Assembly (NCBI RefSeq): GCF_014084125.1
Contig: NZ_CP048405.1
Span: 4,154,001-4,218,000, forward strand
Length of the DNA stretch: 64,000 bases
Origin: Streptacidiphilus sp. PB12-B1b
GTDB lineage: Bacteria > Actinomycetota > Actinomycetes > Streptomycetales > Streptomycetaceae
Direction: 5' to 3'
Part shown: in pieces, positions 1 to 64,000 of the stretch
How the letters are laid out: every line of letters starts with the position of its first letter
How positions within the stretch are numbered: position 1 is the stretch's first letter
Position numbers and translations under genes: made by a program
Notes under the pieces: model-generated
Seen by the model: the letters and a program-made list of their open reading frames with translations, nothing else
Databases searched by the model: none
What the model was told of the DNA's origin: nothing

Positions 1-315
1 GTCGAGGGTCGTCCTGCGGGGATGGTCAGCGGCGTTCCGGCCGGGCAGGGCGAAGACAGCGTGGAGCTGATCTCGATGTGGGTCGGTCCCCAGGCGCGTG
101 GCAGAGGGGTCGGCGACTGCCTGATCCTGGAGGTCGAGCGGTGGGCTGCGCAGCGGGGTGCCACCTCCCTGCGCCTGTCTGTGATGCCGGACAACCTCAG
201 GGCGGCCGCTCTCTACGAGCGCCACGGGTTCACCGACACCGGTGTGCCGGGTGACCTCCTGCCCGACGGCACGGGCAGGGAGAAGCTCATGGCCAAGGAC
301 CTGGTGAACAGGTAG
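1..315 (+). CDS. GNAT N-acetyltransferase, 5' end outside window
   Basis: The reading frame is open from the first base, so the N-terminus is missing. The visible part has the acetyl-CoA pyrophosphate-binding signature of GNAT enzymes (ARGRGVGDCL), followed by a helix and the typical C-terminal strand and helix with NLRAAALYERHGF, where the Tyr often acts as general acid. It should transfer acetyl from acetyl-CoA to an amine; the substrate cannot be predicted. An ATG at base 22 is internal to the fold, not a likely start. Confidence 0.85.
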   Translation, partial: VEGRPAGMVSGVPAGQGEDSVELISMWVGPQARGRGVGDCLILEVERWAAQRGATSLRLSVMPDNLRAAALYERHGFTDTGVPGDLLPDGTGREKLMAKDLVNR

Positions 316-379
316 GCAGGTCACCGGATCGCTGCCGGGGCCGGCCACCGCGGACCGGCCCCAGGGAAGCCCGCTGCGG

Positions 380-1342
380 TTACGGCAGTGCCTCCCCGCG
401 TGCAGCGATCCAGAGGCCGTACCACTCCTCGTGGGTGAGCTCGGGCTCGCGGCGGGCGGCGTCGGCGCAGGCGCGGATGCGCTCGGGCCGGGCGCTGCCG
501 ACGACGGGCGCGATGCGCGCCGGGTGCCGTTGGAGCCACCACAGCAGGATCGTCTCCGGCGTGGTGCCCTTGGCCTCGGCCAGGGACGCGACGAGCCCGG
601 CGGCGGCCCGCTCGGCGGGCGTCTCCTGGCGACCGGTGAAGCGGCCCTGCGCGAGGGCGCCCCACGCCTGGAGCCGGACCCCGTGGGCCATGCAGTGCTC
701 CAGGGTTGCCGCGGGGAAGCCCACGGATGCGGCGTGCGCGGTGTTCACCAGCACTCCGGCCTCGACCCAGTCCCTCGCGTGCAGGCTCATCTCCAGCTGA
801 TTGACCGTCAGCGGAAGCTCCAGGCGGCTCTGGAGGAGGGCGATCTGGGCGCCGCTCATGTTCGACACGCCGAACCGGCGCACCAGCCCCTGCCGGTGCA
901 GCGAGTGCAGCGCGTGCGCAACGTCCTCGGGATCGGCCAGCGGGTCGGGCCGGTGCAGCAGCAGGACGTCGAGGTAGTCCGTCCGCAGGCGGTCGAGGCT
1001 CGCCTGGACCTTCCGGACGATCGTCTCGCCCCGCAGGTCGTACATGCCGGGCTGGTCGCCGTCGGGCAGCCGGATGCCGCACTTCGTCTGGAGCACGATG
1101 CGCTCACGCAGTTCCGGCGCGCGGGCGAGCACCTCGCCGAACACCGCCTCCGACTTGCCGTGCCGATAGATGTCGGCGTGGTCGAACACCGTGATCCCGC
1201 TGTCGAGGGCTGTCTCGACGGCGGCCTCGGCCTGCGCGATGTCGGCTGCTGCGTAGGGCGTGGTGTCCCAGCTCCCTCCCAGCCCCATGCATCCGTAGAG
1301 CACTCGCTCCTCGTCCACGTGCCCGAACCTCCCTCGTCGCAA
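380..1342 (-). CDS. aldo/keto reductase, YdhF-like
   Basis: A 320-residue TIM-barrel NAD(P)H-dependent oxidoreductase. The catalytic tetrad can be traced: Asp and Tyr in VFDHADIYRHGKSE, Lys in VLQTKCGI and His in LLLHRPDPL. The C-terminal cofactor-binding loop APVVGSARPERI is also present. Such enzymes reduce aldehydes or ketones; the closest described type is the YdhF-like group. It stands alone on the minus strand between a convergent acetyltransferase and a decayed gene. The chosen ATG gives the usual family length. Confidence 0.85.
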   Translation of the reverse strand: MRRGRFGHVDEERVLYGCMGLGGSWDTTPYAAADIAQAEAAVETALDSGITVFDHADIYRHGKSEAVFGEVLARAPELRERIVLQTKCGIRLPDGDQPGMYDLRGETIVRKVQASLDRLRTDYLDVLLLHRPDPLADPEDVAHALHSLHRQGLVRRFGVSNMSGAQIALLQSRLELPLTVNQLEMSLHARDWVEAGVLVNTAHAASVGFPAATLEHCMAHGVRLQAWGALAQGRFTGRQETPAERAAAGLVASLAEAKGTTPETILLWWLQRHPARIAPVVGSARPERIRACADAARREPELTHEEWYGLWIAARGEALP

Positions 1343-1409
1343 AGCAACCAGCTTGCCATGCCGACGGGGTGTTCCAGCAGCCAGGAGCGGGGCGGCGGGC
1401 CGTCGCCCG

Positions 1410-2249
1410 CTACTTCAGGGCGGTGAAGGCCACCAGCAGCCCGGCGACACCGGTTGCGAGCCAGGCGACGTTGTCGCCCAGGCGGCCGGAGTGCAGGCGG
1501 CGCAGCGGTTGGACCAGGCGCCGGTTGCCGGCCGCCGCCAGGCCGCCCAGCCGCCGGACCGAGGGTCCGGTCAGGGCCGGCGCCCACAGGGCGGCCGAGG
1601 CGAACACGGCCGCCAAGGCGCCCGACAGCAGGCCCAGCAGGACGCCCGGCGCCGTCCAGCCGGTCTCCGTCGCGGCGGTCGCCGGGGCGGCCGTACCGGC
1701 GGGTGCGGGCAGTTGGGCCGCTGCGGCGTAGGCCGCCCGGTCGGTGAACAGTCCGCCCGCGCGGGCGAGCTGTTCACCGAGGCCGGGCAGCAGGCCGAGG
1801 GCCAGGCAGGCGGTGAGCAGCAGGCCGGGCACGACCAGCATGGGCAGTGGGACGTGGCGGCCCGGCCCGCGGACTTCCGGCTCCTCGTGGTCGCCCCGGG
1901 TCTGCGCGTCGCCGCCGTCGTGCGGGGCTGCCCCGACCCCGGTGAAGACCCGGGCGGCGGTGCGCAGGACCGTGGCCGCGGTGACGGCGGAGGTGAGCAC
2001 GAACACGGCGGGCAGCCGGGCCAGGTCCTGCCCGGCGGCGTGCTCGGTCAGGGCTTTGCCCAGACCGGTGCCGAACGGCGGGACTCCGGCCAGGGCCAGG
2101 GCGCCGAGGCCGAACATGACGCCCGCGCTCCAGCGCAGCGCCCGGGCCCTGCCGTACAGGGTGTGCTCGTCGACCGAGCCGTACTGGTCGAGCAGCACCC
2201 CGGTGAGGGCGAACAGGGCGGCCTCGGCACCGGCGTGGCCGGCGACGTA
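1410..2249 (-). pseudogene. C-terminal remnant of NuoL/M/N-type proton-translocating membrane subunit
   Basis: The frame encodes about 280 residues with several hydrophobic helices. AGHAGAEAALFALTGVLL and LALAGVPPFGTGLGKAL match the middle of complex I or Mrp antiporter-like subunits. The first two thirds of the family, including the first half-channel, are absent. Upstream of about base 2249 the frame changes to non-family sequence (PADHRRNGG) and runs directly into the promoter of the LLM gene. The reading frame itself is still open, so loss may be recent or a truncated product may be made. No other complex subunits are nearby. Confidence 0.65.
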
Positions 2250-2310
2250 CGGGGGCGAATCGGGACGAATACCCCCGTTTCTGCGGTGGTCGGCCGGGTA
2301 GGCGCAGGCC

Positions 2311-3276
2311 ATGGTTCAGATCGGATACACGATGATGAGCGAGCACGCCGGCCCCCGGCAGCTGGTCGAGGACCTGGTGCGGGCGGAGGAGGTCGGCTTC
2401 GACTTCTCGGTCGCCTCCGACCACTACTTCCCGTGGCTGGACGAGCAGGGCCACGCCCCCTACGTGTGGAGCGTGCTGGGGGCCGCGGCGCAGGCGACCA
2501 GCCGGATCCCGCTGATGACGTACGTGACCTGCCCGACGATGCGCTACCACCCGGCGGTGGTGGCGCAGAAGGCGGCGACGGTGCAGTTGCTCTCCGAGGG
2601 GCGCTTCCGGCTCGGGCTGGGCTCCGGCGAGAACCTGAACGAACACGTCGTGGGGGCGGGCTGGCCTGCGGCCGACGTCCGCCAGGAGATGCTGGTCGAG
2701 GCGGTCCGGATCATCCGCGACCTGTTCTCGGGCGGTTACGTCAACCACCGCGGCAAGCACTTCCAGGTCGAGTCGGCCCGGTTGTGGGACGTGCCGGAGC
2801 AGCCGCCTCCGATCGGCATCGCGGTCTCCGGCGACCAGTCCTGCCGGATCGCGGGCGAGCTCGCCGACCTGGTCATCGCCGTCGAGCCCGAAGCGGAGCT
2901 GCTGACGGCCTTCGACCGCTACGGCGGCGCCGGCAAGCCCCGGGTCGGCCAGCTCCCGGTCTGCTACGACCCCGACCGCGACGCGGCCGTCGCCCGCGCG
3001 CACCAGCAGTTCCGCTGGTTCGGCGGCGGATGGAAGGTCAACGCCGAGCTCCCCGGGACATCTGCCTTCGCCGCCGCCAGCCAGTTCGTCCGCCCCGAGG
3101 ACGTGGCCGCGTCCATCCCCTGCGGGGACGACGTCGACGCCTTCGTGGAGGCCGTACGCGCCTACACCGACGCCGGTTTCACCGAAGTCGCCCTGGTCCA
3201 GGTCGGCGGCGACGCGCAACTGCCCTTCCTGAACTGGGCCGAGAAGACCCTCCTGCCAGCCCTGCGCCAACTCTGA
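2311..3276 (+). CDS. F420-dependent LLM-class oxidoreductase (TIGR03557-like)
   Basis: This 321-residue luciferase-like TIM barrel resembles the F420-dependent glucose-6-phosphate dehydrogenase-like group. Recognisable blocks are MVQIGYTMMSEH at the first strand, SVASDHYFPWLDEQGH, LGLGSGENLNEHVVG (cofactor loop) and IGIAVSGDQSCRIAG. It should use coenzyme F420 for hydride transfer in the cytoplasm; the physiological substrate is unknown. The start ATG has only a weak ribosome site but begins exactly at the conserved first strand. It is divergent from the truncated membrane gene and converges on the peptidoglycan-binding protein gene. Confidence 0.85.
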   Translation: MVQIGYTMMSEHAGPRQLVEDLVRAEEVGFDFSVASDHYFPWLDEQGHAPYVWSVLGAAAQATSRIPLMTYVTCPTMRYHPAVVAQKAATVQLLSEGRFRLGLGSGENLNEHVVGAGWPAADVRQEMLVEAVRIIRDLFSGGYVNHRGKHFQVESARLWDVPEQPPPIGIAVSGDQSCRIAGELADLVIAVEPEAELLTAFDRYGGAGKPRVGQLPVCYDPDRDAAVARAHQQFRWFGGGWKVNAELPGTSAFAAASQFVRPEDVAASIPCGDDVDAFVEAVRAYTDAGFTEVALVQVGGDAQLPFLNWAEKTLLPALRQL

Positions 3277-3312
3277 CACCAGCGCAGCCACCCCTCCCCC
3301 GATCGAGGGCGC

Positions 3313-3339
3313 GGCGACGGCAGGAACGCTGCCGCCGCC
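3313..3339. terminator. bidirectional hairpin between convergent genes
   Basis: An 11-bp stem with one mismatch (GGCGACGGCAG and CTGCCGCCGCC) and a 5-nt loop sits 37 bases after the LLM stop and 19 bases after the stop of the opposing gene. There is no T tract, which is common for Streptomyces terminators. Confidence 0.45.
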
Positions 3340-3357
3340 GGGACCGCCCTGCTCCGG

Positions 3358-3828
3358 TCAGGTGGGGTCGTAGGTGCCGGTGTAGAACTGCAGGCAGCTG
3401 TTGGTGTTCGGACCGGCCTGGCCGTCGACCCCCTGCGAGCAGCCGAAGTCGCTCTGGAAGGTCTTCACCCACTGCTCGGTCTGCGGGCCGAAGTTGCCGT
3501 CGACGGTGAGCGGCGAGCCCTCGCTCGGGTCGCCGAAGATCTCGTCGATCCCGCGCTGCAGCAGCCGGACGCAGTAGTCCCCGTTGTCCCCGTAGCTGAG
3601 GTTGTGGTTGGGCACCCACTCGGTGACGCTGATGTCGGAGTTCTTGTAGCTGACCAGGCCGCACGAGGTCGAGGAGTAGTCGGCGTGCACGCCGGCCGCC
3701 GTGACCGTGCCCGAGTGGGCGGTGGCCGCGGTGGTGGCCGCCTGCGCCCCGGGGGCGAGGGCGAGGCCCCCGGTGACCATCGCCGCGGCCACGAGGCCGT
3801 AGCTCAGGCGCTTGTGAAGGAGCTTCAT
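3358..3828 (-). CDS. secreted peptidoglycan-binding-domain protein
   Basis: A 156-residue protein starting at the ATG preceded by AAAGGAAGGG. Residues 1-30 form a Sec signal peptide (KLLHKRLSYG, a hydrophobic stretch, then APGAQA-A). The mature part has a PG_binding_1-like repeat: YCVRLLQRGIDEIFG, LTVDGNFGPQTEQWVKTFQ and a second short motif VDGQAGPNTNSCL. It probably binds cell wall outside the cell and has no catalytic domain. Four Cys in the mature part suggest disulfides. It is a single-gene unit. Confidence 0.8.
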   Translation of the reverse strand: MKLLHKRLSYGLVAAAMVTGGLALAPGAQAATTAATAHSGTVTAAGVHADYSSTSCGLVSYKNSDISVTEWVPNHNLSYGDNGDYCVRLLQRGIDEIFGDPSEGSPLTVDGNFGPQTEQWVKTFQSDFGCSQGVDGQAGPNTNSCLQFYTGTYDPT

Positions 3829-4007
3829 GGGTGGTTCCCTTCCTTTGCTGTGCTCTCGAGGTGGTGCGGGCTTGCGGTACCGAGTCTCGGCCCGGCCGCT
3901 CACCACGGGCTCATCACGGGCTCACCGCCGTCTAACCGGTCTCGGCCGCCCTCGACGGGCGAGCCGTCCGTCGCGCAACCCGACCCGTTTCGGGGGAAGA
4001 TGGACCC

Positions 4008-5495
4008 ATGACCGCTTCCCGCGCCGGTGAGGTGCGCATGGCCGGTGCCGGCGGACGATGGGTGCTGTTCGCAACCGTCCTGGGCTCGGGGATGGTGCTG
4101 CTGGACGGCACCGCGGTCAATGTCGCGCTGCCGCGGATCGGCGCCGACCTCGGGGCGGGTCTGGCCGATCTGCAGTGGGCGGTCAGCGGCTACCTGCTGA
4201 CGCTGGCGGGCTTCATCCTGCTCGGCGGATCGCTGGGCGACCGCTTCGGCCGCCGCCGGGTCTTCGTCATCGGCGTGCTGTGGTTCTCGCTGGCCTCGGC
4301 GCTGTGCGGGATCGCCCCGAACGCCACGCTGCTGGTCGCGGCGCGCGCCCTGCAAGGGGTCGGCGGCGCGCTGCTGGCCCCCGGCTCGCTGGCCATCATC
4401 CAGGCGGTGTTCCACCCGGACGACCGGGCCGCGGCCGTCGGGGTGTGGGCCGGGCTCGGCGGCGTCGCCGGGGCGGTGGGCCCGGTGCTCGGCGGCTGGC
4501 TGGTCGGCGGCCCGGGCTGGCGCTGGGTGTTCCTGATCAATCTTCCGCTGGCGGCACTGACGGTGGCGGTGGCGCTCCGCCACGTCCCGGAGACCAGGGA
4601 CGAGGCCGCGGTGGGCCGCTTCGACCTGCCCGGGGCGCTGCTGGCGGCGCTGACCCTGGGCGCGCTCACCTACGCGCTGACCTCCGCCGCCACCGCGCCT
4701 GCGGCGGCCGGGGCGGCGGGGGCCGGCTCGGTGCTGCTGGGCGTGGCGTTCGTGCTGGTGGAGCGGCGGGCGCCGGAGCCCATGATGCCGCTGCGGCTGT
4801 TCTCGTCCCGGCTGTTCAGCGTGGTGAACGTGGTGACCGTGCTGATCTACGGGGCGCTGGGCGGGGTGTCGTTCTTCCTGGTGCTGCAGTTGCAGACCAC
4901 CGCCAGGTTCTCCCCGCTGCTGGCGGGCACCGCGCTGCTGCCGCTGACGGTGCTGATGCTGGTGTTCTCGGCGCGGGCGGCCCGGCTCGGCAGCCGGATC
5001 GGTCCCCGGCTGCCGTTGACCGTCGGACCGCTGGTGGCGGCTGCCGGGGTGCTGCTGATGCTCCGCATCGGCCCGGGGGCGTCGTACGCGGTCGACGTCC
5101 TCCCGGCCGGGATCGTCCTCGGTGCCGGGATGACGCTGCTGGTGGCCCCGCTCACGGCGACCGTGCTGGAGTCGGTGGAGGTCTCCCGGGCCGGGACGGC
5201 CAGCGGCGTCAACAACGCCGCCGCGCGCACCGGCGGGCTGATCGCGGTGGCCGCCCTACCCGCCCTGGTGGGCCTGTCCGGCTCACAGTACCGGTCGCCG
5301 CACGAGGTCGATCCGGCGTTCCGGGGGGCGATGGCGGTCTGCGCCGGGCTGCTGCTGGCGGCCGGGGCCACTGCCTGGCTGGCCATCCGCCCGGCGGCGC
5401 CCGACCGGGAGTCCATGGACGCCGTCTGCGCGCCGTGCACCTCGCTGTCGGCCCCGCCCCCGGCCGCCGACCGGGGTCTGAGCGACAGCGGCTGA
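4008..5495 (+). CDS. MFS drug-resistance transporter, DHA2 (14-TMS) type
   Basis: This 495-residue integral membrane protein has about 14 hydrophobic helices. Family motifs seen are LDGTAVNVALPRI in helix 1, LGDRFGRRRVFVIG (motif A after helix 2), RALQGVGGALLAPGSLAII (motif B region) and GGVAGAVGPVLGGWLV (antiporter motif C). It should export hydrophobic compounds in exchange for protons. No TetR or MarR gene is adjacent, so regulation is not evident. The ABC exporter gene follows in the same direction after about 140 bp. Confidence 0.88.
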   Translation: MTASRAGEVRMAGAGGRWVLFATVLGSGMVLLDGTAVNVALPRIGADLGAGLADLQWAVSGYLLTLAGFILLGGSLGDRFGRRRVFVIGVLWFSLASALCGIAPNATLLVAARALQGVGGALLAPGSLAIIQAVFHPDDRAAAVGVWAGLGGVAGAVGPVLGGWLVGGPGWRWVFLINLPLAALTVAVALRHVPETRDEAAVGRFDLPGALLAALTLGALTYALTSAATAPAAAGAAGAGSVLLGVAFVLVERRAPEPMMPLRLFSSRLFSVVNVVTVLIYGALGGVSFFLVLQLQTTARFSPLLAGTALLPLTVLMLVFSARAARLGSRIGPRLPLTVGPLVAAAGVLLMLRIGPGASYAVDVLPAGIVLGAGMTLLVAPLTATVLESVEVSRAGTASGVNNAAARTGGLIAVAALPALVGLSGSQYRSPHEVDPAFRGAMAVCAGLLLAAGATAWLAIRPAAPDRESMDAVCAPCTSLSAPPPAADRGLSDSG

Positions 5496-5634
5496 CCGGC
5501 GGACGTCGCAGCGGCTGCGGAGCGGCTGCGGGACGGAAATCGGATGGCGTCCGGACAGCGCTCTCTGGGAGAATCCGACGCGTCGCCCCGCCGCCGCGGC
5601 CTCCCTGCGACCTCCCCCCGTGCAGGAGTGCTCC

Positions 5635-7401
5635 ATGCTGCCCGCCTCCAGCCCGCTCGACCACCGCTACCGCGGCGAGAACCCGCTGCGGACCCTGCTC
5701 TACCTGCTCAGCGACGACCGGCGCCGACTCGCCCTGGGCACCGCCTCGTTCGTGGTCAAGCACAGCCCCACCTGGCTGCTGCCGCTGGTGACGGCGAACG
5801 TCATCGACGTGGTGGTGAAGCACGGCCCGGCCTCCGGACTGTGGCTCAACTGCGGTCTGCTGCTGGGGCTGCTGCTGCTCAACTATCCCGGCAACCAGCT
5901 CTACATCCGCTGCTACAGCCGCTCCATCCGCCGGATGAGCACGGGGCTGCGCTCGGCCATCTGCCGACGGCTGCAGGAGCTGTCCATCGGCTACCACTCC
6001 CGGGTCAGCGCGGGGGTGCTCCAGACCAAGGTCATCCGGGACGTGGAGACCGTGGAGCAGATGCTGCAACAGTCCGCCGACAGCGGCCTGTCCGCGCTGT
6101 GCAGCCTCTTCGGCGGGCTGTTGATCATCGGCCAGCGCACGCCGTTGTTCCTGCCGGTGTTCCTGGTGGTGGTGCCCGCCGCGGCGGTCCTGGTGGTGCG
6201 GCTGCGCAGCAGGCTGCGCACCCAGAACGAGTCCTTCCGGCAGGAGGTGGAGCAGCTGTCGGCCCGGGTGGTGGAGATGACCTCGCTGATTCCGATCACC
6301 CGGGCACACGGCCTGGAGCAGGACGCCATCGCGCGGCTGGACGGCACGCTGCGCCAGGTCCAGGGCGCGGGGCTGCGCCTGGACCAGGTCAACGGCCGCT
6401 TCGGGGCAATGGCCTGGATCACCCTGAACACCCTGGGCGTGGGCTGCCTGGCCGGTTCCGCCTGGATCGCCTACACCGGCGCGTTCGGGGTCACCGCCGG
6501 GGACGTGGTGATGCTCAGCGCCTTCTTCACCACCCTCACCGGCGCGGTCACCTCGCTGATCAGCCTGGCGCCGATCATCAGCAAGGGGCTGGAGTCGGTG
6601 CGCTCGGTCGGCGAGGTGCTGCAGGCCCCCGATCTGGAGACCAACGCGGGCAAGACCGAGGTCCGCGCGGTCCGCGGCGAGATCCGCTTCGAGCGGGTCG
6701 ACTACGCCTACCCGGAGGCGGCGCGCCGGTCGGTGCGGGACTTCTCGCTGACCGTCGCACCCGGCGAGACGGTGGCCCTGGTCGGGGCCTCCGGGGCGGG
6801 CAAGTCCACGGTGTTGAACCTCGCCATCGGCTTCCTGCGGCCGACCTCCGGCCGGATCCTGCTGGACGGGACCGACATGGAGGCCCTGGACCTGCGCACC
6901 TACCGCCGGTTCCTGTCGATCGTGCCGCAGGAGTCGATCCTGTTCGAGGGCAGCATCCGGGAGAACGTCAGCTACGGCATGGCCGACGTCCCGGAGGCGG
7001 TGGTGCGCGCCGCGCTGCGGGACGCCAACGCCACCGAGTTCGTGGACCGGCTGCCCGGCGGCCTGGACACAGTCGTCGGCGAGCGCGGGGCGCGGCTCTC
7101 CGGCGGGCAGAAGCAGCGGCTGGCCATAGCCAGGGCGCTGATCCGCGATCCGCGGGTGCTGATCCTGGACGAGGCGACCTCGGCCCTCGACACCGGCTCC
7201 GAGGCGCTGGTGCAGGAGGCCCTGGCCCGGCTGATGCGCGGGCGGACGACGTTCGTGGTGGCGCACCGGCTGAGCACGATCCGCGGCGCCGACCGGATCG
7301 TGGTGCTGGACGACGGGCGGATCGCCGAGACCGGCGCCCATGACCAGCTGCTCCGCCGCAACGGCGCGTACGCGCGGCTGCACGGGGCGCAGACCGGCTG
7401 A
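5635..7401 (+). CDS. ABC exporter, fused membrane and ATPase domains
   Basis: A 588-residue half-transporter. Residues about 30-320 form the six-helix transmembrane domain; residues 345-585 form the nucleotide-binding domain with Walker A GASGAGKST, Q-loop IVPQES, signature LSGGQ, Walker B VLILDEAT and the H-loop in VVAHRLS. It should act as a dimer for export. The ATG is chosen over a GTG 15 nt upstream because AGGAG lies 7 nt before it. The preceding gene is an unrelated MFS exporter, and the next genes are convergent. Confidence 0.88.
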   Translation: MLPASSPLDHRYRGENPLRTLLYLLSDDRRRLALGTASFVVKHSPTWLLPLVTANVIDVVVKHGPASGLWLNCGLLLGLLLLNYPGNQLYIRCYSRSIRRMSTGLRSAICRRLQELSIGYHSRVSAGVLQTKVIRDVETVEQMLQQSADSGLSALCSLFGGLLIIGQRTPLFLPVFLVVVPAAAVLVVRLRSRLRTQNESFRQEVEQLSARVVEMTSLIPITRAHGLEQDAIARLDGTLRQVQGAGLRLDQVNGRFGAMAWITLNTLGVGCLAGSAWIAYTGAFGVTAGDVVMLSAFFTTLTGAVTSLISLAPIISKGLESVRSVGEVLQAPDLETNAGKTEVRAVRGEIRFERVDYAYPEAARRSVRDFSLTVAPGETVALVGASGAGKSTVLNLAIGFLRPTSGRILLDGTDMEALDLRTYRRFLSIVPQESILFEGSIRENVSYGMADVPEAVVRAALRDANATEFVDRLPGGLDTVVGERGARLSGGQKQRLAIARALIRDPRVLILDEATSALDTGSEALVQEALARLMRGRTTFVVAHRLSTIRGADRIVVLDDGRIAETGAHDQLLRRNGAYARLHGAQTG

Positions 7402-7585
7402 GGCAGCGGCCGGGCCGGTCGGCCTCGGGCGGCCGGGCCGGGCGGGTCAGCCGGGCGGCCGGTGCAGGCGTTGGCGTCGGGCGGGTCTGCCGGACGGGCG
7501 GGCGGCCGACGGTCGGATCGGCAGGACGGGTCCGCCGGGCGGCCAACCGGCCGGGCAGGCCAGACGGGCGGGTCAGGCAGGTGGG
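7402..7585. repeat. G-rich low-complexity spacer between convergent genes
   Basis: The spacer contains many imperfect copies of CGGGCGG and GGCCGG on the plus strand, with runs of GGG at short intervals. No open frame here is convincing. It may act as a transcription barrier or form G-quadruplexes in the plus strand, but that is inference. Confidence 0.5.
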
Positions 7586-8365
7586 TCAGGCGGAGGTGAG
7601 TGGGTGGCGCAGGGCGCGGCGCAGTAGGAGGCCGTCCGGGGCGGTGGCGGTGAGCAGTACGGCCGTGGCGTCCGCCAGCGGCAGCAGCACGGCCTCCGCG
7701 GGCGGCTCGCCGAGCAGCGCGGCGGCGGGCGGCTGCCGGGCCAGTGCCGGATCGCGCAGCAGGCAGTGGCCGAGGGCCCGGTGGCCGGCCAGCCGCGCGG
7801 GGCCGTCCCAGCCGGGGGCGCCGGGGCCGTGGTCGGTCTGCTGGTCGAACAGCGGGCGGTCGTCGTGGTGCACGGTCAGCCGGGCGGTGGGCCGCCCGGG
7901 GGCCTCGCCGCTGCGGCCGAGGATCTGCTCCTCGCGCAGCAGCAGCCGGGCGCTCCCGGCCAGCCGGACCCGGGTGGCGGTGTGCAGTTCGCTCCCGGCC
8001 GCGGCGATGACCGGTTCGGGCAGCCACTCCAGCTCGCCGCCATCGTCCACCCGCAGGTCCAGGTCGTAGCGGGCCGGGGCGGGGGCGTGTCCGGGCAGGC
8101 TGAGGGTGGCGGCGGCGCTGGTGACCCGCAGTCGCGCGCCGGTCCGGACGTGGACGTCGATGCGCAGCCGGTCGCCGCCCAGCGGCGCGGCCATCGCGCC
8201 GACCACGGTGACCTGCGCGGCCCCGGCCGGGCCGGGGTGCGTGGTGCGGCGCAGCGCGATCGGGCCGTCCCCGGCGAGCAGTGGCAGCGCGGTGCCGCCG
8301 CGTCCGTCGGGGGTGGCGGTGATCCGGGCGACCGCCCGGACGGTCGCGCCCGGGGGCGCCGTCAT
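7586..8365 (-). CDS. ureD: urease accessory protein UreD
   Basis: A 259-residue scaffold that helps deliver nickel to apo-urease together with UreF and UreG. Family features are the N-terminal [18 protein letters not shown], the central [22 protein letters not shown] block and the EWLPEPVI segment typical of UreD/UreH. The start ATG overlaps the ureG stop as ATGA (8362-8365); an ATG 9 nt upstream is also possible. It is the last gene of the operon. Confidence 0.85.
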
Positions 8366-9036
8366 TCGGTCCATTCGCGCAGCCGGTCGCGGACCCACTG
8401 GGCGATGGGGGCGACGCCGTCGGCGGCGGCCAGCGAGCAGAAGACGACTGGCAGGTCGCCGCGCTGGGCCCGGGCGTCGCGGTCCATGACCGCCAGGTCG
8501 GCGCCGACCAGCGGGGCGAGGTCGGTCTTGTTGACCACGAGCAGGTCGGAGGTGGAGACCCCGGGGCCGCCCTTGCGCGGGATCTTGTCGCCGCCGGAGA
8601 CGTCGATGACGAAGATCTGGTGGTCGACCAGCCCGCGGCTGAAGGTGGCGGTGAGGTTGTCGCCGCCGCTCTCGATGAGGACCAGGTCCAGCGGGCCGGT
8701 CCCGGCCTCCAGGTCCTCGACCGCCTCCAGGTTGGCGGAGATGTCGTCGCGGATGGCGGTGTGCGGGCAGCAGCCGGTCTCGACGGCGGTGATCCGCTCC
8801 GGCGGCAGGACGGCGTTGCGCAGCAGGAAGTCAGCGTCCTCGGTGGTGTAGATGTCGTTGGTGACCACGGCCAGCGAGATCTCGTCGCGCAGCGTGCGGC
8901 AGAGTGCGGCGACGGTGGCGGTCTTGCCGGAGCCGACGGGCCCGCCGAGGCCGATCCGCAGCGCGCGGTGGCTGCCGTCGGGCAGGTGCGGGTCGGCGCC
9001 GGGGAGCGGCGCCGGGAGTTCGGGGTCGCGGTGCAT
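8362..9036 (-). CDS. ureG: urease accessory GTPase UreG
   Basis: A 224-residue SIMIBI-class GTPase that powers nickel insertion into urease. It has the P-loop [15 protein letters not shown], the [15 protein letters not shown] region, the metal-binding CPH motif in [13 protein letters not shown], the ESGGDNL switch and the NKTDLAP guanine-specificity motif. An AAGGAG ribosome site precedes the ATG. It lies between ureF (67-bp gap) and ureD (4-nt overlap). Confidence 0.95.
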
Positions 9037-9103
9037 CAGAGCGGGCTCCTTGCGGGGTCGGGGCAGGGTCGGCGGAGGCGGAGCGGCAGAGTCGGGGGCG
9101 GGG

Positions 9104-9820
9104 TCAGGAGGCGAAGAGGCGGACGGGCCAGGCGGCGTGCTGTTCGGCGTAGACGTCCAGCAGCGGCGCGGAGGCGGCGGGCAGGGCGTCCAGGCCCTCG
9201 CGGGCGGCGGTGTCGGCGGCCGTGACCGCCGCTGCGGCGACCTGCCGCAGCTCGGGGGCGAGCCGGGCGAGGACGGCGGTGGCCTGGAACGGGTCCAGGC
9301 CGAGCAGCCGCACGGCGGCGGAGACCGCTCCGGAGACGGATTCGTAGGCGGCGGCGGTCGCCGCCCCGCCCGGGTCCAGCCCGGCGGCTGCGGCGGCCAG
9401 GCCGAGCACGACGCTGTGGTGCGCGCCGCGCGGGCGCTCGGCGGCGAGCCGGTCGAGCGCCGGATCGGGCCAGACGGCCCGGGCCGCGCGGAGCAGTTGG
9501 CGGCCGAGGCGGCGCGAGGTGGCCCGCAGCGCGGGTGACGGGGTGCGGGCGTCTGCGGCGTCGTCCAGCGCGGGCGGCGGTAGCCCGGCGGCGGCTGCGG
9601 CGGCCAGGGCGGCCGAGGTCAGGCCGGTGGTGTGCAGGCGTCCGGTGCAGAAGGCGCGCAGGCTTTCCGGGTCGTGGACGCGTCCGGCCCGGACGGCGGC
9701 CTCGGCCCCGCCGGAGTGGGCGTGTCCCCCGGCGGGGAAGCGGCCGTCGGCGAGGACCAGCAGCGCGGGGTCGACCGCTCCGGGAGTGAGCGGGTCGAGG
9801 GTGTTCGGGTCGGGGTTCAC
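9104..9820 (-). CDS. ureF: urease accessory protein UreF
   Basis: This 238-residue all-helical accessory protein acts with UreG and UreD in nickel insertion. The family hallmark [19 protein letters not shown] is near the N-terminus, and the rest is Ala-rich helices as usual for actinobacterial UreF. Translation starts at a GTG six bases after the ureC stop, consistent with translational coupling. No metallochaperone UreE gene is present in the cluster, which is usual in Streptomyces-type urease loci. Confidence 0.88.
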
Positions 9821-9826
9821 GGGCGG

Positions 9827-11584
9827 CTAGAAGAGGAAGTAGCGCTGGGCCATGGGCAGTTCCCGGGCGGGCCGGGGATCGACCACCGCGCCGTCGATCC
9901 GTACGGTGAAGCTGTCGGGCTCGACGGTGACCTCGGGCCTGGCGGTGTTCTGGTGCATGTCGTCCTTGGTGACGCGGCGGGTGTCGCGGATGGCGGCGAA
10001 GGCCTTGCCCACGCCGAGCTGCTCGGCGAGGCGTTGCGGCAGGCCGTCGTCGAGGGCGGCCCGGGTGACGAAGTTGAGCGAGTTGGCGGCCGGGGCGCGG
10101 CCGATGGCGCCGAACATGGGGCGCGGCAGCAGCGGCTGCGGGGTGGGGATGGAGGCGTTGGCGTCGCCCATCTGCGCCCAGGCGATCTGTCCGCCCTTGA
10201 TCACCAGATCGGGTTTGACGCCGAAGAACGCGGGAGTCCACAGCACCAGGTCGGCCAGCTTCCCGACCTCCACCGAGCCGATCTCGCCGTCCAGGCCCTG
10301 CGCCACCGCCGGGTTGATGGTGTATTTGGCGACATAGCGACGCACCCGGTGGTTGTCGGCGCGGCCGCCGCCGGGCAGCGGGCCGCGCCGGACCTTCATC
10401 ACGTGCGCGGTCTGCCAGGTGCGCAGCACGACCTCGCCGATGCGTCCCATGGCCTGCGAGTCGGAGCTGATGATCGAGATCGCGCCCATGTCGTGCAGGA
10501 CGTCCTCGGCGGCGATGGTGGAGGGGCGGATCCGGGATTCGGCGAAGGCCAGGTCCTCGGGGACGTCCGGGTTGAGGTGGTGGCACACCATCAGCATGTC
10601 GAGGTGCTCGTCCACGGTGTTGCGGGTGTGCGGGCGGGTCGGGTTGGTGGAGCTGGGCAGCACGTTGGGCTGGGAGACGACGGTGATGATGTCCGGCGCG
10701 TGCCCGCCGCCCGCGCCCTCGGTGTGGTACGCGTGCACGCCGCGCCCGGCGATGGCCGCCAGTGTGTCCTGGACGAACCCCGCCTCGTTCAGGGTGTCGG
10801 TGTGCAGGGCGAGCTGCGCACCGGACTCCTCGCAGACGTTCAGGCAGGCGTCGATGACGGCGGGGGTGGCGCCCCAGTCCTCGTGGATCTTGAAGCCGAC
10901 CGCCCCTGCGCGCAACTGGGCCCGCATGGACTCGGCGTTGACCGTGTTGCCCTTGCCCAGCAGCCCGAGGTTGACCGGGTACTGTTCGGCGGCGGCGAAC
11001 ATCCGGGCCAGGTGCCAGCCGCCGGGGGTGACGGTGGTGGCCTTGGTGCCCTCGGCCGGGCCGGTGCCGCCGCCGAGCAGGGTGGTCACGCCGGAGGCCA
11101 GGGCCTCCTCGAACAGCTGCGGGCAGATCAGGTGGACGTGGGCGTCGACGGCCCCGGCGGTCAGGATCCGGCCGTTGCCGGAGATCACCTCGGTCTCCGG
11201 CCCGATCACCAGGGCGGAGTGCACCCCGGTCATGGTCTCCGGGTTCCCGGCCTTGCCCAGCGCGGTGATCCGGCCGTCGCGGATGCCGACGTCGGCCTTG
11301 ACGATGCCCCAGTGGTCCAGCACCACCGCGCCGGTGATCACGGTGTCGAGGGTGCCCTCGGCGCGCGAGGCGCGGGACTGCCCCATCGACTCGCGGATGA
11401 CCTTGCCCCCGCCGAACACCGCCTCGTCGCCGCCCGCGCACAGGTCGCTCTCGATCTCGATCAGCAGGTCGGTGTCGGCGAGCCGGATGCGGTCCCCGGC
11501 GGTGGGCCCGTACAGGTCGGCGTAGCGGCGGCGGGTCAGCCGCAGCGCCGGGCTGCCGCCGGGCGCGGGCCGGGGGTCAGGCAT
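9827..11584 (-). CDS. ureC: urease alpha subunit UreC
   Basis: A 585-residue catalytic subunit that hydrolyses urea to ammonia and carbamate. Active-site blocks are visible: HVHLICPQ (nickel ligands), [10 protein letters not shown] with the Lys that is carbamylated to bridge the two nickels, [21 protein letters not shown] and MVCHHLNP with the mobile-flap histidine. The chosen ATG is preceded by GAAGGGAAG and overlaps the end of ureB by 8 nt. A longer frame starting at 11626 is inside ureB and unlikely. Confidence 0.96.
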
Positions 11585-11903
11585 CGAGGCTTCCCTTCGT
11601 CTCGCCGCGCAGGCCGAACACCTCACGGCGTCCGCCCAGCGGCACCAACTCGACCTCGGCCGGGATGCCGGGCTCGAAGCGGACGGCGGTGCCGGCCGGG
11701 ATGTTGAGCCGCAGGCCGTGCGCGGCGGCGCGGTCGAACCGCAGCCCCGGATTGGCCTCGGCGAAGTGGTAGTGCGAGCCGACCTGGACCGGGCGGTCGG
11801 CTGTGTTGACGACGCCGAGCACAGTGACCGGCAGCCCGGCGTTCAGCCCGACCGGCTCGTCGGCGAGCAGGATCTCGCCGGGCACCACCGGCCCGGACGT
11901 CAT
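11577..11903 (-). CDS. ureB: urease beta subunit UreB
   Basis: A 108-residue structural subunit with the family start [16 protein letters not shown] and the conserved [18 protein letters not shown] and [17 protein letters not shown] blocks. It is separate from UreA and UreC, as in most bacteria. The ATG overlaps the ureA stop as ATGA, and its own 3' end overlaps ureC, giving tight translational coupling. Confidence 0.95.
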
Positions 11904-12202
11904 ACGACCGGCTGGTGCACGGTCACCAGCTTGGTCCCGTCCGGGAACGTGGCCTCGACCTGCACCTCGTGGATCATCTCGGGGACGCCGTCCATCAGGT
12001 CGGCGCGGGTCAGCACCTGCCGACCGGACTCCATCAGCTCGGCCACGGTGCGGCCGTCGCGCGCGCCCTCCAGGATGTGCACGGTCAGGACAGCCAGCGC
12101 CTCGGGGTAGTTCAGCGCCAGCCCCCGGCCCTGCCTGGCCCGGGCGACGTCGGCGGCGACGTGGATGAGCAGCCGTTCCTGCTCGTGCGGGGAGAGCCTC
12201 AT
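11900..12202 (-). CDS. ureA: urease gamma subunit UreA
   Basis: A 100-residue small subunit, first gene of ureABCFGD. Recognised by [14 protein letters not shown] at the start, [22 protein letters not shown] and the C-terminal [23 protein letters not shown]. The operon promoter should lie in the 180 bp upstream, shared divergently with the next gene. No clear nickel or nitrogen regulator box (GlnR, Nur) was recognised by eye. Confidence 0.95.
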
Positions 12203-12330
12203 CGACAGCTACCTCCAGGGTCGGTCCACGACAGGGGCGGATGCCGCGAGGCTAGACCAGAAGATCGGCGAGCGGCCGGAGTTCACGCAGATGTTTCATT
12301 GCGGCGCGCCGGACGCCGCCGGATGCCCGG

Positions 12331-12369
12331 GTGATCGAACAGGTTTTGCCCTGGGGATCTGTTGATCAC
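12331..12369. promoter_or_regulatory. inverted repeat upstream of membrane-protein gene
   Basis: GTGATCGAACAG (12331-12342) and CTGTTGATCAC (12359-12369) are complementary apart from one bulged base, separated by 16 nt. The right arm ends 12 nt before the GTG of the next gene. It could be an operator, or an mRNA hairpin close to the ribosome site. Confidence 0.4.
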
Positions 12370-12381
12370 TAGAGTCCGCCC

Positions 12382-13218
12382 GTGACCAACCAAACGGGCG
12401 GCGACGAGCTGTGGGACTCGTTCGTCAAGGAGTTCGAGAAGCAGAACGCGCCGCATGAGCCGAGCGCGGCCGAGCGCGCCCTGCCGCAGCCGCGCCGCAG
12501 GCGGCGTTGGCCGTGGGTGGCGCTGACCCTGGCCGGCTGCCTGCTGGCGGGCGGCGCCGGGGCGTACCGGCTCGGCTACCTGCACCCGGCCGGCCATGCC
12601 TCGGCGGCGACTGCGGTGGGCACGGCGGCGCCGAGCGCGTCGGCGGGCCGGACCGCCGCGCCGGACACGGCGGCCAAGGCCGCCGCACCCGCGGGCAGGG
12701 CCGCGAGCGAGCCCGGCACTGCGACGGCGGTCACCCCCGCCCAGGCGTTCCCGGCCGCCGTGGCCGGCTACACCCGGGTCAGTGACACCTCGGTCGCCAG
12801 TTGCACCGGTGCGCAGAGCGTCGGCCCGACGCTGGCCGGTCTGATCACCCAGAGCCACGGCTGCCTGGGGCTGGACTTCGCGCTCTACCGGGACCGTTCG
12901 GCCGACGAGTACAGCTTCGCGGTCTTCACCATGCGGAGCCCCGAGGACGTTCTGCCCATGATCACCCGGCTGGGCGGCAACCCCACCGACGACGAGGTGG
13001 TGGTCCAGCTGCCGCCGCCCGGCTCGGCGTTGCGCTCGCTGCCCGCGTCGAGCGGGCTGGTGCAGGCGTTCGCCGGTACCGGCAACCTGATGGTGGTCGG
13101 CATGGCGCAGTGGTCCGACGGCCACTCCGGTGACTACCAGCGGTTGGAGGACGACCTGGCGCCGCTGCTGAAGGCGGTCACCGCTCAGGCCGGAAGCAGC
13201 TCCCGGTCTGAGCAGTGA
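12382..13218 (+). CDS. single-pass membrane protein, function unknown
   Basis: A 278-residue protein with a cytoplasmic N-terminus (about 37 residues, ending in a basic PRRRRRWPW cluster), one transmembrane helix at about residues 43-60, an Ala/Thr-rich linker to about residue 115, and a C-terminal extracytoplasmic domain of about 160 residues. The two Cys (SVASCTGAQ and SHGCLGLDF) may form a disulfide. I do not recognise the domain. The topology resembles actinobacterial sensor or anti-sigma-like membrane proteins, but no partner regulator is adjacent. GTG start. Confidence 0.7.
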   Translation: MTNQTGGDELWDSFVKEFEKQNAPHEPSAAERALPQPRRRRRWPWVALTLAGCLLAGGAGAYRLGYLHPAGHASAATAVGTAAPSASAGRTAAPDTAAKAAAPAGRAASEPGTATAVTPAQAFPAAVAGYTRVSDTSVASCTGAQSVGPTLAGLITQSHGCLGLDFALYRDRSADEYSFAVFTMRSPEDVLPMITRLGGNPTDDEVVVQLPPPGSALRSLPASSGLVQAFAGTGNLMVVGMAQWSDGHSGDYQRLEDDLAPLLKAVTAQAGSSSRSEQ

Positions 13219-13237
13219 CCGCCCCGGGCCGTGCGGC

Positions 13238-13271
13238 CCCCGGCGCCGGGGATCGGACCGGCCGGCGCCGG
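13238..13271. terminator. two consecutive GC palindromes between convergent genes
   Basis: The perfect palindrome CCCCGGCGCCGGGG (13238-13251) and a second CCGGCGCCGG (13262-13271) lie in the 69-bp gap between two convergent stops. They are likely a bidirectional terminator, judged by position and stem strength only. Confidence 0.4.
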
Positions 13272-13287
13272 GGAGTTCCGGGCGCGG

Positions 13288-13935
13288 TCAGGCCTTCGGC
13301 ATCAGTACGGTGTCGATGATGTAAACCGTGGCGTTGGCGGTGTGGACGTCACCGCAGACGACCTTCGCGGTGCCGTTCACGGTGAAGCTCTGGCCGGAGC
13401 CGGTGACGGTGAGGCTGCTGCCCTCCAGCGTCTTGTGAGTGCCCGCCAGCGCGCTCGGGGCCAGCTGGCCGGAGACCACGTGGTAGGTCAGGATCTTGGT
13501 GAGCTCGGCCTTGTTGGCCAGCACCGAGGCAAGCGTGGCCTTCGGGATCTTGGCGAAGGCGGTGTTGCTCGGCGCGAACACGGTGATGCCCTTGGCCGAG
13601 TTCAGGGTGTCGACCAGACCGGCCTTCTGCACCGCCGTCACCAGGGTGGACAGCAGCGGGTTGTGGGAGGCGGCCGTGGCCACCGGGTCCTGCGCCATGC
13701 CGGAGAAGCTCCCGGAGCCGCTGCCCGGGACCTTGGCACAGCCGGGACCGAAGGGCTGAGCCATGGCCGTACCGGACGGTCCGGTGGAGGCCATGGCGCT
13801 GGCGGTGGTGGCGGAGCCGGCGGCGGGCGCCGCGGCCGCGCTGGCACCGCTGCTGCAGGCGGTCAGCCCGAAGACCAGGGCCGCGGCGGCCGAGGCGATT
13901 CCCAGCGAGGTGGAACGGGTGATGGTGGTTGCCAT
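13288..13935 (-). CDS. fasciclin (FAS1)-domain lipoprotein
   Basis: A 215-residue protein with a lipoprotein signal (hydrophobic stretch ending LTAC-SS, Cys27), an Ala/Ser/Thr-rich spacer and one FAS1 domain from about residue 80. It carries the H1 and H2 signatures: ITVFAPSNTAFAKIP and LTYHVVSGQL, then VTGSGQSFTVNG and the final YIIDTVLMP. FAS1 lipoproteins of actinobacteria (MPT70/MPT83 type) are surface adhesion or envelope proteins. AAGGAAG precedes the ATG. The molybdopterin oxidoreductase gene encoded just downstream on the same strand is its usual neighbour. Confidence 0.88.
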   Translation of the reverse strand: MATTITRSTSLGIASAAAALVFGLTACSSGASAAAAPAAGSATTASAMASTGPSGTAMAQPFGPGCAKVPGSGSGSFSGMAQDPVATAASHNPLLSTLVTAVQKAGLVDTLNSAKGITVFAPSNTAFAKIPKATLASVLANKAELTKILTYHVVSGQLAPSALAGTHKTLEGSSLTVTGSGQSFTVNGTAKVVCGDVHTANATVYIIDTVLMPKA

Positions 13936-14027
13936 CGTGAGTCACTTCCTTTTGATCCTTGTCGGTGGTGATGGCGGGTTCTGCGGTGGTGGAGCTCGTG
14001 CAGGGGGCGGGGCGGGGCCGTCCGGCC

Positions 14028-15626
14028 TCAGTCGACGGTGACCACGACGCTGTGCCAGCCGGTGGCCCCGGACGGGAAGGGGGGTGTGCGGGCCTGCGGC
14101 TGGACGGCCCCGGTGGAGTCGGTGGCGCGGACCTCCAGGGTGTGCAGGCCCGAGGTGGTGGCGTGCCACTCGCAGCTCCACTGGCGCCAGACGTCCGGGC
14201 TGACGGCGGTGGCCAGCCGGGCCTGCTGCCAGGGGCCGCCGTCGGCGCGGATCTCGACGGCGGAGATGCCGCGGTGGGTGGCCCAGGCGGTCCCGGCGAC
14301 GGTCACCGTCCCGGCCGGCAGTTGCGCCAGCGGGGCCGGGACCTCGATCCGGGAGGCCGTCCTGACCGTCCCGGTGCGGTCCCAGCCGCGCTGGACCCAG
14401 TACGGGTCGTAGGCCGCGAAGCTGGTCACCTCCAGGTCCACCAGCCACTTGGTCGCCGAGGCGTACCCGTACAGGCCGGGGACCACGGAGCGGCAGGGGA
14501 AGCCGTGCGCGACCGGCAGCGGTCGGCCGTCCATGGCGACCGCCAGCAGCGCCGTCCGGCCGTCCAGCACCAGGTCCAGCGGCGAGCCGATGGTCATGCC
14601 GTCGGTGGAGCGTCCCACCACCTGCTGTGCGCCCGGGCGGACGCCCGCCTCGCGCAGCAGCGCGGGCAGCGACGCGCCCAGCCAACGGGTGGTGCTCACG
14701 TACGGGCCGCCGATCTGGTTGGAGACGCAGGACAGGGTGTGGTCGAGTTCGGTCAGCGGCCGGTGCAGCAGGTCGTCGAAGGACAGCTCCATCGGGTGGT
14801 CGACCATCCCGTGGACGCGCAGTGTCCAGCCGTGGGGCGAGACTTGAGGGAGCGTCAGATCGGTGTCCACCCGGTAGAAGTCGGCGCTGGGGGTGCTGAA
14901 CGAGGAGAGGCCGGGCACCGCCGGGTGGGCCGAGGCCGGGACCGGCGGCAGCGGCTTCGCCGGGGCGGGCAGCCGGATCGCGGCCCGGGCGGCGGAGACG
15001 TTGTAGCGGGCGGCGGTGAGCGCCCGCGCGGCCGTCTCGGCGACGGCCGCCAGCACGGCGGTTCCGGCGAGGGCGACCAGGAAGCCCCGGCGCGGCATCC
15101 CGGTCGGCGGCCGGGGCGCGGCGGCGTCGGCGGGTGTGGTGTCGGCGGGGGCGGTGTCGTTGCGGGCGGTGTCGGCTGCTGTGCGCGGTGCGAGCCGTCG
15201 CACCAGCAGCAACAGCACCGCGATGCCGACCGCCCCGGCCACCAGCGACGGGACGATCGACACCTGCCGCGAGACGGCCGCACGCGCGCCCACGCCGGCG
15301 AACAGCGCGAACAGCACGGCCCCCGCCCACCTGCGGCGCAGGGCCAGCACTCCCGACAGCAGCGCCAGGACCAGCATGGTCGCGTAAATTCCGGCGAGCA
15401 GCACGGTCTTGTCGTGGGTGCCGAAGTGCTGGACGGCGAAGTCCTTGAGCCAGGTCGGCGTCAGATCGATGGCAGCCGACCCGACGGCGACCACCGGAGC
15501 GCTCGACGGGCCGGTGAACGCCGCCGTCAGGTCACCGACGGCCAGAGCCGCGGCGGCCGACCCCAGACCGGTCGCGGCCCCGACTGCCAGCGTTCGCACC
15601 TTGCCCATATGAGGCATTCGGGACAT
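14028..15626 (-). CDS. membrane-anchored molybdopterin oxidoreductase, sulfite-oxidase fold
   Basis: A 532-residue protein. The N-terminal 230 residues hold several membrane helices (ALAVGDLTAAF, LLAGIYATMLVLALLSGVLAL, VLFALFAGVGARAAV, LVAGAVGIAVLLLLVRRL and one near GFLVALAGTAVLAAV). The rest is a sulfite-oxidase-type Moco domain: STPSADFYRVDTDL, then LSCVSNQIGGPYV with the molybdenum-ligating Cys, FPCRSVVPGLYGY, and a C-terminal Mo-co dimerisation domain (VAGTAWATHRGISAVEI). It is likely an extracytoplasmic oxidoreductase. Three in-frame ATGs (15626, 15617, 15608) could start it; none has a strong ribosome site. Confidence 0.85.
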   Translation of the reverse strand: MSRMPHMGKVRTLAVGAATGLGSAAAALAVGDLTAAFTGPSSAPVVAVGSAAIDLTPTWLKDFAVQHFGTHDKTVLLAGIYATMLVLALLSGVLALRRRWAGAVLFALFAGVGARAAVSRQVSIVPSLVAGAVGIAVLLLLVRRLAPRTAADTARNDTAPADTTPADAAAPRPPTGMPRRGFLVALAGTAVLAAVAETAARALTAARYNVSAARAAIRLPAPAKPLPPVPASAHPAVPGLSSFSTPSADFYRVDTDLTLPQVSPHGWTLRVHGMVDHPMELSFDDLLHRPLTELDHTLSCVSNQIGGPYVSTTRWLGASLPALLREAGVRPGAQQVVGRSTDGMTIGSPLDLVLDGRTALLAVAMDGRPLPVAHGFPCRSVVPGLYGYASATKWLVDLEVTSFAAYDPYWVQRGWDRTGTVRTASRIEVPAPLAQLPAGTVTVAGTAWATHRGISAVEIRADGGPWQQARLATAVSPDVWRQWSCEWHATTSGLHTLEVRATDSTGAVQPQARTPPFPSGATGWHSVVVTVD

Positions 15627-15680
15627 ACGCCACGCCGGACGGGTGCGGGATTGCGGAATTCCGCACGGCTGTTCGTACAG

Positions 15681-16688
15681 TCAGCTGTCGAAACCGACAT
15701 GCACGTGGTCATGGTGGGTGTCGTCGCTGAAGAACTGGTCCGGGGCGCCACCGCCGAGCTGCCAGGGGCCGCCGACGTTGTACGACCCGGCGGCCGCAGC
15801 CGCCCGCATGAAGCCCTCCACCAGCGCCCGGGAGGTCCGCGGGTCGACCACCTCGTACCCGTCCACCCGCCAGACGTCGAAGGCCCGGCCGCGCGGGTGG
15901 TCGCTGGGCCGGTCGGTGCCGAACACGTCGATCGGATGGCCGGAGCGCACCACGCTCAGCTGCATCCGGTAGCTGCGCGCCAGGGTCAGCAGCGCGTCCA
16001 GCGCGCTCGCGTGCACGGCTCCGCTGCGGATGTCCGCCTCGGCGGCCGGGGAGAGGGTGATCGCCCCGGAGGCCAGTACCCGCCGTGCGAGGTCCGGCAG
16101 CGCGGCCTCGGCCGGGCCGGGCTGGGCCGGGTGCAGCGCGGTCACCCGCCAGCGCGGCTCGGCCCGCGACAGCCGTACGTCCACGGTGGTGCCGCCCGCG
16201 GTGACCCTGCCGTCCGCGCCGCGCGTCCACTGCCTGCAGACGACCAGCACACTGGCGGTGTCGCTGAGGATGCCGCCGTACTGGGCCTCGAGCACCTGCA
16301 GGGCGGCGGCCGGGGCCGGGCCCAGCACCGGACCGGCCTGGGCGGCGAGTGCCGGATCCAGGCCCAGTGCGGACACCCGGGACCGGGCCGCCGCTGCTCC
16401 GCCCTGGCCCGGACCCCAGGTGCCGAGCGACTCGATCAGCTGCGCCGCCCGGGCCTTGACCTGGGGATCGATGTCATTGCTGCTGGGCTGCCAGGGGGTG
16501 ACGGTCGGCAGCGCGGCCTGCGACGCCGAGGCGGAGGCGGAGCCGGTGCCGGGGTGCAGCGCCGAGGGGCTGCCGTCGGCCGGGCCGGACGTCGTCGGCG
16601 TGGAACCGCCGCCCGCGCCGCACCCGGCGGCGGCCAGCACACCCGCCGCCGCACCGGTGAGCAGGGCCCGCCTGCTGATGCCGTCCAC
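15681..16688 (-). CDS. lipoprotein with M15-like peptidase C-terminus
   Basis: Translated from a GTG giving 335 residues. The signal has twin Arg (SRRALLTGAAAGVLAAAGC), so Tat export and lipidation of the Cys are expected. The middle region is helical and Ala-rich. The C-terminal 110 residues contain SDHPRGRAFDVW and HHDHVHVGF, matching the zinc-ligand pattern of D-Ala-D-Ala carboxypeptidase-like M15 enzymes (His, Asp, His). A cell-wall hydrolase role is likely but the substrate is unknown. The frame extends further upstream, but the Tat motif places the start at 16688. Confidence 0.7.
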   Translation of the reverse strand: MDGISRRALLTGAAAGVLAAAGCGAGGGSTPTTSGPADGSPSALHPGTGSASASASQAALPTVTPWQPSSNDIDPQVKARAAQLIESLGTWGPGQGGAAAARSRVSALGLDPALAAQAGPVLGPAPAAALQVLEAQYGGILSDTASVLVVCRQWTRGADGRVTAGGTTVDVRLSRAEPRWRVTALHPAQPGPAEAALPDLARRVLASGAITLSPAAEADIRSGAVHASALDALLTLARSYRMQLSVVRSGHPIDVFGTDRPSDHPRGRAFDVWRVDGYEVVDPRTSRALVEGFMRAAAAAGSYNVGGPWQLGGGAPDQFFSDDTHHDHVHVGFDS

Positions 16689-16815
16689 CCTGCCAGTGTG
16701 CGTCAGCGGCGCCGGGCGCGCTCCGCCACCGCCGGGCCGTCGTGGGCATCCCACGGACGGCGGGATGCCCACGCGGCCGACGGCAGCTCACCCGGGCCGG
16801 GTCACCGCTCCGTGG

Positions 16816-18252
16816 TCAGCTCGCGCTGCAGGAGAGGCTGCTGGGCACATTGGACGCGTCCCCGCTGGCGTTGAAGCCGAAGGTGGTGTTTCCTCCGGCC
16901 GGGATCACCGCGTCGTAGTCGACGCTGTCGGCCGTGACCGAACTGCCCGACTGGGTCAGGGTGGTACGCCACGGATCGGTCACCGCCTGGCCGCCGGGCC
17001 AGTTCCAGCCCACCTGCCAGGAGTTGGTGGCTGAGGCGCCGGTGTCGGTCACCGTCACACTGCCGGTGAAGCCGCCCGGCCAGACGCTGGTGACCTGGAG
17101 GGCCGCCTGGCAGCCGGAGCCCGCGCCGCCGCCCGTGCCGCCACCACCGGTTCCGCCCGTGCCACCGGTACCGCCCGTGCCGCCACCGCCGGTTCCGCCC
17201 GTGCCGCCGGTTCCGCCCGTGCCGCCGCCACTGGTCCCACCGGTTCCGCCGCCGGTACCGCCACCGCCGCCGTTGGTGGTGTAGTCCGCGGCGGTGTAGG
17301 CCGGGGAGCACACCGGGTTGCACGAGGAGGGCAGGCCGAAGGTGTACTCGCGGCCGTTCTGGACCAGGTTGCCGGAGGCGTCCGTCACCCTGATGGTGTA
17401 GCTGGAACCGCCCGGGGTGTTGGCGCCGATGACGTACGCCTGACCCATGTCACCGTCCATGGTGGCCGGCTGCCAGGAGCTGCCGTTGTAGTAGGAGATG
17501 CCGTGGATGCCGTTGGGCAGGTGGTTGACGGATATGGCGGGCCAACCCGTGGATGCCTTCTGCATGAAGCCGATGGAGATGTCACCGCTGTAGTCGGGTG
17601 CGGCGACATACGACCAGGAGATCTGCCGGTTGTTCCAGGCGTTCGGCAGCAGATCGCCCACGGCCGTGCCGTTGAGCTGGAACTGGTTCAGCGAACCGGT
17701 GGCCAGGTCGAGGTGGTTGGGGTCGTCCCGGCACCAGGCGTTGGCGTCCCCGCAGCTGTCGGCGACGAGCATGGTGAGGGTCGCCCCGTTGTACTTGTCG
17801 GCGATCCAGCTGCCGTTGCGGCAGAACGGTTCGTTCTGGGCGCCGTCGTTGGTGCCGGTGCAGTAGTCGCCGATCGTCACCTGGACCCAGCGGTCGCAGT
17901 TCTGACCGTTCTGCCAGGCGCCCTCAAGTCCCGCCTCACTGGCGGGAACCGGGCGCGGCGCGGGGTTCTGCGCGTAGTTCCCGGGGGTGTTGAAGACGTT
18001 CAGTGCGACGAAGTCCTGCGAGTCCAGGTTCGCCTGCGGGATGCCGCAACCGCCGTACGGCGAGCCCAGGTTGTCGAAGTGGGTGGCGTTGCCCACATTG
18101 GCGCTGTCCGCAGCCAGGCCGGTGTGCCCCGCACCGGCCGCGTGCCCGGTGCCCGGGGCCCCGGATATGCCGAACGCCAGCAGCAGCGCCAGCACGGGGA
18201 GCGGGGACACCCGCAGCATGGTGCGCCGCAGACGTCCTTGGAAGGCTTTCAC
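16816..18252 (-). CDS. secreted expansin-like protein with C-terminal CBM2
   Basis: A 478-residue protein from a GTG (GGAGG nine bases upstream). It has a Sec signal to about residue 39, then an expansin-type double-psi barrel (NATHFDNLGSPYGGCGIP, VQVTIGDYCTGTN, LVADSCGDANAWCRDDPNHLDLA), then a second beta domain (IHGISYYNGSSWQPATM). A Gly/Thr-rich tandem linker of about 55 residues follows, and a CBM2 module with paired terminal Cys (GCQAALQVTSVWPGGF to SLSC). It likely loosens or binds cellulose. The linker is internally repetitive at the DNA level (about 17115-17270). Confidence 0.85.
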   Translation of the reverse strand: MKAFQGRLRRTMLRVSPLPVLALLLAFGISGAPGTGHAAGAGHTGLAADSANVGNATHFDNLGSPYGGCGIPQANLDSQDFVALNVFNTPGNYAQNPAPRPVPASEAGLEGAWQNGQNCDRWVQVTIGDYCTGTNDGAQNEPFCRNGSWIADKYNGATLTMLVADSCGDANAWCRDDPNHLDLATGSLNQFQLNGTAVGDLLPNAWNNRQISWSYVAAPDYSGDISIGFMQKASTGWPAISVNHLPNGIHGISYYNGSSWQPATMDGDMGQAYVIGANTPGGSSYTIRVTDASGNLVQNGREYTFGLPSSCNPVCSPAYTAADYTTNGGGGGTGGGTGGTSGGGTGGTGGTGGTGGGGTGGTGGTGGTGGGGTGGGAGSGCQAALQVTSVWPGGFTGSVTVTDTGASATNSWQVGWNWPGGQAVTDPWRTTLTQSGSSVTADSVDYDAVIPAGGNTTFGFNASGDASNVPSSLSCSAS

Positions 18253-18954
18253 GATGACGGACCTCCGGAATGACGAGGGTTTTTGACGGGAGCGCCGTGT
18301 CCTACAGCCGGCTCCGAAGACGTCGGACGAAGGCGTCGGACACCGGCGCGACCAGTGAGTTCACCCGCACAGATGCTCACGGCCGGGAATCAGAATTGTC
18401 GGCGCCCCGGGGAAAGGTATCCCATCATTCCCGGAAACCTGTCAAGGCTCATCTTTCCCTCCGCTATCGACAGGAACGTGCCACCCGCCGGAGCGGATTG
18501 CCCGGCGAATGCCCGCTGCCATAGCCTCTCCCGGGGCGGCGGACACGCAGTCCCGGGAGCCACCCCCTCCGAAGGCAGGCGCTGCGACAGGAACGTGCCA
18601 TCGAGCACAAAAGAGCTGGTCACAGCCGCGAGCGAACCGATCCACCGGGGCCTTCGGACGCCCATTCGCACATTCGGTGGATTTTCCGCTGCTGACAGAA
18701 ATTCTCGAAGCAGCTCCGATCCCCGGAATTTCCAGCCCCCGGCCGCACACCGATCGAACACGATCCCCTGCGATATCAACACGGCTTCGGGAGCGGTTTT
18801 TCCCACACGACCGACCGAAGGCTCCGTGCATTCCTGAAACGCCCCGAAGGGACAGCCGGACCATGAGTCCCGTACGCAGGGCAGCAACCCTCGGACCGAC
18901 TCCTGGGGCGTCGGATGGAGCCGGCCGGACGGCCAGGCCGGCACCGGCCCGGCA
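18253..18954. other. 702-bp gene-free region with a 16-bp direct repeat
   Basis: No convincing gene lies here; short open frames lack ribosome sites and coding-like third positions. GC content is lower than in its surroundings. The exact repeat CGACAGGAACGTGCCA occurs at 18468-18483 and 18585-18600, 117 bp apart. GGGAGCGC at 18288-18295, upstream of the expansin gene, recalls half of the CebR cellulose-regulator box but the other half is missing. Confidence 0.6.
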
Positions 18955-19977
18955 TCAGCCCGGGGGCTGCCGGGTGCGGGTCCAGGTGAGCAGTTGCTCG
19001 GCCGTCCAGGTGTTGACCACCCGCTCGGGGGCGATGCCGCACTCCTCGGCCCGGGCGCAGCCCAGGATCTGCCAGTCGAGCTGGCCCGGCGCGTGGGCGT
19101 CGCTGTCGATCGCAAACAGCACGCCCGCGTTCCGGGCCGTCTCCAGCAGGCGGCGGGGCGGATCGAGGCGTTCCGGGCGGCTGTTGATCTCCACCGCCGT
19201 GCCGGCCTGCGCACAGGCGGCGAAGACCTGGTCGGCGTCGAAGGCCGACTCCGGCCGGGGCTTGCCGCCGAGCAGCCGCCCGGTGCAGTGGCCGAGGACG
19301 TCGACCAGCGGGTTGCCGACCGCCTCGACCAGGCGGCGGGTCATCGAGGCCGCGTCCATCCGCAGCTCGGAGTGGGCGGAGGCGACCACCAGGTCGAGCC
19401 GGTCCAGCAGCTCCGGCTCCTGGTCCAGGCCGCCGGCGCTGAGGATGTCGCACTCGATCCCGGTCAGCAGCCGGAACGGGGCGAGGGTCTCGTTGATCCC
19501 GGCCACCACGTCGAGCTGTTCGCGCAGCCGGTCGGCGCTGAGGCCGCGGGCGATCTTCAGCCGGGGCGAGTGGTCGGTCAGCACCGCCCACTCGTGGCCG
19601 AGCTCGCGGGCGGCGCGGGCCATGGCCGCGATCGGGCTGCCGCCGTCGGACCAGTCCGAGTGCAGGTGGCAGTCGCCGCGCAGCAGCGCCCGCAGCTCCC
19701 GGCCGCCCTCGGTCATCGGGGTGAGCGCCCGCTGCTCCAGATCGGCCAGGTACTCCGGGGTGCGGTCGGCGGCGGCCTCGGCGATGACTCGGGCGGTGGT
19801 CTTGCCGATGCCCTCCAGCTCGGTCAGCCGACCCGCGACCGCGCGTTGCAGCAGTTCGACCTGGGACAGGTCGCCCACCACCTCGGCGGCGTGGCGGAAC
19901 GCCCTGACCCGGTAGGTCGGCGCCTGTTCGCGCTCCAGCAGGAAGGCGATCCGTTCCAGTGCCTCAACCGGTTCCAT
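18955..19977 (-). CDS. PolX-like HhH plus PHP-domain phosphoesterase
   Basis: A 340-residue protein. Residues 1-90 match the 8-kDa HhH domain of family X polymerases (ALERIAFLLEREQ, YRVRAFRHAAEVVGDL, LTELEGIGKTTARVIAEAA). Residues about 105-330 form a PHP domain with a full set of metal ligands: CHLHSDWSDG, LTDHSPRL, TGIECDIL, ASAHSELR, GHCTGRLL, AVEINSRPERLD and IDSDAHAPGQ. The nucleotidyltransferase palm of PolX is absent. It is probably a DNA 3'-end or phosphoester-processing enzyme. It is divergent from the coiled-coil gene and sits beside the NHEJ genes. Confidence 0.85.
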   Translation of the reverse strand: MEPVEALERIAFLLEREQAPTYRVRAFRHAAEVVGDLSQVELLQRAVAGRLTELEGIGKTTARVIAEAAADRTPEYLADLEQRALTPMTEGGRELRALLRGDCHLHSDWSDGGSPIAAMARAARELGHEWAVLTDHSPRLKIARGLSADRLREQLDVVAGINETLAPFRLLTGIECDILSAGGLDQEPELLDRLDLVVASAHSELRMDAASMTRRLVEAVGNPLVDVLGHCTGRLLGGKPRPESAFDADQVFAACAQAGTAVEINSRPERLDPPRRLLETARNAGVLFAIDSDAHAPGQLDWQILGCARAEECGIAPERVVNTWTAEQLLTWTRTRQPPG

Positions 19978-20044
19978 GCCTGCCCGTATCCCCGCCAGAG
20001 GCCTCCGCATACCCGTACGGGGCAAAACAGGCGAATATAGACAC

Positions 20045-21058
20045 ATGGTGCAGGCGAGGAGAAGCGTCGGGGCGGACTTCGACGAGATCGCGGACGAGCT
20101 GTACGGGCTGCCCCCGCCGCAGTTCACCGAGGCCCGCAATGCCGCCGCCGACCGGGCCCGCGCGGCCGGGGAGCCGACGGTGGCCGCGCGGGTGCGCGCG
20201 CTGCGCCGCCCCACCCTGGGCGCCTGGCTGGCCAACCTGCTCTGCCGGGACCACCCGGAGGAGACCCGCTCGCTGCTGGAGCTGGCCTCCGGACTGCGCG
20301 ACGCCCAGGACCACCTGGACGGCGCACAGCTGCGGGAGCTGACCCGGCGCCGGCGGGCGCTGGTCTCGGCGCTGACCCGCCAGGCCGGGGCCTCGGCCGT
20401 ACGCGCCGGACTGCCCGTGGGCGAGGGCCCGCTGAGCGATCTGGAGCTGGCGCTGCAGGCCGTCCTCGCGGACCAGCAGGCCGCCGACGCCTTCGCCACC
20501 GGGCGGCTGACCAGCGTCCGGGGCAACGGGGCGGCGGCGGTGGTCCCGCAGTCGGCGGAGCCCGCGCGGTCCGCGCCCGCTCGCCCGAACGGCGCAGCCG
20601 GTGCGGGGCGCAGCGCCGAGAAGCCACCGCGATCCGAACGCGCCGAGCAGGCGGAGCGGGCCGAGCGCGCCGAGCAGGCCCGGCGCGCCGCCGAGCAGGC
20701 CCGGCGCGCCGCCGAGGAGGCGCGGCGGGCCGAACGGGCCGAGCGGATCGAGCGGGCCCGGCGGGCGCAGGCCGAGGCGGAGCGCTTGGCCAAGGCGGCG
20801 GACGCGGCGGCCACCGCGGCCCGCCGGGAGCTGGAGCGGGCCACGGCCCAGCGCGAGCGCGCGCACCAGCGCGTCGAGGAGCTGAGCCAGCAGCTGGTCC
20901 GGATCAGGGCCGAGGAGCGTGAGGCGGTGGCCGCCGAGCGCGCCAACCGGACCAGGGTGGAGACCACCGACCGCGAGGCCCGGCGGGCCGAGGCCCGCGC
21001 CCGCGAGGCCCGGCAGCGGCTGCAGCACCTGCGGCAGCCGCAGCACCAGGGGGCCTGA
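20045..21058 (+). CDS. coiled-coil protein of the NHEJ locus, function unknown
   Basis: A 337-residue protein. The N-terminal 150 residues are globular and helical (DFDEIADELYGLPPPQFTEARN, PTLGAWLANLLCRDHPEE). From about residue 200 it is a long Arg/Glu/Ala-rich coiled coil (repeats of RAEQARRAAEQ, RAERAERIER) without membrane segments. Similar proteins are commonly found next to Ku genes in streptomycetes, which suggests a structural or scaffolding role in repair; this is inference. The coiled-coil DNA is repetitive (about 20640-20760). The ATG at 20045 starts the globular part. Confidence 0.75.
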   Translation: MVQARRSVGADFDEIADELYGLPPPQFTEARNAAADRARAAGEPTVAARVRALRRPTLGAWLANLLCRDHPEETRSLLELASGLRDAQDHLDGAQLRELTRRRRALVSALTRQAGASAVRAGLPVGEGPLSDLELALQAVLADQQAADAFATGRLTSVRGNGAAAVVPQSAEPARSAPARPNGAAGAGRSAEKPPRSERAEQAERAERAEQARRAAEQARRAAEEARRAERAERIERARRAQAEAERLAKAADAAATAARRELERATAQRERAHQRVEELSQQLVRIRAEEREAVAAERANRTRVETTDREARRAEARAREARQRLQHLRQPQHQGA

Positions 21059-21144
21059 GCCGGGCGGCGAACCGGGCGGCCAAGAAGCAGGACCGGAGCG
21101 GGGCAGCCCCACCGGCCGATGACGGACCGAAGGAGAGCGAGACG

Positions 21145-22248
21145 ATGGCACGACCGATATGGACAGGGGCTCTGAGCTTCGGCCTGGTCACCGTTCCGGT
21201 CCGGCTGTACAGCGCGACCGAGGACCACACCACGCACTTCCGGCAGATCCAGCGCGGCACCGCCGACCGGGTGCGGATGCGCCGGGTCAACGAGCGCACC
21301 GGCGAGGAGGTGGCCTTCGACGACATCGTCAAGGGCTACGACCTCGGCGAGGAGCAGTACGTGATCATCGAGCCCGGCGAGTTGGAGGAGATCGCCCCCG
21401 GACGCTCCCGGGTGATCGAGGTCTCCGCCTTCGTGGACCTCGCGGAGGTGGACCCGATCTACTTCAGCTCCACCTACTACCTGGCGCCGCGCGGCGAGGA
21501 GTTCACCCAGATCTACTCGCTGCTGCTGGAGGCGCTGGAGGACAGCCAGCGGGCCGCCGTCGCCACCTTCGTCATGCGCGGCAAGGAGTACCTGACCACG
21601 ATCCGCCCGGCCGGGAACGTGCTGGAGATGCACACCCTGCACTACGCGGACGAGGTCCGGGATCCGGCCGTGGAGCTGCCGGAGCTGCCGGAGCGGACCC
21701 AGGTCGACGCCGAGCAGCTGGCCGCCGCCAAGCAGCTGATCGACCTGCTCAGCACCGAGTGGAACCCGGCCGAGTACCGCGACTCCTTCGAGGACCGGGT
21801 GCACGAGCTGATCGACGCCAAGCGCGCCGGGCACGAGGTGGTCACCGCCGCCGAGCCGCCCGGCGCCACCAATGTCATCGACCTGATGGAGGCGCTGCGG
21901 CGCAGCCTGGACCGGGCCGGGGGCCCGCAGCCCGCACAGCCCGCGAACGAGGACGGCAACGGGGACGGCGGCGGGGACGGCGGCGGCACCAACGGCAGCA
22001 GCAACGGCGGCGCCCGGGCCGGGACCGCCCGGCGGCCGAAGGCCGCACCCGCCGCCGCCGACGGCCGCGCCGGGCACGCGGGCTCGGGTCGCGGCCGCTC
22101 CCGGGAGAAGCTGTCCGACCTGACCAAGTCCGAGCTGTACAGCAAGGCCGCCGACCTGGACATCCCCGGGCGGTCCTCGATGACCCGTGAGGACCTCATC
22201 GACGTGCTCGGCAAGGTCCGGGCGCCGCGCAAGCGCGCCTCCGCGTGA
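21145..22248 (+). CDS. ku: Ku protein, non-homologous end joining
   Basis: A 367-residue homodimeric DNA-end-binding protein. The Ku core starts MARPIWTGALSFGLVTVPV and continues RLYSATEDHTTHFRQIQ and YYLAPRGEEFTQIYSLLLEAL. After the core comes a Gly/Asn/Asp-rich flexible linker (about residues 265-290), a basic Ala/Arg stretch and a Rho_N/SAP-like tail with DLTKSELYSKAADLDIPGRS near the C-terminus. GAAGGAGAG precedes the ATG. It recruits LigD-type ligase and polymerase, both encoded downstream. The stop overlaps the ligase start as TGATG. Confidence 0.95.
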   Translation: MARPIWTGALSFGLVTVPVRLYSATEDHTTHFRQIQRGTADRVRMRRVNERTGEEVAFDDIVKGYDLGEEQYVIIEPGELEEIAPGRSRVIEVSAFVDLAEVDPIYFSSTYYLAPRGEEFTQIYSLLLEALEDSQRAAVATFVMRGKEYLTTIRPAGNVLEMHTLHYADEVRDPAVELPELPERTQVDAEQLAAAKQLIDLLSTEWNPAEYRDSFEDRVHELIDAKRAGHEVVTAAEPPGATNVIDLMEALRRSLDRAGGPQPAQPANEDGNGDGGGDGGGTNGSSNGGARAGTARRPKAAPAAADGRAGHAGSGRGRSREKLSDLTKSELYSKAADLDIPGRSSMTREDLIDVLGKVRAPRKRASA

Positions 22249-23252
22249 TGGCCGCCGACCTGCGGGCCTCCACGCCCGCTCCGACCGGCCTGCCCGCGCT
22301 GCACCCCATGCTGGCGTCCACCGGGCCGATGCCCGGCACCCCCGCCGACTGGGCCTTCGAGGTGAAGTGGGACGGCATGCGGGTCCTGTGCTACCTGGAC
22401 GGCGCGGGCGGGCTGCGGCTGCAGTCCCGGGCGGGCAACGACGCCACCGCCCGCTACCCCGAACTGGAGAGCCTGGTCGGGCTGCTGCCGCAGGACGCCG
22501 TCCTGGACGGCGAGGTGATCGCCGCGGACGCCCACGGGCGGCCGTCGTTCAGCCGGCTCCAGCAGCGGATGACGCTGCGCAGCCCGATCCAGATCAAGAC
22601 CGCCAGCGTCAGCGTCCCGGTGACGCTGCTGGTGTTCGACGTGCTGTGGCTGGGCGGCACCGCCACCACCGACCTGGCGTACACCGGGCGCAGGCACCTG
22701 CTGGAGGCGCTGGAGCTGCACGGCGACCATGTGCTGGTACCGCCCGCCTGGCCGGGCGAGGCGGTGGAGGAGGCCCGGCAGTGGACCAGGGAGCACGGGC
22801 TGGAAGGGATGATCGCCAAGCGCCTGGACTCGCCCTACCGACCGGGCAAGCGCACCCGGGACTGGGTGAAGCTGAAGAACGTCCGCACCGCCGACGTCTT
22901 CGTCGGCGCGTGGGTGCCCGCCGACGCCCGGGCCACCTCGGTCAAGGCGCTGCTGGTGGGCATCGCCGGGGCGGGCGGGCTGCGCTACGCGGGCGCGGTC
23001 GGCACCGGCTTCTCCCAGGCCGAGCGCACCGCCCTGGCCGAGGTGCTGCGCCGGCTGGACTCCCGGACGGCGCCGTTCGCGGACGGCATCGCCGGGATCG
23101 ACCGGGGCGAGCCGGTGCGCTTCGTCCGGCCGGTGCTGCACGGCGAGGTGGAGTTCCTGGAGACCACCGTGCACGGCCACCTGCGCCAGCCGGTCTGGAA
23201 GGGGCTGCGCGGCGCCCGGCAGGACGAGCCCCCGCCGTACGGCCCGTCCTGA
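22248..23252 (+). CDS. ATP-dependent DNA ligase, LigD ligase-domain type
   Basis: A 334-residue stand-alone ligase equal to the ligase domain of LigD. The adenylated Lys lies in FEVKWDGMRVLCY; other nucleotidyltransferase motifs are LDGEVIAAD, HGLEGMIAKRLDS and RTRDWVKLKNV, followed by an OB-fold (VFVGAWVPAD to RQPVWKGLR). It seals breaks brought together by Ku. The ATG at 22248 overlaps the Ku stop; a GTG at 22245 is an alternative. It lacks the polymerase and phosphoesterase domains, consistent with the separate polymerase gene downstream. Confidence 0.93.
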   Translation: MAADLRASTPAPTGLPALHPMLASTGPMPGTPADWAFEVKWDGMRVLCYLDGAGGLRLQSRAGNDATARYPELESLVGLLPQDAVLDGEVIAADAHGRPSFSRLQQRMTLRSPIQIKTASVSVPVTLLVFDVLWLGGTATTDLAYTGRRHLLEALELHGDHVLVPPAWPGEAVEEARQWTREHGLEGMIAKRLDSPYRPGKRTRDWVKLKNVRTADVFVGAWVPADARATSVKALLVGIAGAGGLRYAGAVGTGFSQAERTALAEVLRRLDSRTAPFADGIAGIDRGEPVRFVRPVLHGEVEFLETTVHGHLRQPVWKGLRGARQDEPPPYGPS

Positions 23253-23280
23253 GGCGGGGCCGTACGGCGGGGGCAGGGGT

Positions 23281-23607
23281 TCAGGAGCGGCCCAGCGCGT
23301 GCTGGAGCTGCTGCTTGTTCATGGTCGAGCGGCCCTTGATGTTGCGTTGCTTGGCCTCGTTGTAGAGCTGGTCGTAGGTCGGGCCGCCCGCTCCCCGGTG
23401 CGAGCGCAGCCCGCCGCGCCGGGAGGAGGAGATGTCGTGGGTGGAGCTGCGGCTGGCCGTCTTGGACTCCCCGCTGCGGGCCCGCTCCTTGTTGACCGTG
23501 CGCGCGGCGATCTCCTTGGCGCGCTTGTCGCTCGACCCGCGGTCCTTGAGGCTGTCCTTGATGTGCTCGTACTGCCGTTCCCGCTTGGGACTGGAACCCG
23601 ATGGCAT
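23281..23607 (-). CDS. small basic protein with Rho_N/SAP-like tail (plasmid-stabilisation-like)
   Basis: A 108-residue basic protein from an ATG preceded by GAGGAGG. The first 60 residues are charged and helical (KRERQYEHIKDSLKDRGSS, AKEIAARTVNKERA). The C-terminus (TYDQLYNEAKQRNIKGRS, then TMNKQQLQHAL) is a Rho_N/SAP-like fold similar to the tail of the neighbouring Ku. Related streptomycete proteins are often named plasmid stabilisation protein, but no plasmid function is shown. It converges on the ligase gene with a 28-bp gap. DNA binding is likely. Confidence 0.8.
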   Translation of the reverse strand: MPSGSSPKRERQYEHIKDSLKDRGSSDKRAKEIAARTVNKERARSGESKTASRSSTHDISSSRRGGLRSHRGAGGPTYDQLYNEAKQRNIKGRSTMNKQQLQHALGRS

Positions 23608-23900
23608 GACCTGCCTCCTCGTCCTCGTCTGTCTGCCCGCATCTCGCGTACCCCGGCCGGTCGGCGACATACGCCGATCTCACCCGTTCGGCGGTATCCG
23701 GCCGGGGGTGGACCACCGTTGGGGCACTTCATTGGCGTCCGCCTGCCGGGCCGCGCAGGCTGGAGGTACGGCCGGGGCGAACCGGGCGAACGGCACGGAC
23801 CGCCCCGACTGCCCGCCCGGGTTCGGGGTAAGCGGCCCGTGGATCCGGCCGGGACCGAGCCGGACCGCAGCTGAACCGATCGACCGGCAGGAGCCGTGCC

Positions 23901-24104
23901 ATGACCATCCCCTCGCCCACCGACCCCGACATCCGTCCGGTCGGCCCCGATCCGGTGCCGTCCCCTCCCCCGCTGCCGCCGGTGCACCCGGAGCCGGAGC
24001 CGCCGTTGCCGGTGCCCGACCCCACGCCCCCGCTGCCCGATCCCGATCCGGTGCCCCCGCCGACCCCGGAGCCCGCCCCGGTGGGCCGCACCGCCCGCGC
24101 CTGA
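23901..24104 (+). CDS. proline-rich 67-residue protein
   Basis: A short frame with a good ribosome site (GGCAGGAG, 7 nt before the ATG) and strong GC at third positions. Almost half the residues are Pro, arranged as P-x, PP and PEP/PDP runs from residue 18 to 60; it must be an extended polyproline chain. There is no signal peptide or membrane segment. It lies 20 bp before the aldehyde dehydrogenase and is probably co-transcribed with it. Function unknown. Confidence 0.55.
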   Translation: MTIPSPTDPDIRPVGPDPVPSPPPLPPVHPEPEPPLPVPDPTPPLPDPDPVPPPTPEPAPVGRTARA

Positions 24105-24124
24105 CCAGCCGAAAGGAGGGCGGC

Positions 24125-25534
24125 ATGCCGATCGCCGTCATCGACCCCGCCACCGGAAAGACCCTGCAGACGTTCGACCCCCTGGACGCCGAGGGCATCG
24201 AGACCCGCCTCGCCCGCGCCGCGGCCACCTTCGCCGAGTACCGGCTGACATCCTTCGCCGAACGCGCGGCGCTGCTGCGCACCGCCGCCGACCTGCTGGA
24301 GGCCGACACCGAGGCAACCGCGCGCACCATGACCGAGGAGATGGGCAAGCCGCTGGCGCAGGCCAAGGCCGAGGTCGCCAAGTGCGCCAAGAGCATGCGC
24401 TGGTACGCCGACCGGGCCCCCTCGCTGCTGGCGGACGAGCTGCCCGACCCGGCCGACGTCGCCGACTCCGGCGCGGTGGCCGCGCACGTCAGCTACCGGC
24501 CGCTGGGCCCGGTGCTCGCGGTCATGCCGTGGAACTTTCCGCTGTGGCAGGTGATCCGCTTCGCCGCGCCGGCCCTGATGGCGGGCAATGTGGCGCTGCT
24601 CAAGCACGCCTCGAACGTGCCGCGCTGCGCGCTGCTGTTGGAGGACCTCTTCGCCCGGGCGGGCTTCCCCGCCGGGTGCTTCCAGACCCTGCTCATTTCC
24701 TCCGGCGCGGTCGAGGCGATCATCCGCGATCCCCGGGTGGAGGCGGTGACGCTGACCGGCAGCGAGGCCGCCGGGCGCGCGGTCGCGGCGGTCGCCGGGG
24801 ACGAGGTCAAGCACAGCGTGCTGGAACTCGGCGGCAGCGACCCGTTCCTGGTGCTGCCCTCGGCGGACGTGGCCAGGGCTGCGCAGGTCGCGGTCACCGC
24901 CCGGGTGCAGAACAACGGCCAGTCCTGCATCGCGTCCAAGCGCTTCATCGTCCACCGGGACGTCTACGACGCCTTCGCGGAGGAGTTCACCGCCCGGATG
25001 GCCGCCCTGCGCGTCGGCGATCCGATGCTGCCGGACACCGACGTCGGCCCGCTGGCCACCGAGCAGGGCCGGGCCGACCTGGAGGAGCTGGTCGAGGACG
25101 CGCTGCGGCGGGGCGCGACCGCGCGCTGCGGCGGACGCCGGCCGGCCGACCTGAGCGCGGGCTGGTTCTACGAGCCGACCGTGCTGACCGGCATCACCCC
25201 CGAGATGCGGATCCACCACGAGGAGTGCTTCGGCCCGGTGGCCGCGCTGTACCGGGTGGACAGCCTGGAGGACGCGGTGGCCGTGGCCAACGACTCCCCG
25301 TTCGGCCTCAGCTCCAGCGCCTGGACCCAGGACCCGGCCGAACAGGACGTCCTGGCCCGCGATCTGGCGGCCGGCGGCGTCTTCTTCAACGGCATGACCG
25401 CCTCGCACGCCGCGCTGCCCTTCGGCGGCGTCAAGCGCTCCGGGTACGGCCGTGAGCTGTCCGCCCACGGCATCCGCGAGTTCTGCAACATCACCACCGT
25501 CTGGTACGGGCCGACGGACAGCCCGTCCGCCTGA
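24125..25534 (+). CDS. NAD(P)-dependent aldehyde dehydrogenase, succinate-semialdehyde type
   Basis: A 469-residue ALDH. Catalytic Cys lies in NNGQSCIASKRF, the general base Glu in VLELGGSDPFLV, the oxyanion Asn in MPWNFPLW and the cofactor loop in LTGSEAAG; EECFGPVAALYRV and PFGGVKRSGYGREL close the fold. The overall pattern fits succinate-semialdehyde dehydrogenase-like enzymes. AAAGGAGG precedes the ATG. It lies inside the NHEJ gene group, 29 bp before the polymerase gene; a detoxification role for reactive aldehydes is possible but not shown. Confidence 0.9.
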   Translation: MPIAVIDPATGKTLQTFDPLDAEGIETRLARAAATFAEYRLTSFAERAALLRTAADLLEADTEATARTMTEEMGKPLAQAKAEVAKCAKSMRWYADRAPSLLADELPDPADVADSGAVAAHVSYRPLGPVLAVMPWNFPLWQVIRFAAPALMAGNVALLKHASNVPRCALLLEDLFARAGFPAGCFQTLLISSGAVEAIIRDPRVEAVTLTGSEAAGRAVAAVAGDEVKHSVLELGGSDPFLVLPSADVARAAQVAVTARVQNNGQSCIASKRFIVHRDVYDAFAEEFTARMAALRVGDPMLPDTDVGPLATEQGRADLEELVEDALRRGATARCGGRRPADLSAGWFYEPTVLTGITPEMRIHHEECFGPVAALYRVDSLEDAVAVANDSPFGLSSSAWTQDPAEQDVLARDLAAGGVFFNGMTASHAALPFGGVKRSGYGRELSAHGIREFCNITTVWYGPTDSPSA

Positions 25535-25563
25535 CCGGTGGACGCCGCCCCCCAGGAGGGACG

Positions 25564-26460
25564 ATGGCCGAGGACCGCACCGTCGTGGAGATCGACGGAC
25601 GCCGGGTGTCGCTGTCCCACCTGGGGCGGCTGCTCTATCCGGGCAGCGGCACCACCAAGGCGGGCGTGCTGCACTACTACACGCAGGTCGCGCCCGCCCT
25701 GCTGCCGCACCTCGCGGACCGCCCGGCGAGCTTTCTGCGCTGCCCCGACGGCGTGGACGGCGAGCGGTTCTGGGCCAAGAACATCCCGCTGGGCGCGCCG
25801 GACTGGATCCCCACCCTGGACGTCGTCCACCACGCGGGCAGCACCCGGCAGATCGTGCTGGCGGACCTGGCCACGCTGATGTGGTCGGCCAATTTGTCCA
25901 ATCTGGAGATCCACGTGCCGCAGTGGCGCATCGCGCCCGAGCTGCACGACCGGCTGGTCGTCGACCTGGACCCGGGCGAGGGCACGACCATGCTGCACTG
26001 CTGCGCCGCCGCCCTGGCGGTGCGCCAGGCCCTGGAGCGGGACGGACTGCGGGCGTGGCCCAAGACGTCCGGCTCCAAGGGCCTGCACCTGGGCGTGCCG
26101 CTGCGGCCCACCGCGGCCGGGCGGGTCAGCCGCTACGCCGAGCGCCTGGCCCGGCGGCTGGCGACCGACCTGCCCGAGCTGATCGTCAGCCGGATGGCGG
26201 TCGAGGCCCGCCGGGGGCGGGTCTTCCTGGACTGGTCGCAGAACGCCAGCGCCAAGACCACGGTCGCGCCGTACTCGCTGCGCGCCCGCAGCGTCCCGAC
26301 CGTCTCGGCGCCGGTCACCTGGGCGGAGGTCGCCGACTGCCGGGATCCGGCCGGGCTGGTGTTCACCGCCGACCAGGTCGCCGAGCGGCTCGCCCGGGAC
26401 GGCGACCTGTGGGCGCAACTGACCGACCCGGAGGCGGCCCAGGAGCTGCCGGCGGGGTGA
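25564..26460 (+). CDS. LigD-type polymerase/primase for NHEJ
   Basis: A 298-residue archaeo-eukaryotic-primase-type polymerase matching the LigD polymerase domain. Motifs are LLYPGSGTTKAGVLHYYTQV at the N-terminus, catalytic acidic pair in RLVVDLDPGEG, KTSGSKGLHLGVP (nucleotide-binding Ser/His) and RVFLDWSQNASAKTTVAPYSLR with the third Asp. It fills gaps with NTPs at Ku-held ends. An AGGAGG site lies before the ATG. With Ku and ligase it completes the pathway; no LigD 3'-phosphoesterase domain is seen. Confidence 0.92.
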   Translation: MAEDRTVVEIDGRRVSLSHLGRLLYPGSGTTKAGVLHYYTQVAPALLPHLADRPASFLRCPDGVDGERFWAKNIPLGAPDWIPTLDVVHHAGSTRQIVLADLATLMWSANLSNLEIHVPQWRIAPELHDRLVVDLDPGEGTTMLHCCAAALAVRQALERDGLRAWPKTSGSKGLHLGVPLRPTAAGRVSRYAERLARRLATDLPELIVSRMAVEARRGRVFLDWSQNASAKTTVAPYSLRARSVPTVSAPVTWAEVADCRDPAGLVFTADQVAERLARDGDLWAQLTDPEAAQELPAG

Positions 26461-26780
26461 GCGCGCGGGCGATTGCGGCGGCCCGGTGGACGCCCGGATG
26501 TCACTTGGGGATGTCGCCCGGATGGGCCGTCCCGGTGGCGCCACGGCCGGCAGCCCGCAGGCTTGGTGTCAGGGCCGGCACGGAGTCGGCCCTTCGGCGA
26601 AGCAGTCCGCTTCCCGACGAGCCGGGTCGCCCGAGGCGATCGCGTCCACTCAATGGCGGATGGTATGCACACGGTCGATTGCCCGGTCCCTGACCGGCAG
26701 ACGACTCCCTGGCGACCGATGGCTCGACCCAGGCCCGATCGGGCCGCCCCCCAGACGTTGCCAGTAGCAGGAGGACCAGA
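26461..26780. other. 320-bp intergenic region, no gene recognised
   Basis: Short frames here have no ribosome site and mixed codon usage. The last 20 bases hold the GGAGG site of the next gene. No hairpin or repeat stands out. Confidence 0.5.
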
Positions 26781-27362
26781 ATGGCTCGCGCCATGTCCGC
26801 AGACGACACCCACATACCCGACGTTCACCCGGCCGCGGCAGGCCCGGTGAACTCCCGACCCGGGGCCGGCCCTGGCTCAGGGCCGCTGCTGGAGGCGGTC
26901 GCCGTCCAGCGGCCGGTACCGGAACTCGCCCAACTGGTGACGATCCTGAACGAGAGCGACCGCCACGCCCACGCCCAGGAGATGCTCAACACGGCGGCGG
27001 CCCTGCGTCCGGTGGAGGACGTCGCCGCGATGCTCCCGCTGCTCGGCGGCGGCCAGGCCGTCGAGGCCCTGCACCAGGCCGCCGCACGGCGTCCGGTCGA
27101 CGAACTCGCCCGGCTGGTGCGGCGGTTGAACGAGAGCGGCCAACCCGCCCACGCACAGGAGGTGTTGGACACCGCCGCGACCGTGCGGACGGTGCAGGAC
27201 GTCGCCGCGATGGTCCCGCTCCTCGGCGACCAGGTGCCCGCGGACGCGCTGCACAGCGCTGCCGCGCGACGTCCGGTCGAGGAACTGGCCCAGCTGGTGG
27301 GCCACTTGGACCAGGCGTCCGCATCCGAGGCGCAGCAGGGCCGTTGGCGGCGACGCCGCTGA
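26781..27362 (+). CDS. 60-residue tandem-repeat helical protein
   Basis: A 193-residue protein with CAGGAGGACC before the ATG. After a Pro/Gly-rich N-terminus it has 2.5 copies of an exactly 60-residue repeat (residues 44-103, 104-163, 164-193; 180-bp DNA units from 26910). Each unit has two helical hairpins, RPVxELAxLVxxLNES followed by AHAQExLxTAA, then VxDVAAMxPLL. It looks like an alpha-solenoid scaffold. There is no signal peptide; the last residues are Arg-rich. Function unknown. Confidence 0.75.
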   Translation: MARAMSADDTHIPDVHPAAAGPVNSRPGAGPGSGPLLEAVAVQRPVPELAQLVTILNESDRHAHAQEMLNTAAALRPVEDVAAMLPLLGGGQAVEALHQAAARRPVDELARLVRRLNESGQPAHAQEVLDTAATVRTVQDVAAMVPLLGDQVPADALHSAAARRPVEELAQLVGHLDQASASEAQQGRWRRRR

Positions 27363-27560
27363 GGCCGGGCCAGGGTGACGGGGAGCCGATGCTTCCCGCC
27401 ACCCCGGCCGCCACAGAACCCATATGACGGTACGTCACTTTCGTCCGGGGTGATTCCGCCGGAACGGGAACGGGACCGCGGGGTCGCGGTCCATGATCAC
27501 CCTCCGGAACCCCGCCTGTGCCCGCCCCATGCCCGTGCCCTCGTCCAGGAAGAACCCGCC

Positions 27561-28352
27561 GTGACACTCTCCTCCGGCCGCCACGCCCGGCCCCGCCACC
27601 CGATCCTGCGCAGGGGCGTCGCCACCGCCGCGGTGGCCGTGGTCGGCGCGAGCGCAAACCTGCTGGGCATGCCAGCCGCGCAGGCCGCCATCGGCACCGG
27701 CTTCACCCCGGTCGGCTCCGCCCCGGTCACGGCGTCCCAGCCCGACGGTTCGCCGTTCCCGGTCCCGGTCGCCGTCGGCAGCGCCACCCAGGTCATCACG
27801 GTCAGGGCCAGCGGCAGTTACGCCACCGTCACCGCCTGGCAGCGCGAGGGCATGAGCTGGCAGGCGGTCTACACCACCACCGCCGCCCGGGTCGGCGCCA
27901 ACGGCACCACCGACGGCGCCACCCGCGTCCAGGGCACCGACACCACCCCCACCGGCACCTACACCATCACCCAGGGCTTCGGCAACGGACCCGACCCCGG
28001 CACCAAAATGCCCTACCACCTGGTCACCAGCCAGGACTGGTGGGACGAGGACCCCACCTCCGCCTACTACAACACCATGCGCACCACCGCCCAGGGCGGA
28101 TTCCACCTCACCCAGGACGGCCCCGACGGCAGCGAACAACTCGCCGACTACCCCGTCCAGTACCACAACGCCCTGGTCATCAACTTCAACATGGACCCCG
28201 CCGTCCACACCCGCGGCGCCGGCATCTTCCTGCACGACCTCGGCCCCCAGGCCGGACCCACCGCCGGCTGCGTCGCCCTGCCCGAAGCCGTCATGACCGA
28301 CATCATCACCTGGATCAACCCCGCCGACCACCCCGTCATCGCCATCGGCTGA
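27561..28352 (+). CDS. secreted L,D-transpeptidase-family (YkuD) protein
   Basis: A 263-residue protein from a GTG 8 nt after an AGGA site. It has a signal peptide with RRGVATAAVAVVGASANLL and cleavage near AQA-AI. The catalytic domain has IFLHDLGPQAG with the active-site His and TAGCVALPEAVM with the nucleophilic Cys, the YkuD signature H...TxGCVxL. It should cross-link or modify peptidoglycan outside the membrane. No lysin or LysM module is present. The frame stays open upstream, but the signal peptide sets the start. Confidence 0.82.
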   Translation: MTLSSGRHARPRHPILRRGVATAAVAVVGASANLLGMPAAQAAIGTGFTPVGSAPVTASQPDGSPFPVPVAVGSATQVITVRASGSYATVTAWQREGMSWQAVYTTTAARVGANGTTDGATRVQGTDTTPTGTYTITQGFGNGPDPGTKMPYHLVTSQDWWDEDPTSAYYNTMRTTAQGGFHLTQDGPDGSEQLADYPVQYHNALVINFNMDPAVHTRGAGIFLHDLGPQAGPTAGCVALPEAVMTDIITWINPADHPVIAIG

Positions 28353-28365
28353 GCCCTGGTGTTGG

Positions 28366-28935
28366 ATGGTCCGCATGCCCGAGCTGCGCACCGAACGCCT
28401 GTTGCTCCGCCGCTGGCGGGAGTCCGACCTCGAACCGTGGGCGGCGATGAACGCCGACCCGGCCGTGCGCGAGCACCTGGGACCGGTGCTGACGCGTGAG
28501 CAGAGCAACGCCTCGGTGGCGCGCTTCGAGGCCGCCTTCGAGGCGCGCGGCTTCGGCTGGTGGGCCGTCGAGACCGCCGCCACCGGGGAGTTCCTCGGCT
28601 TCACCGGCCTGGACCCGGTGGACGACGGGCTGCCGTTCGCGGGCGTGGAGATCGGCTGGCGGCTCGCCCGTACGGCCTGGGGCCACGGCTATGCCACCGA
28701 GGCCGCCCGGGCCGCCCTGGCCTTCGGCTTCGAGACGCTCGGCCTGGCCGAGATCCTCGCCGTCACCACCGCTGCCAACCACCGCTCGCAGGCGGTGATG
28801 CGCCGCCTCGGCATGGCCACCGACCCGGCCGACGACTTCGACGACCCCGACGCCCCGCCGGGCCCCCTGCGCCGCGGCGTCCTCTACCGGATCAGCCGCG
28901 CCTCCTGGACCGGCTCACCCGCCCCCGGCCGGTGA
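28366..28935 (+). CDS. GNAT acetyltransferase, RimJ/RimL type
   Basis: A 189-residue GNAT enzyme starting with the family hallmark LRTERLLLRRWRESDLEPW. FLGFTGLDPVDDG, VEIGWRLARTAWGHGYATEAARAAL (acetyl-CoA loop) and ILAVTTAANHRSQAVMRRLGM follow. It resembles ribosomal-protein N-terminal acetyltransferases, though small-molecule targets are equally possible. Two ATGs, at 28366 and 28375, are possible starts. It lies 13 bp after the transpeptidase and converges on the MFS gene with 21 bp between stops. Confidence 0.87.
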   Translation: MVRMPELRTERLLLRRWRESDLEPWAAMNADPAVREHLGPVLTREQSNASVARFEAAFEARGFGWWAVETAATGEFLGFTGLDPVDDGLPFAGVEIGWRLARTAWGHGYATEAARAALAFGFETLGLAEILAVTTAANHRSQAVMRRLGMATDPADDFDDPDAPPGPLRRGVLYRISRASWTGSPAPGR

Positions 28936-28956
28936 CCGCCGCCGCGGGGTGAGCGC

Positions 28957-30762
28957 TCAGCCGCGCCTGGACGCGGGCGCGGACGCCGACGCGGACCGGG
29001 TGTCCGCCGCCGCGCCAGCTCCGCCACTGCCGCCGCCGCGCAGCAGCGAGGCGGCGGCGGCCAGCAGTGACATGCCGGTGGCGGTGGCGAAGACGATGAC
29101 CAGGCCGTGGTGGAACGGCGCGGAGATCAGGTTGGGGAAGAACTGCTTCCCGGTGAGCACGGCGGCGTTGTGCGCCGGGAGGGTCTTCAGCACCCCGGTC
29201 GGCCCCAGCAGGGTCTGCACCGGGTTGATGCCGAGGAAGGCCGAGAAGACCGTGGAGACCGGCGGCAGCGAGGCCGCGTGCTGGGCGACCGCCGCGGGCA
29301 CGCCCTGGGCGCGCAGGCCGGCGTTCAGGGTGTGCGGCAGGGCGCTGGCCAGACCCGCGATCAGCAGCGAGAAGAAGACGCCGATGGAGAGCGACATCCC
29401 GGAGTTCTGGAAGGTCGAGCGCATGCCGGAGGCCGCGCCCCGGTAGGACGCCGGGACGCTGCTCATGATGGCCGAGGTGTTGGGCGCGGAGAACATCCCG
29501 GAGCCGATCCCGTTGAGCGCGATCAGCAGCGCGAAGGCCCAGTAGGGGAAGGTGATCGGCAGCAGCAGCAGGCCGACGAAGCTGCACGCGAACACCAGCA
29601 GCCCGCCGGTGGTGAAGTAGCGCACGCCGTAGCGGTCGGAGAGGTAGCCGCACAGCGGTCCGGCGGCGAGGAATCCGGCGGTCAGCGGCAGCAGGAAGAT
29701 CCCGGCCCACAGCGGCGCCTGGGAGTAGTCGTAGCCGTGCAGCGGCAGCCAGATGCCCTGGAGCCAGATGATGAGCATGAACTGCAGCCCGCCGCGGGCG
29801 ATCGAGGCCAGCAGCGAGGCGGCGTTCCCGGCGGCGAAGGCGCGGTTGCGGAACAGCGAGAGGTTGAACATCGGCTGGGCGACCCGGGTCTCCACGAAGG
29901 CGAAGACGGCGAGCAGCACCACCCCGCCGATCAGCCCGCCCACCACCTTCGGGCTGGTCCAGCCCATGTCGTGGCCGGCGTACGGCTGGATGCCGTAGGT
30001 GATGGAGACCAGCAGCAGGCCGCAGCCCCCGGCGAAGGTGAGGTTGCCCCACCAGTCGATGCGGGCGTGCTGGCGGGTGGAGGTTTCGCGCAGCGAGCGG
30101 TAGGCCCAGACGGTGCCGATGACGCCGAACGGGACGTTGATCCAGAAGACCGCCCGCCAGTCCCAGGCGGAGAGCAGCCCGCCGAGCACCAGGCCGACGA
30201 ACTGCCCGGCGAGACCGGCGATCTGGTTGATGCCCAGGGCGGTGCCGCGCTGCTCGGCGGGGAAGGCGTCGGTGATGATGGCGGCCGAGTTGGCCATCAG
30301 CATGGAGCCGCCGAGGGCCTGGACGATGCGCCAGGCGATCAGCCACACCGCTCCGGCGCCCCCGTGGGCGGGGTCGAACGAGAGCGCGATCGAGGCCAGG
30401 GTGAAGACCACGAAGCCGAGGTTGTAGATGCGCACCCGGCCGACCATGTCGCCCAGCCGCCCGAGGGTGACCACCAGGACGGCGGTCACCAGCATGTAGC
30501 CCATGATCATCCACAGCAGGTAGCTGATGTTCCCGGCGCCGAACGGGTCCAGGTGGATGCCTCGGAAGATCGCGGGCATGGAGATGATCACGATGGAGGC
30601 GTCCACCGTGGCCATGAACATCCCGAGCGTGGTGTTGGACAGCGCCACCCACTTGTAGCGGTCCGGACGGGCCGCTCCGCTCGGACCGGTCGTCGCGGCG
30701 GGCGCCGCGGACGGGCCCTCGGGCGCCGCGGGCGGCACGGGTATGCCCGGGTGCTCAGACAT
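28957..30762 (-). CDS. MFS transporter, DHA2 family, MarR-controlled
   Basis: This 601-residue exporter has about 14 helices and a 38-residue Pro/Ala-rich cytoplasmic N-terminus. Family motifs: MFMATVDASIVIISMPAI in helix 1, LGRLGDMVGRVRIYN (motif A), RIVQALGGSMLMANSAAII and IAGLAGQFVGLVLGGLLS (motif C). Its start overlaps the end of the upstream MarR gene by 8 nt, so the two are co-transcribed and translationally coupled. It probably exports a toxic ligand sensed by that MarR protein. Confidence 0.88.
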   Translation of the reverse strand: MSEHPGIPVPPAAPEGPSAAPAATTGPSGAARPDRYKWVALSNTTLGMFMATVDASIVIISMPAIFRGIHLDPFGAGNISYLLWMIMGYMLVTAVLVVTLGRLGDMVGRVRIYNLGFVVFTLASIALSFDPAHGGAGAVWLIAWRIVQALGGSMLMANSAAIITDAFPAEQRGTALGINQIAGLAGQFVGLVLGGLLSAWDWRAVFWINVPFGVIGTVWAYRSLRETSTRQHARIDWWGNLTFAGGCGLLLVSITYGIQPYAGHDMGWTSPKVVGGLIGGVVLLAVFAFVETRVAQPMFNLSLFRNRAFAAGNAASLLASIARGGLQFMLIIWLQGIWLPLHGYDYSQAPLWAGIFLLPLTAGFLAAGPLCGYLSDRYGVRYFTTGGLLVFACSFVGLLLLPITFPYWAFALLIALNGIGSGMFSAPNTSAIMSSVPASYRGAASGMRSTFQNSGMSLSIGVFFSLLIAGLASALPHTLNAGLRAQGVPAAVAQHAASLPPVSTVFSAFLGINPVQTLLGPTGVLKTLPAHNAAVLTGKQFFPNLISAPFHHGLVIVFATATGMSLLAAAASLLRGGGSGGAGAAADTRSASASAPASRRG

Positions 30763-31198
30763 GGCGCGTAATCCTCTCCAGCAGGGGGATGGCGGTGGCG
30801 AGTTGCTGCTGTTCGGCCGGGGTCAGCTCCTGGGCGACGGCCAGGGTGAGCCGCCGGGCGCGTTCCTGCCGCGCGCCGTGCAGGCCGTCGCGGCCGGCCT
30901 CGGTCAGCGACACGACGACCTTGCGGCCGTCCTCGGGGTCGGAGTCGCGGGCGACCAGCCCCAGCTCCTGCAGCGCGCCGACGATGGTGCACATGGACTG
31001 CGGCCGGATGCCCTCGGCCTGCGCCAGCCCGCTGGACGTCGCCGGACCGCCGCGGTCCAGGCGCGCCAGCACCGATGTCTGCGACAGGGTCAGTTCGCCG
31101 TCCGGCCTGACCTGCCGCAGGCGGCGGACCAGCGGGCCCAGACAGGCGCGCAGGTCGGCCGCGATACGCGCCGCATCACCAGGGATCATCACGTTCAT
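30755..31198 (-). CDS. MarR-family transcriptional regulator
   Basis: A 147-residue winged-helix regulator: LTLSQTSVLARLDRGG, SGLAQAEGIRPQSMCTIVGALQELGLVAR (recognition helix) and the wing DPEDGRKVVVSLTEAGRD. It likely represses itself, the MFS gene and perhaps the divergent dienelactone hydrolase. A TATACT -10-like element lies directly before the first ATG, so a leaderless transcript starting at the ATG at 31189 is possible; that start would remove three residues. Confidence 0.88.
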   Translation of the reverse strand: MNVMIPGDAARIAADLRACLGPLVRRLRQVRPDGELTLSQTSVLARLDRGGPATSSGLAQAEGIRPQSMCTIVGALQELGLVARDSDPEDGRKVVVSLTEAGRDGLHGARQERARRLTLAVAQELTPAEQQQLATAIPLLERITRHV

Positions 31199-31240
31199 CA
31201 GTATAGACTTATCAGTTGCCGCTTATGATATAGGTATTCC
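31199..31240. promoter_or_regulatory. AT-rich divergent promoter/operator of MarR-MFS and hydrolase
   Basis: The 42-bp gap is strikingly AT-rich for this genome. It holds TATACT on the minus strand (31200-31205), TATGAT on the plus strand (31224-31229) and an inverted repeat TATCA (31210-31214) / TGATA (31226-31230) that overlaps both promoters, a plausible MarR operator. Confidence 0.5.
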
Positions 31241-31984
31241 ATGAGTGATTCCCTTACTGCGGAGACCGTCCGTATCGTCGGCCACGACGGCGATGAGATC
31301 GAGGCCTACCTGGCCCGCCCGCAGGGCGAGAACCGGCGCGGCGGCGTCGTCGTGATCCACCACATGCCCGGCTACGACCGCGGCAGCAAGGAGATCGTCC
31401 GTCGCTTCGCCGAGCTCGGCTACGACGCGGTCTGCCCGAACCTGTACTTCCGCGAGGCCCCGGACGCCGCTCCGGACGACGCCGCGGCCATCGCCCGCGC
31501 CAACGGCGGGGTGCCGGACGAACGGCTGGTCGGCGACGTCGCGGGCGCGGCCGCGTACCTGCGCGCCCTGCCCACCTCCAACGGCAAGGTCGGCGTCATC
31601 GGCTACTGCTCCGGCGGCCGCCAGACCGTGCTCGCCGCCTGCCACCTGGACGTCGACGCCGCGGTGGACTGCTACGGCGCCTTCGTCACCGGCACCCTGC
31701 CCGAGGGCTTCCCGCTGAAGGTCACCAACCTGGTCGACCAGCTGCCCGGCCTGCGCGCACCGCTGCTGGGCCTCTTCGGCGCGGAGGACAAGTACCCCTC
31801 CCCCGAGCAGGTCGAGGAGCTGCGGCAGATCCTGACCGACAACGGCAAGGACTTCGAGTTCCACAGCTACGAGGGCGCGGGCCACGCCTTCTTCTCCACC
31901 GACCGCCCCTCGTACAACGTGGCCGCCGCCAACGACGGCTGGGAGCGGATTACCGCCTTCTACGCCAAGCACCTGGGAGCCTGA
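31241..31984 (+). CDS. dienelactone hydrolase family protein
   Basis: A 247-residue alpha/beta hydrolase. Nucleophile motif VIGYCSGGRQ has the Cys typical of dienelactone hydrolases; the acid lies in GLFGAEDKYPSPEQ and the His in YEGAGHAFFS. VVVIHHMPGYDRGSKEIVRRFA forms the N-terminal oxyanion region. It should hydrolyse cyclic ester or related substrates. It is divergent from the MarR regulator and followed two bases later by a small gene, so they form a two-gene unit. Confidence 0.88.
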   Translation: MSDSLTAETVRIVGHDGDEIEAYLARPQGENRRGGVVVIHHMPGYDRGSKEIVRRFAELGYDAVCPNLYFREAPDAAPDDAAAIARANGGVPDERLVGDVAGAAAYLRALPTSNGKVGVIGYCSGGRQTVLAACHLDVDAAVDCYGAFVTGTLPEGFPLKVTNLVDQLPGLRAPLLGLFGAEDKYPSPEQVEELRQILTDNGKDFEFHSYEGAGHAFFSTDRPSYNVAAANDGWERITAFYAKHLGA

Positions 31985-31986
31985 CC

Positions 31987-32253
31987 ATGTGCACCTACAC
32001 CACGGTCAGGGAGTCCGTGGACGGCAGCGCCAAAGGGCCGGGCGGCGCCTGGTTCCACGTCTCCGACGTCACCGTGTACTTCGACCACCCGGTGCACGCC
32101 ATGGCCGAGCACACACTGAACATCGACTTCGCCGACCCCTCCAAGGGGCCCTCGGCGCGGGTCGCGCTGGAGCTGACCGCCGAGTCCGGGCGCCGACTGG
32201 TCGCCGCGATCCAGGAGGCCCTGGCGGCGGTTCCGGAGGAGCTCACCGTCTGA
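31987..32253 (+). CDS. small conserved hypothetical, DUF6295-like
   Basis: An 88-residue protein starting MCTYTTVRESVDGSAKGPGG and containing WFHVSDVTVYFDHPVHAMAEHTLNIDF. It looks like a compact beta-rich domain. I associate it from memory with actinobacterial DUF6295 proteins, often beside dienelactone hydrolases, but cannot verify this. The ATG is two bases after the hydrolase stop, indicating translational coupling. Function unknown. Confidence 0.75.
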   Translation: MCTYTTVRESVDGSAKGPGGAWFHVSDVTVYFDHPVHAMAEHTLNIDFADPSKGPSARVALELTAESGRRLVAAIQEALAAVPEELTV

Positions 32254-32449
32254 CCGCGACGCGGCCCGGGCCCGGCTCCGACACCGGCCGGGCCCGGGCC
32301 GCCGCGACCGGTCGGCATTCCCTGGTTTCTGCACCGCTCCCACCGGGGCATGACCTACTTGGTTGGACAATGCAAGCAACGGGCTGACGGTGGCGCCGGG
32401 CACACGGAGGCAGCGGTGGACGCCCGGCACAGAGGCTTGGGGGTCGCAC

Positions 32450-33442
32450 ATGACGCGTGAACAGATGGCACGGCGCGCAGCGGCAGCAGCGGCCTTCGGC
32501 GGCGGCGGCATCGGCCTGATCGGCGCCGGGGCCGCCGCCCTGCTGCTGGCCGAGGCGAAGATCGCCGAGATCCAGTTGGGCGTGCTGCAGGGCGAGCCGC
32601 CGCGGGCCGACGGCGTCTACGGCCGGCAGTTCGCGGGCGGACGCGACGCCGTACCGCTGCGGATGGTCGTCCTCGGGGACTCCACCGCCGCGGGCTTCGG
32701 CGTGGACCGCGCCGACTGCACGCCCGGGGCACTGCTGGCCGGGGGCATCGCCGCCACCGCCGAACGCCCGGTCCGGCTGGCCGTGGTCGCCGTCAACGGC
32801 GCCACCTCCACCGACCTGGAGCGGCAGTGCGGGCTGGCCCTGGACGGGCCCGCCCCGGACATCGCCCTGATCATGATCGGCGCCAACGACATCGCCCAGC
32901 TGGTCAAGCCCTCCGACTCGGCCCGGATGCTGGGCGGCACCGTACGGCGGCTGCGCGCGGCCGGGGCCCAGGTGGTCGTCGGCACCTGCCCCGACCTGGG
33001 AGCCGTCGACGGCATCCTGCCGCCGCTGCGGACCCTGGCCCGCCGCGCCAGCCACCAGCTCGCGGCGGCGCAGACCGCCGCCGTCACCGAGGCCGGCGGG
33101 CGCAGCGTGGCGCTGGGCGCGCTGCTCGGCCGGGAGTTCGCGGGCCGCCCGGAGATGTTCGCCTCCGACCGCTACCACCCCTCCGCCCGGGGCTACCTGG
33201 CCGCGGCGATGACCCTGCTGCCGTCCATGTGCGCGGCGCTGGGCGTGTGGCCGCAGGAGGACGACCCCGGGACCGACGCCCTCGGCCCGGACGCCCCGCG
33301 CGCGGTCCGCGAGGGGGCGCAGCGGGCGGCCGCCGCGCTGCTCGGCCGCGCCGCCGGGCCGACCGGCCGCTGGTCGCTCTCCAAGCGGCCCAGCCGCCGA
33401 CAGCCCGCCGTCCTGCCCAACCAGCCCGAACCCGCCACCTGA
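32450..33442 (+). CDS. membrane-anchored SGNH/GDSL esterase
   Basis: A 330-residue protein. An N-terminal helix (AAAAAAFGGGGIGLIGAGAAALLLA) anchors or exports it. The SGNH blocks are all visible: VVLGDSTAAGFGV (Ser), NGATSTDL (Gly), MIGANDIAQL (Asn) and ASDRYHPSARGY (Asp/His). It should hydrolyse ester bonds outside the membrane. The tail is Pro/Arg-rich. The chosen ATG removes an implausible upstream extension. Confidence 0.85.
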   Translation: MTREQMARRAAAAAAFGGGGIGLIGAGAAALLLAEAKIAEIQLGVLQGEPPRADGVYGRQFAGGRDAVPLRMVVLGDSTAAGFGVDRADCTPGALLAGGIAATAERPVRLAVVAVNGATSTDLERQCGLALDGPAPDIALIMIGANDIAQLVKPSDSARMLGGTVRRLRAAGAQVVVGTCPDLGAVDGILPPLRTLARRASHQLAAAQTAAVTEAGGRSVALGALLGREFAGRPEMFASDRYHPSARGYLAAAMTLLPSMCAALGVWPQEDDPGTDALGPDAPRAVREGAQRAAAALLGRAAGPTGRWSLSKRPSRRQPAVLPNQPEPAT

Positions 33443-33515
33443 CCGTCCTGCCCCGCCCGACCCGGTCCCGCCCGAGCCGGCGTCAGCCGGAGCCGGGACA
33501 ACCCGAACCCGAGGA

Positions 33516-34106
33516 ATGAGGAACACCGCCGTGAGCAGTGCACTGCTTGTCATGGATGTGCAGCAGGGGATCGTCGACCGGTTCCCGGCCGACGGCCTGC
33601 TGGACCGCCTGCAGCGGGCCGTGTCCGCCGCCCGCGAGGCCGGGATCCCGGTGGTCTTCGTCCGGGTGGCGTTCCGGCCGGGCTTCCCCGAGGTGAGCCC
33701 GAACAACCGCACCTTCAGCGCGCTCGCCGAGAGCGGCGGCGACGCGTACGGCGTGGACAGCCCGCAGACCCAGGTCCACCCCTCGGTCGCGCCGCAGCCC
33801 GGCGAGGCCGTGGTGGTGAAGAAGCGGGTGAGCGCCTTCACCGGCAGCGACCTGGAGGTGGTGCTGCGCTCCCTCGGCGCCACCCGGCTGGTCCTGGCCG
33901 GCATCTCCACCAGCGGCGTGGTGCTCTCCACCGTCCGTGAGGCCGCCGACCGGGACTATCGCCTCACCGTCCTCGCCGACGGCTGCGCCGACCAGGACCA
34001 GGAAGTCCACCGGGTCCTGCTCGAAAAGGTCTTCCCCCGCCAGTCCGACGTCCTCACCGTAGCCGAGTGGACCGCCACCCTCGGCCCGGACGCCCAGACG
34101 AGTTGA
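33516..34106 (+). CDS. isochorismatase-fold protein without the usual nucleophile
   Basis: A 196-residue protein with the isochorismatase fold: ALLVMDVQQGIVDRF (Asp14), VVVKKRVSAF (catalytic Lys region) and AGISTSGVVLSTVREAADR. In active cysteine hydrolases the last motif carries the nucleophilic Cys (TxxCV); here that position is Val135 after Gly134. The nearest Cys, in DGCAD (Cys157), is elsewhere in the fold. It may be a non-cysteine variant such as an isochorismatase-type hydrolase, or a non-enzymatic protein. A partial second copy lies at 38774-38962. Confidence 0.8.
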   Translation: MRNTAVSSALLVMDVQQGIVDRFPADGLLDRLQRAVSAAREAGIPVVFVRVAFRPGFPEVSPNNRTFSALAESGGDAYGVDSPQTQVHPSVAPQPGEAVVVKKRVSAFTGSDLEVVLRSLGATRLVLAGISTSGVVLSTVREAADRDYRLTVLADGCADQDQEVHRVLLEKVFPRQSDVLTVAEWTATLGPDAQTS

Positions 34107-34186
34107 TCCGAAGTTCGACCCCGCAAATGCGGCGAGGGTGCTCATCCTCTTGACCGCGCTGTAGGTGAAGACCGACGACGAGATCC

Positions 34187-34426
34187 GACCTGATCGCCGA
34201 CCGCGAGGGCATCGAACTGCTGCGTCCCTCGCGCAAGCGGGAGAAGCAGCGGTACGGCGAGCCGACGTTCAAGAAAGCCCACCAGCTGATCGAGTCCGTC
34301 AACGACACCCTCAAGGCAGGAACAACACAGCGGACGGCCCTTCAAGGGCGTGGCCGTACCCATGGCCCAGCCGCTATCTGGCACACCGGCGCATCGGTCG
34401 CCCGCTCACTGATCGTCTACGACCAC
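34187..34426 (+). pseudogene. decayed IS transposase, IS982-like C-terminus
   Basis: Translation of the plus strand gives LIADREGIELLRPSRKREKQ and KKAHQLIESVNDTL, a pattern of IS982-type DDE transposases. A shift of frame then gives GRPFKGVAVPMAQ, and another shift gives AIWHTGASVARSLIVYDH, the usual C-terminal block. At least two frameshifts and a missing N-terminus make it non-functional. No terminal inverted repeats were found. It lies 80 bp after the isochorismatase-like gene. Confidence 0.65.
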
Positions 34427-34554
34427 TGGTTGAACCCGCGCCGGACGTCGTCCACCGATGATCCGGCCGTCGGCGTCCAGCCAGCCCAGGGTTTCCGTGG
34501 CCCAGTCCGGTTTGACCCCGCCCACGACGACACCTGCATACGGCTCGCCGACGT

Positions 34555-34597
34555 CGATCCCCGCAACTCCCCGAATTCCAGGGCGTTGCGGGGATCG
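34555..34597 (-). terminator. perfect 13-bp hairpin after the 34609-35097 gene
   Basis: CGATCCCCGCAAC (34555-34567) pairs fully with GTTGCGGGGATCG (34585-34597) across a 17-nt loop. It begins 11 bases after the stop of the minus-strand gene. There is no T tract. Confidence 0.6.
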
Positions 34598-34608
34598 ATA
34601 GAACCCGC

Positions 34609-35097
34609 CTACGCGGTGGGGGCGTTGCGTTCCACAACCGCCGACTGGAAGTCCACGAAGCGGGAGCAATTCTCGCTGTCGGTTCCGGCTTCGAGGACGT
34701 CCTGGGAGAGGCCCTCCGTGTGGAGCACGGCCTCATAGCAGGAGGACATGATCTCCAGGGTGGAGTCCACGTCGAAGGTCCTCACCGCGCAGTCGCAGAA
34801 CAGCGAGATCGCCGCTGCCAGTGACGCGGTACCGATGGCCGGGTCGGTGTCGGTCAGGGCGTACATACGCGCCGAGACGGCGTCGGCCTCCGGCTGCCCC
34901 AGGCCGGTGGGGCGAGCCGAGTCGAGGAAGGATCTCACGAATTCCACGGTCTCCTGAGAGAAGACGCCCTCGAATGAGGGAAGGAAGAATGCCAGGGATC
35001 CGCGAATGACGTCCAGGGAGACCATACCCAGGGCTTCGGAGCCCGCCCCTCCGAGGACATCACTCCATTCACTCGCACGATCATCCCACAAGCTCAT
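34609..35097 (-). CDS. hypothetical protein, accessory region
   Basis: A 162-residue acidic, probably soluble protein with a clear ribosome site (GGGAGG, 6 nt before the ATG). Recognisable stretches are SLDVIRGSLAFFLPSFEGVF, TDPAIGTASLAAAISLFCD and EIMSSCYEAVLHTEGLSQ, all helical. I do not recognise a family. Base use at third positions is less GC-biased than in its neighbours and it sits next to transposase debris, so recent acquisition is likely. Size and composition would fit an immunity-type protein, but no toxin gene is adjacent. Confidence 0.65.
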   Translation of the reverse strand: MSLWDDRASEWSDVLGGAGSEALGMVSLDVIRGSLAFFLPSFEGVFSQETVEFVRSFLDSARPTGLGQPEADAVSARMYALTDTDPAIGTASLAAAISLFCDCAVRTFDVDSTLEIMSSCYEAVLHTEGLSQDVLEAGTDSENCSRFVDFQSAVVERNAPTA

Positions 35098-35277
35098 GTC
35101 AAGCCTCCCGATCCGAGGGCCATGTCCTCAGCGGTCCCAAGGGGCGACTCTGGGCTGCTCGAACAATTGAATATTCGGGAAGTCGTTCCCTCGGGCCGCG
35201 CATTCCTGGCGTTCGGGACCGCAAGCCGGCCGCGAGGCACCCATAGTGCCATCGCTCGGCGGGGTGTCATCGCCCTG

Positions 35278-35320
35278 CCCCGGGGCCCGCGGCGGTGCGG
35301 TTCGGCTGCGGGCCCCGGGG
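35278..35320 (-). terminator. perfect 13-bp hairpin after secreted repeat protein
   Basis: CCCCGGGGCCCGC (35278-35290) pairs perfectly with GCGGGCCCCGGGG (35308-35320) over a 17-nt loop. It lies 18 bases after the stop of the minus-strand gene. No T tract. Confidence 0.6.
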
Positions 35321-35338
35321 CCCGGAAGGTCGACGACC

Positions 35339-36640
35339 TCAGGGATTGAGCACCAGTGGTGCGGTGTGGCCCGCGGAGCTCGGGTCCCAGGGGTAGGACA
35401 CCGGCTTGCCGGTTATGTCGCTGAGCTCGTTCGACAGCCAGACCTTGCCCTGGGCGTCGATGAGGGCCTTGTCCACCCGGATCGAGAAGGTGTAGCGGAA
35501 CTGCGCGCCCGGCGCCACGACGGACCAGATGGTGCAGTTGTAGTGGGCGGCGTAGGCCGCCGAGGCGGGCACCGCGAAGCAGCCCGGAGGGATCTTGGTG
35601 ACGGTGGTGTACTTGGGGAACTCCACCGAGATGTTGCCCACCGCCTCGCCACCGCTGCGGTCGATGATCTCGGCGGGGCCGTAGCTGCGCATGCCCACGG
35701 TCACCGGGACGCTCTGCCCCGCAGCGGCGCGGAACGTGTCGCCGACGGCCGAGAAGTGCGCGGTGTTGACGGCGAAGACGTCCGTCTCAGCCTGCTCGTC
35801 CTGCTGGTTGATGTCCACCGGAGCAACAGAGTTGCCCGCGGCCAGCGGGGTGACCTCCGCAATCAGCCCGGTGCTCCAGGCCAGTTTGGTGACGTTCAGC
35901 GCGACCGGGAACCGGAACGTCTGGCCCGGCTTGAGCGGCGTGTTGAAGGTGCAGGCGGCCTGGCTGTTGTCGGGGGTGTAGGCGCAGCCCTTCAGGCGTT
36001 GCTTGTAGGTCAGGCCGGGCAGCACCTGGAAGGTGAGCCGGGTACGGGGAGCGGTCACGTCCCCGGTGTTGGTCCAGGAGATCGGGGTCACGATGGCGGA
36101 GCCGACCTTGACGTTGTGGAGCTGCGCGGGCCCGGCGGTGACTACCAGGTCGGTACCGGTCTGGACGGCGACCGGGACGACCTGGGTCTGCGTGCCGAGA
36201 CCGGGCACGGCGGCGGTGATGCTGACGCTGCCCTGCGCGCCGCTCTTGGCCTGGGGCAGCGCCTTGAGCGGGATGTTCAGAGTGTCGCTGATCGCGTTGA
36301 TCGGGCTGACACGGAGGTTCTTGCAGGTGCCGGTGCTGCCGACGTGGGTGCAGCCCGCGGGCCACTCCACCTGGGCGATCCGGGCCAGGCCCGTGGCGTT
36401 GACGGTGACCGTGGCGGCGCTGACCTTGTCGGTCTGGTCGTGGTAGAGCCGGATCTGGACCGCCCGGGCGGACGACACGCCGTTCAGCACGGTCGGCAGT
36501 TGCAGGTTGTACGGGCCGACACTGAGGTCGAGCTGGTCGGAGGCGAAGGCCGTCCCGGCCAGGGCGACGACGCCGGCGGAGGCAAGGGCGGTGGTCATGG
36601 CCACCCCGAGGCCACGGCGGGCAAGCTTGGATGCCCTCAT
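35339..36640 (-). CDS. large secreted beta-rich protein, function unknown
   Basis: A 433-residue protein. The ATG is preceded by CAGGGGGAACC. A Sec signal peptide (MRASKLARRGLG, a hydrophobic core, cleavage near AFA-SD) is followed by about 400 residues of beta-rich sequence with Ig-like or DUF11-like repeats (LDLSVGPYNLQLPTVLNGV, TDLVVTAGPAQLHNVKVGS, SVPVTVGMRSYGPAE). Six or more Cys in pairs suggest disulfides. There is no LPxTG motif or C-terminal membrane helix, so it should be released or wall-associated by other means. Single gene. Confidence 0.75.
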   Translation of the reverse strand: MRASKLARRGLGVAMTTALASAGVVALAGTAFASDQLDLSVGPYNLQLPTVLNGVSSARAVQIRLYHDQTDKVSAATVTVNATGLARIAQVEWPAGCTHVGSTGTCKNLRVSPINAISDTLNIPLKALPQAKSGAQGSVSITAAVPGLGTQTQVVPVAVQTGTDLVVTAGPAQLHNVKVGSAIVTPISWTNTGDVTAPRTRLTFQVLPGLTYKQRLKGCAYTPDNSQAACTFNTPLKPGQTFRFPVALNVTKLAWSTGLIAEVTPLAAGNSVAPVDINQQDEQAETDVFAVNTAHFSAVGDTFRAAAGQSVPVTVGMRSYGPAEIIDRSGGEAVGNISVEFPKYTTVTKIPPGCFAVPASAAYAAHYNCTIWSVVAPGAQFRYTFSIRVDKALIDAQGKVWLSNELSDITGKPVSYPWDPSSAGHTAPLVLNP

Positions 36641-36769
36641 GTTCTGGTTCCCCCTGGTCACTGATGTCTGTGCAGTCCAATCCCCGTTGGATTGCAAGGG
36701 CTTTCGACAGCACGCACGCTAGTCCACAGCAGTGACAGAGCCGACGCCATGGTGCCCGGCGGGAACCGC

Positions 36770-36859
36770 TCAGCGGACAAACTCGCTGGTGAGGGCGTGT
36801 ACCGAGTAGCTGTTGTTGTCGGCGAGCTTGGTACCGGTGAACTGTGCAGTTAAGGCCAT
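36770..36859 (-). CDS. possible 29-residue small protein or gene remnant
   Basis: A short frame starting MALTAQFTGTKLADNN and ending TSEFVR. It has no clear ribosome site and one TTA codon. The composition looks protein-like rather than random GC-rich noise. It could be the N-terminal remnant of a lost gene. Very uncertain. Confidence 0.25.
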   Translation of the reverse strand: MALTAQFTGTKLADNNSYSVHALTSEFVR

Positions 36860-36928
36860 CAGCCGTCAACCGACGCCAAACTCATTTTGAAACGACCTAT
36901 GAGCCATCACTTGCCGCCTTCGGGTAGG

Positions 36929-36957
36929 TATCATCCCCGCGAACGCGGGGAGCAGAC
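36929..36957 (-). repeat. solitary type I-E-like CRISPR repeat
   Basis: The sequence contains CCCCGCG (36935-36941), AA, CGCGGGG (36944-36950), flanked on the minus strand by GTCTGCT and ATGATACC. From memory this closely matches the repeats of actinobacterial type I-E arrays (CTCCCCGCGnnCGCGGGGATGA). No second copy occurs at about 61-bp spacing on either side, and no cas gene is in the window. Confidence 0.45.
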
Positions 36958-37228
36958 GATCCTGCATTGCATGGGCCGGGGCCGCCCCCGCCTCCCGCCG
37001 ACGGTCGCCCTCACGTCGCCGATGGCGACCGGACTCACAGCGCGCCACCCAGCGCGGGCGCGAGCTCCGCGAGCAACTCACCCAGATGTCGGCGCGACAG
37101 CCCGCAGAAGGCAGGACGGGACATGGCCGCGCGGGCCTGTTTGACCTTCACGCGTCTGACAACTCGCGGGGCCGTCTCCATATCACCGCACTCACCGACC
37201 AGGATCAGTCGCAAGTAGGGTCGGACGC

Positions 37229-37888
37229 ATGACGACAACCCTTGCCGTCAGTGTCTTCGACTCACTCCGTCTCGACGCCGTGCCCGACCAAGAGGCGCTG
37301 CGCCGGGCCTACGCACTCCCCAGCGACGCGGCCGTGCGGAAACAGATGACCGAACTCACCGAGCAGACCCGCCGGTTGATCGGCTGCTCATCGCTGGTCC
37401 TGGTCGCCAGCGCGGATGCCGAAGGCAACTGTGACGTTTCCCCGCGCGGCGGCCCCGCCGGGTTCGTCGCCGTCCTTGACGCACGGACGGTGGCGATACC
37501 GGACGCGACCGGCAACAAGCGTCTGGACACTCTGCAGAACGTCGTCGCCACCGGACGGGCCGGGCTGCTGTTCGTCATTCCGGGCCGTACCACGACGCTC
37601 AGGGTGAACGGCCGGGCCTGCGTCTCCACCCGCCCGGAGCTGCTGTCGCAGCTGACCGCTGTGGGCAAGCCACCGGCCAGTGCGCTGGTGGTGGGGATTG
37701 AGGAGGTCTACCCGCACTGCCCCAAGTCGCTTCTGCGCAGCGGGGCCTGGAAGCCGGATGAGTGGCTGTCGCCGGACGCCCAGCCGACCTCGGCCGAGGT
37801 AACGCTGGCCCAACTGCAGGTGCCGGAGCTGACGATCGCCGACATCGAGCAGGCGGAGGCGGACTCGCTGAAGTACCGGTACGAGTAA
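37229..37888 (+). CDS. FMN-dependent PPOX-type flavoprotein, MSMEG_1061-like
   Basis: A 219-residue member of the pyridoxamine-5'-phosphate-oxidase-like split-barrel family. Core blocks are SSLVLVASADAEGNCDVSPRGG, VAIPDATGNKRLDTLQNVV (flavin phosphate binding) and AGLLFVIPGRTTTLRVNGRA; the C-terminal EEVYPHCPKSLLRSGAWKP is typical of the MSMEG_1061 subgroup. It should bind FMN; the reaction is unknown. Lone gene following a 590-bp non-coding stretch. Confidence 0.85.
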   Translation: MTTTLAVSVFDSLRLDAVPDQEALRRAYALPSDAAVRKQMTELTEQTRRLIGCSSLVLVASADAEGNCDVSPRGGPAGFVAVLDARTVAIPDATGNKRLDTLQNVVATGRAGLLFVIPGRTTTLRVNGRACVSTRPELLSQLTAVGKPPASALVVGIEEVYPHCPKSLLRSGAWKPDEWLSPDAQPTSAEVTLAQLQVPELTIADIEQAEADSLKYRYE

Positions 37889-38188
37889 CGGGCCGACCTG
37901 CGACTGCTGAACCACCAGCCAGTCAAGCCCCCGGGTAGGCACGCTCCACGATCAATCGCGGGGCAGCACCTGAGTGATCAAGGGTCAGCACTACCCCGAT
38001 GGCAGATGGTGGACCACTTCCTGCCCATCCCCGGCTCAGCCGTTCGCCCCAGGACTGTCCTCCGAAGCAGCACCTCTCCTGAGCCCTGTAAGTCCCGGGC
38101 AGGCAACTCTTGTTGCACCGGGCGGCGTCCGGACAATCGTGCGGCGGGGAGCCGCGCCGAGTCCGATACTGAGCCGGTGAGCGACACC

Positions 38189-38542
38189 ATGGCCGAGCAC
38201 GAAGCCAAGGCCGGACAGCTGGAGCGTCTGGAGACGTTGCGCGCCGCGCTGCGGATCGTAGCCCGTGACCTGCCCACGCGTGGGATCGAGGGCGAACCGG
38301 AGATCGAGGTCCTGGAGGACTGGTTCCCGGTGGGGGCCGGTGTCCGTCTTGCCGACGGCCGACGGCTCAACTGGGGCGGCCACATCCTGCCAGGCGTGGG
38401 CGACGACCCGACCATGGCACTGACCTACCTGGCGATCATGATCCAGGAGAGCCTGCTCGAATGGACCTGGCGGGTCTGGCCAGCGTGTCCCCGACACGGC
38501 CTCGGCGTCCACGGCTCAGAACGCGAGGGCTCGGCCGTGTGA
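38189..38542 (+). CDS. conserved-type hypothetical protein interrupted by in-frame TGA
   Basis: A 117-residue frame starting MAEHEAKAGQLERLETLRAA (GTG at 38177 also possible). It has EIEVLEDWFPVGAGVRLADG and ends LEWTWRVWPACPRHGLGVH plus ten residues before TGA. The same frame continues after the TGA with WCAGNGGHVLAAVGELSRAL to a TAG at 38623. That continuation looks like the natural C-terminus of the protein, so TGA may be a mutated Trp codon. Function unknown. The 300 bp upstream (37889-38188) holds nothing recognisable. Confidence 0.55.
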   Translation: MAEHEAKAGQLERLETLRAALRIVARDLPTRGIEGEPEIEVLEDWFPVGAGVRLADGRRLNWGGHILPGVGDDPTMALTYLAIMIQESLLEWTWRVWPACPRHGLGVHGSEREGSAV

Positions 38543-38773
38543 TGGTGCGCGGGCAATGGCGGACACGTACTTGCGGCGGTCGGCGAACTCTCGCGTGCGC
38601 TCGGCGGGCATCGTCGTCAGTAGGTTCGGCAGTGGCTGCGGCAGTCCTTCACGCCGACACCTCGACGCCTACTACTGCTTCCGCCCCGCACGCAAGCACC
38701 ACCACATCCACCAGGGCAGATACACCCTCACCACCTGATCATCGGGCTCACTGGGGCCGGTGTCGACGACGCA

Positions 38774-38962
38774 GTGAGCGCCTTCACCGGCAGCGAGCTG
38801 GAGGTGGTGCTGCGCTCCCCCGGCGCCATCCGGCTGGTCCTGGCCGGTATCTCCACCAGCGGCGTGGTGCTCTCCACCGTCCGCGAGGCCGCCGACCGGG
38901 GCTACCGCCTCACCGTCCTCGCCGTAGCCGGGTGGGCCACCGCCCTCGGCCCGGACGCCCAG
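38774..38962 (+). pseudogene. partial duplicate of the isochorismatase-like gene
   Basis: Bases 38774-38923 match 33828-33977 with 7 differences in 150, and 38924-38962 match 34059-34097 with 4 in 39. The 81 nt between the two source segments are missing, an in-frame loss of 27 codons. The copy lacks the first 104 residues including Asp14, and ends in unrelated sequence, so it cannot make an active protein. Most differences are transitions. Confidence 0.85.
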
Positions 38963-39088
38963 GGGCCGCCGTGTCGTGTCGCGCCGCGGGTGCGTGGAAA
39001 GGGTGAAGACGGGGCGGGCTGAGGTCTCGTCAACTCCCTTGCCGGTGGGGTCTCGACGTCGGGGCCGGAGGTGCGCGAGACTCCGGGA

Positions 39089-40465
39089 ATGACCGTGACT
39101 ACGCGTGTGAGTCGAGTGGAGAACGTCGGCTTCTCGTCCGGGAATTCCGGCACCGGGCCGGCCACCTGGGGCCAGCAGGCCATCTGGGACGCGGTGAGCA
39201 AACTGGGCGTGGACGCCCACCGCTACAACATCTCCATCGGCTTCCCGGTGGAGCCGGGGATACCGGTGGCCCGGGTGCTGGAGGCCGTGCCGAAGCTGCT
39301 CCAGCTGCACCAGTCGCTGCGGACCCGACTGGTGCCTGATCCGGACGGAGAGCTGTGGCAGTTCCTGGACGCCGAGGGGAGCGTCCCGGTGCACCTGCTG
39401 GAGGCCGACGCCGACCGTGCCGAGGAGCAGGGACGCGAGCTGCTGGCCGGGCTGGTGACGACGTCGTTCGACTGCGCCGTCGACCTGCCGATCAGGATCG
39501 CCGTGGTGGAGACCGGCGGGCTGATGACCTTCGTGGGGTTCTGCCTGTCCCACACGGCGGTGGACGGCTGGGGCCTGTCGCGGGCGGTGATGGACCTGTT
39601 CGCGCTGGCCCAGGGCGAACCGCTGGAGCGGGTGCGGGAGCAGCACCCGTATCTGCAACCGCTCGAGGAGGCGGCCTTCCAGACCTCGGCGCGGGGACGC
39701 CAGCGGGACGCCGCCGCCCGCGGGTTCTGGGCCAAGAAGCTGCGGCTCGGCCCCCGGGCGGTCTTCGCCAGGCCCCCGGCCGGGCCGCCGGCCGCGACCT
39801 TCCCGTTGGCGGTGCTGAACTCACCGTCGCTGGCCCGCGCGGTGGACCTGGTCTCGGTCGGGCACCGGGCGGGCGGCTCCTCGGTGCTGCTGGCGGCGGC
39901 GTCGGTGATGCTGTTCCGGCTGACCGGAACCCCGGACCCGATGTTCCAGGTGGTGGTCAGCAACCGGTTCCGCTCCGACCTGGCGCACGCGGTGAGCACC
40001 GTGGCGCAGGAGGGGCTCATCCATCTGCCGGACGCCGACCGGGAGTTCGCCGAGGTGGTGCGCCGCGCCCAGGCGGTCTCGCTGGCGTCCTACCGCCACG
40101 CCTACTACCGGAAGCGGCTCTTGGACCAGGACATCGAACGCATGCTGGAGCAGGAGGGCGCCATCGCCGACCGCAGCTGCATCTTCAACGACCGCCGCGA
40201 CCTGGTGCCGCACTACCCCATGGAGGGCGACCCGTCCAAGCTGCCGCTGGCGCAGTCGAGGCCGCTGACCACGCTGAGCTTTCCGGAGGAGTGCCTGCCG
40301 CGCCTGGGCACCACCTTCGCCATGGACGCGCACCACGCCCCGGGCTCGCTGGAGCTGTTGATCACGGCGGACACCGCCCACCTGCCCAAGCCGGACATCG
40401 AGGCGTTCCTGTACGGGATCGAGGAGCTGGTGGTGAACGAGGCGGTGGCCCTGGGCGCCGACTGA
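39089..40465 (+). CDS. stand-alone condensation-domain protein
   Basis: A 458-residue protein of the chloramphenicol-acetyltransferase/NRPS condensation superfamily. The active-site motif HTAVDG (His155) is intact; TWGQQAIWDAVSKLG resembles C1, RTRLVPDPDGELWQ follows, and VVVSNRFRSDLAHAVSTVAQEG resembles C4/C5. It has no adenylation or carrier domain. It may join acyl and amino or alcohol groups in trans. No NRPS gene lies next to it. ATG at 39089 chosen over a GTG at 39071, which would crowd its ribosome site. Confidence 0.85.
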   Translation: MTVTTRVSRVENVGFSSGNSGTGPATWGQQAIWDAVSKLGVDAHRYNISIGFPVEPGIPVARVLEAVPKLLQLHQSLRTRLVPDPDGELWQFLDAEGSVPVHLLEADADRAEEQGRELLAGLVTTSFDCAVDLPIRIAVVETGGLMTFVGFCLSHTAVDGWGLSRAVMDLFALAQGEPLERVREQHPYLQPLEEAAFQTSARGRQRDAAARGFWAKKLRLGPRAVFARPPAGPPAATFPLAVLNSPSLARAVDLVSVGHRAGGSSVLLAAASVMLFRLTGTPDPMFQVVVSNRFRSDLAHAVSTVAQEGLIHLPDADREFAEVVRRAQAVSLASYRHAYYRKRLLDQDIERMLEQEGAIADRSCIFNDRRDLVPHYPMEGDPSKLPLAQSRPLTTLSFPEECLPRLGTTFAMDAHHAPGSLELLITADTAHLPKPDIEAFLYGIEELVVNEAVALGAD

Positions 40466-40527
40466 ACCGGGCGGACCGGGCGGGCCGGTGAGCGCCGGGC
40501 GGCGCCGACCGGCGTACCGCGGCCGCA

Positions 40528-40563
40528 GGCCGCCCCGGGGCCGAGCTGGGCTTCGGGGCGGCC
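40528..40563. terminator. hairpin between convergent genes
   Basis: GGCCGCCCCG (40528-40537) pairs with CGGGGCGGCC (40554-40563) over a 16-nt loop, in the gap between the condensation-domain stop and the adenosine deaminase stop. Confidence 0.45.
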
Positions 40564-40571
40564 GGGGCGGC

Positions 40572-41714
40572 TCAGCCGTGCAGGCGGGCGCCCTCGGGCT
40601 CGGCCAGCAGCCGGTCGTAGCCGGGCTTGATGACGTCGTCGATCAGCGCCAGCCGCTCGTCGAAGGGCAGGAAGGCCGACTTCATGGCGTTGATGGTGAA
40701 CCAGCGCATGTCGTCCACGGTGTAGCCGAAGGCGTCCACCAGGTGCTCGAACTCGCGGCTCAGCGAGGTGCCGGACATCAGCCGGTTGTCGGTGTTGACC
40801 GTCACCCGGAAGCGCAGCCGGCGCAGCAGGCCGATGGGGTGCGTGGCGTAGGAGTCGGCCGCGCCGGTCTGCAGGTTGGAGGTCGGGCACATCTCCAGCG
40901 GGATGCGCTCGTCGCGGACGTAGGACGCCAGGCGGCCGAGCTTGACCGTGCCGTCGTCGGCGACCGCGATGTCGTCCACGATTCGGACGCCGTGGCCGAG
41001 CCGGTCGGCGCCGCAGCACTGCAGCGCCTCCCAGATGGACGGCAGCCCGAACGCCTCGCCCGCGTGGATGGTGAAGTGGTTGTTCTCGCGCTTGAGGTAC
41101 TCGAAGGCGTCGAGGTGGCGGGTGGGCGGGTGGCCGGCCTCCGCGCCCGCGATGTCGAAGCCGACCACGCCCAGGTCGCGGTAGCGGTTGGCCAGCTCGG
41201 CGATCTCCCGCGAGCGGGCGGCGTGCCGCATGGCGGTGAGCAGGGTGCCGACGCGGATGCTCTGGCCGCGCTCGGCGGCGCGGGCCTCGCCCAGGCGGAA
41301 GCCCTCGTTGACGGCGTCGACGACCTGGTCGAGGGTGAGGCCGCCCTCCAGGTGCTGCTCGGGGGCGTAGCGCACCTCGGCGTAGACCACGCCGTCGGCC
41401 GCGAGGTCCTCGGCGCAGTCGGCGGCGACCCGGATCAGGGCCTCACGGGTCTGCATGACGGCGCAGGTGTGCGCGAAGGTCTCCAGGTAGCGCACCAGCG
41501 AGCCGGAGTCCGCGGCTTCGCGGAACCACTCGCCGAGGGCCTGCGGGTCGGTGGTCGGCAGGTCGCCGTAGCCGACCGCGGCGGCGAGCTCCACGATGGT
41601 CTCGGGGCGGAGGCCGCCGTCGAGGTGGTCGTGCAGCAACACCTTGGGGGCTCTGCGGATCCGGGCGGCGTGGACCGGTACGGCTGGGGACGCGGGTGCG
41701 GGGGTGCTCTCCAT
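40572..41714 (-). CDS. add: adenosine deaminase
   Basis: A 380-residue purine-salvage enzyme converting adenosine to inosine. Zinc ligands lie in [10 protein letters not shown]; substrate-binding Gly in VGFDIAGAE; catalytic His/Glu in TIHAGEAFG; further zinc ligand in RLGHGVRI; the final Asp pair in [12 protein letters not shown]. Of the two paralogue types in streptomycetes it fits the one with the [16 protein letters not shown] block. AGGAGG lies 12 nt upstream of the ATG, a long spacing. A perfect palindrome overlaps the promoter region. Confidence 0.94.
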
Positions 41715-41730
41715 CGTCAGACCATACCTC

Positions 41731-41742
41731 CTACGCGCGTAG
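41731..41742. promoter_or_regulatory. 12-bp palindrome upstream of adenosine deaminase
   Basis: CTACGCGCGTAG is a perfect palindrome directly next to the ribosome site of the minus-strand gene. It is an operator candidate for an unidentified regulator; I cannot assign it to a known box. Confidence 0.4.
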
Positions 41743-41812
41743 ATTGACGAGTCCCTTCCCTGGGACGGCAGATGACGATTCGGCTGCGCTACGGGGTGAT
41801 CCGATACGCGGG

Positions 41813-41855
41813 CACTGCTCCGGGACGAGAGCGGCGCTCTCGCCCCGGAGCAGTG
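41813..41855 (-). terminator. long perfect terminator hairpin
   Basis: Outer arms CACTGCTCCGGG (41813-41824) and CCCGGAGCAGTG (41844-41855) enclose a second stem CGAGAGC/GCTCTCG (41826-41842) with a 3-nt loop. Together they make about 19 paired bases, starting 11 bases after the stop of the minus-strand amidase gene. Confidence 0.75.
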
Positions 41856-41866
41856 GTTCCGCAGGG

Positions 41867-42667
41867 TCAGACCTGCGGGCCGGCCGGGTCGGAGAACCCG
41901 GGAGCGGTGTTCAGCTGGTGCGGCGCGGCCGGGGCCGCGGGCGCGGACGGCGTGGTCGGCGTCGGGTGCAGCAGCTTCTGCTCCGCGGCCCAGGTCCACA
42001 CCTCGAGCAGGGCGTTGGGCACCAGCCGCACCAGGTGCGAGGGCGCGTAGTAGCTGTAGCCGTAGTCGAGCCGCGCGTTGTTGTGCGCGTCGACGGTGGC
42101 CTCGCCGGTGGCGGTGGCCGCGTGCGAGACCAGGCCGGTGTGGCTGGGCGTGCCGTTCGGGCCCAGGTAGGTGACGACGATGTCGCCGGGCTGGGCCTCG
42201 CTCGGCTGGTCACCGACGTCCTCGCCGATGCCGCTGTCCATCAGGTAGGCGTAGAGGTTGTTGTACTGCGGCAGTTCGGAGATCAGCAGCAGGTCGTAGA
42301 CCTTGCCGTTGGGCGCCGTGTAGTCGAAGTAGTCGCTCTGCGGGTCGTTCGGGCCCAGGCCCGGGATCAGCCCGGCGGCGGCCAGCGCCCGGGCGACGAA
42401 CTCCGCGCACTGGTAGTTGGGCTGGGCGTCCCCGAAGGCCACCGGGGTGCTGTCGTTCCAGGCCGTCCAGTTCCAGTGGCTCTCGGCGAACTGCACCTCC
42501 AGCGCGCGGGAGACGACGTCCGTGTCCAGCTGGGCCCGGACCGCGTGGGCACGGGTCGCCGACGGCTGCGCGGCGAAGGAGGTCCCGGCCAGGGCGGGCA
42601 CCCCGGCGCAGACCAGACCCGCGACCAGCGCGGTGGAGGCCAGCCGCCTCCGAAGGGCATGCGTCAC
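41867..42667 (-). CDS. secreted CHAP/amidase-type cell-wall hydrolase
   Basis: A 266-residue protein from a GTG (AAGGAAG upstream). A signal peptide ([17 protein letters not shown], cleavage near SFA-AQ) precedes a papain-like amidase domain with nucleophile Cys in [12 protein letters not shown] and His in [21 protein letters not shown] and [12 protein letters not shown] complete the fold. It probably cleaves peptidoglycan cross-links or peptides outside the cell. The C-terminal 40 residues are Pro/Ala-rich. A strong hairpin terminates it. Confidence 0.8.
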
Positions 42668-42831
42668 TGTTGCTTCCTTGCTCTCACGCCCCCGGCGGCC
42701 TCGAGGGCCCGGCAGTGCTGCGCCGCAGGGGACGAAGGTCAGTTGATCACGGCCCTCACCCGCCTACACTCCCGCGCCTGCAGAAAGGTTGCAGTGCGAA
42801 CCGACCTACTTTTCCGTCCGCCCGGCCGAGT

Positions 42832-44082
42832 TCACGGCGCGTCAGCCGCGACCGGCCCGGCGGCCTCGGCCGCGCCGCCGCCGACCGCCACCGGCACCGC
42901 CGCCGCCGTCCGGGACGGGGCCGCGTGGGACGGCTGCGGGGCGCGGCGCTCCAGCGCGCCGGAGACCACGGCCACGATCAGCGCCGAGCCCGCCATCGCC
43001 GCTCCGACCCAGGCCGGAGCGGCGTAGCCGAGGCCGCCCGCGATGACCAGGCCGCCGAGCCAGGCGGCCAGCGCGTTGCCGAGGTTGAAGGCGCCGATGT
43101 TGACGGCCGAGGCCAGGGTGGGCGCCCCGGAGGCGTGGTCGAGGACCCGCTTCTGCAGCGGCGGCACGGTGGCGAAGCCGAGCGCGCCGATCAGCGCGAC
43201 CGTGACGGCGACGGCGGCCTTGTTGTGCACGGCCAGTCCGAACAGCGCCAGGACCAGGGCGAGGCCGCCCAGGGTGGTGTAGAGCATGGGCATCAGCCGC
43301 CGGTCGGCGTAGCGTCCGCCGAGCAGGTTGCCGCCGACCATCCCGAGGCCCAGCAGCACCAGCAGCCAGGTAACCGAGGAGGGGGCGAAGCCGGCCGCGC
43401 GGGTCATCGTCGGCGCGATGTAGGTGATGGCGGCGAAGACCCCGCCGAAGCCGAGGACGGTCATCGCCATGGCGAGCAGCACCTGGGCGCTGCGGAAGGC
43501 GGCCAGCTCGTGCCGGAGCCGCACGCCGCCGGTGCGCGGCAGCTCGGGGACGAGGGCGGCGATGCCGATCAGGCCGAGCACGCCGAGCGCGGCGACGCCG
43601 TAGAAGGTGCTGCGCCAGCCGAGCGCGTCGCCGACGTAGGTGCCGAGCGGGACGCCGACCACGTTGGCGACGGTCAGCCCGGTGAACATCAGCGCGATGG
43701 CGCGGGCCTTCTTCTGCGGGGCGACCAGGTCGGCGGCGACCACCGAGCCGATGCCGAAGAACGCCCCGTGCGCGGTCGAGGCGAGGATGCGCCCGGCGAG
43801 CAGCACGCCGAAGCTCGGGGCCAGCGCGGAGAGCAGGTTGCCCGCGACGAACAGCCCCATCAGCAGGATCAGCATCCGCTTGCGGGGGACGCGGGTGCCG
43901 AGGACGGTCATCAGCGGGGCGCCGACCACCACGCCGAGGGCGTAGCCGGTCACCAGCAGGCCGGCGGTGGGGATGGACACGCCGAAGTCGGTGGCGATGC
44001 CGGGGAGCAGCCCGGCCATCACGAACTCGGTGGTGCCGATCCCGAAGGCCCCGATGGCCAGGGCGAGGAGCGCGAGCGGCAT
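42832..44082 (-). CDS. MFS transporter, DHA1 (AraJ/sugar-efflux-like)
   Basis: A 416-residue 12-helix exporter. It starts MPLALLALAIGAFGIGTTEF, then GLLPGIATDFGVSIPTAGLL, motif A-like LGTRVPRKRMLIL and STAHGAFFGIGSVVAADLV. Such AraJ/YdhP-like proteins export sugars or drugs. It is divergent from a MarR-family gene across 135 bp of AT-rich sequence with repeated CTTGCA-like sites, implying repression by that regulator. Confidence 0.88.
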   Translation of the reverse strand: MPLALLALAIGAFGIGTTEFVMAGLLPGIATDFGVSIPTAGLLVTGYALGVVVGAPLMTVLGTRVPRKRMLILLMGLFVAGNLLSALAPSFGVLLAGRILASTAHGAFFGIGSVVAADLVAPQKKARAIALMFTGLTVANVVGVPLGTYVGDALGWRSTFYGVAALGVLGLIGIAALVPELPRTGGVRLRHELAAFRSAQVLLAMAMTVLGFGGVFAAITYIAPTMTRAAGFAPSSVTWLLVLLGLGMVGGNLLGGRYADRRLMPMLYTTLGGLALVLALFGLAVHNKAAVAVTVALIGALGFATVPPLQKRVLDHASGAPTLASAVNIGAFNLGNALAAWLGGLVIAGGLGYAAPAWVGAAMAGSALIVAVVSGALERRAPQPSHAAPSRTAAAVPVAVGGGAAEAAGPVAADAP

Positions 44083-44217
44083 GGGAGTGAGCCTCCAGTG
44101 TGTTGCACAAGTCGATTACAAGCGTCCACAATACTTGCAGACGCTCTTTACTTGCAAGCGCCGTATATTTCGACTGCGCTCTACCCTGGTGGTACGCAGT
44201 CCGCAGGAGGAGGAACC
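44083..44217. promoter_or_regulatory. divergent MFS/MarR promoter with repeated operator-like sites
   Basis: The gap is AT-rich. ACTTGCAGACGC and ACTTGCAAGCGC form a direct repeat with a 5-nt gap, and TTGCACAAGT and TTACAAGCG are related sites in the other orientation. This pattern suggests several binding sites for the adjacent MarR protein. An AGGAGGAGG ribosome site ends the region. Confidence 0.5.
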
Positions 44218-44706
44218 ATGACCGCCGCTACCCCCACCGGAACCGGCCTGGCCCAGGGCTGGTGCGCCCTGTCGCTGCTGCACGGGACGATCGAGGCGCA
44301 GGTCGAGCGGGCGCTGCAGGCCGGGCACGGGCTCAGCGTGCGCGAGTTCTCCCTGCTCGACGTCCTCAGCAGGCAGCACAGCGGGCCGGGCGGCCACCTG
44401 CAGATGAAGCAGGTGGCCGACGCCGTCGTGCTCAGCCAGAGCGCGACCACCCGCCTGGTCACCCGGCTGGAGGATCGGGGCCTGCTGAACCGCTACCTCT
44501 GCGAGACCGACCGGCGCGGCATCTACACCGACGTCACCCCGGACGGCCTGGCCCTGCTCGACGCCGCCCGCCCGACCAACGACACCGCCCTGCGCGCCGC
44601 CCTGGACCGGGCCGCGCGCAACCCCGACCTGGAGCCGCTCGTCCGGGCGGTGGAACTGCTGGGGCCCGGCTCCGACCGGCAGCGACCGCCGGAGGCGACC
44701 CGATGA
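44218..44706 (+). CDS. MarR-family regulator
   Basis: A 162-residue winged-helix protein: LSVREFSLLDVLSRQHSG, QMKQVADAVVLSQSATTRLV (recognition helix), RLEDRGLLNRYLCETDRRG and the wing IYTDVTPDGLALLD. It should repress the divergent MFS exporter and release on ligand binding. It has a strong AGGAGGAGG site. The next gene in the same direction starts 76 bp later and has its own repeats upstream. Confidence 0.88.
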   Translation: MTAATPTGTGLAQGWCALSLLHGTIEAQVERALQAGHGLSVREFSLLDVLSRQHSGPGGHLQMKQVADAVVLSQSATTRLVTRLEDRGLLNRYLCETDRRGIYTDVTPDGLALLDAARPTNDTALRAALDRAARNPDLEPLVRAVELLGPGSDRQRPPEATR

Positions 44707-44732
44707 TCGGGGTGCAGCCGGTGACAGCGTAA

Positions 44733-44765
44733 GTTGACGACTCAACAGCGGAAGTCAGCGGAAGT
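44733..44765 (+). promoter_or_regulatory. inverted repeat plus 10-bp tandem repeat before the fused ABC gene
   Basis: GTTGA-cgac-TCAAC (44733-44746) is an inverted repeat, directly followed by two tandem copies of CAGCGGAAGT (44746-44765). They lie between a MarR gene and the fused hydrolase/ABC gene and may be regulator sites. Confidence 0.4.
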
Positions 44766-44782
44766 CCTGTGAGAGGTCACAC

Positions 44783-47554
44783 GTGCGCATCGCGTTCCCC
44801 GAGCGCCTCCGGGCGCGGCTGCGCCGCAGCCGCCGGTTCTCCGCCCTGGTCGCCGTGCTGGCGCTGGCCGTCGTCGGCCTCGGCGGCTACAGCGCGCTGG
44901 GCCGGGCACAGCCCGCGGTGCGGCAGGAGGTGCTCAGCGTCACCGGCGTGCCCGAGGCCGACGGCACCCCGGTCAAGCTCGACGCCACGCTGTACCTCCC
45001 GGCCGGCAGCACCCCCCGGCCGGCCGTGGTGCTGGCCCACGGCTTCGGCGGCAGCAAGGACGACGAAGCCGCCGACGCCCTCTACCTGGCCCGGCACGGC
45101 TATGTGGCGCTGACGTACTCCGCGCGCGGCTTCGGCCGCTCCGGCGGGCTGATCCACCTGGACTCGCCGCAGTACGAGGTGCGGGACGCCGAGCGCATGG
45201 TCGACCTGCTGGCCACCCTGCCGCAGGTGGTCAAGGACGGCCCCGGCGATCCCCGGGTCGGCTTCACCGGCCCCTCCTACGGCGGCGCGCTGAGCCTGCT
45301 GGTCGCCGCCTACGACCACCGGGTCGACGCCATCGCCCCGCAGATCACCTGGAACAGCCTGGGCGCCTCGCTGTTCGGGCAGTCCGCGAGCGGCGGCCGG
45401 GGGACGGCCGGGCCCGGCGTCTTCAAGAAGGCCTGGGCCGGTGACTTCTTCGGCTCGGGCTCCAGCACGCCCGGCGCCGCCCCCGGCGCGCCCGCCGACC
45501 CCTGCGGCCGGTTCGCCCCCGACATCTGCGCCGCCTACCGGACCACCGCCGCCGGGGACGGCACCCCTGCCCCCGGCCTGCTCGACCTGCTGGCCGCCTC
45601 CAGCCCGGCCGGGGTGCTCAATCGCGTCGACGCCCCCACCCTGCTGGTCCAGGGCGAGGACGACTCGCTGTTCGGCCTGGACCAGGCCGACGCCAACGCC
45701 CGCGGCATCGCCGCCCACGGCACCCCGGTCAAGGTCGCCTGGTACTCCGGCGGCCACGACGCGCCGGGCACCTCCGCCGAGACCGCGCAGCTGCGCTCGC
45801 TCACCCTGGCCTGGTTCGACCACTACCTGAAGCACCAGGGGCCGACCCCCTCGACCGCCTTCAGTTTCACCAAAACCGGCACCGACCTGTCGCTGGAGAG
45901 CGGCACCGTCAGCGACTCCACGCTCACCGCGCCCGGCTACCCCGGGCTGCCGGGCGGCGCCGCGCCCCGCAGCACCCCGGTCCGGCTGAACGGCCCGGAG
46001 CAGACCGTGCTAGCCCCGGCCGGGGGCTACCCGGCCGCCACCACCAGCCTGCCCGGCCTGGGCGGGACGCTGGCCCAGCTCGGCTCCGGCAGCCCGGCCC
46101 TGGGCGCGGCCCTGGCCGGGCCGCCGGACCAGCAGGCGGTGTTCACCAGCGCCCCGCTGGCCGGCACCGTCCACGAGGTCGGCGCGGCCTCGGTCGAGCT
46201 GCACGTCGGCCCGGCCACGCCCGGCACCGGGGACGCCACCCTTTTCGCCAAGCTGTACGACCTCTCCCCCGGCGGCCAGGCCGTGCTGCCCGAGCAGCTG
46301 GTGGCGCCGATCCGGCTGACCGGGCTGACCCCGTCCGGCACCGACGTCCGGGTGGCGCTGCCCGGCGTGGTCCACGACTTCCCGGCCGGGCACCGGCTGG
46401 AGCTGGTGGTCTCCACCACCGACCAGGCGTACCAGCTGCCGCAGGACCCGCGCGGCTACCGCGTGGCCCTGGCCGGGAGCAGCACGGTGGGCGTCCCGCT
46501 GGTGGCCGCCGCATCCGCCGACGGCGGCAGCACCGACCTGCTGTGGACCATCGCCGGGATCGCCGCCGCGCTGGTGCTCGGTGCGGTCGGCGCCTGGGTG
46601 CTGCGCCGCCGCAGGCCGGGCGGCGGCATCGACCTCGATCCGGAGCTGGCCGACGTCCCGGTCGCCATCACCGGGCTCGGCAAGGCGTACGGGGACGGCT
46701 TCCGGGCCGTCAGCGACCTCGGCTTCACCGTCGGCCCCGGGCAGGTGCTGGGCCTGCTCGGGCCCAACGGCGCGGGCAAGACCACCACCCTGCGGATGCT
46801 GACCGGTCTGATCTTCCCCACCTCCGGCGAGATCCGGGTCTTCGGCCACCGGATCGTCCCGGGCGCGCCGGTGCTGTCCCGGGTCGGCGCGTTCATCGAG
46901 GGCCCCGGCTTCCTGCCGCACCTCTCCGGCCGGGAGAACCTGGCCCTGGCCTGGGCCGCCACCGGCCGTCCCGAGGCCGACGCGGACTTCGCCGCGGCGC
47001 TGGAGATCGCGGGCCTCGGCAAGGACCTGGAGCGCAAGGTCCGCGCCTACAGCCAGGGCATGCGGCAGCGGCTCGCCGTGGCCCAGGCCATGCTGGGCCT
47101 GCCCGACCTGCTGATCCTGGACGAGCCCACCAACGGCCTGGACCCGCCGCAGATCCGCGAGATGCGCGAGTCGCTGCGCCGCTACGCCGCCACCGGGCGC
47201 ACCGTGGTGGTCTCCAGCCACCTGCTGGCCGAGGTGGAGCAGACCTGCACGCACTGCGTGGTGATGGCGCGCGGGCGGCTGCTCGCCGCCGGGCCGGTGG
47301 ACGAGCTGATCGGCGCGGCCTCCTCCGTGCACATCGACGTCGACCAGCCCGCGCGGGCGGTCGAGCTGCTGACCGGGCTGCCCGGCGTGCTGGCCGCGCG
47401 CACCGGCTCCGACGGCGCGCTCGTCGTCGACCTGGACCGGATCCGGCCCGCCGTGGCGGTCAAGGTCCTGGTCGAGGCCGGTCTCGCGGTCGACCGCATC
47501 GCTCCACGGCGCCGCCTGGAGGACGTCTTCCTCGACCTCGTCCACGAAGGGTGA
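44783..47554 (+). CDS. fused CocE/PepX-type hydrolase and ABC ATPase
   Basis: A 923-residue two-part protein. Residues 20-40 form a membrane helix; about 50-350 an alpha/beta hydrolase with nucleophile motif GFTGPSYGGALS, acid in LVQGEDDSLFG and His in YSGGHDAPG; about 380-575 a PepX_C-like beta domain. A second helix (WTIAGIAAALVLGAVGAWVL, about 587-606) returns to the cytoplasm. Residues 620-920 are an ABC ATPase with Walker A GPNGAGKTT, signature-region YSQGMRQR, Walker B LLILDEPTNGLD and an H-loop in SSHLLAEVEQ. The hydrolase would thus face outside. GTG start after GAGAGG. Confidence 0.88.
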   Translation: MRIAFPERLRARLRRSRRFSALVAVLALAVVGLGGYSALGRAQPAVRQEVLSVTGVPEADGTPVKLDATLYLPAGSTPRPAVVLAHGFGGSKDDEAADALYLARHGYVALTYSARGFGRSGGLIHLDSPQYEVRDAERMVDLLATLPQVVKDGPGDPRVGFTGPSYGGALSLLVAAYDHRVDAIAPQITWNSLGASLFGQSASGGRGTAGPGVFKKAWAGDFFGSGSSTPGAAPGAPADPCGRFAPDICAAYRTTAAGDGTPAPGLLDLLAASSPAGVLNRVDAPTLLVQGEDDSLFGLDQADANARGIAAHGTPVKVAWYSGGHDAPGTSAETAQLRSLTLAWFDHYLKHQGPTPSTAFSFTKTGTDLSLESGTVSDSTLTAPGYPGLPGGAAPRSTPVRLNGPEQTVLAPAGGYPAATTSLPGLGGTLAQLGSGSPALGAALAGPPDQQAVFTSAPLAGTVHEVGAASVELHVGPATPGTGDATLFAKLYDLSPGGQAVLPEQLVAPIRLTGLTPSGTDVRVALPGVVHDFPAGHRLELVVSTTDQAYQLPQDPRGYRVALAGSSTVGVPLVAAASADGGSTDLLWTIAGIAAALVLGAVGAWVLRRRRPGGGIDLDPELADVPVAITGLGKAYGDGFRAVSDLGFTVGPGQVLGLLGPNGAGKTTTLRMLTGLIFPTSGEIRVFGHRIVPGAPVLSRVGAFIEGPGFLPHLSGRENLALAWAATGRPEADADFAAALEIAGLGKDLERKVRAYSQGMRQRLAVAQAMLGLPDLLILDEPTNGLDPPQIREMRESLRRYAATGRTVVVSSHLLAEVEQTCTHCVVMARGRLLAAGPVDELIGAASSVHIDVDQPARAVELLTGLPGVLAARTGSDGALVVDLDRIRPAVAVKVLVEAGLAVDRIAPRRRLEDVFLDLVHEG

Positions 47555-47562
47555 ACCCCGAC

Positions 47563-48570
47563 ATGCCCGCCCCTGATGCCGTGCCCGCCCCCGACGCCCG
47601 GCCCGCCGCCGACGCCGGGCCCGCACCGGAGCCGCAGCGCCCGCCGGAGCAGCCGCAGCGCGGCGTCGGCCGGGGCAGCCACACCGGGCTGAGCAGCGCC
47701 GACAGCCCGCCGCGCGCCTCCGCGCCGCACGGCGGGGCACCCGGCTACGACCCGCGCCGGACGCTGCCGCTGCGGGTGGAGCTGCGGCGGCAGCTGGGCC
47801 GGAACCGCACCCGGATCACCCTGGGGCTGCTGGTGGTGCTGCCGCTGCTGCTGGTCGCCGCGTTCAAACTGGGCGGCTCCGCGCCCGACCGCAACGGGCA
47901 GGTCACCCTGGTCGACTTCGCCACCGTGGGCGCGGCCAACTTCGCGCTGTTCGCCGTCTTCGCCTCGTCCGGCTTCCTGCTGGTCATCGTCGTCGCCCTG
48001 TTCTGCGGCGACACCGTGGCCAGCGAGGCCGGCTGGTCCAGCCTGCGCTACCTGCTGATCTCGCCGGTCGGACGGGCCCGGCTGCTGCGCCGCAAGCTGA
48101 CCGTCTCGCTGGGGCTGTCCGGTTTCGCCCTGGTGCTGCTGCCGGTGGTGTCGCTACTGGCGGGCTGGGCCGCCTTCGGCTGGCACCCGGTGCAGTCGCC
48201 GACCGGCGCCGGGCTGGGCACCGGGGCCGCGCTGGTCCGGCTGGCGATCATCGTCGGCTACCTCGCGGTCAGCCTGACCTTCGTCGCCGCCCTGGCCTTC
48301 TACGCCGGGGTCAGCACCGACGCGCCGCTGGGCGCGGTCGGCGGGACGGTGCTGATCGTCATCGTCTCCACCATCCTCGACAACGTCACCGCCCTGGGCG
48401 GGCTGCGGGACTGGCTGCCGACGCACTACGCGGACGCCTGGCTGGACGCCCTGGACCCGAGCGTCCAGTGGGACGCCATGCTGCGCGGCACGCTCTCCGC
48501 CCTGGTCTACAGCACCGTGCTGTTCGCCCTGGCCTGGCGGCACTTCCTGCGCAAGGACATCGTCAGCTGA
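47563..48570 (+). CDS. ABC-2 type permease partner of the fused hydrolase/ATPase
   Basis: A 335-residue membrane protein with a Pro/Ala-rich N-terminal 65 residues and six helices (from TLGLLVVLPLLLVAAF to ALVYSTVLFALAWRHF). SEAGWSSLRYLLISPVGRARLLRRK is the cytoplasmic coupling segment of ABC-2 permeases. It begins 8 bases after the ATPase stop (a GTG at 47551 overlapping the stop is an alternative), so the two form one transporter operon. Substrate unknown. Confidence 0.85.
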   Translation: MPAPDAVPAPDARPAADAGPAPEPQRPPEQPQRGVGRGSHTGLSSADSPPRASAPHGGAPGYDPRRTLPLRVELRRQLGRNRTRITLGLLVVLPLLLVAAFKLGGSAPDRNGQVTLVDFATVGAANFALFAVFASSGFLLVIVVALFCGDTVASEAGWSSLRYLLISPVGRARLLRRKLTVSLGLSGFALVLLPVVSLLAGWAAFGWHPVQSPTGAGLGTGAALVRLAIIVGYLAVSLTFVAALAFYAGVSTDAPLGAVGGTVLIVIVSTILDNVTALGGLRDWLPTHYADAWLDALDPSVQWDAMLRGTLSALVYSTVLFALAWRHFLRKDIVS

Positions 48571-48619
48571 CGCGCTGCCCACACTCTGGACACCGGGCCC
48601 GACCGCCCGACCGGAGTGT

Positions 48620-48625
48620 TAGGCT
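48620..48625 (+). promoter_or_regulatory. -10-like element for a leaderless leader-peptide transcript
   Basis: TAGGCT fits TANNNT and ends 7 nt before the leader ATG at 48633, the spacing expected when transcription starts at the A of the start codon. No good -35 element is seen at 17-18 nt; TGGACA at 48587-48592 is too far. Confidence 0.4.
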
Positions 48626-48632
48626 CCGCCAC

Positions 48633-48698
48633 ATGCTGCGCACCGCCACCCTCGCCATGATGCGAATGATGCCCCCGGAACCGGAGGCGCTTCGCTAG
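48633..48698 (+). CDS. 21-residue methionine-rich leader peptide
   Basis: The frame begins MLRTATLAMMRMMPP and ends EALR with TAG. Five of 21 residues are Met, four of them in the cluster MMRMM at 48657-48671. There is no ribosome site, consistent with leaderless translation. The stop codon lies inside a perfect palindrome, and a terminator follows 24 nt later. The arrangement is that of a ribosome-mediated transcription attenuator; the regulated gene is the SAM-related gene at 48819. Confidence 0.65.
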   Translation: MLRTATLAMMRMMPPEPEALR

Positions 48699-48705
48699 CG
48701 AAGCG
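48688..48705 (+). promoter_or_regulatory. 18-bp palindrome over the leader stop codon
   Basis: CGCTTCGCTAGCGAAGCG is a perfect palindrome containing the TAG of the leader peptide. It could be the pause hairpin of the attenuator. The adjacent CCGGAGG (48681-48687) can instead pair with CCTCCGG (48729-48735) in the terminator's left arm, which would form an antiterminator. Confidence 0.55.
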
Positions 48706-48722
48706 GTGTGCGCGCAGGACGC

Positions 48723-48756
48723 GACGGACCTCCGGAAACGGAGGTCCGTCTTTTTT
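48723..48756 (+). terminator. perfect Rho-independent terminator of the attenuator
   Basis: GACGGACCTCCG (48723-48734), a GAAA tetraloop, CGGAGGTCCGTC (48739-48750) and six T. This is the only hairpin in the window I found followed by a real T tract. It lies between the Met-rich leader and the downstream gene. It could also end the upstream ABC operon. Confidence 0.85.
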
Positions 48757-48818
48757 GTTGTCCGCGATCCCCTGAACTCCCAGTGCCCTCCCGAACCCCC
48801 AGAAGGCGAAGAACCGTC

Positions 48819-49658
48819 ATGACCCAGCGACCGGTCGTCTCCCTCACCGACTGCGCCGATCCCAACGCCCTGGCCCGCCAGTCCGCCAGGATCGCCGCGC
48901 TGTTCGGCGCCACGCCCAGCATCCTGCCGCTGACCGGGCCCGACCCGGAGGGCGCCGCCGCGCTCACCCTGCTCGACCTGCTGCGCGCCACCGACCTGGT
49001 CGGCGGCCCGACGCAGCCGACCGTGTTCCTGGTCAACATCGCCCCCAGGGACGGCCACTGGCCCAACGGCGTGCCGTTCTGCTACTTCCACCTCCGCGGG
49101 CACCTGGTCATCAGCACCCTGAACGCGCGGGTGCTGGCCCCGCTGCGCGGCTACCTGGGCGTGGAGGAGGTCCAGGTCACCGATGTGCGCGAGGTGGTCG
49201 AGGCCGCCGCCGGGCAGTGGGCCGGGCTGGCGCAACAGGAGGTCGAGGAGATCGTCCGCACCCAGTTCCGCAGCCTGTGGTACGTGCCGCTGCTGGCCCG
49301 CTGGCTGGTGGACGGCCGTCCGGTGCCCGCGCAGCCGCAGCCGCTGCCCGAGCCCGCGGCCGAGGAGGCGCACGTGCGGGTCGCCGTCGTGGACAACTTC
49401 GGCAACTGCAAGCTGGACCGGCCCGCCGCGCTGATCCCGGGCGGCACGGAGGGCGGCTGGCTGCTGCACAGCCCGCGCGAGGGCGGCACCGTGGAGGTGG
49501 GCCGCTTCGACCGGCTGCCCGACGTGCCGCACGGCCGACCCGGGATCACCACCGGCAGCTCCGGCGTCGGCTTCGCCGAACTGGTGGTGCGCGGAGGCTC
49601 CGCCGCCGACCTCTTCGGGCTGCGCGAGGGCGACCGGCTGCCCTGTCTCACCAGCTGA
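48819..49658 (+). CDS. SAM hydroxide adenosyltransferase-like (DUF62/duf-62 fold) protein
   Basis: A 279-residue protein. N-terminal VVSLTDCADPNALARQSARI recalls the TDFG start of SAM hydroxide adenosyltransferases and related fluorinase/chlorinase enzymes; VFLVNIAPRDG and ISTLNARVLAPL match their middle, and VRVAVVDNFGNCKLDRPAAL is the diagnostic C-terminal block. The family binds S-adenosylmethionine and releases adenosine and methionine. The divergence from the canonical N-terminus makes the exact reaction uncertain. GAAGGCGAAG precedes the ATG. A Met-rich leader and terminator lie upstream. Confidence 0.75.
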   Translation: MTQRPVVSLTDCADPNALARQSARIAALFGATPSILPLTGPDPEGAAALTLLDLLRATDLVGGPTQPTVFLVNIAPRDGHWPNGVPFCYFHLRGHLVISTLNARVLAPLRGYLGVEEVQVTDVREVVEAAAGQWAGLAQQEVEEIVRTQFRSLWYVPLLARWLVDGRPVPAQPQPLPEPAAEEAHVRVAVVDNFGNCKLDRPAALIPGGTEGGWLLHSPREGGTVEVGRFDRLPDVPHGRPGITTGSSGVGFAELVVRGGSAADLFGLREGDRLPCLTS

Positions 49659-49888
49659 CATGAGACCTGGGCGTTACCAGAAGGTAGCCGACCCGATTGA
49701 CACCGCAGGTGACCGCCCGGAATGCTGAAACGCATGTCCGGAAACCGATCCCTGGTACGTCGCCGCCACGTTGACCACGCACGTTGCGCCGCCGACCTGT
49801 GTCGCTGAGCTGTACCACCGCCCGACCGGACGCCCACCGCCGGCGTCCCCGTAGTGTCCTTCCGGACTCCATCGCAAAGGAACCACCC

Positions 49889-50788
49889 GTGTCCCGTGCC
49901 CGCACCGCCCTTGCCGCAGCCCTGGGGAGCGCCGTCGTCCTGGCGGCCGCCGCCTGCGCGCCGCAGTCCACCGCGACCTCCACCGCCTCCGCCGGGGCGA
50001 GCTCCGGCACCGGAGCGAGCGCGGCTGCCGCGGCCTGCTCGACCAGCAGCCCGGACCTGTACAAGCAGGGCCAGTTGACGGTGGCCACCGACTCCCCCGC
50101 GTACGCGCCGTGGTTCGACAACAACGCGCCGTCCGACGGCAAGGGCTTCGAGAGCGCGGTGGCCTACGCCGTGGCCGCCAAGCTCGGGTTCGGCAAGAGC
50201 CAGGTCAAGTGGGTGGTCGAGCCCTTCGACAACTCCTATGCGCCGGGCGCCAAGAACTTCGACTTCGATATCAACGAGATCTCGATCACCCCGCAGCGGG
50301 CCCAGGCGGTGGACTTCTCCACCGGCTACTACACCGCCGACCAGGGCGTGTTGGTGCTGAACAACTCCAAGTACGCCAAGGCCGGCTCGCTCTCCGCACT
50401 GAAGGACGCCAAGATCGGCGTCCAGGTGGCCACCACCAGCTACCAGGCGGTGCAGGACGAGATCAAGCCGGCCCACGCGCCGAGCGTCTACAACACCACC
50501 AACGACGAGGTCAACGCCCTCCAGGACGGCCAGATCGACGCCATCGTCACCGACATGCCGACCGTGTTCTACCTGTCCAGCGCCGAGCTGAGCCACGGGA
50601 AGATCCTCGGCGCGTTCGGCTACAACGGCAGCTCGCCCGAGCAGTTCGGGCTGCTGCTGAAGAAGGGCAGCGGGCTGACCTCCTGCGTGGACCAGGCGAT
50701 CGCCGGGCTCAAGTCCGACGGCACGCTCGCCCGGATCACCACCCAGTGGCTCTCGGCCTCGGCCGACGTGCCCGAGCTGAAGCAGTAA
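49889..50788 (+). CDS. amino-acid ABC transporter substrate-binding lipoprotein
   Basis: A 299-residue family-3 solute-binding protein from a GTG (AAAGGA upstream). A lipoprotein signal ends AAAAC-AP. The mature protein has LTVATDSPAYAPWFDNN, GFESAVAYAVAAKLGF, EISITPQRAQAVDFSTGYYTADQ, IGVQVATTSYQAVQ and IDAIVTDMP, typical of polar amino-acid binding proteins. Delivers ligand to the permease encoded 10 bp downstream. A TTGACA at 49697-49702 is a possible -35 element. Exact ligand unknown. Confidence 0.88.
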   Translation: MSRARTALAAALGSAVVLAAAACAPQSTATSTASAGASSGTGASAAAAACSTSSPDLYKQGQLTVATDSPAYAPWFDNNAPSDGKGFESAVAYAVAAKLGFGKSQVKWVVEPFDNSYAPGAKNFDFDINEISITPQRAQAVDFSTGYYTADQGVLVLNNSKYAKAGSLSALKDAKIGVQVATTSYQAVQDEIKPAHAPSVYNTTNDEVNALQDGQIDAIVTDMPTVFYLSSAELSHGKILGAFGYNGSSPEQFGLLLKKGSGLTSCVDQAIAGLKSDGTLARITTQWLSASADVPELKQ

Positions 50789-50798
50789 GCGGACGACG

Positions 50799-51698
50799 GT
50801 GGACCACGAAACCACGGCCGCGCTGGACCAGCAGGCCACCGCGCCGGACGCCGGGTACCGGCCCAGCGACCGGCAGCAGGAGCGCGAGCGGTTCCGCCGC
50901 GCCCGCAAGCGCCGCAACACCTGGATCGCCGCCCTGTGCACGGTGGCGTTCCTGGTGGTGGTGGGCGCGGCTGTGGTCGCGTCCCCCGGCTGGGCGCGGG
51001 TGCACAGCCTGTTCCTGGACAGCGGCGAGTTCCGCAGGACGCTGCCGGCGATCCTCCGGGGCTTCTGGCTGAACATCCAGATGTTCCTGATCGCCGAGGT
51101 GCTGATCCTGGTCCTGGGGCTGCTGATCGCCCTGGTCCGGGTGACCAGGGCGCCGGGCCTGCAACCGCTGCGGCTGGCCGCGACCCTCTACGTGGACGTG
51201 TTCCGCGGTGTGCCGACGCTGCTGCTGGTGTTCCTGATCGGCTACGGCCTGCCCGCGCTCCAGCTCCAGGGCACGCCCTCGCAGCCGTGGGTGCTCGGGG
51301 TGATCGCGCTGGTGCTGTCGTACGCCGCCTATGTCGCCGAGGTGTTCCGGGCCGGGCTGAACTCGGTGCACCCGGCGCAGCGCAACGCGGCCCGGGCGCT
51401 GGGGCTGAACGAGTCGCAGACGCTGCGGCACGTGATCCTGCCGCAGGCGGTCCGCAATGTGATCCCGCCGCTGTTGAACGACTTCATCGCGCTGCAGAAG
51501 GACACCGCGCTGGTGGCCGTCCTCGGCCCGCTGGAGGCGCTGCGGGTGGCGCAGATCAACGCCGACTACAACTTCAACTACACCCCCTACCTGGGTGCGG
51601 CGCTGCTGTTCATCGCCGTGACCATCCCGCTGACCCGGTACGCCGACCGACTGCAGCGGCGGGCGTCCCAGCGGCAGCGGGCGGAGGCGGCACGATGA
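50799..51698 (+). CDS. amino-acid ABC transporter permease (HisM/GlnP type)
   Basis: A 299-residue permease with a 42-residue charged cytoplasmic N-terminus and about five to six helices. The family coupling motif lies in AARALGLNESQTLRHVILPQAVR; FRGVPTLLLVFLIGYGLP and DTALVAVLGPLEALR are also typical of HisM/GlnP-type permeases. GTG start 10 bp after the binding-protein stop; its own stop overlaps the ATPase start (ATGA). The N-terminal extension is longer than in most HisM proteins. Confidence 0.88.
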   Translation: MDHETTAALDQQATAPDAGYRPSDRQQERERFRRARKRRNTWIAALCTVAFLVVVGAAVVASPGWARVHSLFLDSGEFRRTLPAILRGFWLNIQMFLIAEVLILVLGLLIALVRVTRAPGLQPLRLAATLYVDVFRGVPTLLLVFLIGYGLPALQLQGTPSQPWVLGVIALVLSYAAYVAEVFRAGLNSVHPAQRNAARALGLNESQTLRHVILPQAVRNVIPPLLNDFIALQKDTALVAVLGPLEALRVAQINADYNFNYTPYLGAALLFIAVTIPLTRYADRLQRRASQRQRAEAAR

Positions 51699-52435
51699 CC
51701 GAGGCACTGCTGCGGATCCGCGGCCTGCGCAAGCAGTACGGCTCGCGGCTGGTCCTGCGCTCGATCGACCTGGACGTCGCCGAGCACCAGGTGGTGTGCC
51801 TGATCGGGGGCTCCGGCTCGGGCAAGTCGACGCTGCTGCGCTGCGTGGACCTGCTGGACGAGGTCGACGACGGCACCGTGCACCTGGGCGGGACCGAGCT
51901 GACCGATCCGCGGCTGGACGCCAACGCGGCGCGCCGCCGGATCGGTGTCGTCTTCCAGGCGTACAACCTCTTCCCGCACCTGAGCGTGGTGGACAACATC
52001 ACCCTGGCGCCGCGCCGGGTGCACGGGGTGCCGCGCAAGGAGGCCGAGGAGACCGCGCGGGAGCTGCTGGCCCGGCTGGGCCTGGCCGACAAGGCGCAGG
52101 ACTACCCGGACCGGCTGTCCGGCGGCCAGCAGCAGCGCGCGGCGATCGCGCGCGCCCTGGCCACCGGGCCGGAGCTGCTGCTGTTCGACGAGATCACCTC
52201 GGCGCTGGACCCGGAGCTGGTGGGCGAGGTGCTGGACGTGGTCGCCGACCTCAAGCAGCGCGGGCTGACCATCCTGATGGCCACGCACGAGATGGGCTTC
52301 GCCCGGCACGCCGCCGACCAGGTGTGCTACCTGGAGGACGGCGTGATCCGGGAGCAGGGCAGCGCCGAGCAGGTGCTCACCGACCCGCAGCACGCCTCGA
52401 CCCGGCGCTTCCTCTCCCGGGTGCTGGAGCGGTAG
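51695..52435 (+). CDS. amino-acid ABC transporter ATPase (GlnQ type)
   Basis: A 246-residue ATPase with Walker A GGSGSGKSTLLRC, Q-loop VVFQAYNLFPHL, signature RLSGGQQQRAAIARAL, Walker B ELLLFDEITSALDPE and H-loop MATHEMGFA. It powers the importer with the two preceding genes. The downstream phosphoesterase gene is convergent after 22 bp. Confidence 0.93.
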   Translation: MTEALLRIRGLRKQYGSRLVLRSIDLDVAEHQVVCLIGGSGSGKSTLLRCVDLLDEVDDGTVHLGGTELTDPRLDANAARRRIGVVFQAYNLFPHLSVVDNITLAPRRVHGVPRKEAEETARELLARLGLADKAQDYPDRLSGGQQQRAAIARALATGPELLLFDEITSALDPELVGEVLDVVADLKQRGLTILMATHEMGFARHAADQVCYLEDGVIREQGSAEQVLTDPQHASTRRFLSRVLER

Positions 52436-52457
52436 CGCCGGGTCCGGTCCTCTTCTG

Positions 52458-54098
52458 CTACGGGACGCTGGGCCGGGTCGGGGTGGTCTCCTGCTCCGGC
52501 ATGGCGTTGCTGTCCGGCAGCGGGTAGGGGATGCCCACGTCGAGCGTCCCGGCCAGGGCGTTCAGCACCGCCTGCTCGGCCGCCGAGGTGTCGCCCAGCG
52601 AGACCGGGGGCAGCGGCGGGACGGCGGTGACCGGCACGGCCGCGAGGTTCAGCGCGCCGGTGAAGTCGCCGGTGGCGGCCCGCCGCCAGGCCGACAGGTT
52701 GGGCACCTCCACCCCGAAGCGGGTCTCGATGAAGCGCAGCACCGAGGTGTGGTCCAGCGTCCCGGAGTAGCGGTAGCCGCCCGCGCTGAACGGCGAGACC
52801 AGCAGCGCCGGGGTGCGGAAGCCCAGCCCGATGGGGCCGTCCACGCCGTCGGCCGCGGACGGCAGGCTGGTCAGCCACTCCCCCGGCGTGCCCGCCGGGG
52901 CGGTCGGCGGGGTCACGTGGTCGAAGAAGCCGCCGTTCTCGTCGTAGACGATGAACAGCGCGGTCTGCGCCCAGACCTCGGGGTTGGAGACCAGGGTGGC
53001 CAGCACCTGCTGGACGAAGTACTCGCCGTACTCGGGCGGCGCGGCCGGGTGCTCGCACTCGGCGACCGGCGGGATGATCCAGGAGACCGACGGCAGCGTC
53101 CCCTTGGCCACGTCGGAGCTGAAGTCGCCGGGGTAGGTGGGGGTGAGCGCGCGGCCGACCAGCTCCAGGCCGGTGACGGAGAACGGGTCGTTGTAGTTCT
53201 TGAAGTAGGGCAGCGGGCTCAGCGCGAACAGCCCCACCGGGTCGTTGTAGACCTTCCAGCTGACCCCGGCGGCGAGCAGCCGCTCCGGCATGGTCTCCCA
53301 GCTCAACTTGCCGTACTCGGCCAGGCGGTTGCCGAAGGTCTCCACCACCGGGCCGCCGGCCGCGCCCTCGGGGTCGATCGACGCGGACATCAGCATCAGC
53401 CGGTTCGGGTCGGTGGGCCCGAGCACGGAGCAGAAGTAGCCGTCGCAGACGGTGAAGGCGTCGGCGAGGGCGTAGTAGAAGGGCAGGTCCTGGCGGGTGT
53501 AGTAGCCCATGGTGACCGGGCCGTTGGCGGCTCCGTCGGCGGCGAGGTGCGCGGAGACGAAGGAGTCCATCGCACCGCCGTTCCAACTGCGGTGCTGGGT
53601 GGCCCAGCTGTGGTCGATGTCGTTGGTGGTCTGGCCGTCCTCCAGCGGCGGGTCGCTGAGCAGGCGGAACGGCTGCAGGTAGCCGGAGGCGGAGGCCCCG
53701 GTGCCGGGCTGGTAGCCGAACTGGTCGAAGACCGGGTAGCTCCGGCCGCCCACGCTCTGCACCGGCGCGGCCGGGTCGCTGAAACCGCGGACGCCGGACA
53801 GGGTGCCGAAGTAGTGGTCGAAGGAGCGGTTCTCCTGCATCAGCACCACGACGTGCTTGATGTCGCCGAGCCCGGCCGCCGGGCCCGCCGAGGCGGCGAG
53901 GGCGGTGTCGATCAGCCGGGACTGGGCGGCGCTGGGGCGTCCCAGGACGCCGCCGCCGATGAGGGCGGCGGCTCCGGCCGCCGAGGCGCCGGTGAGCAGC
54001 CCCCGGCGCGACAGGCCGGGGCCGCGCCGCTCGCCGCCCTGTTCTCCGCCGTGCTGGTCGCCGCCCTTTTGGTCGCCGCTGTGCTGATCCTCGCTCAC
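52458..54098 (-). CDS. Tat-exported phospholipase C/acid phosphatase-type phosphoesterase
   Basis: A 546-residue protein from a GTG 6 nt after GGAGGG. A long hydrophilic N-region precedes LSRRGLLTGASAAGAAALIGG, a Tat signal. The phosphoesterase domain starts HVVVLMQENRSFDHYFG with metal-binding Glu-Asn; DIDHSWATQHRSWNGG, SWIIPPVAECEHP, ALFIVYDENGGFFDHV and TLDHTSVLRFIE carry further ligands, as in bacterial phospholipases C and related acid phosphatases. It should release phosphate or diacylglycerol outside the cell. The N-region is rich in Gln/Gly/Asp repeats (GGDQHGGEQGG). Confidence 0.88.
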   Translation of the reverse strand: MSEDQHSGDQKGGDQHGGEQGGERRGPGLSRRGLLTGASAAGAAALIGGGVLGRPSAAQSRLIDTALAASAGPAAGLGDIKHVVVLMQENRSFDHYFGTLSGVRGFSDPAAPVQSVGGRSYPVFDQFGYQPGTGASASGYLQPFRLLSDPPLEDGQTTNDIDHSWATQHRSWNGGAMDSFVSAHLAADGAANGPVTMGYYTRQDLPFYYALADAFTVCDGYFCSVLGPTDPNRLMLMSASIDPEGAAGGPVVETFGNRLAEYGKLSWETMPERLLAAGVSWKVYNDPVGLFALSPLPYFKNYNDPFSVTGLELVGRALTPTYPGDFSSDVAKGTLPSVSWIIPPVAECEHPAAPPEYGEYFVQQVLATLVSNPEVWAQTALFIVYDENGGFFDHVTPPTAPAGTPGEWLTSLPSAADGVDGPIGLGFRTPALLVSPFSAGGYRYSGTLDHTSVLRFIETRFGVEVPNLSAWRRAATGDFTGALNLAAVPVTAVPPLPPVSLGDTSAAEQAVLNALAGTLDVGIPYPLPDSNAMPEQETTPTRPSVP

Positions 54099-54363
54099 GG
54101 GAAGCCCTCCGCCATGGCGTTGCAGGAATAGGGAAATCATGGGCATGACAATGAACCCGGCGGAGAACCGGGCCGATGGCCGGGCCGCCCCCGGGGAGGC
54201 GTGCGTGCCCATTCTGCAAAGCCGGGCGGCGCCTGGGAAGCGTCTCGCGGACAGAGTTACCGACGAGTTCACGCGCCGGGCGACGCCCGCACACGCGGCT
54301 GCTCCCGTACGGCCACCCCCGGCCGCCGCCCGGCCGGGGGCCGGGCGAGGACCGTGCCGGCGG

Positions 54364-55503
54364 TCAGTACAGGCCCTCCGGGGCCGAACTCGTCGTCTGC
54401 AGCGGGCGGATGTTGGCGACGCCGTCGCTGGGCCACCGGTCGGTGGTGTGCCGCAGCGCCTGGTCGCGCTCCAGGATGTTCGGCAGGAAGAGATCCTGGT
54501 GCAGCACGGTGAGCCGCACCTGCCCGGCGGCGCCCGGCTCCACCACGGTGGACCAGTCGTCCTTGCGCACCACCGCCATGGTCACCTGCGGGTAGTTGGG
54601 CGCGTAGGCGATCAACTCGCCGTTCCCGGACACCTCCAGGCAGGCGGCGTTGCCGAAGGTGTTGCCGTAGGTCAGGCCGCAGACCCCGCCGTGCAGGGCG
54701 GCGCTGAAGGCCCGGTACATGCCCGCGCTGATCTGGGTGCCGCTCAGCCGGACCCCGTCCAGGGCGGCGACCAGCCCGGGCTCGCGCTGCCGCAGCGCCT
54801 GGAACAGGGCCGGGGTGGTGTTGACGTACTGCACCCGGCCCTGCCGCAGCACGTCGGTGATCTGCTCCAACAGGTGGTCGGTGTAGTCGTTGACGTCGGC
54901 CAGCCGGCCGGCGCGGATCAGCCGCTTGACCCAGCGCGGGTCCATGTCGACCGCGTACACCTGGCCGGCGTACAGCTCGGAGACCTCCCAGACGCCGTGG
55001 CCGATCAGGTGCGGCCCGGTGGGGGTGGCCTGGAGCCAGGCCCGGCCCTGGGCGAAGCCCTCCTGGGCGAAGGACCAGCGGCGCCACGTGGCCCGGTGCA
55101 GCAGCATGTCCGGGGTGTAGAAGACCCGGCAGGGGGTGCCGGTGGTGCCGCCGGTGTCCCAGACCCGGCCGGCCAGCGGGCGCGGCACGCCCTGCGGCAC
55201 CAGCTCCGCCGGATCCAGCCGGCGCAGGACGTCCACCGGGAACGGCCCGAAGGCGCCGAGCTGGTCGTACCGGGTGATGTCCCGGGGGTCGAAGTCCAAC
55301 TGCTCGGCGCGGCGCAGCCAGTAGCGCGCGCCGGTCTCCGGGTGGAAGGTGCGCCGGACGACGCTGCGGCACCATTCGTCCAGGTCGGTGTCCAGCCAGG
55401 CGGCGATCCGGGCCTCGGCCGCCGCGCCGGTGGCATCGGCGGTTCCGTCGGCCCGGGCGGCCCCGGCGGCGTCCGGCGTGGCGGAGGTGAGCGGCGCGGT
55501 CAT
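54364..55503 (-). CDS. PaaK-like adenylate-forming enzyme
   Basis: A 379-residue protein related to phenylacetate-CoA ligase and CoF-synthetase enzymes. The phosphate-binding loop is WDTGGTTGTPCRVFY; QYVNTTPALFQALRQ, LSGTQISAGMYRAF and CGLTYGNTFGNAA follow the ANL order, the last matching the A5 aromatic motif. The C-terminal lid of full ANL enzymes appears short. It should activate a carboxylate as adenylate. Its ATG overlaps the acyltransferase stop as ATGA, so both act together. A fumarate-activating role as in bafilomycin B1 tailoring is one possibility. Confidence 0.7.
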   Translation of the reverse strand: MTAPLTSATPDAAGAARADGTADATGAAAEARIAAWLDTDLDEWCRSVVRRTFHPETGARYWLRRAEQLDFDPRDITRYDQLGAFGPFPVDVLRRLDPAELVPQGVPRPLAGRVWDTGGTTGTPCRVFYTPDMLLHRATWRRWSFAQEGFAQGRAWLQATPTGPHLIGHGVWEVSELYAGQVYAVDMDPRWVKRLIRAGRLADVNDYTDHLLEQITDVLRQGRVQYVNTTPALFQALRQREPGLVAALDGVRLSGTQISAGMYRAFSAALHGGVCGLTYGNTFGNAACLEVSGNGELIAYAPNYPQVTMAVVRKDDWSTVVEPGAAGQVRLTVLHQDLFLPNILERDQALRHTTDRWPSDGVANIRPLQTTSSAPEGLY

Positions 55504-56462
55504 CGCCGCGCCCGGGCGCCGGAGACGTCGATGCCCAGCTCGTAGGCGGTGGTCAGGGCCTGCTGGACGTGGTTGGGATGCTCGATGTGGACGACCGGGA
55601 AGGGGAACGCCAGGATCCCCTCCGGGATGGACGGCCCCATCACCAGGCCCAGCTCCACGCCCTGCTGCTGCATCCCGGTGTAGACGTCGACCAGGCTGAT
55701 CGGGTCCGTCGCGTTGCGCTGGAACAGGTCGCGGACCTCCTCGCCGGTGGTCAGCACCTTGCGCTCCAGGCAGGACAGCAGCGGCAGTTGGGGCGCCGAG
55801 AAGGCCATGGCGTCGATGCTGGGGGCCATGAAGTCGCGGTAGCGCCGGCGCAGCGGCGAGTGCACCGCGATGGTCCGCCCGGGCAGCGGGACGACCGAGC
55901 CCGGCGGCACCTCGGCGGCCAGCCGGTTCAGCGCCTCGGCGTAGCCGGCCAGCATCAGCACCCGCTGCGAGCCGTCGGCGGTGGGGCCGAAGTCCCCGGC
56001 CAGGTAGACGCCCGGGCTGCCCTCGCCGGGGTGGGCGGGCGCGCCCTCGCCGCAAGCGCCGAAGGCGATGGCGATGCCCTGCTCGGGCTCGCCCTCGGGC
56101 GGCTCCGGCGTGTACCGGGAGTGCGCCAGCATCTCGAACAGCTCCTTGCGCTCCACCGCCCCGGCGAGGCAGCTGGCGGCCATCGCCCCGAGGCTGAGCC
56201 CGCCGATGGCCGAGGGGTGCAGGTCGAACTGCGCCAGCACGTCGTGCACGGCGACGGCCAGCGCCGCCTCCCGCACGGTGCCGACGCTCTGGCGCTCTTC
56301 CTGGGCGTCCGGGAGGTCCTCGTCCAGGATCTGGCCGACCGTCAGTCCGGTCCACTTCGCCACCTGCGCGTACCAGTCCCGTACCACCGGGTACGCCTGG
56401 TACAGCTCGACGCCGTGCGGCTCGGTGCCGACGCCGCCGCCGAACAGATAGCCCAAGGTCAT
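55500..56462 (-). CDS. divergent discrete acyltransferase (malonyl-CoA:ACP type)
   Basis: A 320-residue FabD/AT-like protein. The nucleophile elbow is GGLSLGAMAASCLAGAV and the catalytic His is in IAVHSPLRRRY; SAPQLPLLSCLERKVL and VVHIEHPNHV follow. The usual FxGQG start is replaced by LFGGGVGTEPHGVEL. The Arg that binds the extender carboxylate in malonyl-specific enzymes is not where expected (ERKELFEMLAHSRY). It may load an unusual or non-carboxylated acyl group. The ATG at 56462 has GGGG five nt before it; 56474 is an alternative. Confidence 0.7.
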   Translation of the reverse strand: MTLGYLFGGGVGTEPHGVELYQAYPVVRDWYAQVAKWTGLTVGQILDEDLPDAQEERQSVGTVREAALAVAVHDVLAQFDLHPSAIGGLSLGAMAASCLAGAVERKELFEMLAHSRYTPEPPEGEPEQGIAIAFGACGEGAPAHPGEGSPGVYLAGDFGPTADGSQRVLMLAGYAEALNRLAAEVPPGSVVPLPGRTIAVHSPLRRRYRDFMAPSIDAMAFSAPQLPLLSCLERKVLTTGEEVRDLFQRNATDPISLVDVYTGMQQQGVELGLVMGPSIPEGILAFPFPVVHIEHPNHVQQALTTAYELGIDVSGARARR

Positions 56463-56640
56463 GACGGCCCCCATCTGGTGATCGGGAAGGAAAGGAATGG
56501 GTGCGACGCCTGTGAAAGGGGCGGCAAATGTGCCGCGGAACTGTCCCGGCCGCAGCGCCACGCTACTACGGCGACTGTCGGCCTGTCAGCGGAAAGGGGA
56601 ATCCCGGGGGTGCCGGGAAAGCCCCGGCAATGTGTCGCGC

Positions 56641-56667
56641 ACCGCGCTATCGAGGCGATAGCGCGGT
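56641..56667 (-). terminator. perfect 12-bp hairpin
   Basis: ACCGCGCTATCG (56641-56652), a 3-nt loop and CGATAGCGCGGT (56656-56667). It lies 54 bases after the stop of the minus-strand LuxR-type gene and before the acyltransferase start, so it separates two transcription units. Confidence 0.6.
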
Positions 56668-56721
56668 CTGGGACCATGCCCGCGACGATTGTCCATTCGC
56701 TTACGAAGGTAATGCCATCCG

Positions 56722-57120
56722 CTATTCCACGAAGTCGGCGACGACGCGCGGCGGCCACACCCCGACGCCGAGCACCCCGGCCGAGTGCGCCCGGGACACC
56801 AGCGCGGCCCGGTTCGGCACCTGGAACTGACGCAGCATCAGCCCTATGTGGTACTCGACGCCCTGGCGGCTGAGGAAGAGCGCTGCCGCCAGCTCCGCAG
56901 TGGAGGCCCCAGCCGCCACCCCCTCCAGGATGCAGGCGTCCAGCGCGGTCAGCCGCTCGGTGAAGGCGGACGCGGTCTCGCCGTCGCCGTGCCGTGCCCG
57001 CCTGCGTGCTGGGCGCTTGCGGGGCTGCTCCGCCCGGGTCGGGCAGGAGGGCGGACCCTCGGCGGGGATCGCCGACTCGGCCATCGGGCGGACCGGTTTC
57101 GAACCGTGCAGCAGTGTCAT
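56722..57120 (-). CDS. small LuxR-type HTH regulator
   Basis: A 132-residue protein with only a DNA-binding module: LTALDACILEGVAAGASTAELAAALFLSRQGVEYHI and LMLRQFQVPNRAALVSRAH form a LuxR/FixJ helix-turn-helix near the C-terminus, preceded by about 55 disordered residues rich in Pro/Arg. It has no receiver or ATPase domain. In bafilomycin-type clusters a small LuxR regulator controls the PKS genes; a similar role is inferred. The frame is open further upstream, but GTGTGGGAC before the ATG at 57120 supports this start. Confidence 0.75.
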   Translation of the reverse strand: MTLLHGSKPVRPMAESAIPAEGPPSCPTRAEQPRKRPARRRARHGDGETASAFTERLTALDACILEGVAAGASTAELAAALFLSRQGVEYHIGLMLRQFQVPNRAALVSRAHSAGVLGVGVWPPRVVADFVE

Positions 57121-57249
57121 GTCCCACACCGCCTTCCCCTGGTGTGCGTGACCTGGTGTGCGTGAGTGGTCGCGCCGAACGCCGCGCCGCGGCCCCACGG
57201 CATTGCCGGGAGCCGTTCAGCGCGCGTCGGAGCGGCCGGTGATGATCCG

Positions 57250-58014
57250 TCAGCCGAGCGGCACGATGTCCGTGAAGTGGTCGACCAGCACGGCCGTCAC
57301 CTCCGCCGGGCGGCTGGTCAGGTAGAAGTGGCCGCCCCGGAACACCTTCAGATCGAAGGCGGCGGAAGTGTGGCCCTTCCACTCGCGGGCCTCGTCCACC
57401 GTGGTGCGCGGATCGCTGTCGCCGGTCAGCGCGGTGATCGGGCACTCCAGCACGGTGTCGGGGTCGCCCCGGTAGGTCTCCACCGCGCGGTAGTCGCTGC
57501 GCAGCGCCGGGAGCACCATCCGCAGCAGTTCGTCGTCGGCCAGGACCTCCTCCTCGGTGCCGCTCAGGGCGCGCACCTCAGCCACGATGCCGTCGTCGTC
57601 CAGCAGGTGGACGCTCTCCCGGCGGGTGACGGCCGGTCCGCGTCTGCCGGAGACGAAGAGGTGCTCGATCAGCAGGCCGGAGCGCTCGAAGCGGCTTGCC
57701 ACCTCGTAGGCCACCAAGGCGCCCATGCTGTGGCCGAAGAAGGTCAGCGGCAGGCCGACCCACGGGCGCAGCGCCTCGAACACCCCGTCCGCCAGCTCGC
57801 CGATGGATCCGGCGCACGGCTCGGTCCTGCGGTCCTGCCGACCGGGGTACTGGATCGCCAGGACGTCCACCCGGCCGGTGAGTTGGGCCGAGACCGGAAA
57901 GTAGAAGCTCGCCGACCCGCCGGCGTGCGGGAAGCAGACCAGTCTGCGGGTGGCCGCCGGGGCGGGGTGGAAGCGTCGGACCCACAGTCCGCTGCCCGCG
58001 GGGGAGGAAGTCAT
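57250..58014 (-). CDS. type II thioesterase
   Basis: A 254-residue alpha/beta hydrolase that clears stalled acyl groups from polyketide carrier proteins. N-terminal LVCFPHAGGSASFYFPVS is the family hallmark; nucleophile FFGHSMGALVAYE, acid ALTGDSDPRTT and His in FRGGHFYLTSR complete the triad. Stand-alone enzymes of this type accompany PKS or NRPS clusters. It is divergent from the SARP gene. Confidence 0.92.
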   Translation of the reverse strand: MTSSPAGSGLWVRRFHPAPAATRRLVCFPHAGGSASFYFPVSAQLTGRVDVLAIQYPGRQDRRTEPCAGSIGELADGVFEALRPWVGLPLTFFGHSMGALVAYEVASRFERSGLLIEHLFVSGRRGPAVTRRESVHLLDDDGIVAEVRALSGTEEEVLADDELLRMVLPALRSDYRAVETYRGDPDTVLECPITALTGDSDPRTTVDEAREWKGHTSAAFDLKVFRGGHFYLTSRPAEVTAVLVDHFTDIVPLG

Positions 58015-58603
58015 GTCGCCCGGTCGTTCCCTTCTCAAACGGACCCCGCCACCGGAGCACCTGCGGTTCGAGGTCGTCGGATCGCCCCCCGTACCGGTCG
58101 GATCACAGCGCCCGCCGAAAGGGCGGGGCGCCGACCGACCGGAAGAAAACGGGCACGGTGTCTCTCAGAGTGCCATGCCGATTGGATTGTCAGCAAGTAC
58201 ACAAAGGAATTTCGGACGCCGGTGCCCGGCATGTGGCTCATTTCCGCGAATTCAACGGCCGGACCGCACCGGGCCGTGGCGCGCGGCGGGGCCCCTGGGA
58301 TTAACTTGACGATGATTCAGGAAAACCGCGCCCGGCCCCGCCGCAGCCATGGCAGTGACGGAACGGATGCCGCATCTACTGACAATACGGTCAAAGCTCT
58401 CCCACGGGACGCCCAAACGTGTCATGAGCCGAACGAGGATGCTCTAGGGATATGCCTAGACATCTCCGCGCGTCGTTGACCGGGGCAAATCCGCCCAAGA
58501 TGCTGGAAGCACCGCTGGCCACCGGCAGCCGGCGGACGGGCGGACCGCCGCGCGGCCCGTTCCGCCGCCGATCCACCACGGCGAACAGGGCGATCAGGAC
58601 GAC
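58015..58603. promoter_or_regulatory. 589-bp divergent thioesterase/SARP promoter region
   Basis: No gene is seen. The region is less GC-rich around 58160-58460. It contains TGAC-aatacg-GTCA (58380-58393), TCTAGG-gatatg-CCTAGA (58443-58460) and a TTGACG (58306-58311). No clear array of SARP heptamer repeats was found by eye. Confidence 0.5.
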
Positions 58604-60508
58604 ATGGGGAGTCCGTTGAAATTCTTGCTGCTCGGCCCGCTTTCCGTCCGTCTCCATGCACGGGAGGTGCACGTTTCGGCCCCCAGGCAGCGCGTGGTCA
58701 TGGCCACGCTGCTGCTCAACGCCAATCACGTGGTCTCGGTCGACCGCATGGCGCGGTACGTCTGGGACGGCGCCCCACCGCCCAGTGCGGCCGCGACGGT
58801 GCGCACCTACGTGATGCGGCTCCGGCAGGCCCTGGGCGAGCAGGCGGGGGCGCGGATCGTCACCCGGGCGCCCGGCTACCTGATCGCGCTCACCGAGGAG
58901 GAGAGCGACCTGGGCCAGTTCACCGCGTACCGCCGCCGGGCCGCCTGCCGGGCCGAGTCCGGGGATCTGGAGGGCTCCTCCGCCGAGCTGGCCAAGGCAC
59001 TGGAGCTGTGGCGCAACGACCCGCTCGCCGACATACCCTCGCAGACGCTGCACGACGTCGAAGGCCGCTACCTGCACGAACTGCGGCTGCAGACCATGGA
59101 GTTGCGCTTCGACGCGGAGCTGGCGCTGAACCGGCACGCGGAGCTCGTCCCGGAGCTGTGGCGGCTGGTCCGCGAACACCCGCTGCGCGAGGCGCTGGTG
59201 GGCCGGCTGATGCTGGCCCTGTTCCGCTCCGGGCGGCAGTCCGAGGCGCTGGACCTCTACCAGCGCACCCGTGCCCTGCTGGTCGAGCAGTTGGGCGCGG
59301 AGCCCAGCGCCGACCTGCGCGAGGTGCAGCGGCGGATCCTCGCCGACGAGGACCGCCCCCGCCCCGCAGCGGCGGCGCTGCTCCCGGCCGCGACCGAGCC
59401 GGCGCCCTGCTGGGACAACCCGGGACGCCCCCGCCCGGCCCAACTGCCCGCGGTGCTGCCGGTGCTCACCGCCCGCTCCGAGCAGCTGAACGACCTGCAC
59501 CGAATCCTCACCGCACCCCAGCCGCCCACCGGTTCGGTGGCCACGGCCGTGGTCACCGGTCGCGGCGGCACCGGCAAGAGCGCGCTGGCGTTACGCGCCG
59601 CGCACGCGCTGCGCGGCAGCTTCCCGCACGGACAGCTCTTCGCCGACCTGGGTGCCGGGCGGCGCCCGCTGCCGCCCGGCACCGTGCTGTGCCGGTTCCT
59701 CACCGACCTCGGCGTGCCCCGCGCCGACATCCCGGCCGACCTGGCCGAACGCGAGGCCCTCTACCGCTCGCTCACCTCCGGCAGCCGCATCCTGGTGGTC
59801 CTCGACAACGCCCACACCAGCGCGCAGATCAGGCCGTTGATCCCCGGCAGCGGCGGCAGCAGGCTGCTGGTGACCAGCCGCCGCCGACTCGCCGACCTGG
59901 ACGGCGCCTACGCGGTGACGGTGCCGCCGCTGGACGAGGCCGCCTCGCTGGAACTGCTGGGCAGCATCGTCGGCCAGGCCCGGATCGCCGCCGAACCGCA
60001 GGCCGCCCGTTCCGTGGTCACCGCCTGCGCCGGGCTGCCGCTGGCCATCCGGATCGCCGGGGCCCGGCAGTTGGAGCGCCCGCACCGCAGCCTCAGCGAC
60101 CTCGCCGAACGGCTCAGCGACACCGGGCGGCTGCTGGACGAACTGCACACCGGCGACCTGGGCATGCGGCCCAGCCTCGACGCCGACCACACCGCGCTGC
60201 GCCGACACCCGGCAGGCGGGATCGACCCCGGCGTGGTCTTCACCGCCCTGGGCGCGACCAATGCCTCGTACACCTCGCGCAGCCGGGTCGGGGCGATGCT
60301 GCGCTGCTCCGAGGAGCGCGCGGAGGAGGCCCTGGACGCGCTGGTCGAAGCCCATCTGCTGCACCCGCCACGGGCAGGGCGCTACCGGCTGGACCCGCTG
60401 CTCCAGGCGTACGCCCGCGAGCACGCGCAGAGCGCGGACCTCGGCGAACTCGTCAGCCAGGCAGCGCTGTTCGGGGCTCAGGCCGCCCCGGTCACCCGGG
60501 TCGGCTGA
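58604..60508 (+). CDS. SARP-family pathway regulator with NB-ARC ATPase domain
   Basis: A 634-residue AfsR/BafG-like activator. Residues 1-95 form the OmpR-like DNA-binding domain ([37 protein letters not shown]); 100-250 the bacterial activation domain ([50 protein letters not shown]). From about 290 an NB-ARC domain follows with Walker [22 protein letters not shown] and LLVTSRRR. The AfsR TPR domain is missing. Codon 330 (59591-59593) is TTA, so translation should need bldA tRNA. Confidence 0.93.
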
Positions 60509-60578
60509 CGCGCCGAACCGCGCTGCGGCACCACACCGATCGTCCACCGTGCACACACCCGAGGGGAACCGTCCAGCC

Positions 60579-61241
60579 ATGGCCCACCAGACCGAAGCCG
60601 GTGCCCAACTGCTCGACTACGTACGGCAGGTGTCGCTGCGCGACGACGACCTGCTGCGGGAGCTGCGGGAGGCCACCGCGGAGCTGCCCGCCGGAACGGC
60701 CATGCAGGTGATGGCCGAGGAGGGCCAACTCCTGGCACTGCTGATAGGGCTGATCGGCGCTCAGAACGTGCTGGAGATCGGTACCTTCACCGGCTACAGC
60801 ACGCTGTGCATGGCCCGCGCACTGCCGCCCGGCGGGCAGCTGGTGACCTGCGACATCGAGGGCCGCTGGCCGGCCATCGGCGCCGACTACTGGAAACGCG
60901 CCGGGGTCGGGGACCGGATCGAGCTGCGGATCGGCGCAGCCGCCGACACCCTGGCCGGGCTGCTCGCGGAGCGCGGCCCGGGCAGTTTCGACCTGGTGTT
61001 CATCGACGCCGACAAGGCCAACTACCCCCACTACTACCAGGCTTCACTGGAGCTGGTGCGCAGCGGCGGGCTGATCGTGGTGGACAACACCCTCTTCTTC
61101 GGCCGCGTCGCCGATCCCGCCGCGCAGGATGCCGACACCCTGGGCGTCCGCGCGCTCAACTCGGCGCTGCGGGACGACCCCCGGGTGGAGCTGTCGCTGC
61201 TGGTGATGGCCGACGGCATCACCCTGGCCCGGAAGCTCTGA
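60579..61241 (+). CDS. O-methyltransferase, methoxymalonyl-ACP type (FkbG-like)
   Basis: A 220-residue class I SAM methyltransferase of the caffeoyl-CoA type. It has SAM motif [28 protein letters not shown], a metal-binding [16 protein letters not shown] and [15 protein letters not shown]. In this neighbourhood it should methylate the hydroxyl of hydroxymalonyl-ACP. Start ATG at 60579, 70 bp after the SARP stop; GAGGGGAACC lies upstream. Confidence 0.88.
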
Positions 61242-61256
61242 GCCCGCAGGGTTCGG

Positions 61257-61291
61257 GGCCCGGCGGTGAGCGATCGGCTCGCCGCCGGGCC
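61257..61291. terminator. bidirectional hairpin between methyltransferase and FkbH-like gene
   Basis: GGCCCGGCGGTGAGC (61257-61271) and GCTCGCCGCCGGGCC (61277-61291) pair over 15 positions with one mismatch and a 5-nt loop, between convergent genes. Confidence 0.6.
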
Positions 61292-61346
61292 TCCCTTCTG
61301 TCTGCCGGTTCCGCACCCCGCCCGGTCGGAGGGCGCGGATCGGCCC

Positions 61347-62468
61347 CTACCGGTCGGCCGTGCCCAGATCGGGTGCGTCCAGCCGGATGGTTGCGGACAC
61401 CGCCTGCGCGGTCGGCACCAGGTGCAGGCGCTGGAGTCCGTCGGTTCGGGTCGGCTCGGCCGAGGCGGCACCGGCTGTGCTGCCGGGGGCGTCTGTCGGG
61501 GAGAGCCGGACCGTGCAGGGGCAGGTCTGGTCGTCGAACCCGGCGAAGCGGTAGGCGATCTCCATCATCCGGTTCCGGTCGGTGGGCCGGAAGTCGGCGA
61601 CCAGGTGCACCCCGGCCCGGGCTGCCTCGTCGGCGAGCCAGCTGAGCAGGGTGGCGCCGACGCCGTAGGAGACCACTCGGCAGGAGGTCGCCAGCAGCTT
61701 CAGGTGCCACACCTGCGGGTGCCGCTCCAACAGGACCACGCCGACAGCGCCGTGCGGCCCGAACCGGTCGGTCAGCGTGACGACCAGCACCTCGTGATCC
61801 GGGTCGGCGATCAGCGAGCGCAGCACGGCGTCCGGGTAGTGCACGCCGGTGGCGTTCATCTGGCTGGTGCGCAGGGTGAGTTCCTCCACCCGGGACAGCT
61901 CGTCGCCGGTGGCGCGGCCGATCCGCATCACCAGGTCGAGCGAGCGCAGGAACTCCTCGTCGGGCCCGGACGCCTCGGCCCGCTCGGCCTCCCGGCGGAA
62001 CCCCGCCTGGTACATCTCCCGGCGTCGGCGCGAGTCCACGGTGCTGGTCGCGGGTGTGAACTCGGGCAGGTCCAGCAGCGCCAGGACCTGATCGGCCGGG
62101 TAGACCCGGACGTCGGGCAGATGGAAGGCGACCTCGGCGCGCTCGGCCGGACGGTCGTCCACGAACGCGATGGTGGTGTGGGCGAAGTTGAGCCGCTCGG
62201 CGATCAGCCGCACCGACGCGGACTTCGCGCCCCAGCCGATCTGCGGCAGGACGAAGTACTCGGCGAGGCCGAGGGCCTCCAGCCGGGCCCAGGCGTGGTC
62301 GTGGTCGTTGCGGCTGGCGACGGACTGCAGGATGCCCCGGGAGTCCAGCTCGACGACGACCTTGCGCACCTCCTCGGCCAGCCGCACCTCGCCGTCCTCC
62401 AGCAGGGTGCCCTGCCAGAGCGTCTCGTCCAGATCCCACACCAGGCACTTGACCGTGGCGCCGCTCAT
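61347..62468 (-). CDS. FkbH-like HAD enzyme, glyceryl-ACP formation
   Basis: A 373-residue protein. The HAD part has CLVWDLDETLWQGTLLE, the LQSVASRND threonine/serine loop, and FVDDRPAERAEVAFHLPDV. The C-terminal part is GNAT-like (VVTLTDRFGPHGAVGVVLLE, SYGVGATLLSWLADEA). FkbH enzymes load a D-1,3-bisphosphoglycerate-derived glyceryl unit on ACP as the first step to methoxymalonyl-ACP. The ATG is preceded by GAAGGGGGG and overlaps the acyl-CoA dehydrogenase stop (ATGA). The C-terminal 50 residues are less conserved. Confidence 0.9.
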   Translation of the reverse strand: MSGATVKCLVWDLDETLWQGTLLEDGEVRLAEEVRKVVVELDSRGILQSVASRNDHDHAWARLEALGLAEYFVLPQIGWGAKSASVRLIAERLNFAHTTIAFVDDRPAERAEVAFHLPDVRVYPADQVLALLDLPEFTPATSTVDSRRRREMYQAGFRREAERAEASGPDEEFLRSLDLVMRIGRATGDELSRVEELTLRTSQMNATGVHYPDAVLRSLIADPDHEVLVVTLTDRFGPHGAVGVVLLERHPQVWHLKLLATSCRVVSYGVGATLLSWLADEAARAGVHLVADFRPTDRNRMMEIAYRFAGFDDQTCPCTVRLSPTDAPGSTAGAASAEPTRTDGLQRLHLVPTAQAVSATIRLDAPDLGTADR

Positions 62469-63622
62469 GCCGTCCCCCCTTCCACGGGCCGGACGGCCCT
62501 GCTGCCGACCGCTGACGTGCTTGCGCTGACGGCGTGTTGAGCGAGCATCAGCTGGCACAGCTCACTGCTCCCCTCGATGATCTCCATCAGTTTGGCGTCG
62601 CGGTACGCCCGGGCCACCGCGTGGCCGTCGCGGGAGCCCGCGGAGGCGAGCACCTGCACGGCGGCTGCCGCGCCGGAGGCGGCCCGGGCGGCGCTGACGT
62701 GCTTGGCCAGGACCGTCGCCACCACCTGGTCCGGGGAGCCCGAGTCCCAGCAGCGGCTGGCGTGCTCGCAGACCCGGCTGGCGACCTGCTCGGCCGCGTA
62801 CAGTTCGGCCAGGTGGCGGGCGACCAGCTGGTGGTCGGCGAGCGGACGGCCGAACTGCTCGCGGGAGGCGGCGTGGCCGGTGGCCGCCGCCAGGCAGGCC
62901 CGCAGGATGCCGACGCAGCCCCATGCCACCGACATCCGGCCGTACGCCAGGGCGGTGGTGACCAGCAGCGGCAGCGGCAGGCCGTAGCCGCCGAGCACCT
63001 GCCCGGCCGGCAGCCGGACCGAGTCCAGCCGGACGTCGGCGTGCCCGGCCGCCCGGCAGCCGAGCGGATCGGCGATCCGCTCCACGGTCACCCCCGGCGC
63101 CTCGGCCGGTACCAGGACGGCAGCGGCGCCGTCCTCGAAGTGCCCGAACACCAGCAGCAGATCGGCGTAGTGGGCGGCGGTCGCCCACGTCTTGCGGCCG
63201 TCGACCACCACCGAGCCGCCGTCGCGGCGGATCACCGTGCCCATCGCCGACAGGTCACTGCCCGCCTGCGGCTCGCTGAAGGCGACGGCCGCCAACTCCC
63301 CGCCGGTGAGCCGGGCGAGCCAGTCGGCCTGCTGCTGCCCGGTGCCGAAGCGCTGGATCGTCCAGGCCGCCATGCCCTGGGAGGTCATCACGCTGCGCAG
63401 GGAGCTGCACAGGCTGCCCACATGCGCGGTGTACTCGCCGCCGAGCAGGCTGCTCAGGCCCCAACCGCCGTACGGGACCGGGACTTCGGCGCACAGCCGA
63501 CCGTCCGCGCCCAGCTCGCGGAGCATGCCCAGCGGCAGCAGTCCGGTGCGGTCCCACTCCCCCGCCCGGTCGCCGACGCGTGCGCTGACCGAGGCGACGG
63601 CCTCGGCGAGGTCGTCACCCAC
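62465..63622 (-). CDS. acyl-CoA dehydrogenase-like (FkbI-like)
   Basis: A 385-residue flavin dehydrogenase. AAVAFSEPQAGSDLSAMGT is the flavin/substrate signature; GRKTWATAAHYADLLLVFG, REQFGRPLADHQLVARHLA and IIEGSSELCQLMLAQH follow. In methoxymalonyl-ACP biosynthesis FkbI oxidises the aldehyde-level ACP-bound intermediate. It starts at a GTG overlapping the ACP gene by 8 nt and its stop overlaps the FkbH-like start, so the three genes form one operon. Confidence 0.9.
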   Translation of the reverse strand: MGDDLAEAVASVSARVGDRAGEWDRTGLLPLGMLRELGADGRLCAEVPVPYGGWGLSSLLGGEYTAHVGSLCSSLRSVMTSQGMAAWTIQRFGTGQQQADWLARLTGGELAAVAFSEPQAGSDLSAMGTVIRRDGGSVVVDGRKTWATAAHYADLLLVFGHFEDGAAAVLVPAEAPGVTVERIADPLGCRAAGHADVRLDSVRLPAGQVLGGYGLPLPLLVTTALAYGRMSVAWGCVGILRACLAAATGHAASREQFGRPLADHQLVARHLAELYAAEQVASRVCEHASRCWDSGSPDQVVATVLAKHVSAARAASGAAAAVQVLASAGSRDGHAVARAYRDAKLMEIIEGSSELCQLMLAQHAVSASTSAVGSRAVRPVEGGTA

Positions 63623-63920
63623 CGAGGCCCTCCTGTGCGTCCGCCTGCCGCAGCCGGTGCACCAGGGCCGCCATCAGCCGCACCGTCCGGAAGTTGTCCA
63701 GGCGCAGGTCGGCGCCGCGGACGGCGATGCCGTACGCCTGCTCCAGATGGACGACGAGTTGCATGGCGAACAGTGAGGACAGGCCGCCTGCGCCGAACAG
63801 GTCGGTGTCGGCCTCCCAGGCGGAGCGGGTGTGCCCTTCGAGGAAGCCGAGCAGCTCGGTCTCGACCGGGTCGGGGGCGCCGAGCGGTTCGGCGAGCGGG
63901 GCGCTGTTCTGCGTGGTCAT
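63615..63920 (-). CDS. acyl carrier protein for methoxymalonyl unit (FkbJ-like)
   Basis: A 101-residue ACP, first of the operon. The phosphopantetheine site is GGLSSLFAMQLVVHLE, with Ser in place of the Asp of the usual DSL motif. DLRLDNFRTVRLMAALVHRL is helix III. It should carry the glyceryl, hydroxymalonyl and methoxymalonyl intermediates. GAGGAG lies 6 nt before the ATG. The 80 bp upstream to the window end are non-coding or belong to the next gene. Confidence 0.88.
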   Translation of the reverse strand: MTTQNSAPLAEPLGAPDPVETELLGFLEGHTRSAWEADTDLFGAGGLSSLFAMQLVVHLEQAYGIAVRGADLRLDNFRTVRLMAALVHRLRQADAQEGLGG

Positions 63921-64000
63921 GGCAGTCTCCTCGATAGGTGTCGCGGGGTTCGCGGGCGCGGTGCGTGCTCTTGCGCGCGGTGGGCGTGGTGCGTGCGGTC

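Follow-up and report, generated by a model that had tools for sequence, protein, structure and literature searches.

A conserved leader precedes the gene for a SAM-hydrolase-fold protein in Streptacidiphilus sp. PB12-B1b and is tied to that gene wherever it was found in other actinobacteria. We consider it almost certain that this leader is a ribosome-mediated transcription attenuator, and methionine supply is probably the signal to which it responds. It would be a conserved bacterial methionine attenuator known together with its target.

Organization of the Leader

The stretch of DNA analysed, 64,000 nucleotides from a 7.67 Mb genome assembled as a single contig, is called the window here; its features lie on the plus strand unless stated otherwise. 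An initial annotation, made from the letters of the window, had proposed a methionine-sensing attenuator, and every element that it listed was found where it had been placed. The -10 box TAGGCT of the leader promoter (48620..48625) is situated 7 nt 5' of the start codon, and a leaderless transcript is predicted. The leader ORF (48633..48698) runs for 21 codons from the ATG at 48633 to the TAG at 48696-48698, encodes MLRTATLAMMRMMPPEPEALR*, and contains the invariant core ATG CGA ATG ATG (48660..48671; family pattern [AC]TG CGA ATG [AC]TG), which is the predicted stall site. The P2 hairpin GCC-C-CC/GG-A-GGC (48671..48688) conceals, in folds of the untranslated RNA, the antiterminator 5' strand CCGGAGG (48681..48687), which was assigned from sequence, pairing, and folds. 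The P3 palindrome CGCTTCGCTAGCGAAGCG (48688..48705) spans the stop codon and forms a hairpin nested within the antiterminator. The intrinsic terminator (48723..48756) consists of a 12-bp stem, GACGGACCTCCG-GAAA-CGGAGGTCCGTC (48723-48750), followed by T6 (48751-48756), and has a folding energy of -25.3 kcal/mol. The antiterminator 3' strand CCTCCGG (48729..48735), complementary to 48681-48687, occupies part of the left arm and loop of this terminator.

Leader starts were searched for as a TANNNT box with an ATG or GTG 4-10 nt on, at most 60 nt from the core, with the frame left free. Box and start were present in 49 of 49 distinct leaders, and the 7-nt spacing was found in 46 of them, compared with 105 of 7961 control windows (1.3%); the promoter box proposed in the initial annotation was thereby borne out. 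The distance from start to core was 18, 21, 24, 27, or 30 nt, always a multiple of 3, and the start was in the frame of the core in all 48 leaders having one candidate start, across five spacings. The remaining leader, L042, has a second candidate ATG, which is out of frame. Judged by these sequences, the short 5' ORF appears to be the translated frame that characterizes ribosome-mediated attenuators.

The core [A/C]TG-CGA-ATG-[A/C]TG was constant, and the leader residues flanking it varied on both sides, those before the core by clade. The conserved Met codons foreseen in the initial annotation were recovered as one invariant ATG beside CGA, but the run of Met codons was not conserved: there are four Met in Streptomycetaceae, two in most Kribbella, and a single one, in the core, in Kribbella kalugense (L033). 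The invariance was read with a pattern that itself demands the core; it is no artefact, because all actinobacterial homologues examined, except the truncated L050, carry the core and because a covariance model of the leader gave no strong match lacking it. CGA makes up 2-4% of the Arg codons in the controlled genes (2 of 16 in Catellatospora).

Most leaders of Streptomyces and some of those of Kitasatospora (e.g., L019, L020, and L021) also carry a palindrome of the form [CT]CACNNN(N)TGGA about 54 nt 5' of the leader start, where its position, immediately before the predicted -35 region, hardly varies. In Streptacidiphilus it was degenerate or missing, and the corresponding position in the other genera showed none. 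When two Streptomyces genomes were searched for the exact palindrome TGTCCACNNNGTGGA, three sites were found in total, two of them at the leader locus. A dedicated regulator may bind this palindrome. Further upstream in the window, one predicted ORF (44783-47554) encodes both an X-Pro dipeptidyl-peptidase/hydrolase-like domain and an ABC ATPase domain, which is an odd-looking fusion. On the minus strand, 48675-48758 resembles the Streptomyces small RNA Scr5676 of Rfam at 22 bits against a gathering score of 56, probably by chance.

Conservation across Genera and Association with One Gene

Homologues of the 279-aa protein encoded behind the leader were collected at 66 loci in named genomes (L006-L071), the closest being that of Streptacidiphilus sp. 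4-A2 (83% protein identity), and in 5 of 14 genomes of the genus. A search of 394 genomes of the class with the same protein gave 13 strong matches (E<1e-90), and a search of 293 genomes of the order with a 16-base core pattern gave 9 positive genomes; the class and order sets overlap, and the counts are not additive. Among 396 genomes of the phylum, the gene was detected (E<=1e-20) in that of the window only and is therefore rare.

The leader module was located upstream of 44 of the 45 actinobacterial homologues (L006-L050), and at 5/5 genus matches and 13/13 strong class matches, sets that both include the window and overlap with L006-L050. The exception, L050 (3001-3489) from Kitasatospora sp. 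MBT63, is a 5'-truncated gene without the leader that adjoins transporter genes. At L046 and L049, the gene appears to be frame-disrupted, the matched stretch not being a multiple of 3, and sequencing errors are likely. The 56 distinct leaders came from Streptomycetaceae (27), Kribbella (14), Jiangella (11), Actinospica (3), and Catellatospora (1), and the genera with the module are Streptomyces, Kitasatospora, Streptacidiphilus, Actinospica, Kribbella, Jiangella, and Catellatospora. The core was absent within the stretch of up to 700 nt checked upstream of the 21 homologues from candidate-phylum and other bacteria (L051-L071).

The covariance model, which was built with leaders from several of the genomes then searched, gave 13 strong matches in the 394 class genomes, and these were the same 13 genomes that had strong matches to the gene. 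The 9 strong matches in the 293 order genomes all lay at a locus encoding the gene, and these two sets yielded no other strong match. None of nine distinct weak matches (23-32 bits) that were inspected combined core, ORF, and terminator, L120, L123, and L134 holding a core-like word. Because the stricter filters of Infernal were used in the leader searches, diverged leaders may be missed. The leader is thus a real and conserved element, and it is tied to the SAM-fold gene.

Predicted Switching between Terminator and Antiterminator

A terminator was located in 56 of 56 leaders, beginning between core+56 and core+70. The gap between terminator and gene was 26-174 nt long and contained a TANNNT box in 1 of 55 leaders, making a separate promoter after the terminator unlikely; the initial annotation had raised such an independent promoter, behind a terminator serving the upstream operon, as the case against its proposal. 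As far as the sequences tell, an intrinsic terminator thus precedes a first structural gene that seems to have no promoter of its own, as expected of an attenuator.

The antiterminator 5' strand started near core+20 and had its partner in the left arm or loop of the terminator (50 leaders). The paired sequences differed by clade, namely, CCGGAGG/CCTCCGG, GTGCGG/CCGCAC, and TCGGGA/TCCCGA, and in Kribbella GGAGG/CCTCC or a bulged CGGG-A-GG, the bulged form being recognized by eye. Compared with dinucleotide shuffles, the duplex reached p<=0.02 in 11 of 16 representatives (p=0.006 for the window); those that missed this value were two of four Kribbella, two of five Jiangella, and the one Catellatospora. 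When partners were swapped between clades, pairing became clearly weaker for Streptomycetaceae versus Jiangella, but the native partner was not the best one for Kribbella, Catellatospora, or Actinospica. The compensatory changes anticipated in the initial annotation are accordingly clear between the first two groups and not in the last three, and antiterminator pairing is weak in Catellatospora and in some members of Kribbella and Jiangella. Both the Met codon and the antiterminator were nevertheless kept in relatives, the latter weakly in part.

RNAalifold on 55 leaders (L046, which lacks one base of a C run, was omitted from the alignment of the 56) returned the terminator stem alone (7 pairs), because the P2 and antiterminator sequences differ between clades, and each state was therefore folded separately. 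The RNA was folded up to the terminator loop with a masked ribosome footprint, assumed to reach 12 nt upstream and 15 nt downstream of the first P-site base, and the antiterminator was scored as formed at >=5 pairs. The naked transcript formed it in 1 of 56 leaders and was thus in the off state in 55/56. With the P site at core-6, -3, 0, +3, +6, and +9, the antiterminator was formed in 33, 41, 54, 53, 26, and 14 of 56 leaders, respectively, and with the ribosome at the stop codon in 0 of 55. The peak corresponds to a P site on the core ATG or CGA (48660 or 48663 in the window), with CGA or ATG alike in the A site, and these folds do not discriminate between the two. According to the same models, a stall further upstream would also free the antiterminator in many leaders (41/56 at core-3 and 33/56 at core-6).

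In a simpler set-up, all RNA upstream of the 3' edge of the ribosome was removed; the antiterminator was then formed in 56/56 leaders at core+0, +3, and +6, and with the P site at core+3 shuffled leaders formed it in 206/560 cases versus 56/56 for native ones. The 0/55 obtained at the stop codon in this set-up follows from the removal of the upstream RNA by design. P2 was present in naked folds of 26/27 Streptomycetaceae, 3/3 Actinospica, 13/14 Kribbella, 11/11 Jiangella, and 0/1 Catellatospora leaders. In 54 of 55 native leaders folded in the stalled state, the antiterminator enclosed a hairpin located at or next to the stop codon, a count that has no shuffled counterpart; this gives the stop-codon palindrome a role. 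In the full-length stalled transcript, the terminator was the stabler fold in 56/56, so the switch must be kinetic, with the antiterminator winning by forming first. In models folded before the right arm of the terminator exists, the leaders therefore behave as if they had a mutually exclusive antiterminator that is freed by a stall in the core and masked at the stop codon. Together with their conservation, these folds strongly support the attenuator architecture of the initial annotation and both ribosome positions that it had proposed.

The Controlled Gene and Its Methionine Content

The controlled gene (48819..49658) encodes a SAM-hydrolase-fold protein (SAM_HAT_C) of 279 aa with no internal Met. 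The window protein matched the Pfam SAM-HAT C-terminal domain with 34 bits (cut-off 25.5) and gave no match to the Pfam N-terminal SAM-HAT domain; a fold search found the SAM hydroxide adenosyltransferase (DUF62) fold, and phmmer against PDB sequences found nothing convincing. The catalytic triad of SAM hydroxide adenosyltransferases (DUF62) is Asp-Arg-His. In the controlled protein, the Asp is replaced by Ala75 and the His by Phe150, each without exception in 50 homologues, and P82 stands opposite the Arg in the profile alignment. Other residues are invariant in this family instead, e.g., N73, A75-P-R77, G79, N83-G84, and Q149-F-R-S152; 2 of 7 canonical SAM-HAT sequences carry Asp at the His position of the triad. 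The description of the gene as SAM hydroxide-adenosyltransferase-like therefore holds for the fold, but because the triad is missing, release of methionine from SAM is unproven. The loci L051-L071, from Patescibacteria and other candidate-phylum genomes, show the same altered active-site motif, without the leader core upstream and with more Met.

In the window, the gene is followed by those for an amino-acid ABC transporter, namely, a substrate-binding protein (49880..50788, start codon approximate, 1 internal Met), a permease (50799..51698, 1 internal Met), and an ATPase (51695..52435, 2 internal Met), which may all be cotranscribed with it. The same three genes, as far as the loci reach, follow in Streptomycetaceae and in Actinospica L017 and L072; no transporter was found after the gene at L005. 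The operon thus probably includes the neighbouring amino-acid importer in most Streptomycetaceae seen and in some Actinospica. The solved binding proteins nearest to that of the transporter are reconstructed ancestors and binders of various amino acids, and they fix no ligand. Behind the gene, Catellatospora has metK (TIGR01034, 516 bits), which is a second copy in that genome, and Jiangella asiatica (L039) has a gene for an LCP-family transferase; the four Kribbella loci inspected showed no confident same-strand neighbour close behind it.

Methionine was counted in 195 proteins of 240-330 aa, taken from 196 proteins in the best 120 of 297 and the best 120 of 438 matches; many were from metagenomes, and one longer protein was excluded. 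No internal Met was present in 142 of these 195 homologues, and internal Met amounted to 0.13% overall, compared with 1.41% in 40 ORFs of the window, or 1.48% in the 37 outside the operon, these ORFs having been picked by codon composition and not by annotation. The ratio of homologues to window genes was lowest for Met (0.09), followed by Lys (0.61), and was 0.97 for Arg and 1.44 for Cys. An arginine sensor acting via CGA, with which folds having CGA in the A site would agree equally well, was rejected on the undepleted Arg, and a general sulfur sensor on the enriched Cys.

Twelve Kribbella, Jiangella, and Catellatospora loci had 0.26% Met, and twenty leaderless homologues from other phyla, whose base composition differs, had 1.27% (0 to 7 each). 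Canonical SAM-HATs are also rather Met-poor, with 0.57% in 7 proteins, or 0.53% if eight N-terminal residues are excluded. The transporter orthologues contained 0.40% (binding protein, 20 loci), 0.41% (permease, 19 loci), and 0.91% (ATPase, 19 loci) Met. In the genome of the window, 19 ATPase paralogues had 1.88%, two of them having no Met, one of which is 52% identical, and two permease paralogues had 2 and 5 Met; no binding-protein paralogue there passed the filter for this comparison. The first gene thus shows a firm methionine depletion, and the transporter a modest one. Genes of amino-acid biosynthesis are known for their low cognate bias under starvation, and proteins required while an amino acid is lacking tend to avoid it, according to the accessible part of that work (PMC4209129). 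That the controlled protein is nearly Met-free is the best evidence for methionine scarcity as the signal.

Proposed Mechanism and Alternative Explanations

The scheme that we think likely as a whole is a ribosome-mediated attenuator most probably sensing methionine supply. Transcription would begin at the start codon of the leader, and the ribosome would load without a Shine-Dalgarno site. When Met-tRNA is short, the ribosome would halt in the core with CGA or the preceding codon in the P site, and its 3' edge would cover the left half of P2 and free CCGGAGG. The freed strand would pair with CCTCCGG as the latter emerges, with P3 nested inside, so that the terminator would come too late and the operon would be transcribed. 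When methionine is ample, the ribosome would reach the stop codon and cover CCGGAGG, and the terminator would form. Ribosome-free RNA should also terminate, CCGGAGG being sequestered by P2 and P1. The product of the operon would be the SAM-hydrolase-fold protein, probably joined by an amino-acid importer in some Actinospica and in most of the Streptomycetaceae seen; with so little methionine in them, or none, these proteins can be synthesized even when it is scarce. Methionine as the signal, as put forward in the initial annotation, is favoured indirectly, through the depletion of the product and the metK behind the gene in one relative, Catellatospora.

Could a simpler reading of the locus suffice? 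An ABC permease gene on the same strand ends at 48570, and the terminator might merely end that upstream operon, the small ORF being incidental. Upstream ABC genes are found only at L001-L003, L006, and L075 (the genome of the window and two relatives), yet elsewhere the module occurs behind other genes, with frame, core, and antiterminator conserved, and this reading was rejected as having next to no probability. It is also very improbable that the leader is an untranslated, protein-free riboswitch for SAM or another metabolite. The RNA is rich in structure, including a long stem in the untranslated fold of the window that joins the leader start to the region 3' of the leader stop, but no Rfam family matched the window at gathering score, the SAM riboswitch and T-box models included, and four sub-threshold matches near the leader were unrelated. 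Start, core, and stop stay in frame despite variable spacers, and naked RNA folds to the off state in nearly all leaders.

Two further explanations share the stalled ribosome. Nascent [ML]-R-M-[ML] might arrest the ribosome at the Arg-Met step in response to abundant SAM, a SAM product, or a ribosome-binding drug, and the stall would switch on a SAM-consuming enzyme. The invariant part is indeed a short peptide or codon motif in which one Met is strictly conserved, the folds are most favourable to a stall when the P site holds the core ATG or CGA, and for a SAM-fold enzyme downstream a response to high SAM would make sense as feedback. Nevertheless, we regard such ligand-dependent arrest as rather unlikely: the residues N-terminal to the core differ among clades, arrest alone does not need a fixed CGA codon, the literature matches listed included no bacterial SAM-sensing arrest peptide, and the Met depletion of the product points to scarcity and argues against a sensor of excess SAM. 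Antibiotic-responsive attenuators of similar build are known, and any slowing of translation at CGA-ATG might lead to read-through, whether or not methionine is involved. The stall site has a fixed rare codon, and the folds are equally good with CGA in the A site; even so, the strict tie to one SAM-fold gene, whose product is depleted in Met and normal in Arg, makes a general slow-translation sensor an improbable candidate.

The methionine attenuator that we prefer has difficulties of its own. A Met sensor is awkward in principle because initiation on the leader also needs methionine, and Met starvation should also lower fMet-tRNA, which is required for leader translation. A plain Met sensor leaves the fixed CGA unexplained, the Met run is not conserved, and induction of metK upon Met shortage is not obviously sensible. 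Bacterial CGA is decoded by an inosine tRNA via a weak I-A wobble. We tentatively suggest that CGA in the P site makes the next AUG unusually sensitive to Met-tRNA, one primed Met codon replacing the usual run. It is conceivable, though doubtful at present, that such a primed single-codon sensor drives a private, nearly Met-free rescue operon, the enzyme of which would recover methionine from SAM or an imported sulfonium compound with an active site unlike those of known SAM hydrolases.

The three-state design, in which naked RNA is off, makes the problem of methionine-dependent initiation testable, and the fixed CGA-ATG pair is a naturally occurring test case for how P-site wobble tunes stalling. 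The near-absence of Met from the product is an independent sign, readable from sequence alone, of when the protein is made, and it singles out a SAM-fold family that has been little studied and whose active site is altered.

Comparison with Known Systems

A full-text literature search, in which subscription papers are poorly covered so that absence is not proof, yielded no description of such an element. The accessible part of a survey of Actinobacteria by Seliverstov et al. (2005) states that conserved RNA regulatory structures were not observed ahead of methionine operons (PMC1262725), and that of a survey of premature terminators mentions no such methionine element (PMC2965389). The closest known enzymes to the controlled protein are the SAM hydroxide adenosyltransferase/SAM hydrolase DUF62 (PH0463 and MJ1651), the chlorinase SalL, and the fluorinase; compared with DUF62, the present protein has Ala75 and Phe150 for Asp and His, does not keep the Arg, and has a different set of invariant residues. 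In the re-annotation of Streptomyces lividans, as far as its text is accessible, a Met leader, metL, is proposed before metNIQ (PMC8079986). It is likewise a leaderless small ORF with Met codons in front of a methionine-related operon, but metL encodes 29 aa with CMCRRMC and lacks the CGA-ATG core, it precedes other genes, it is without a typical Rho-independent terminator according to that paper, and the part consulted contains no test of its conservation (PMC8079986). The classical actinobacterial attenuators of trp, trpS, and leuS, as described in the accessible part of the 2005 survey (PMC1262725), resemble the present leader in having a leader ORF and alternative antiterminator and terminator pairing and differ from it in signal and gene.
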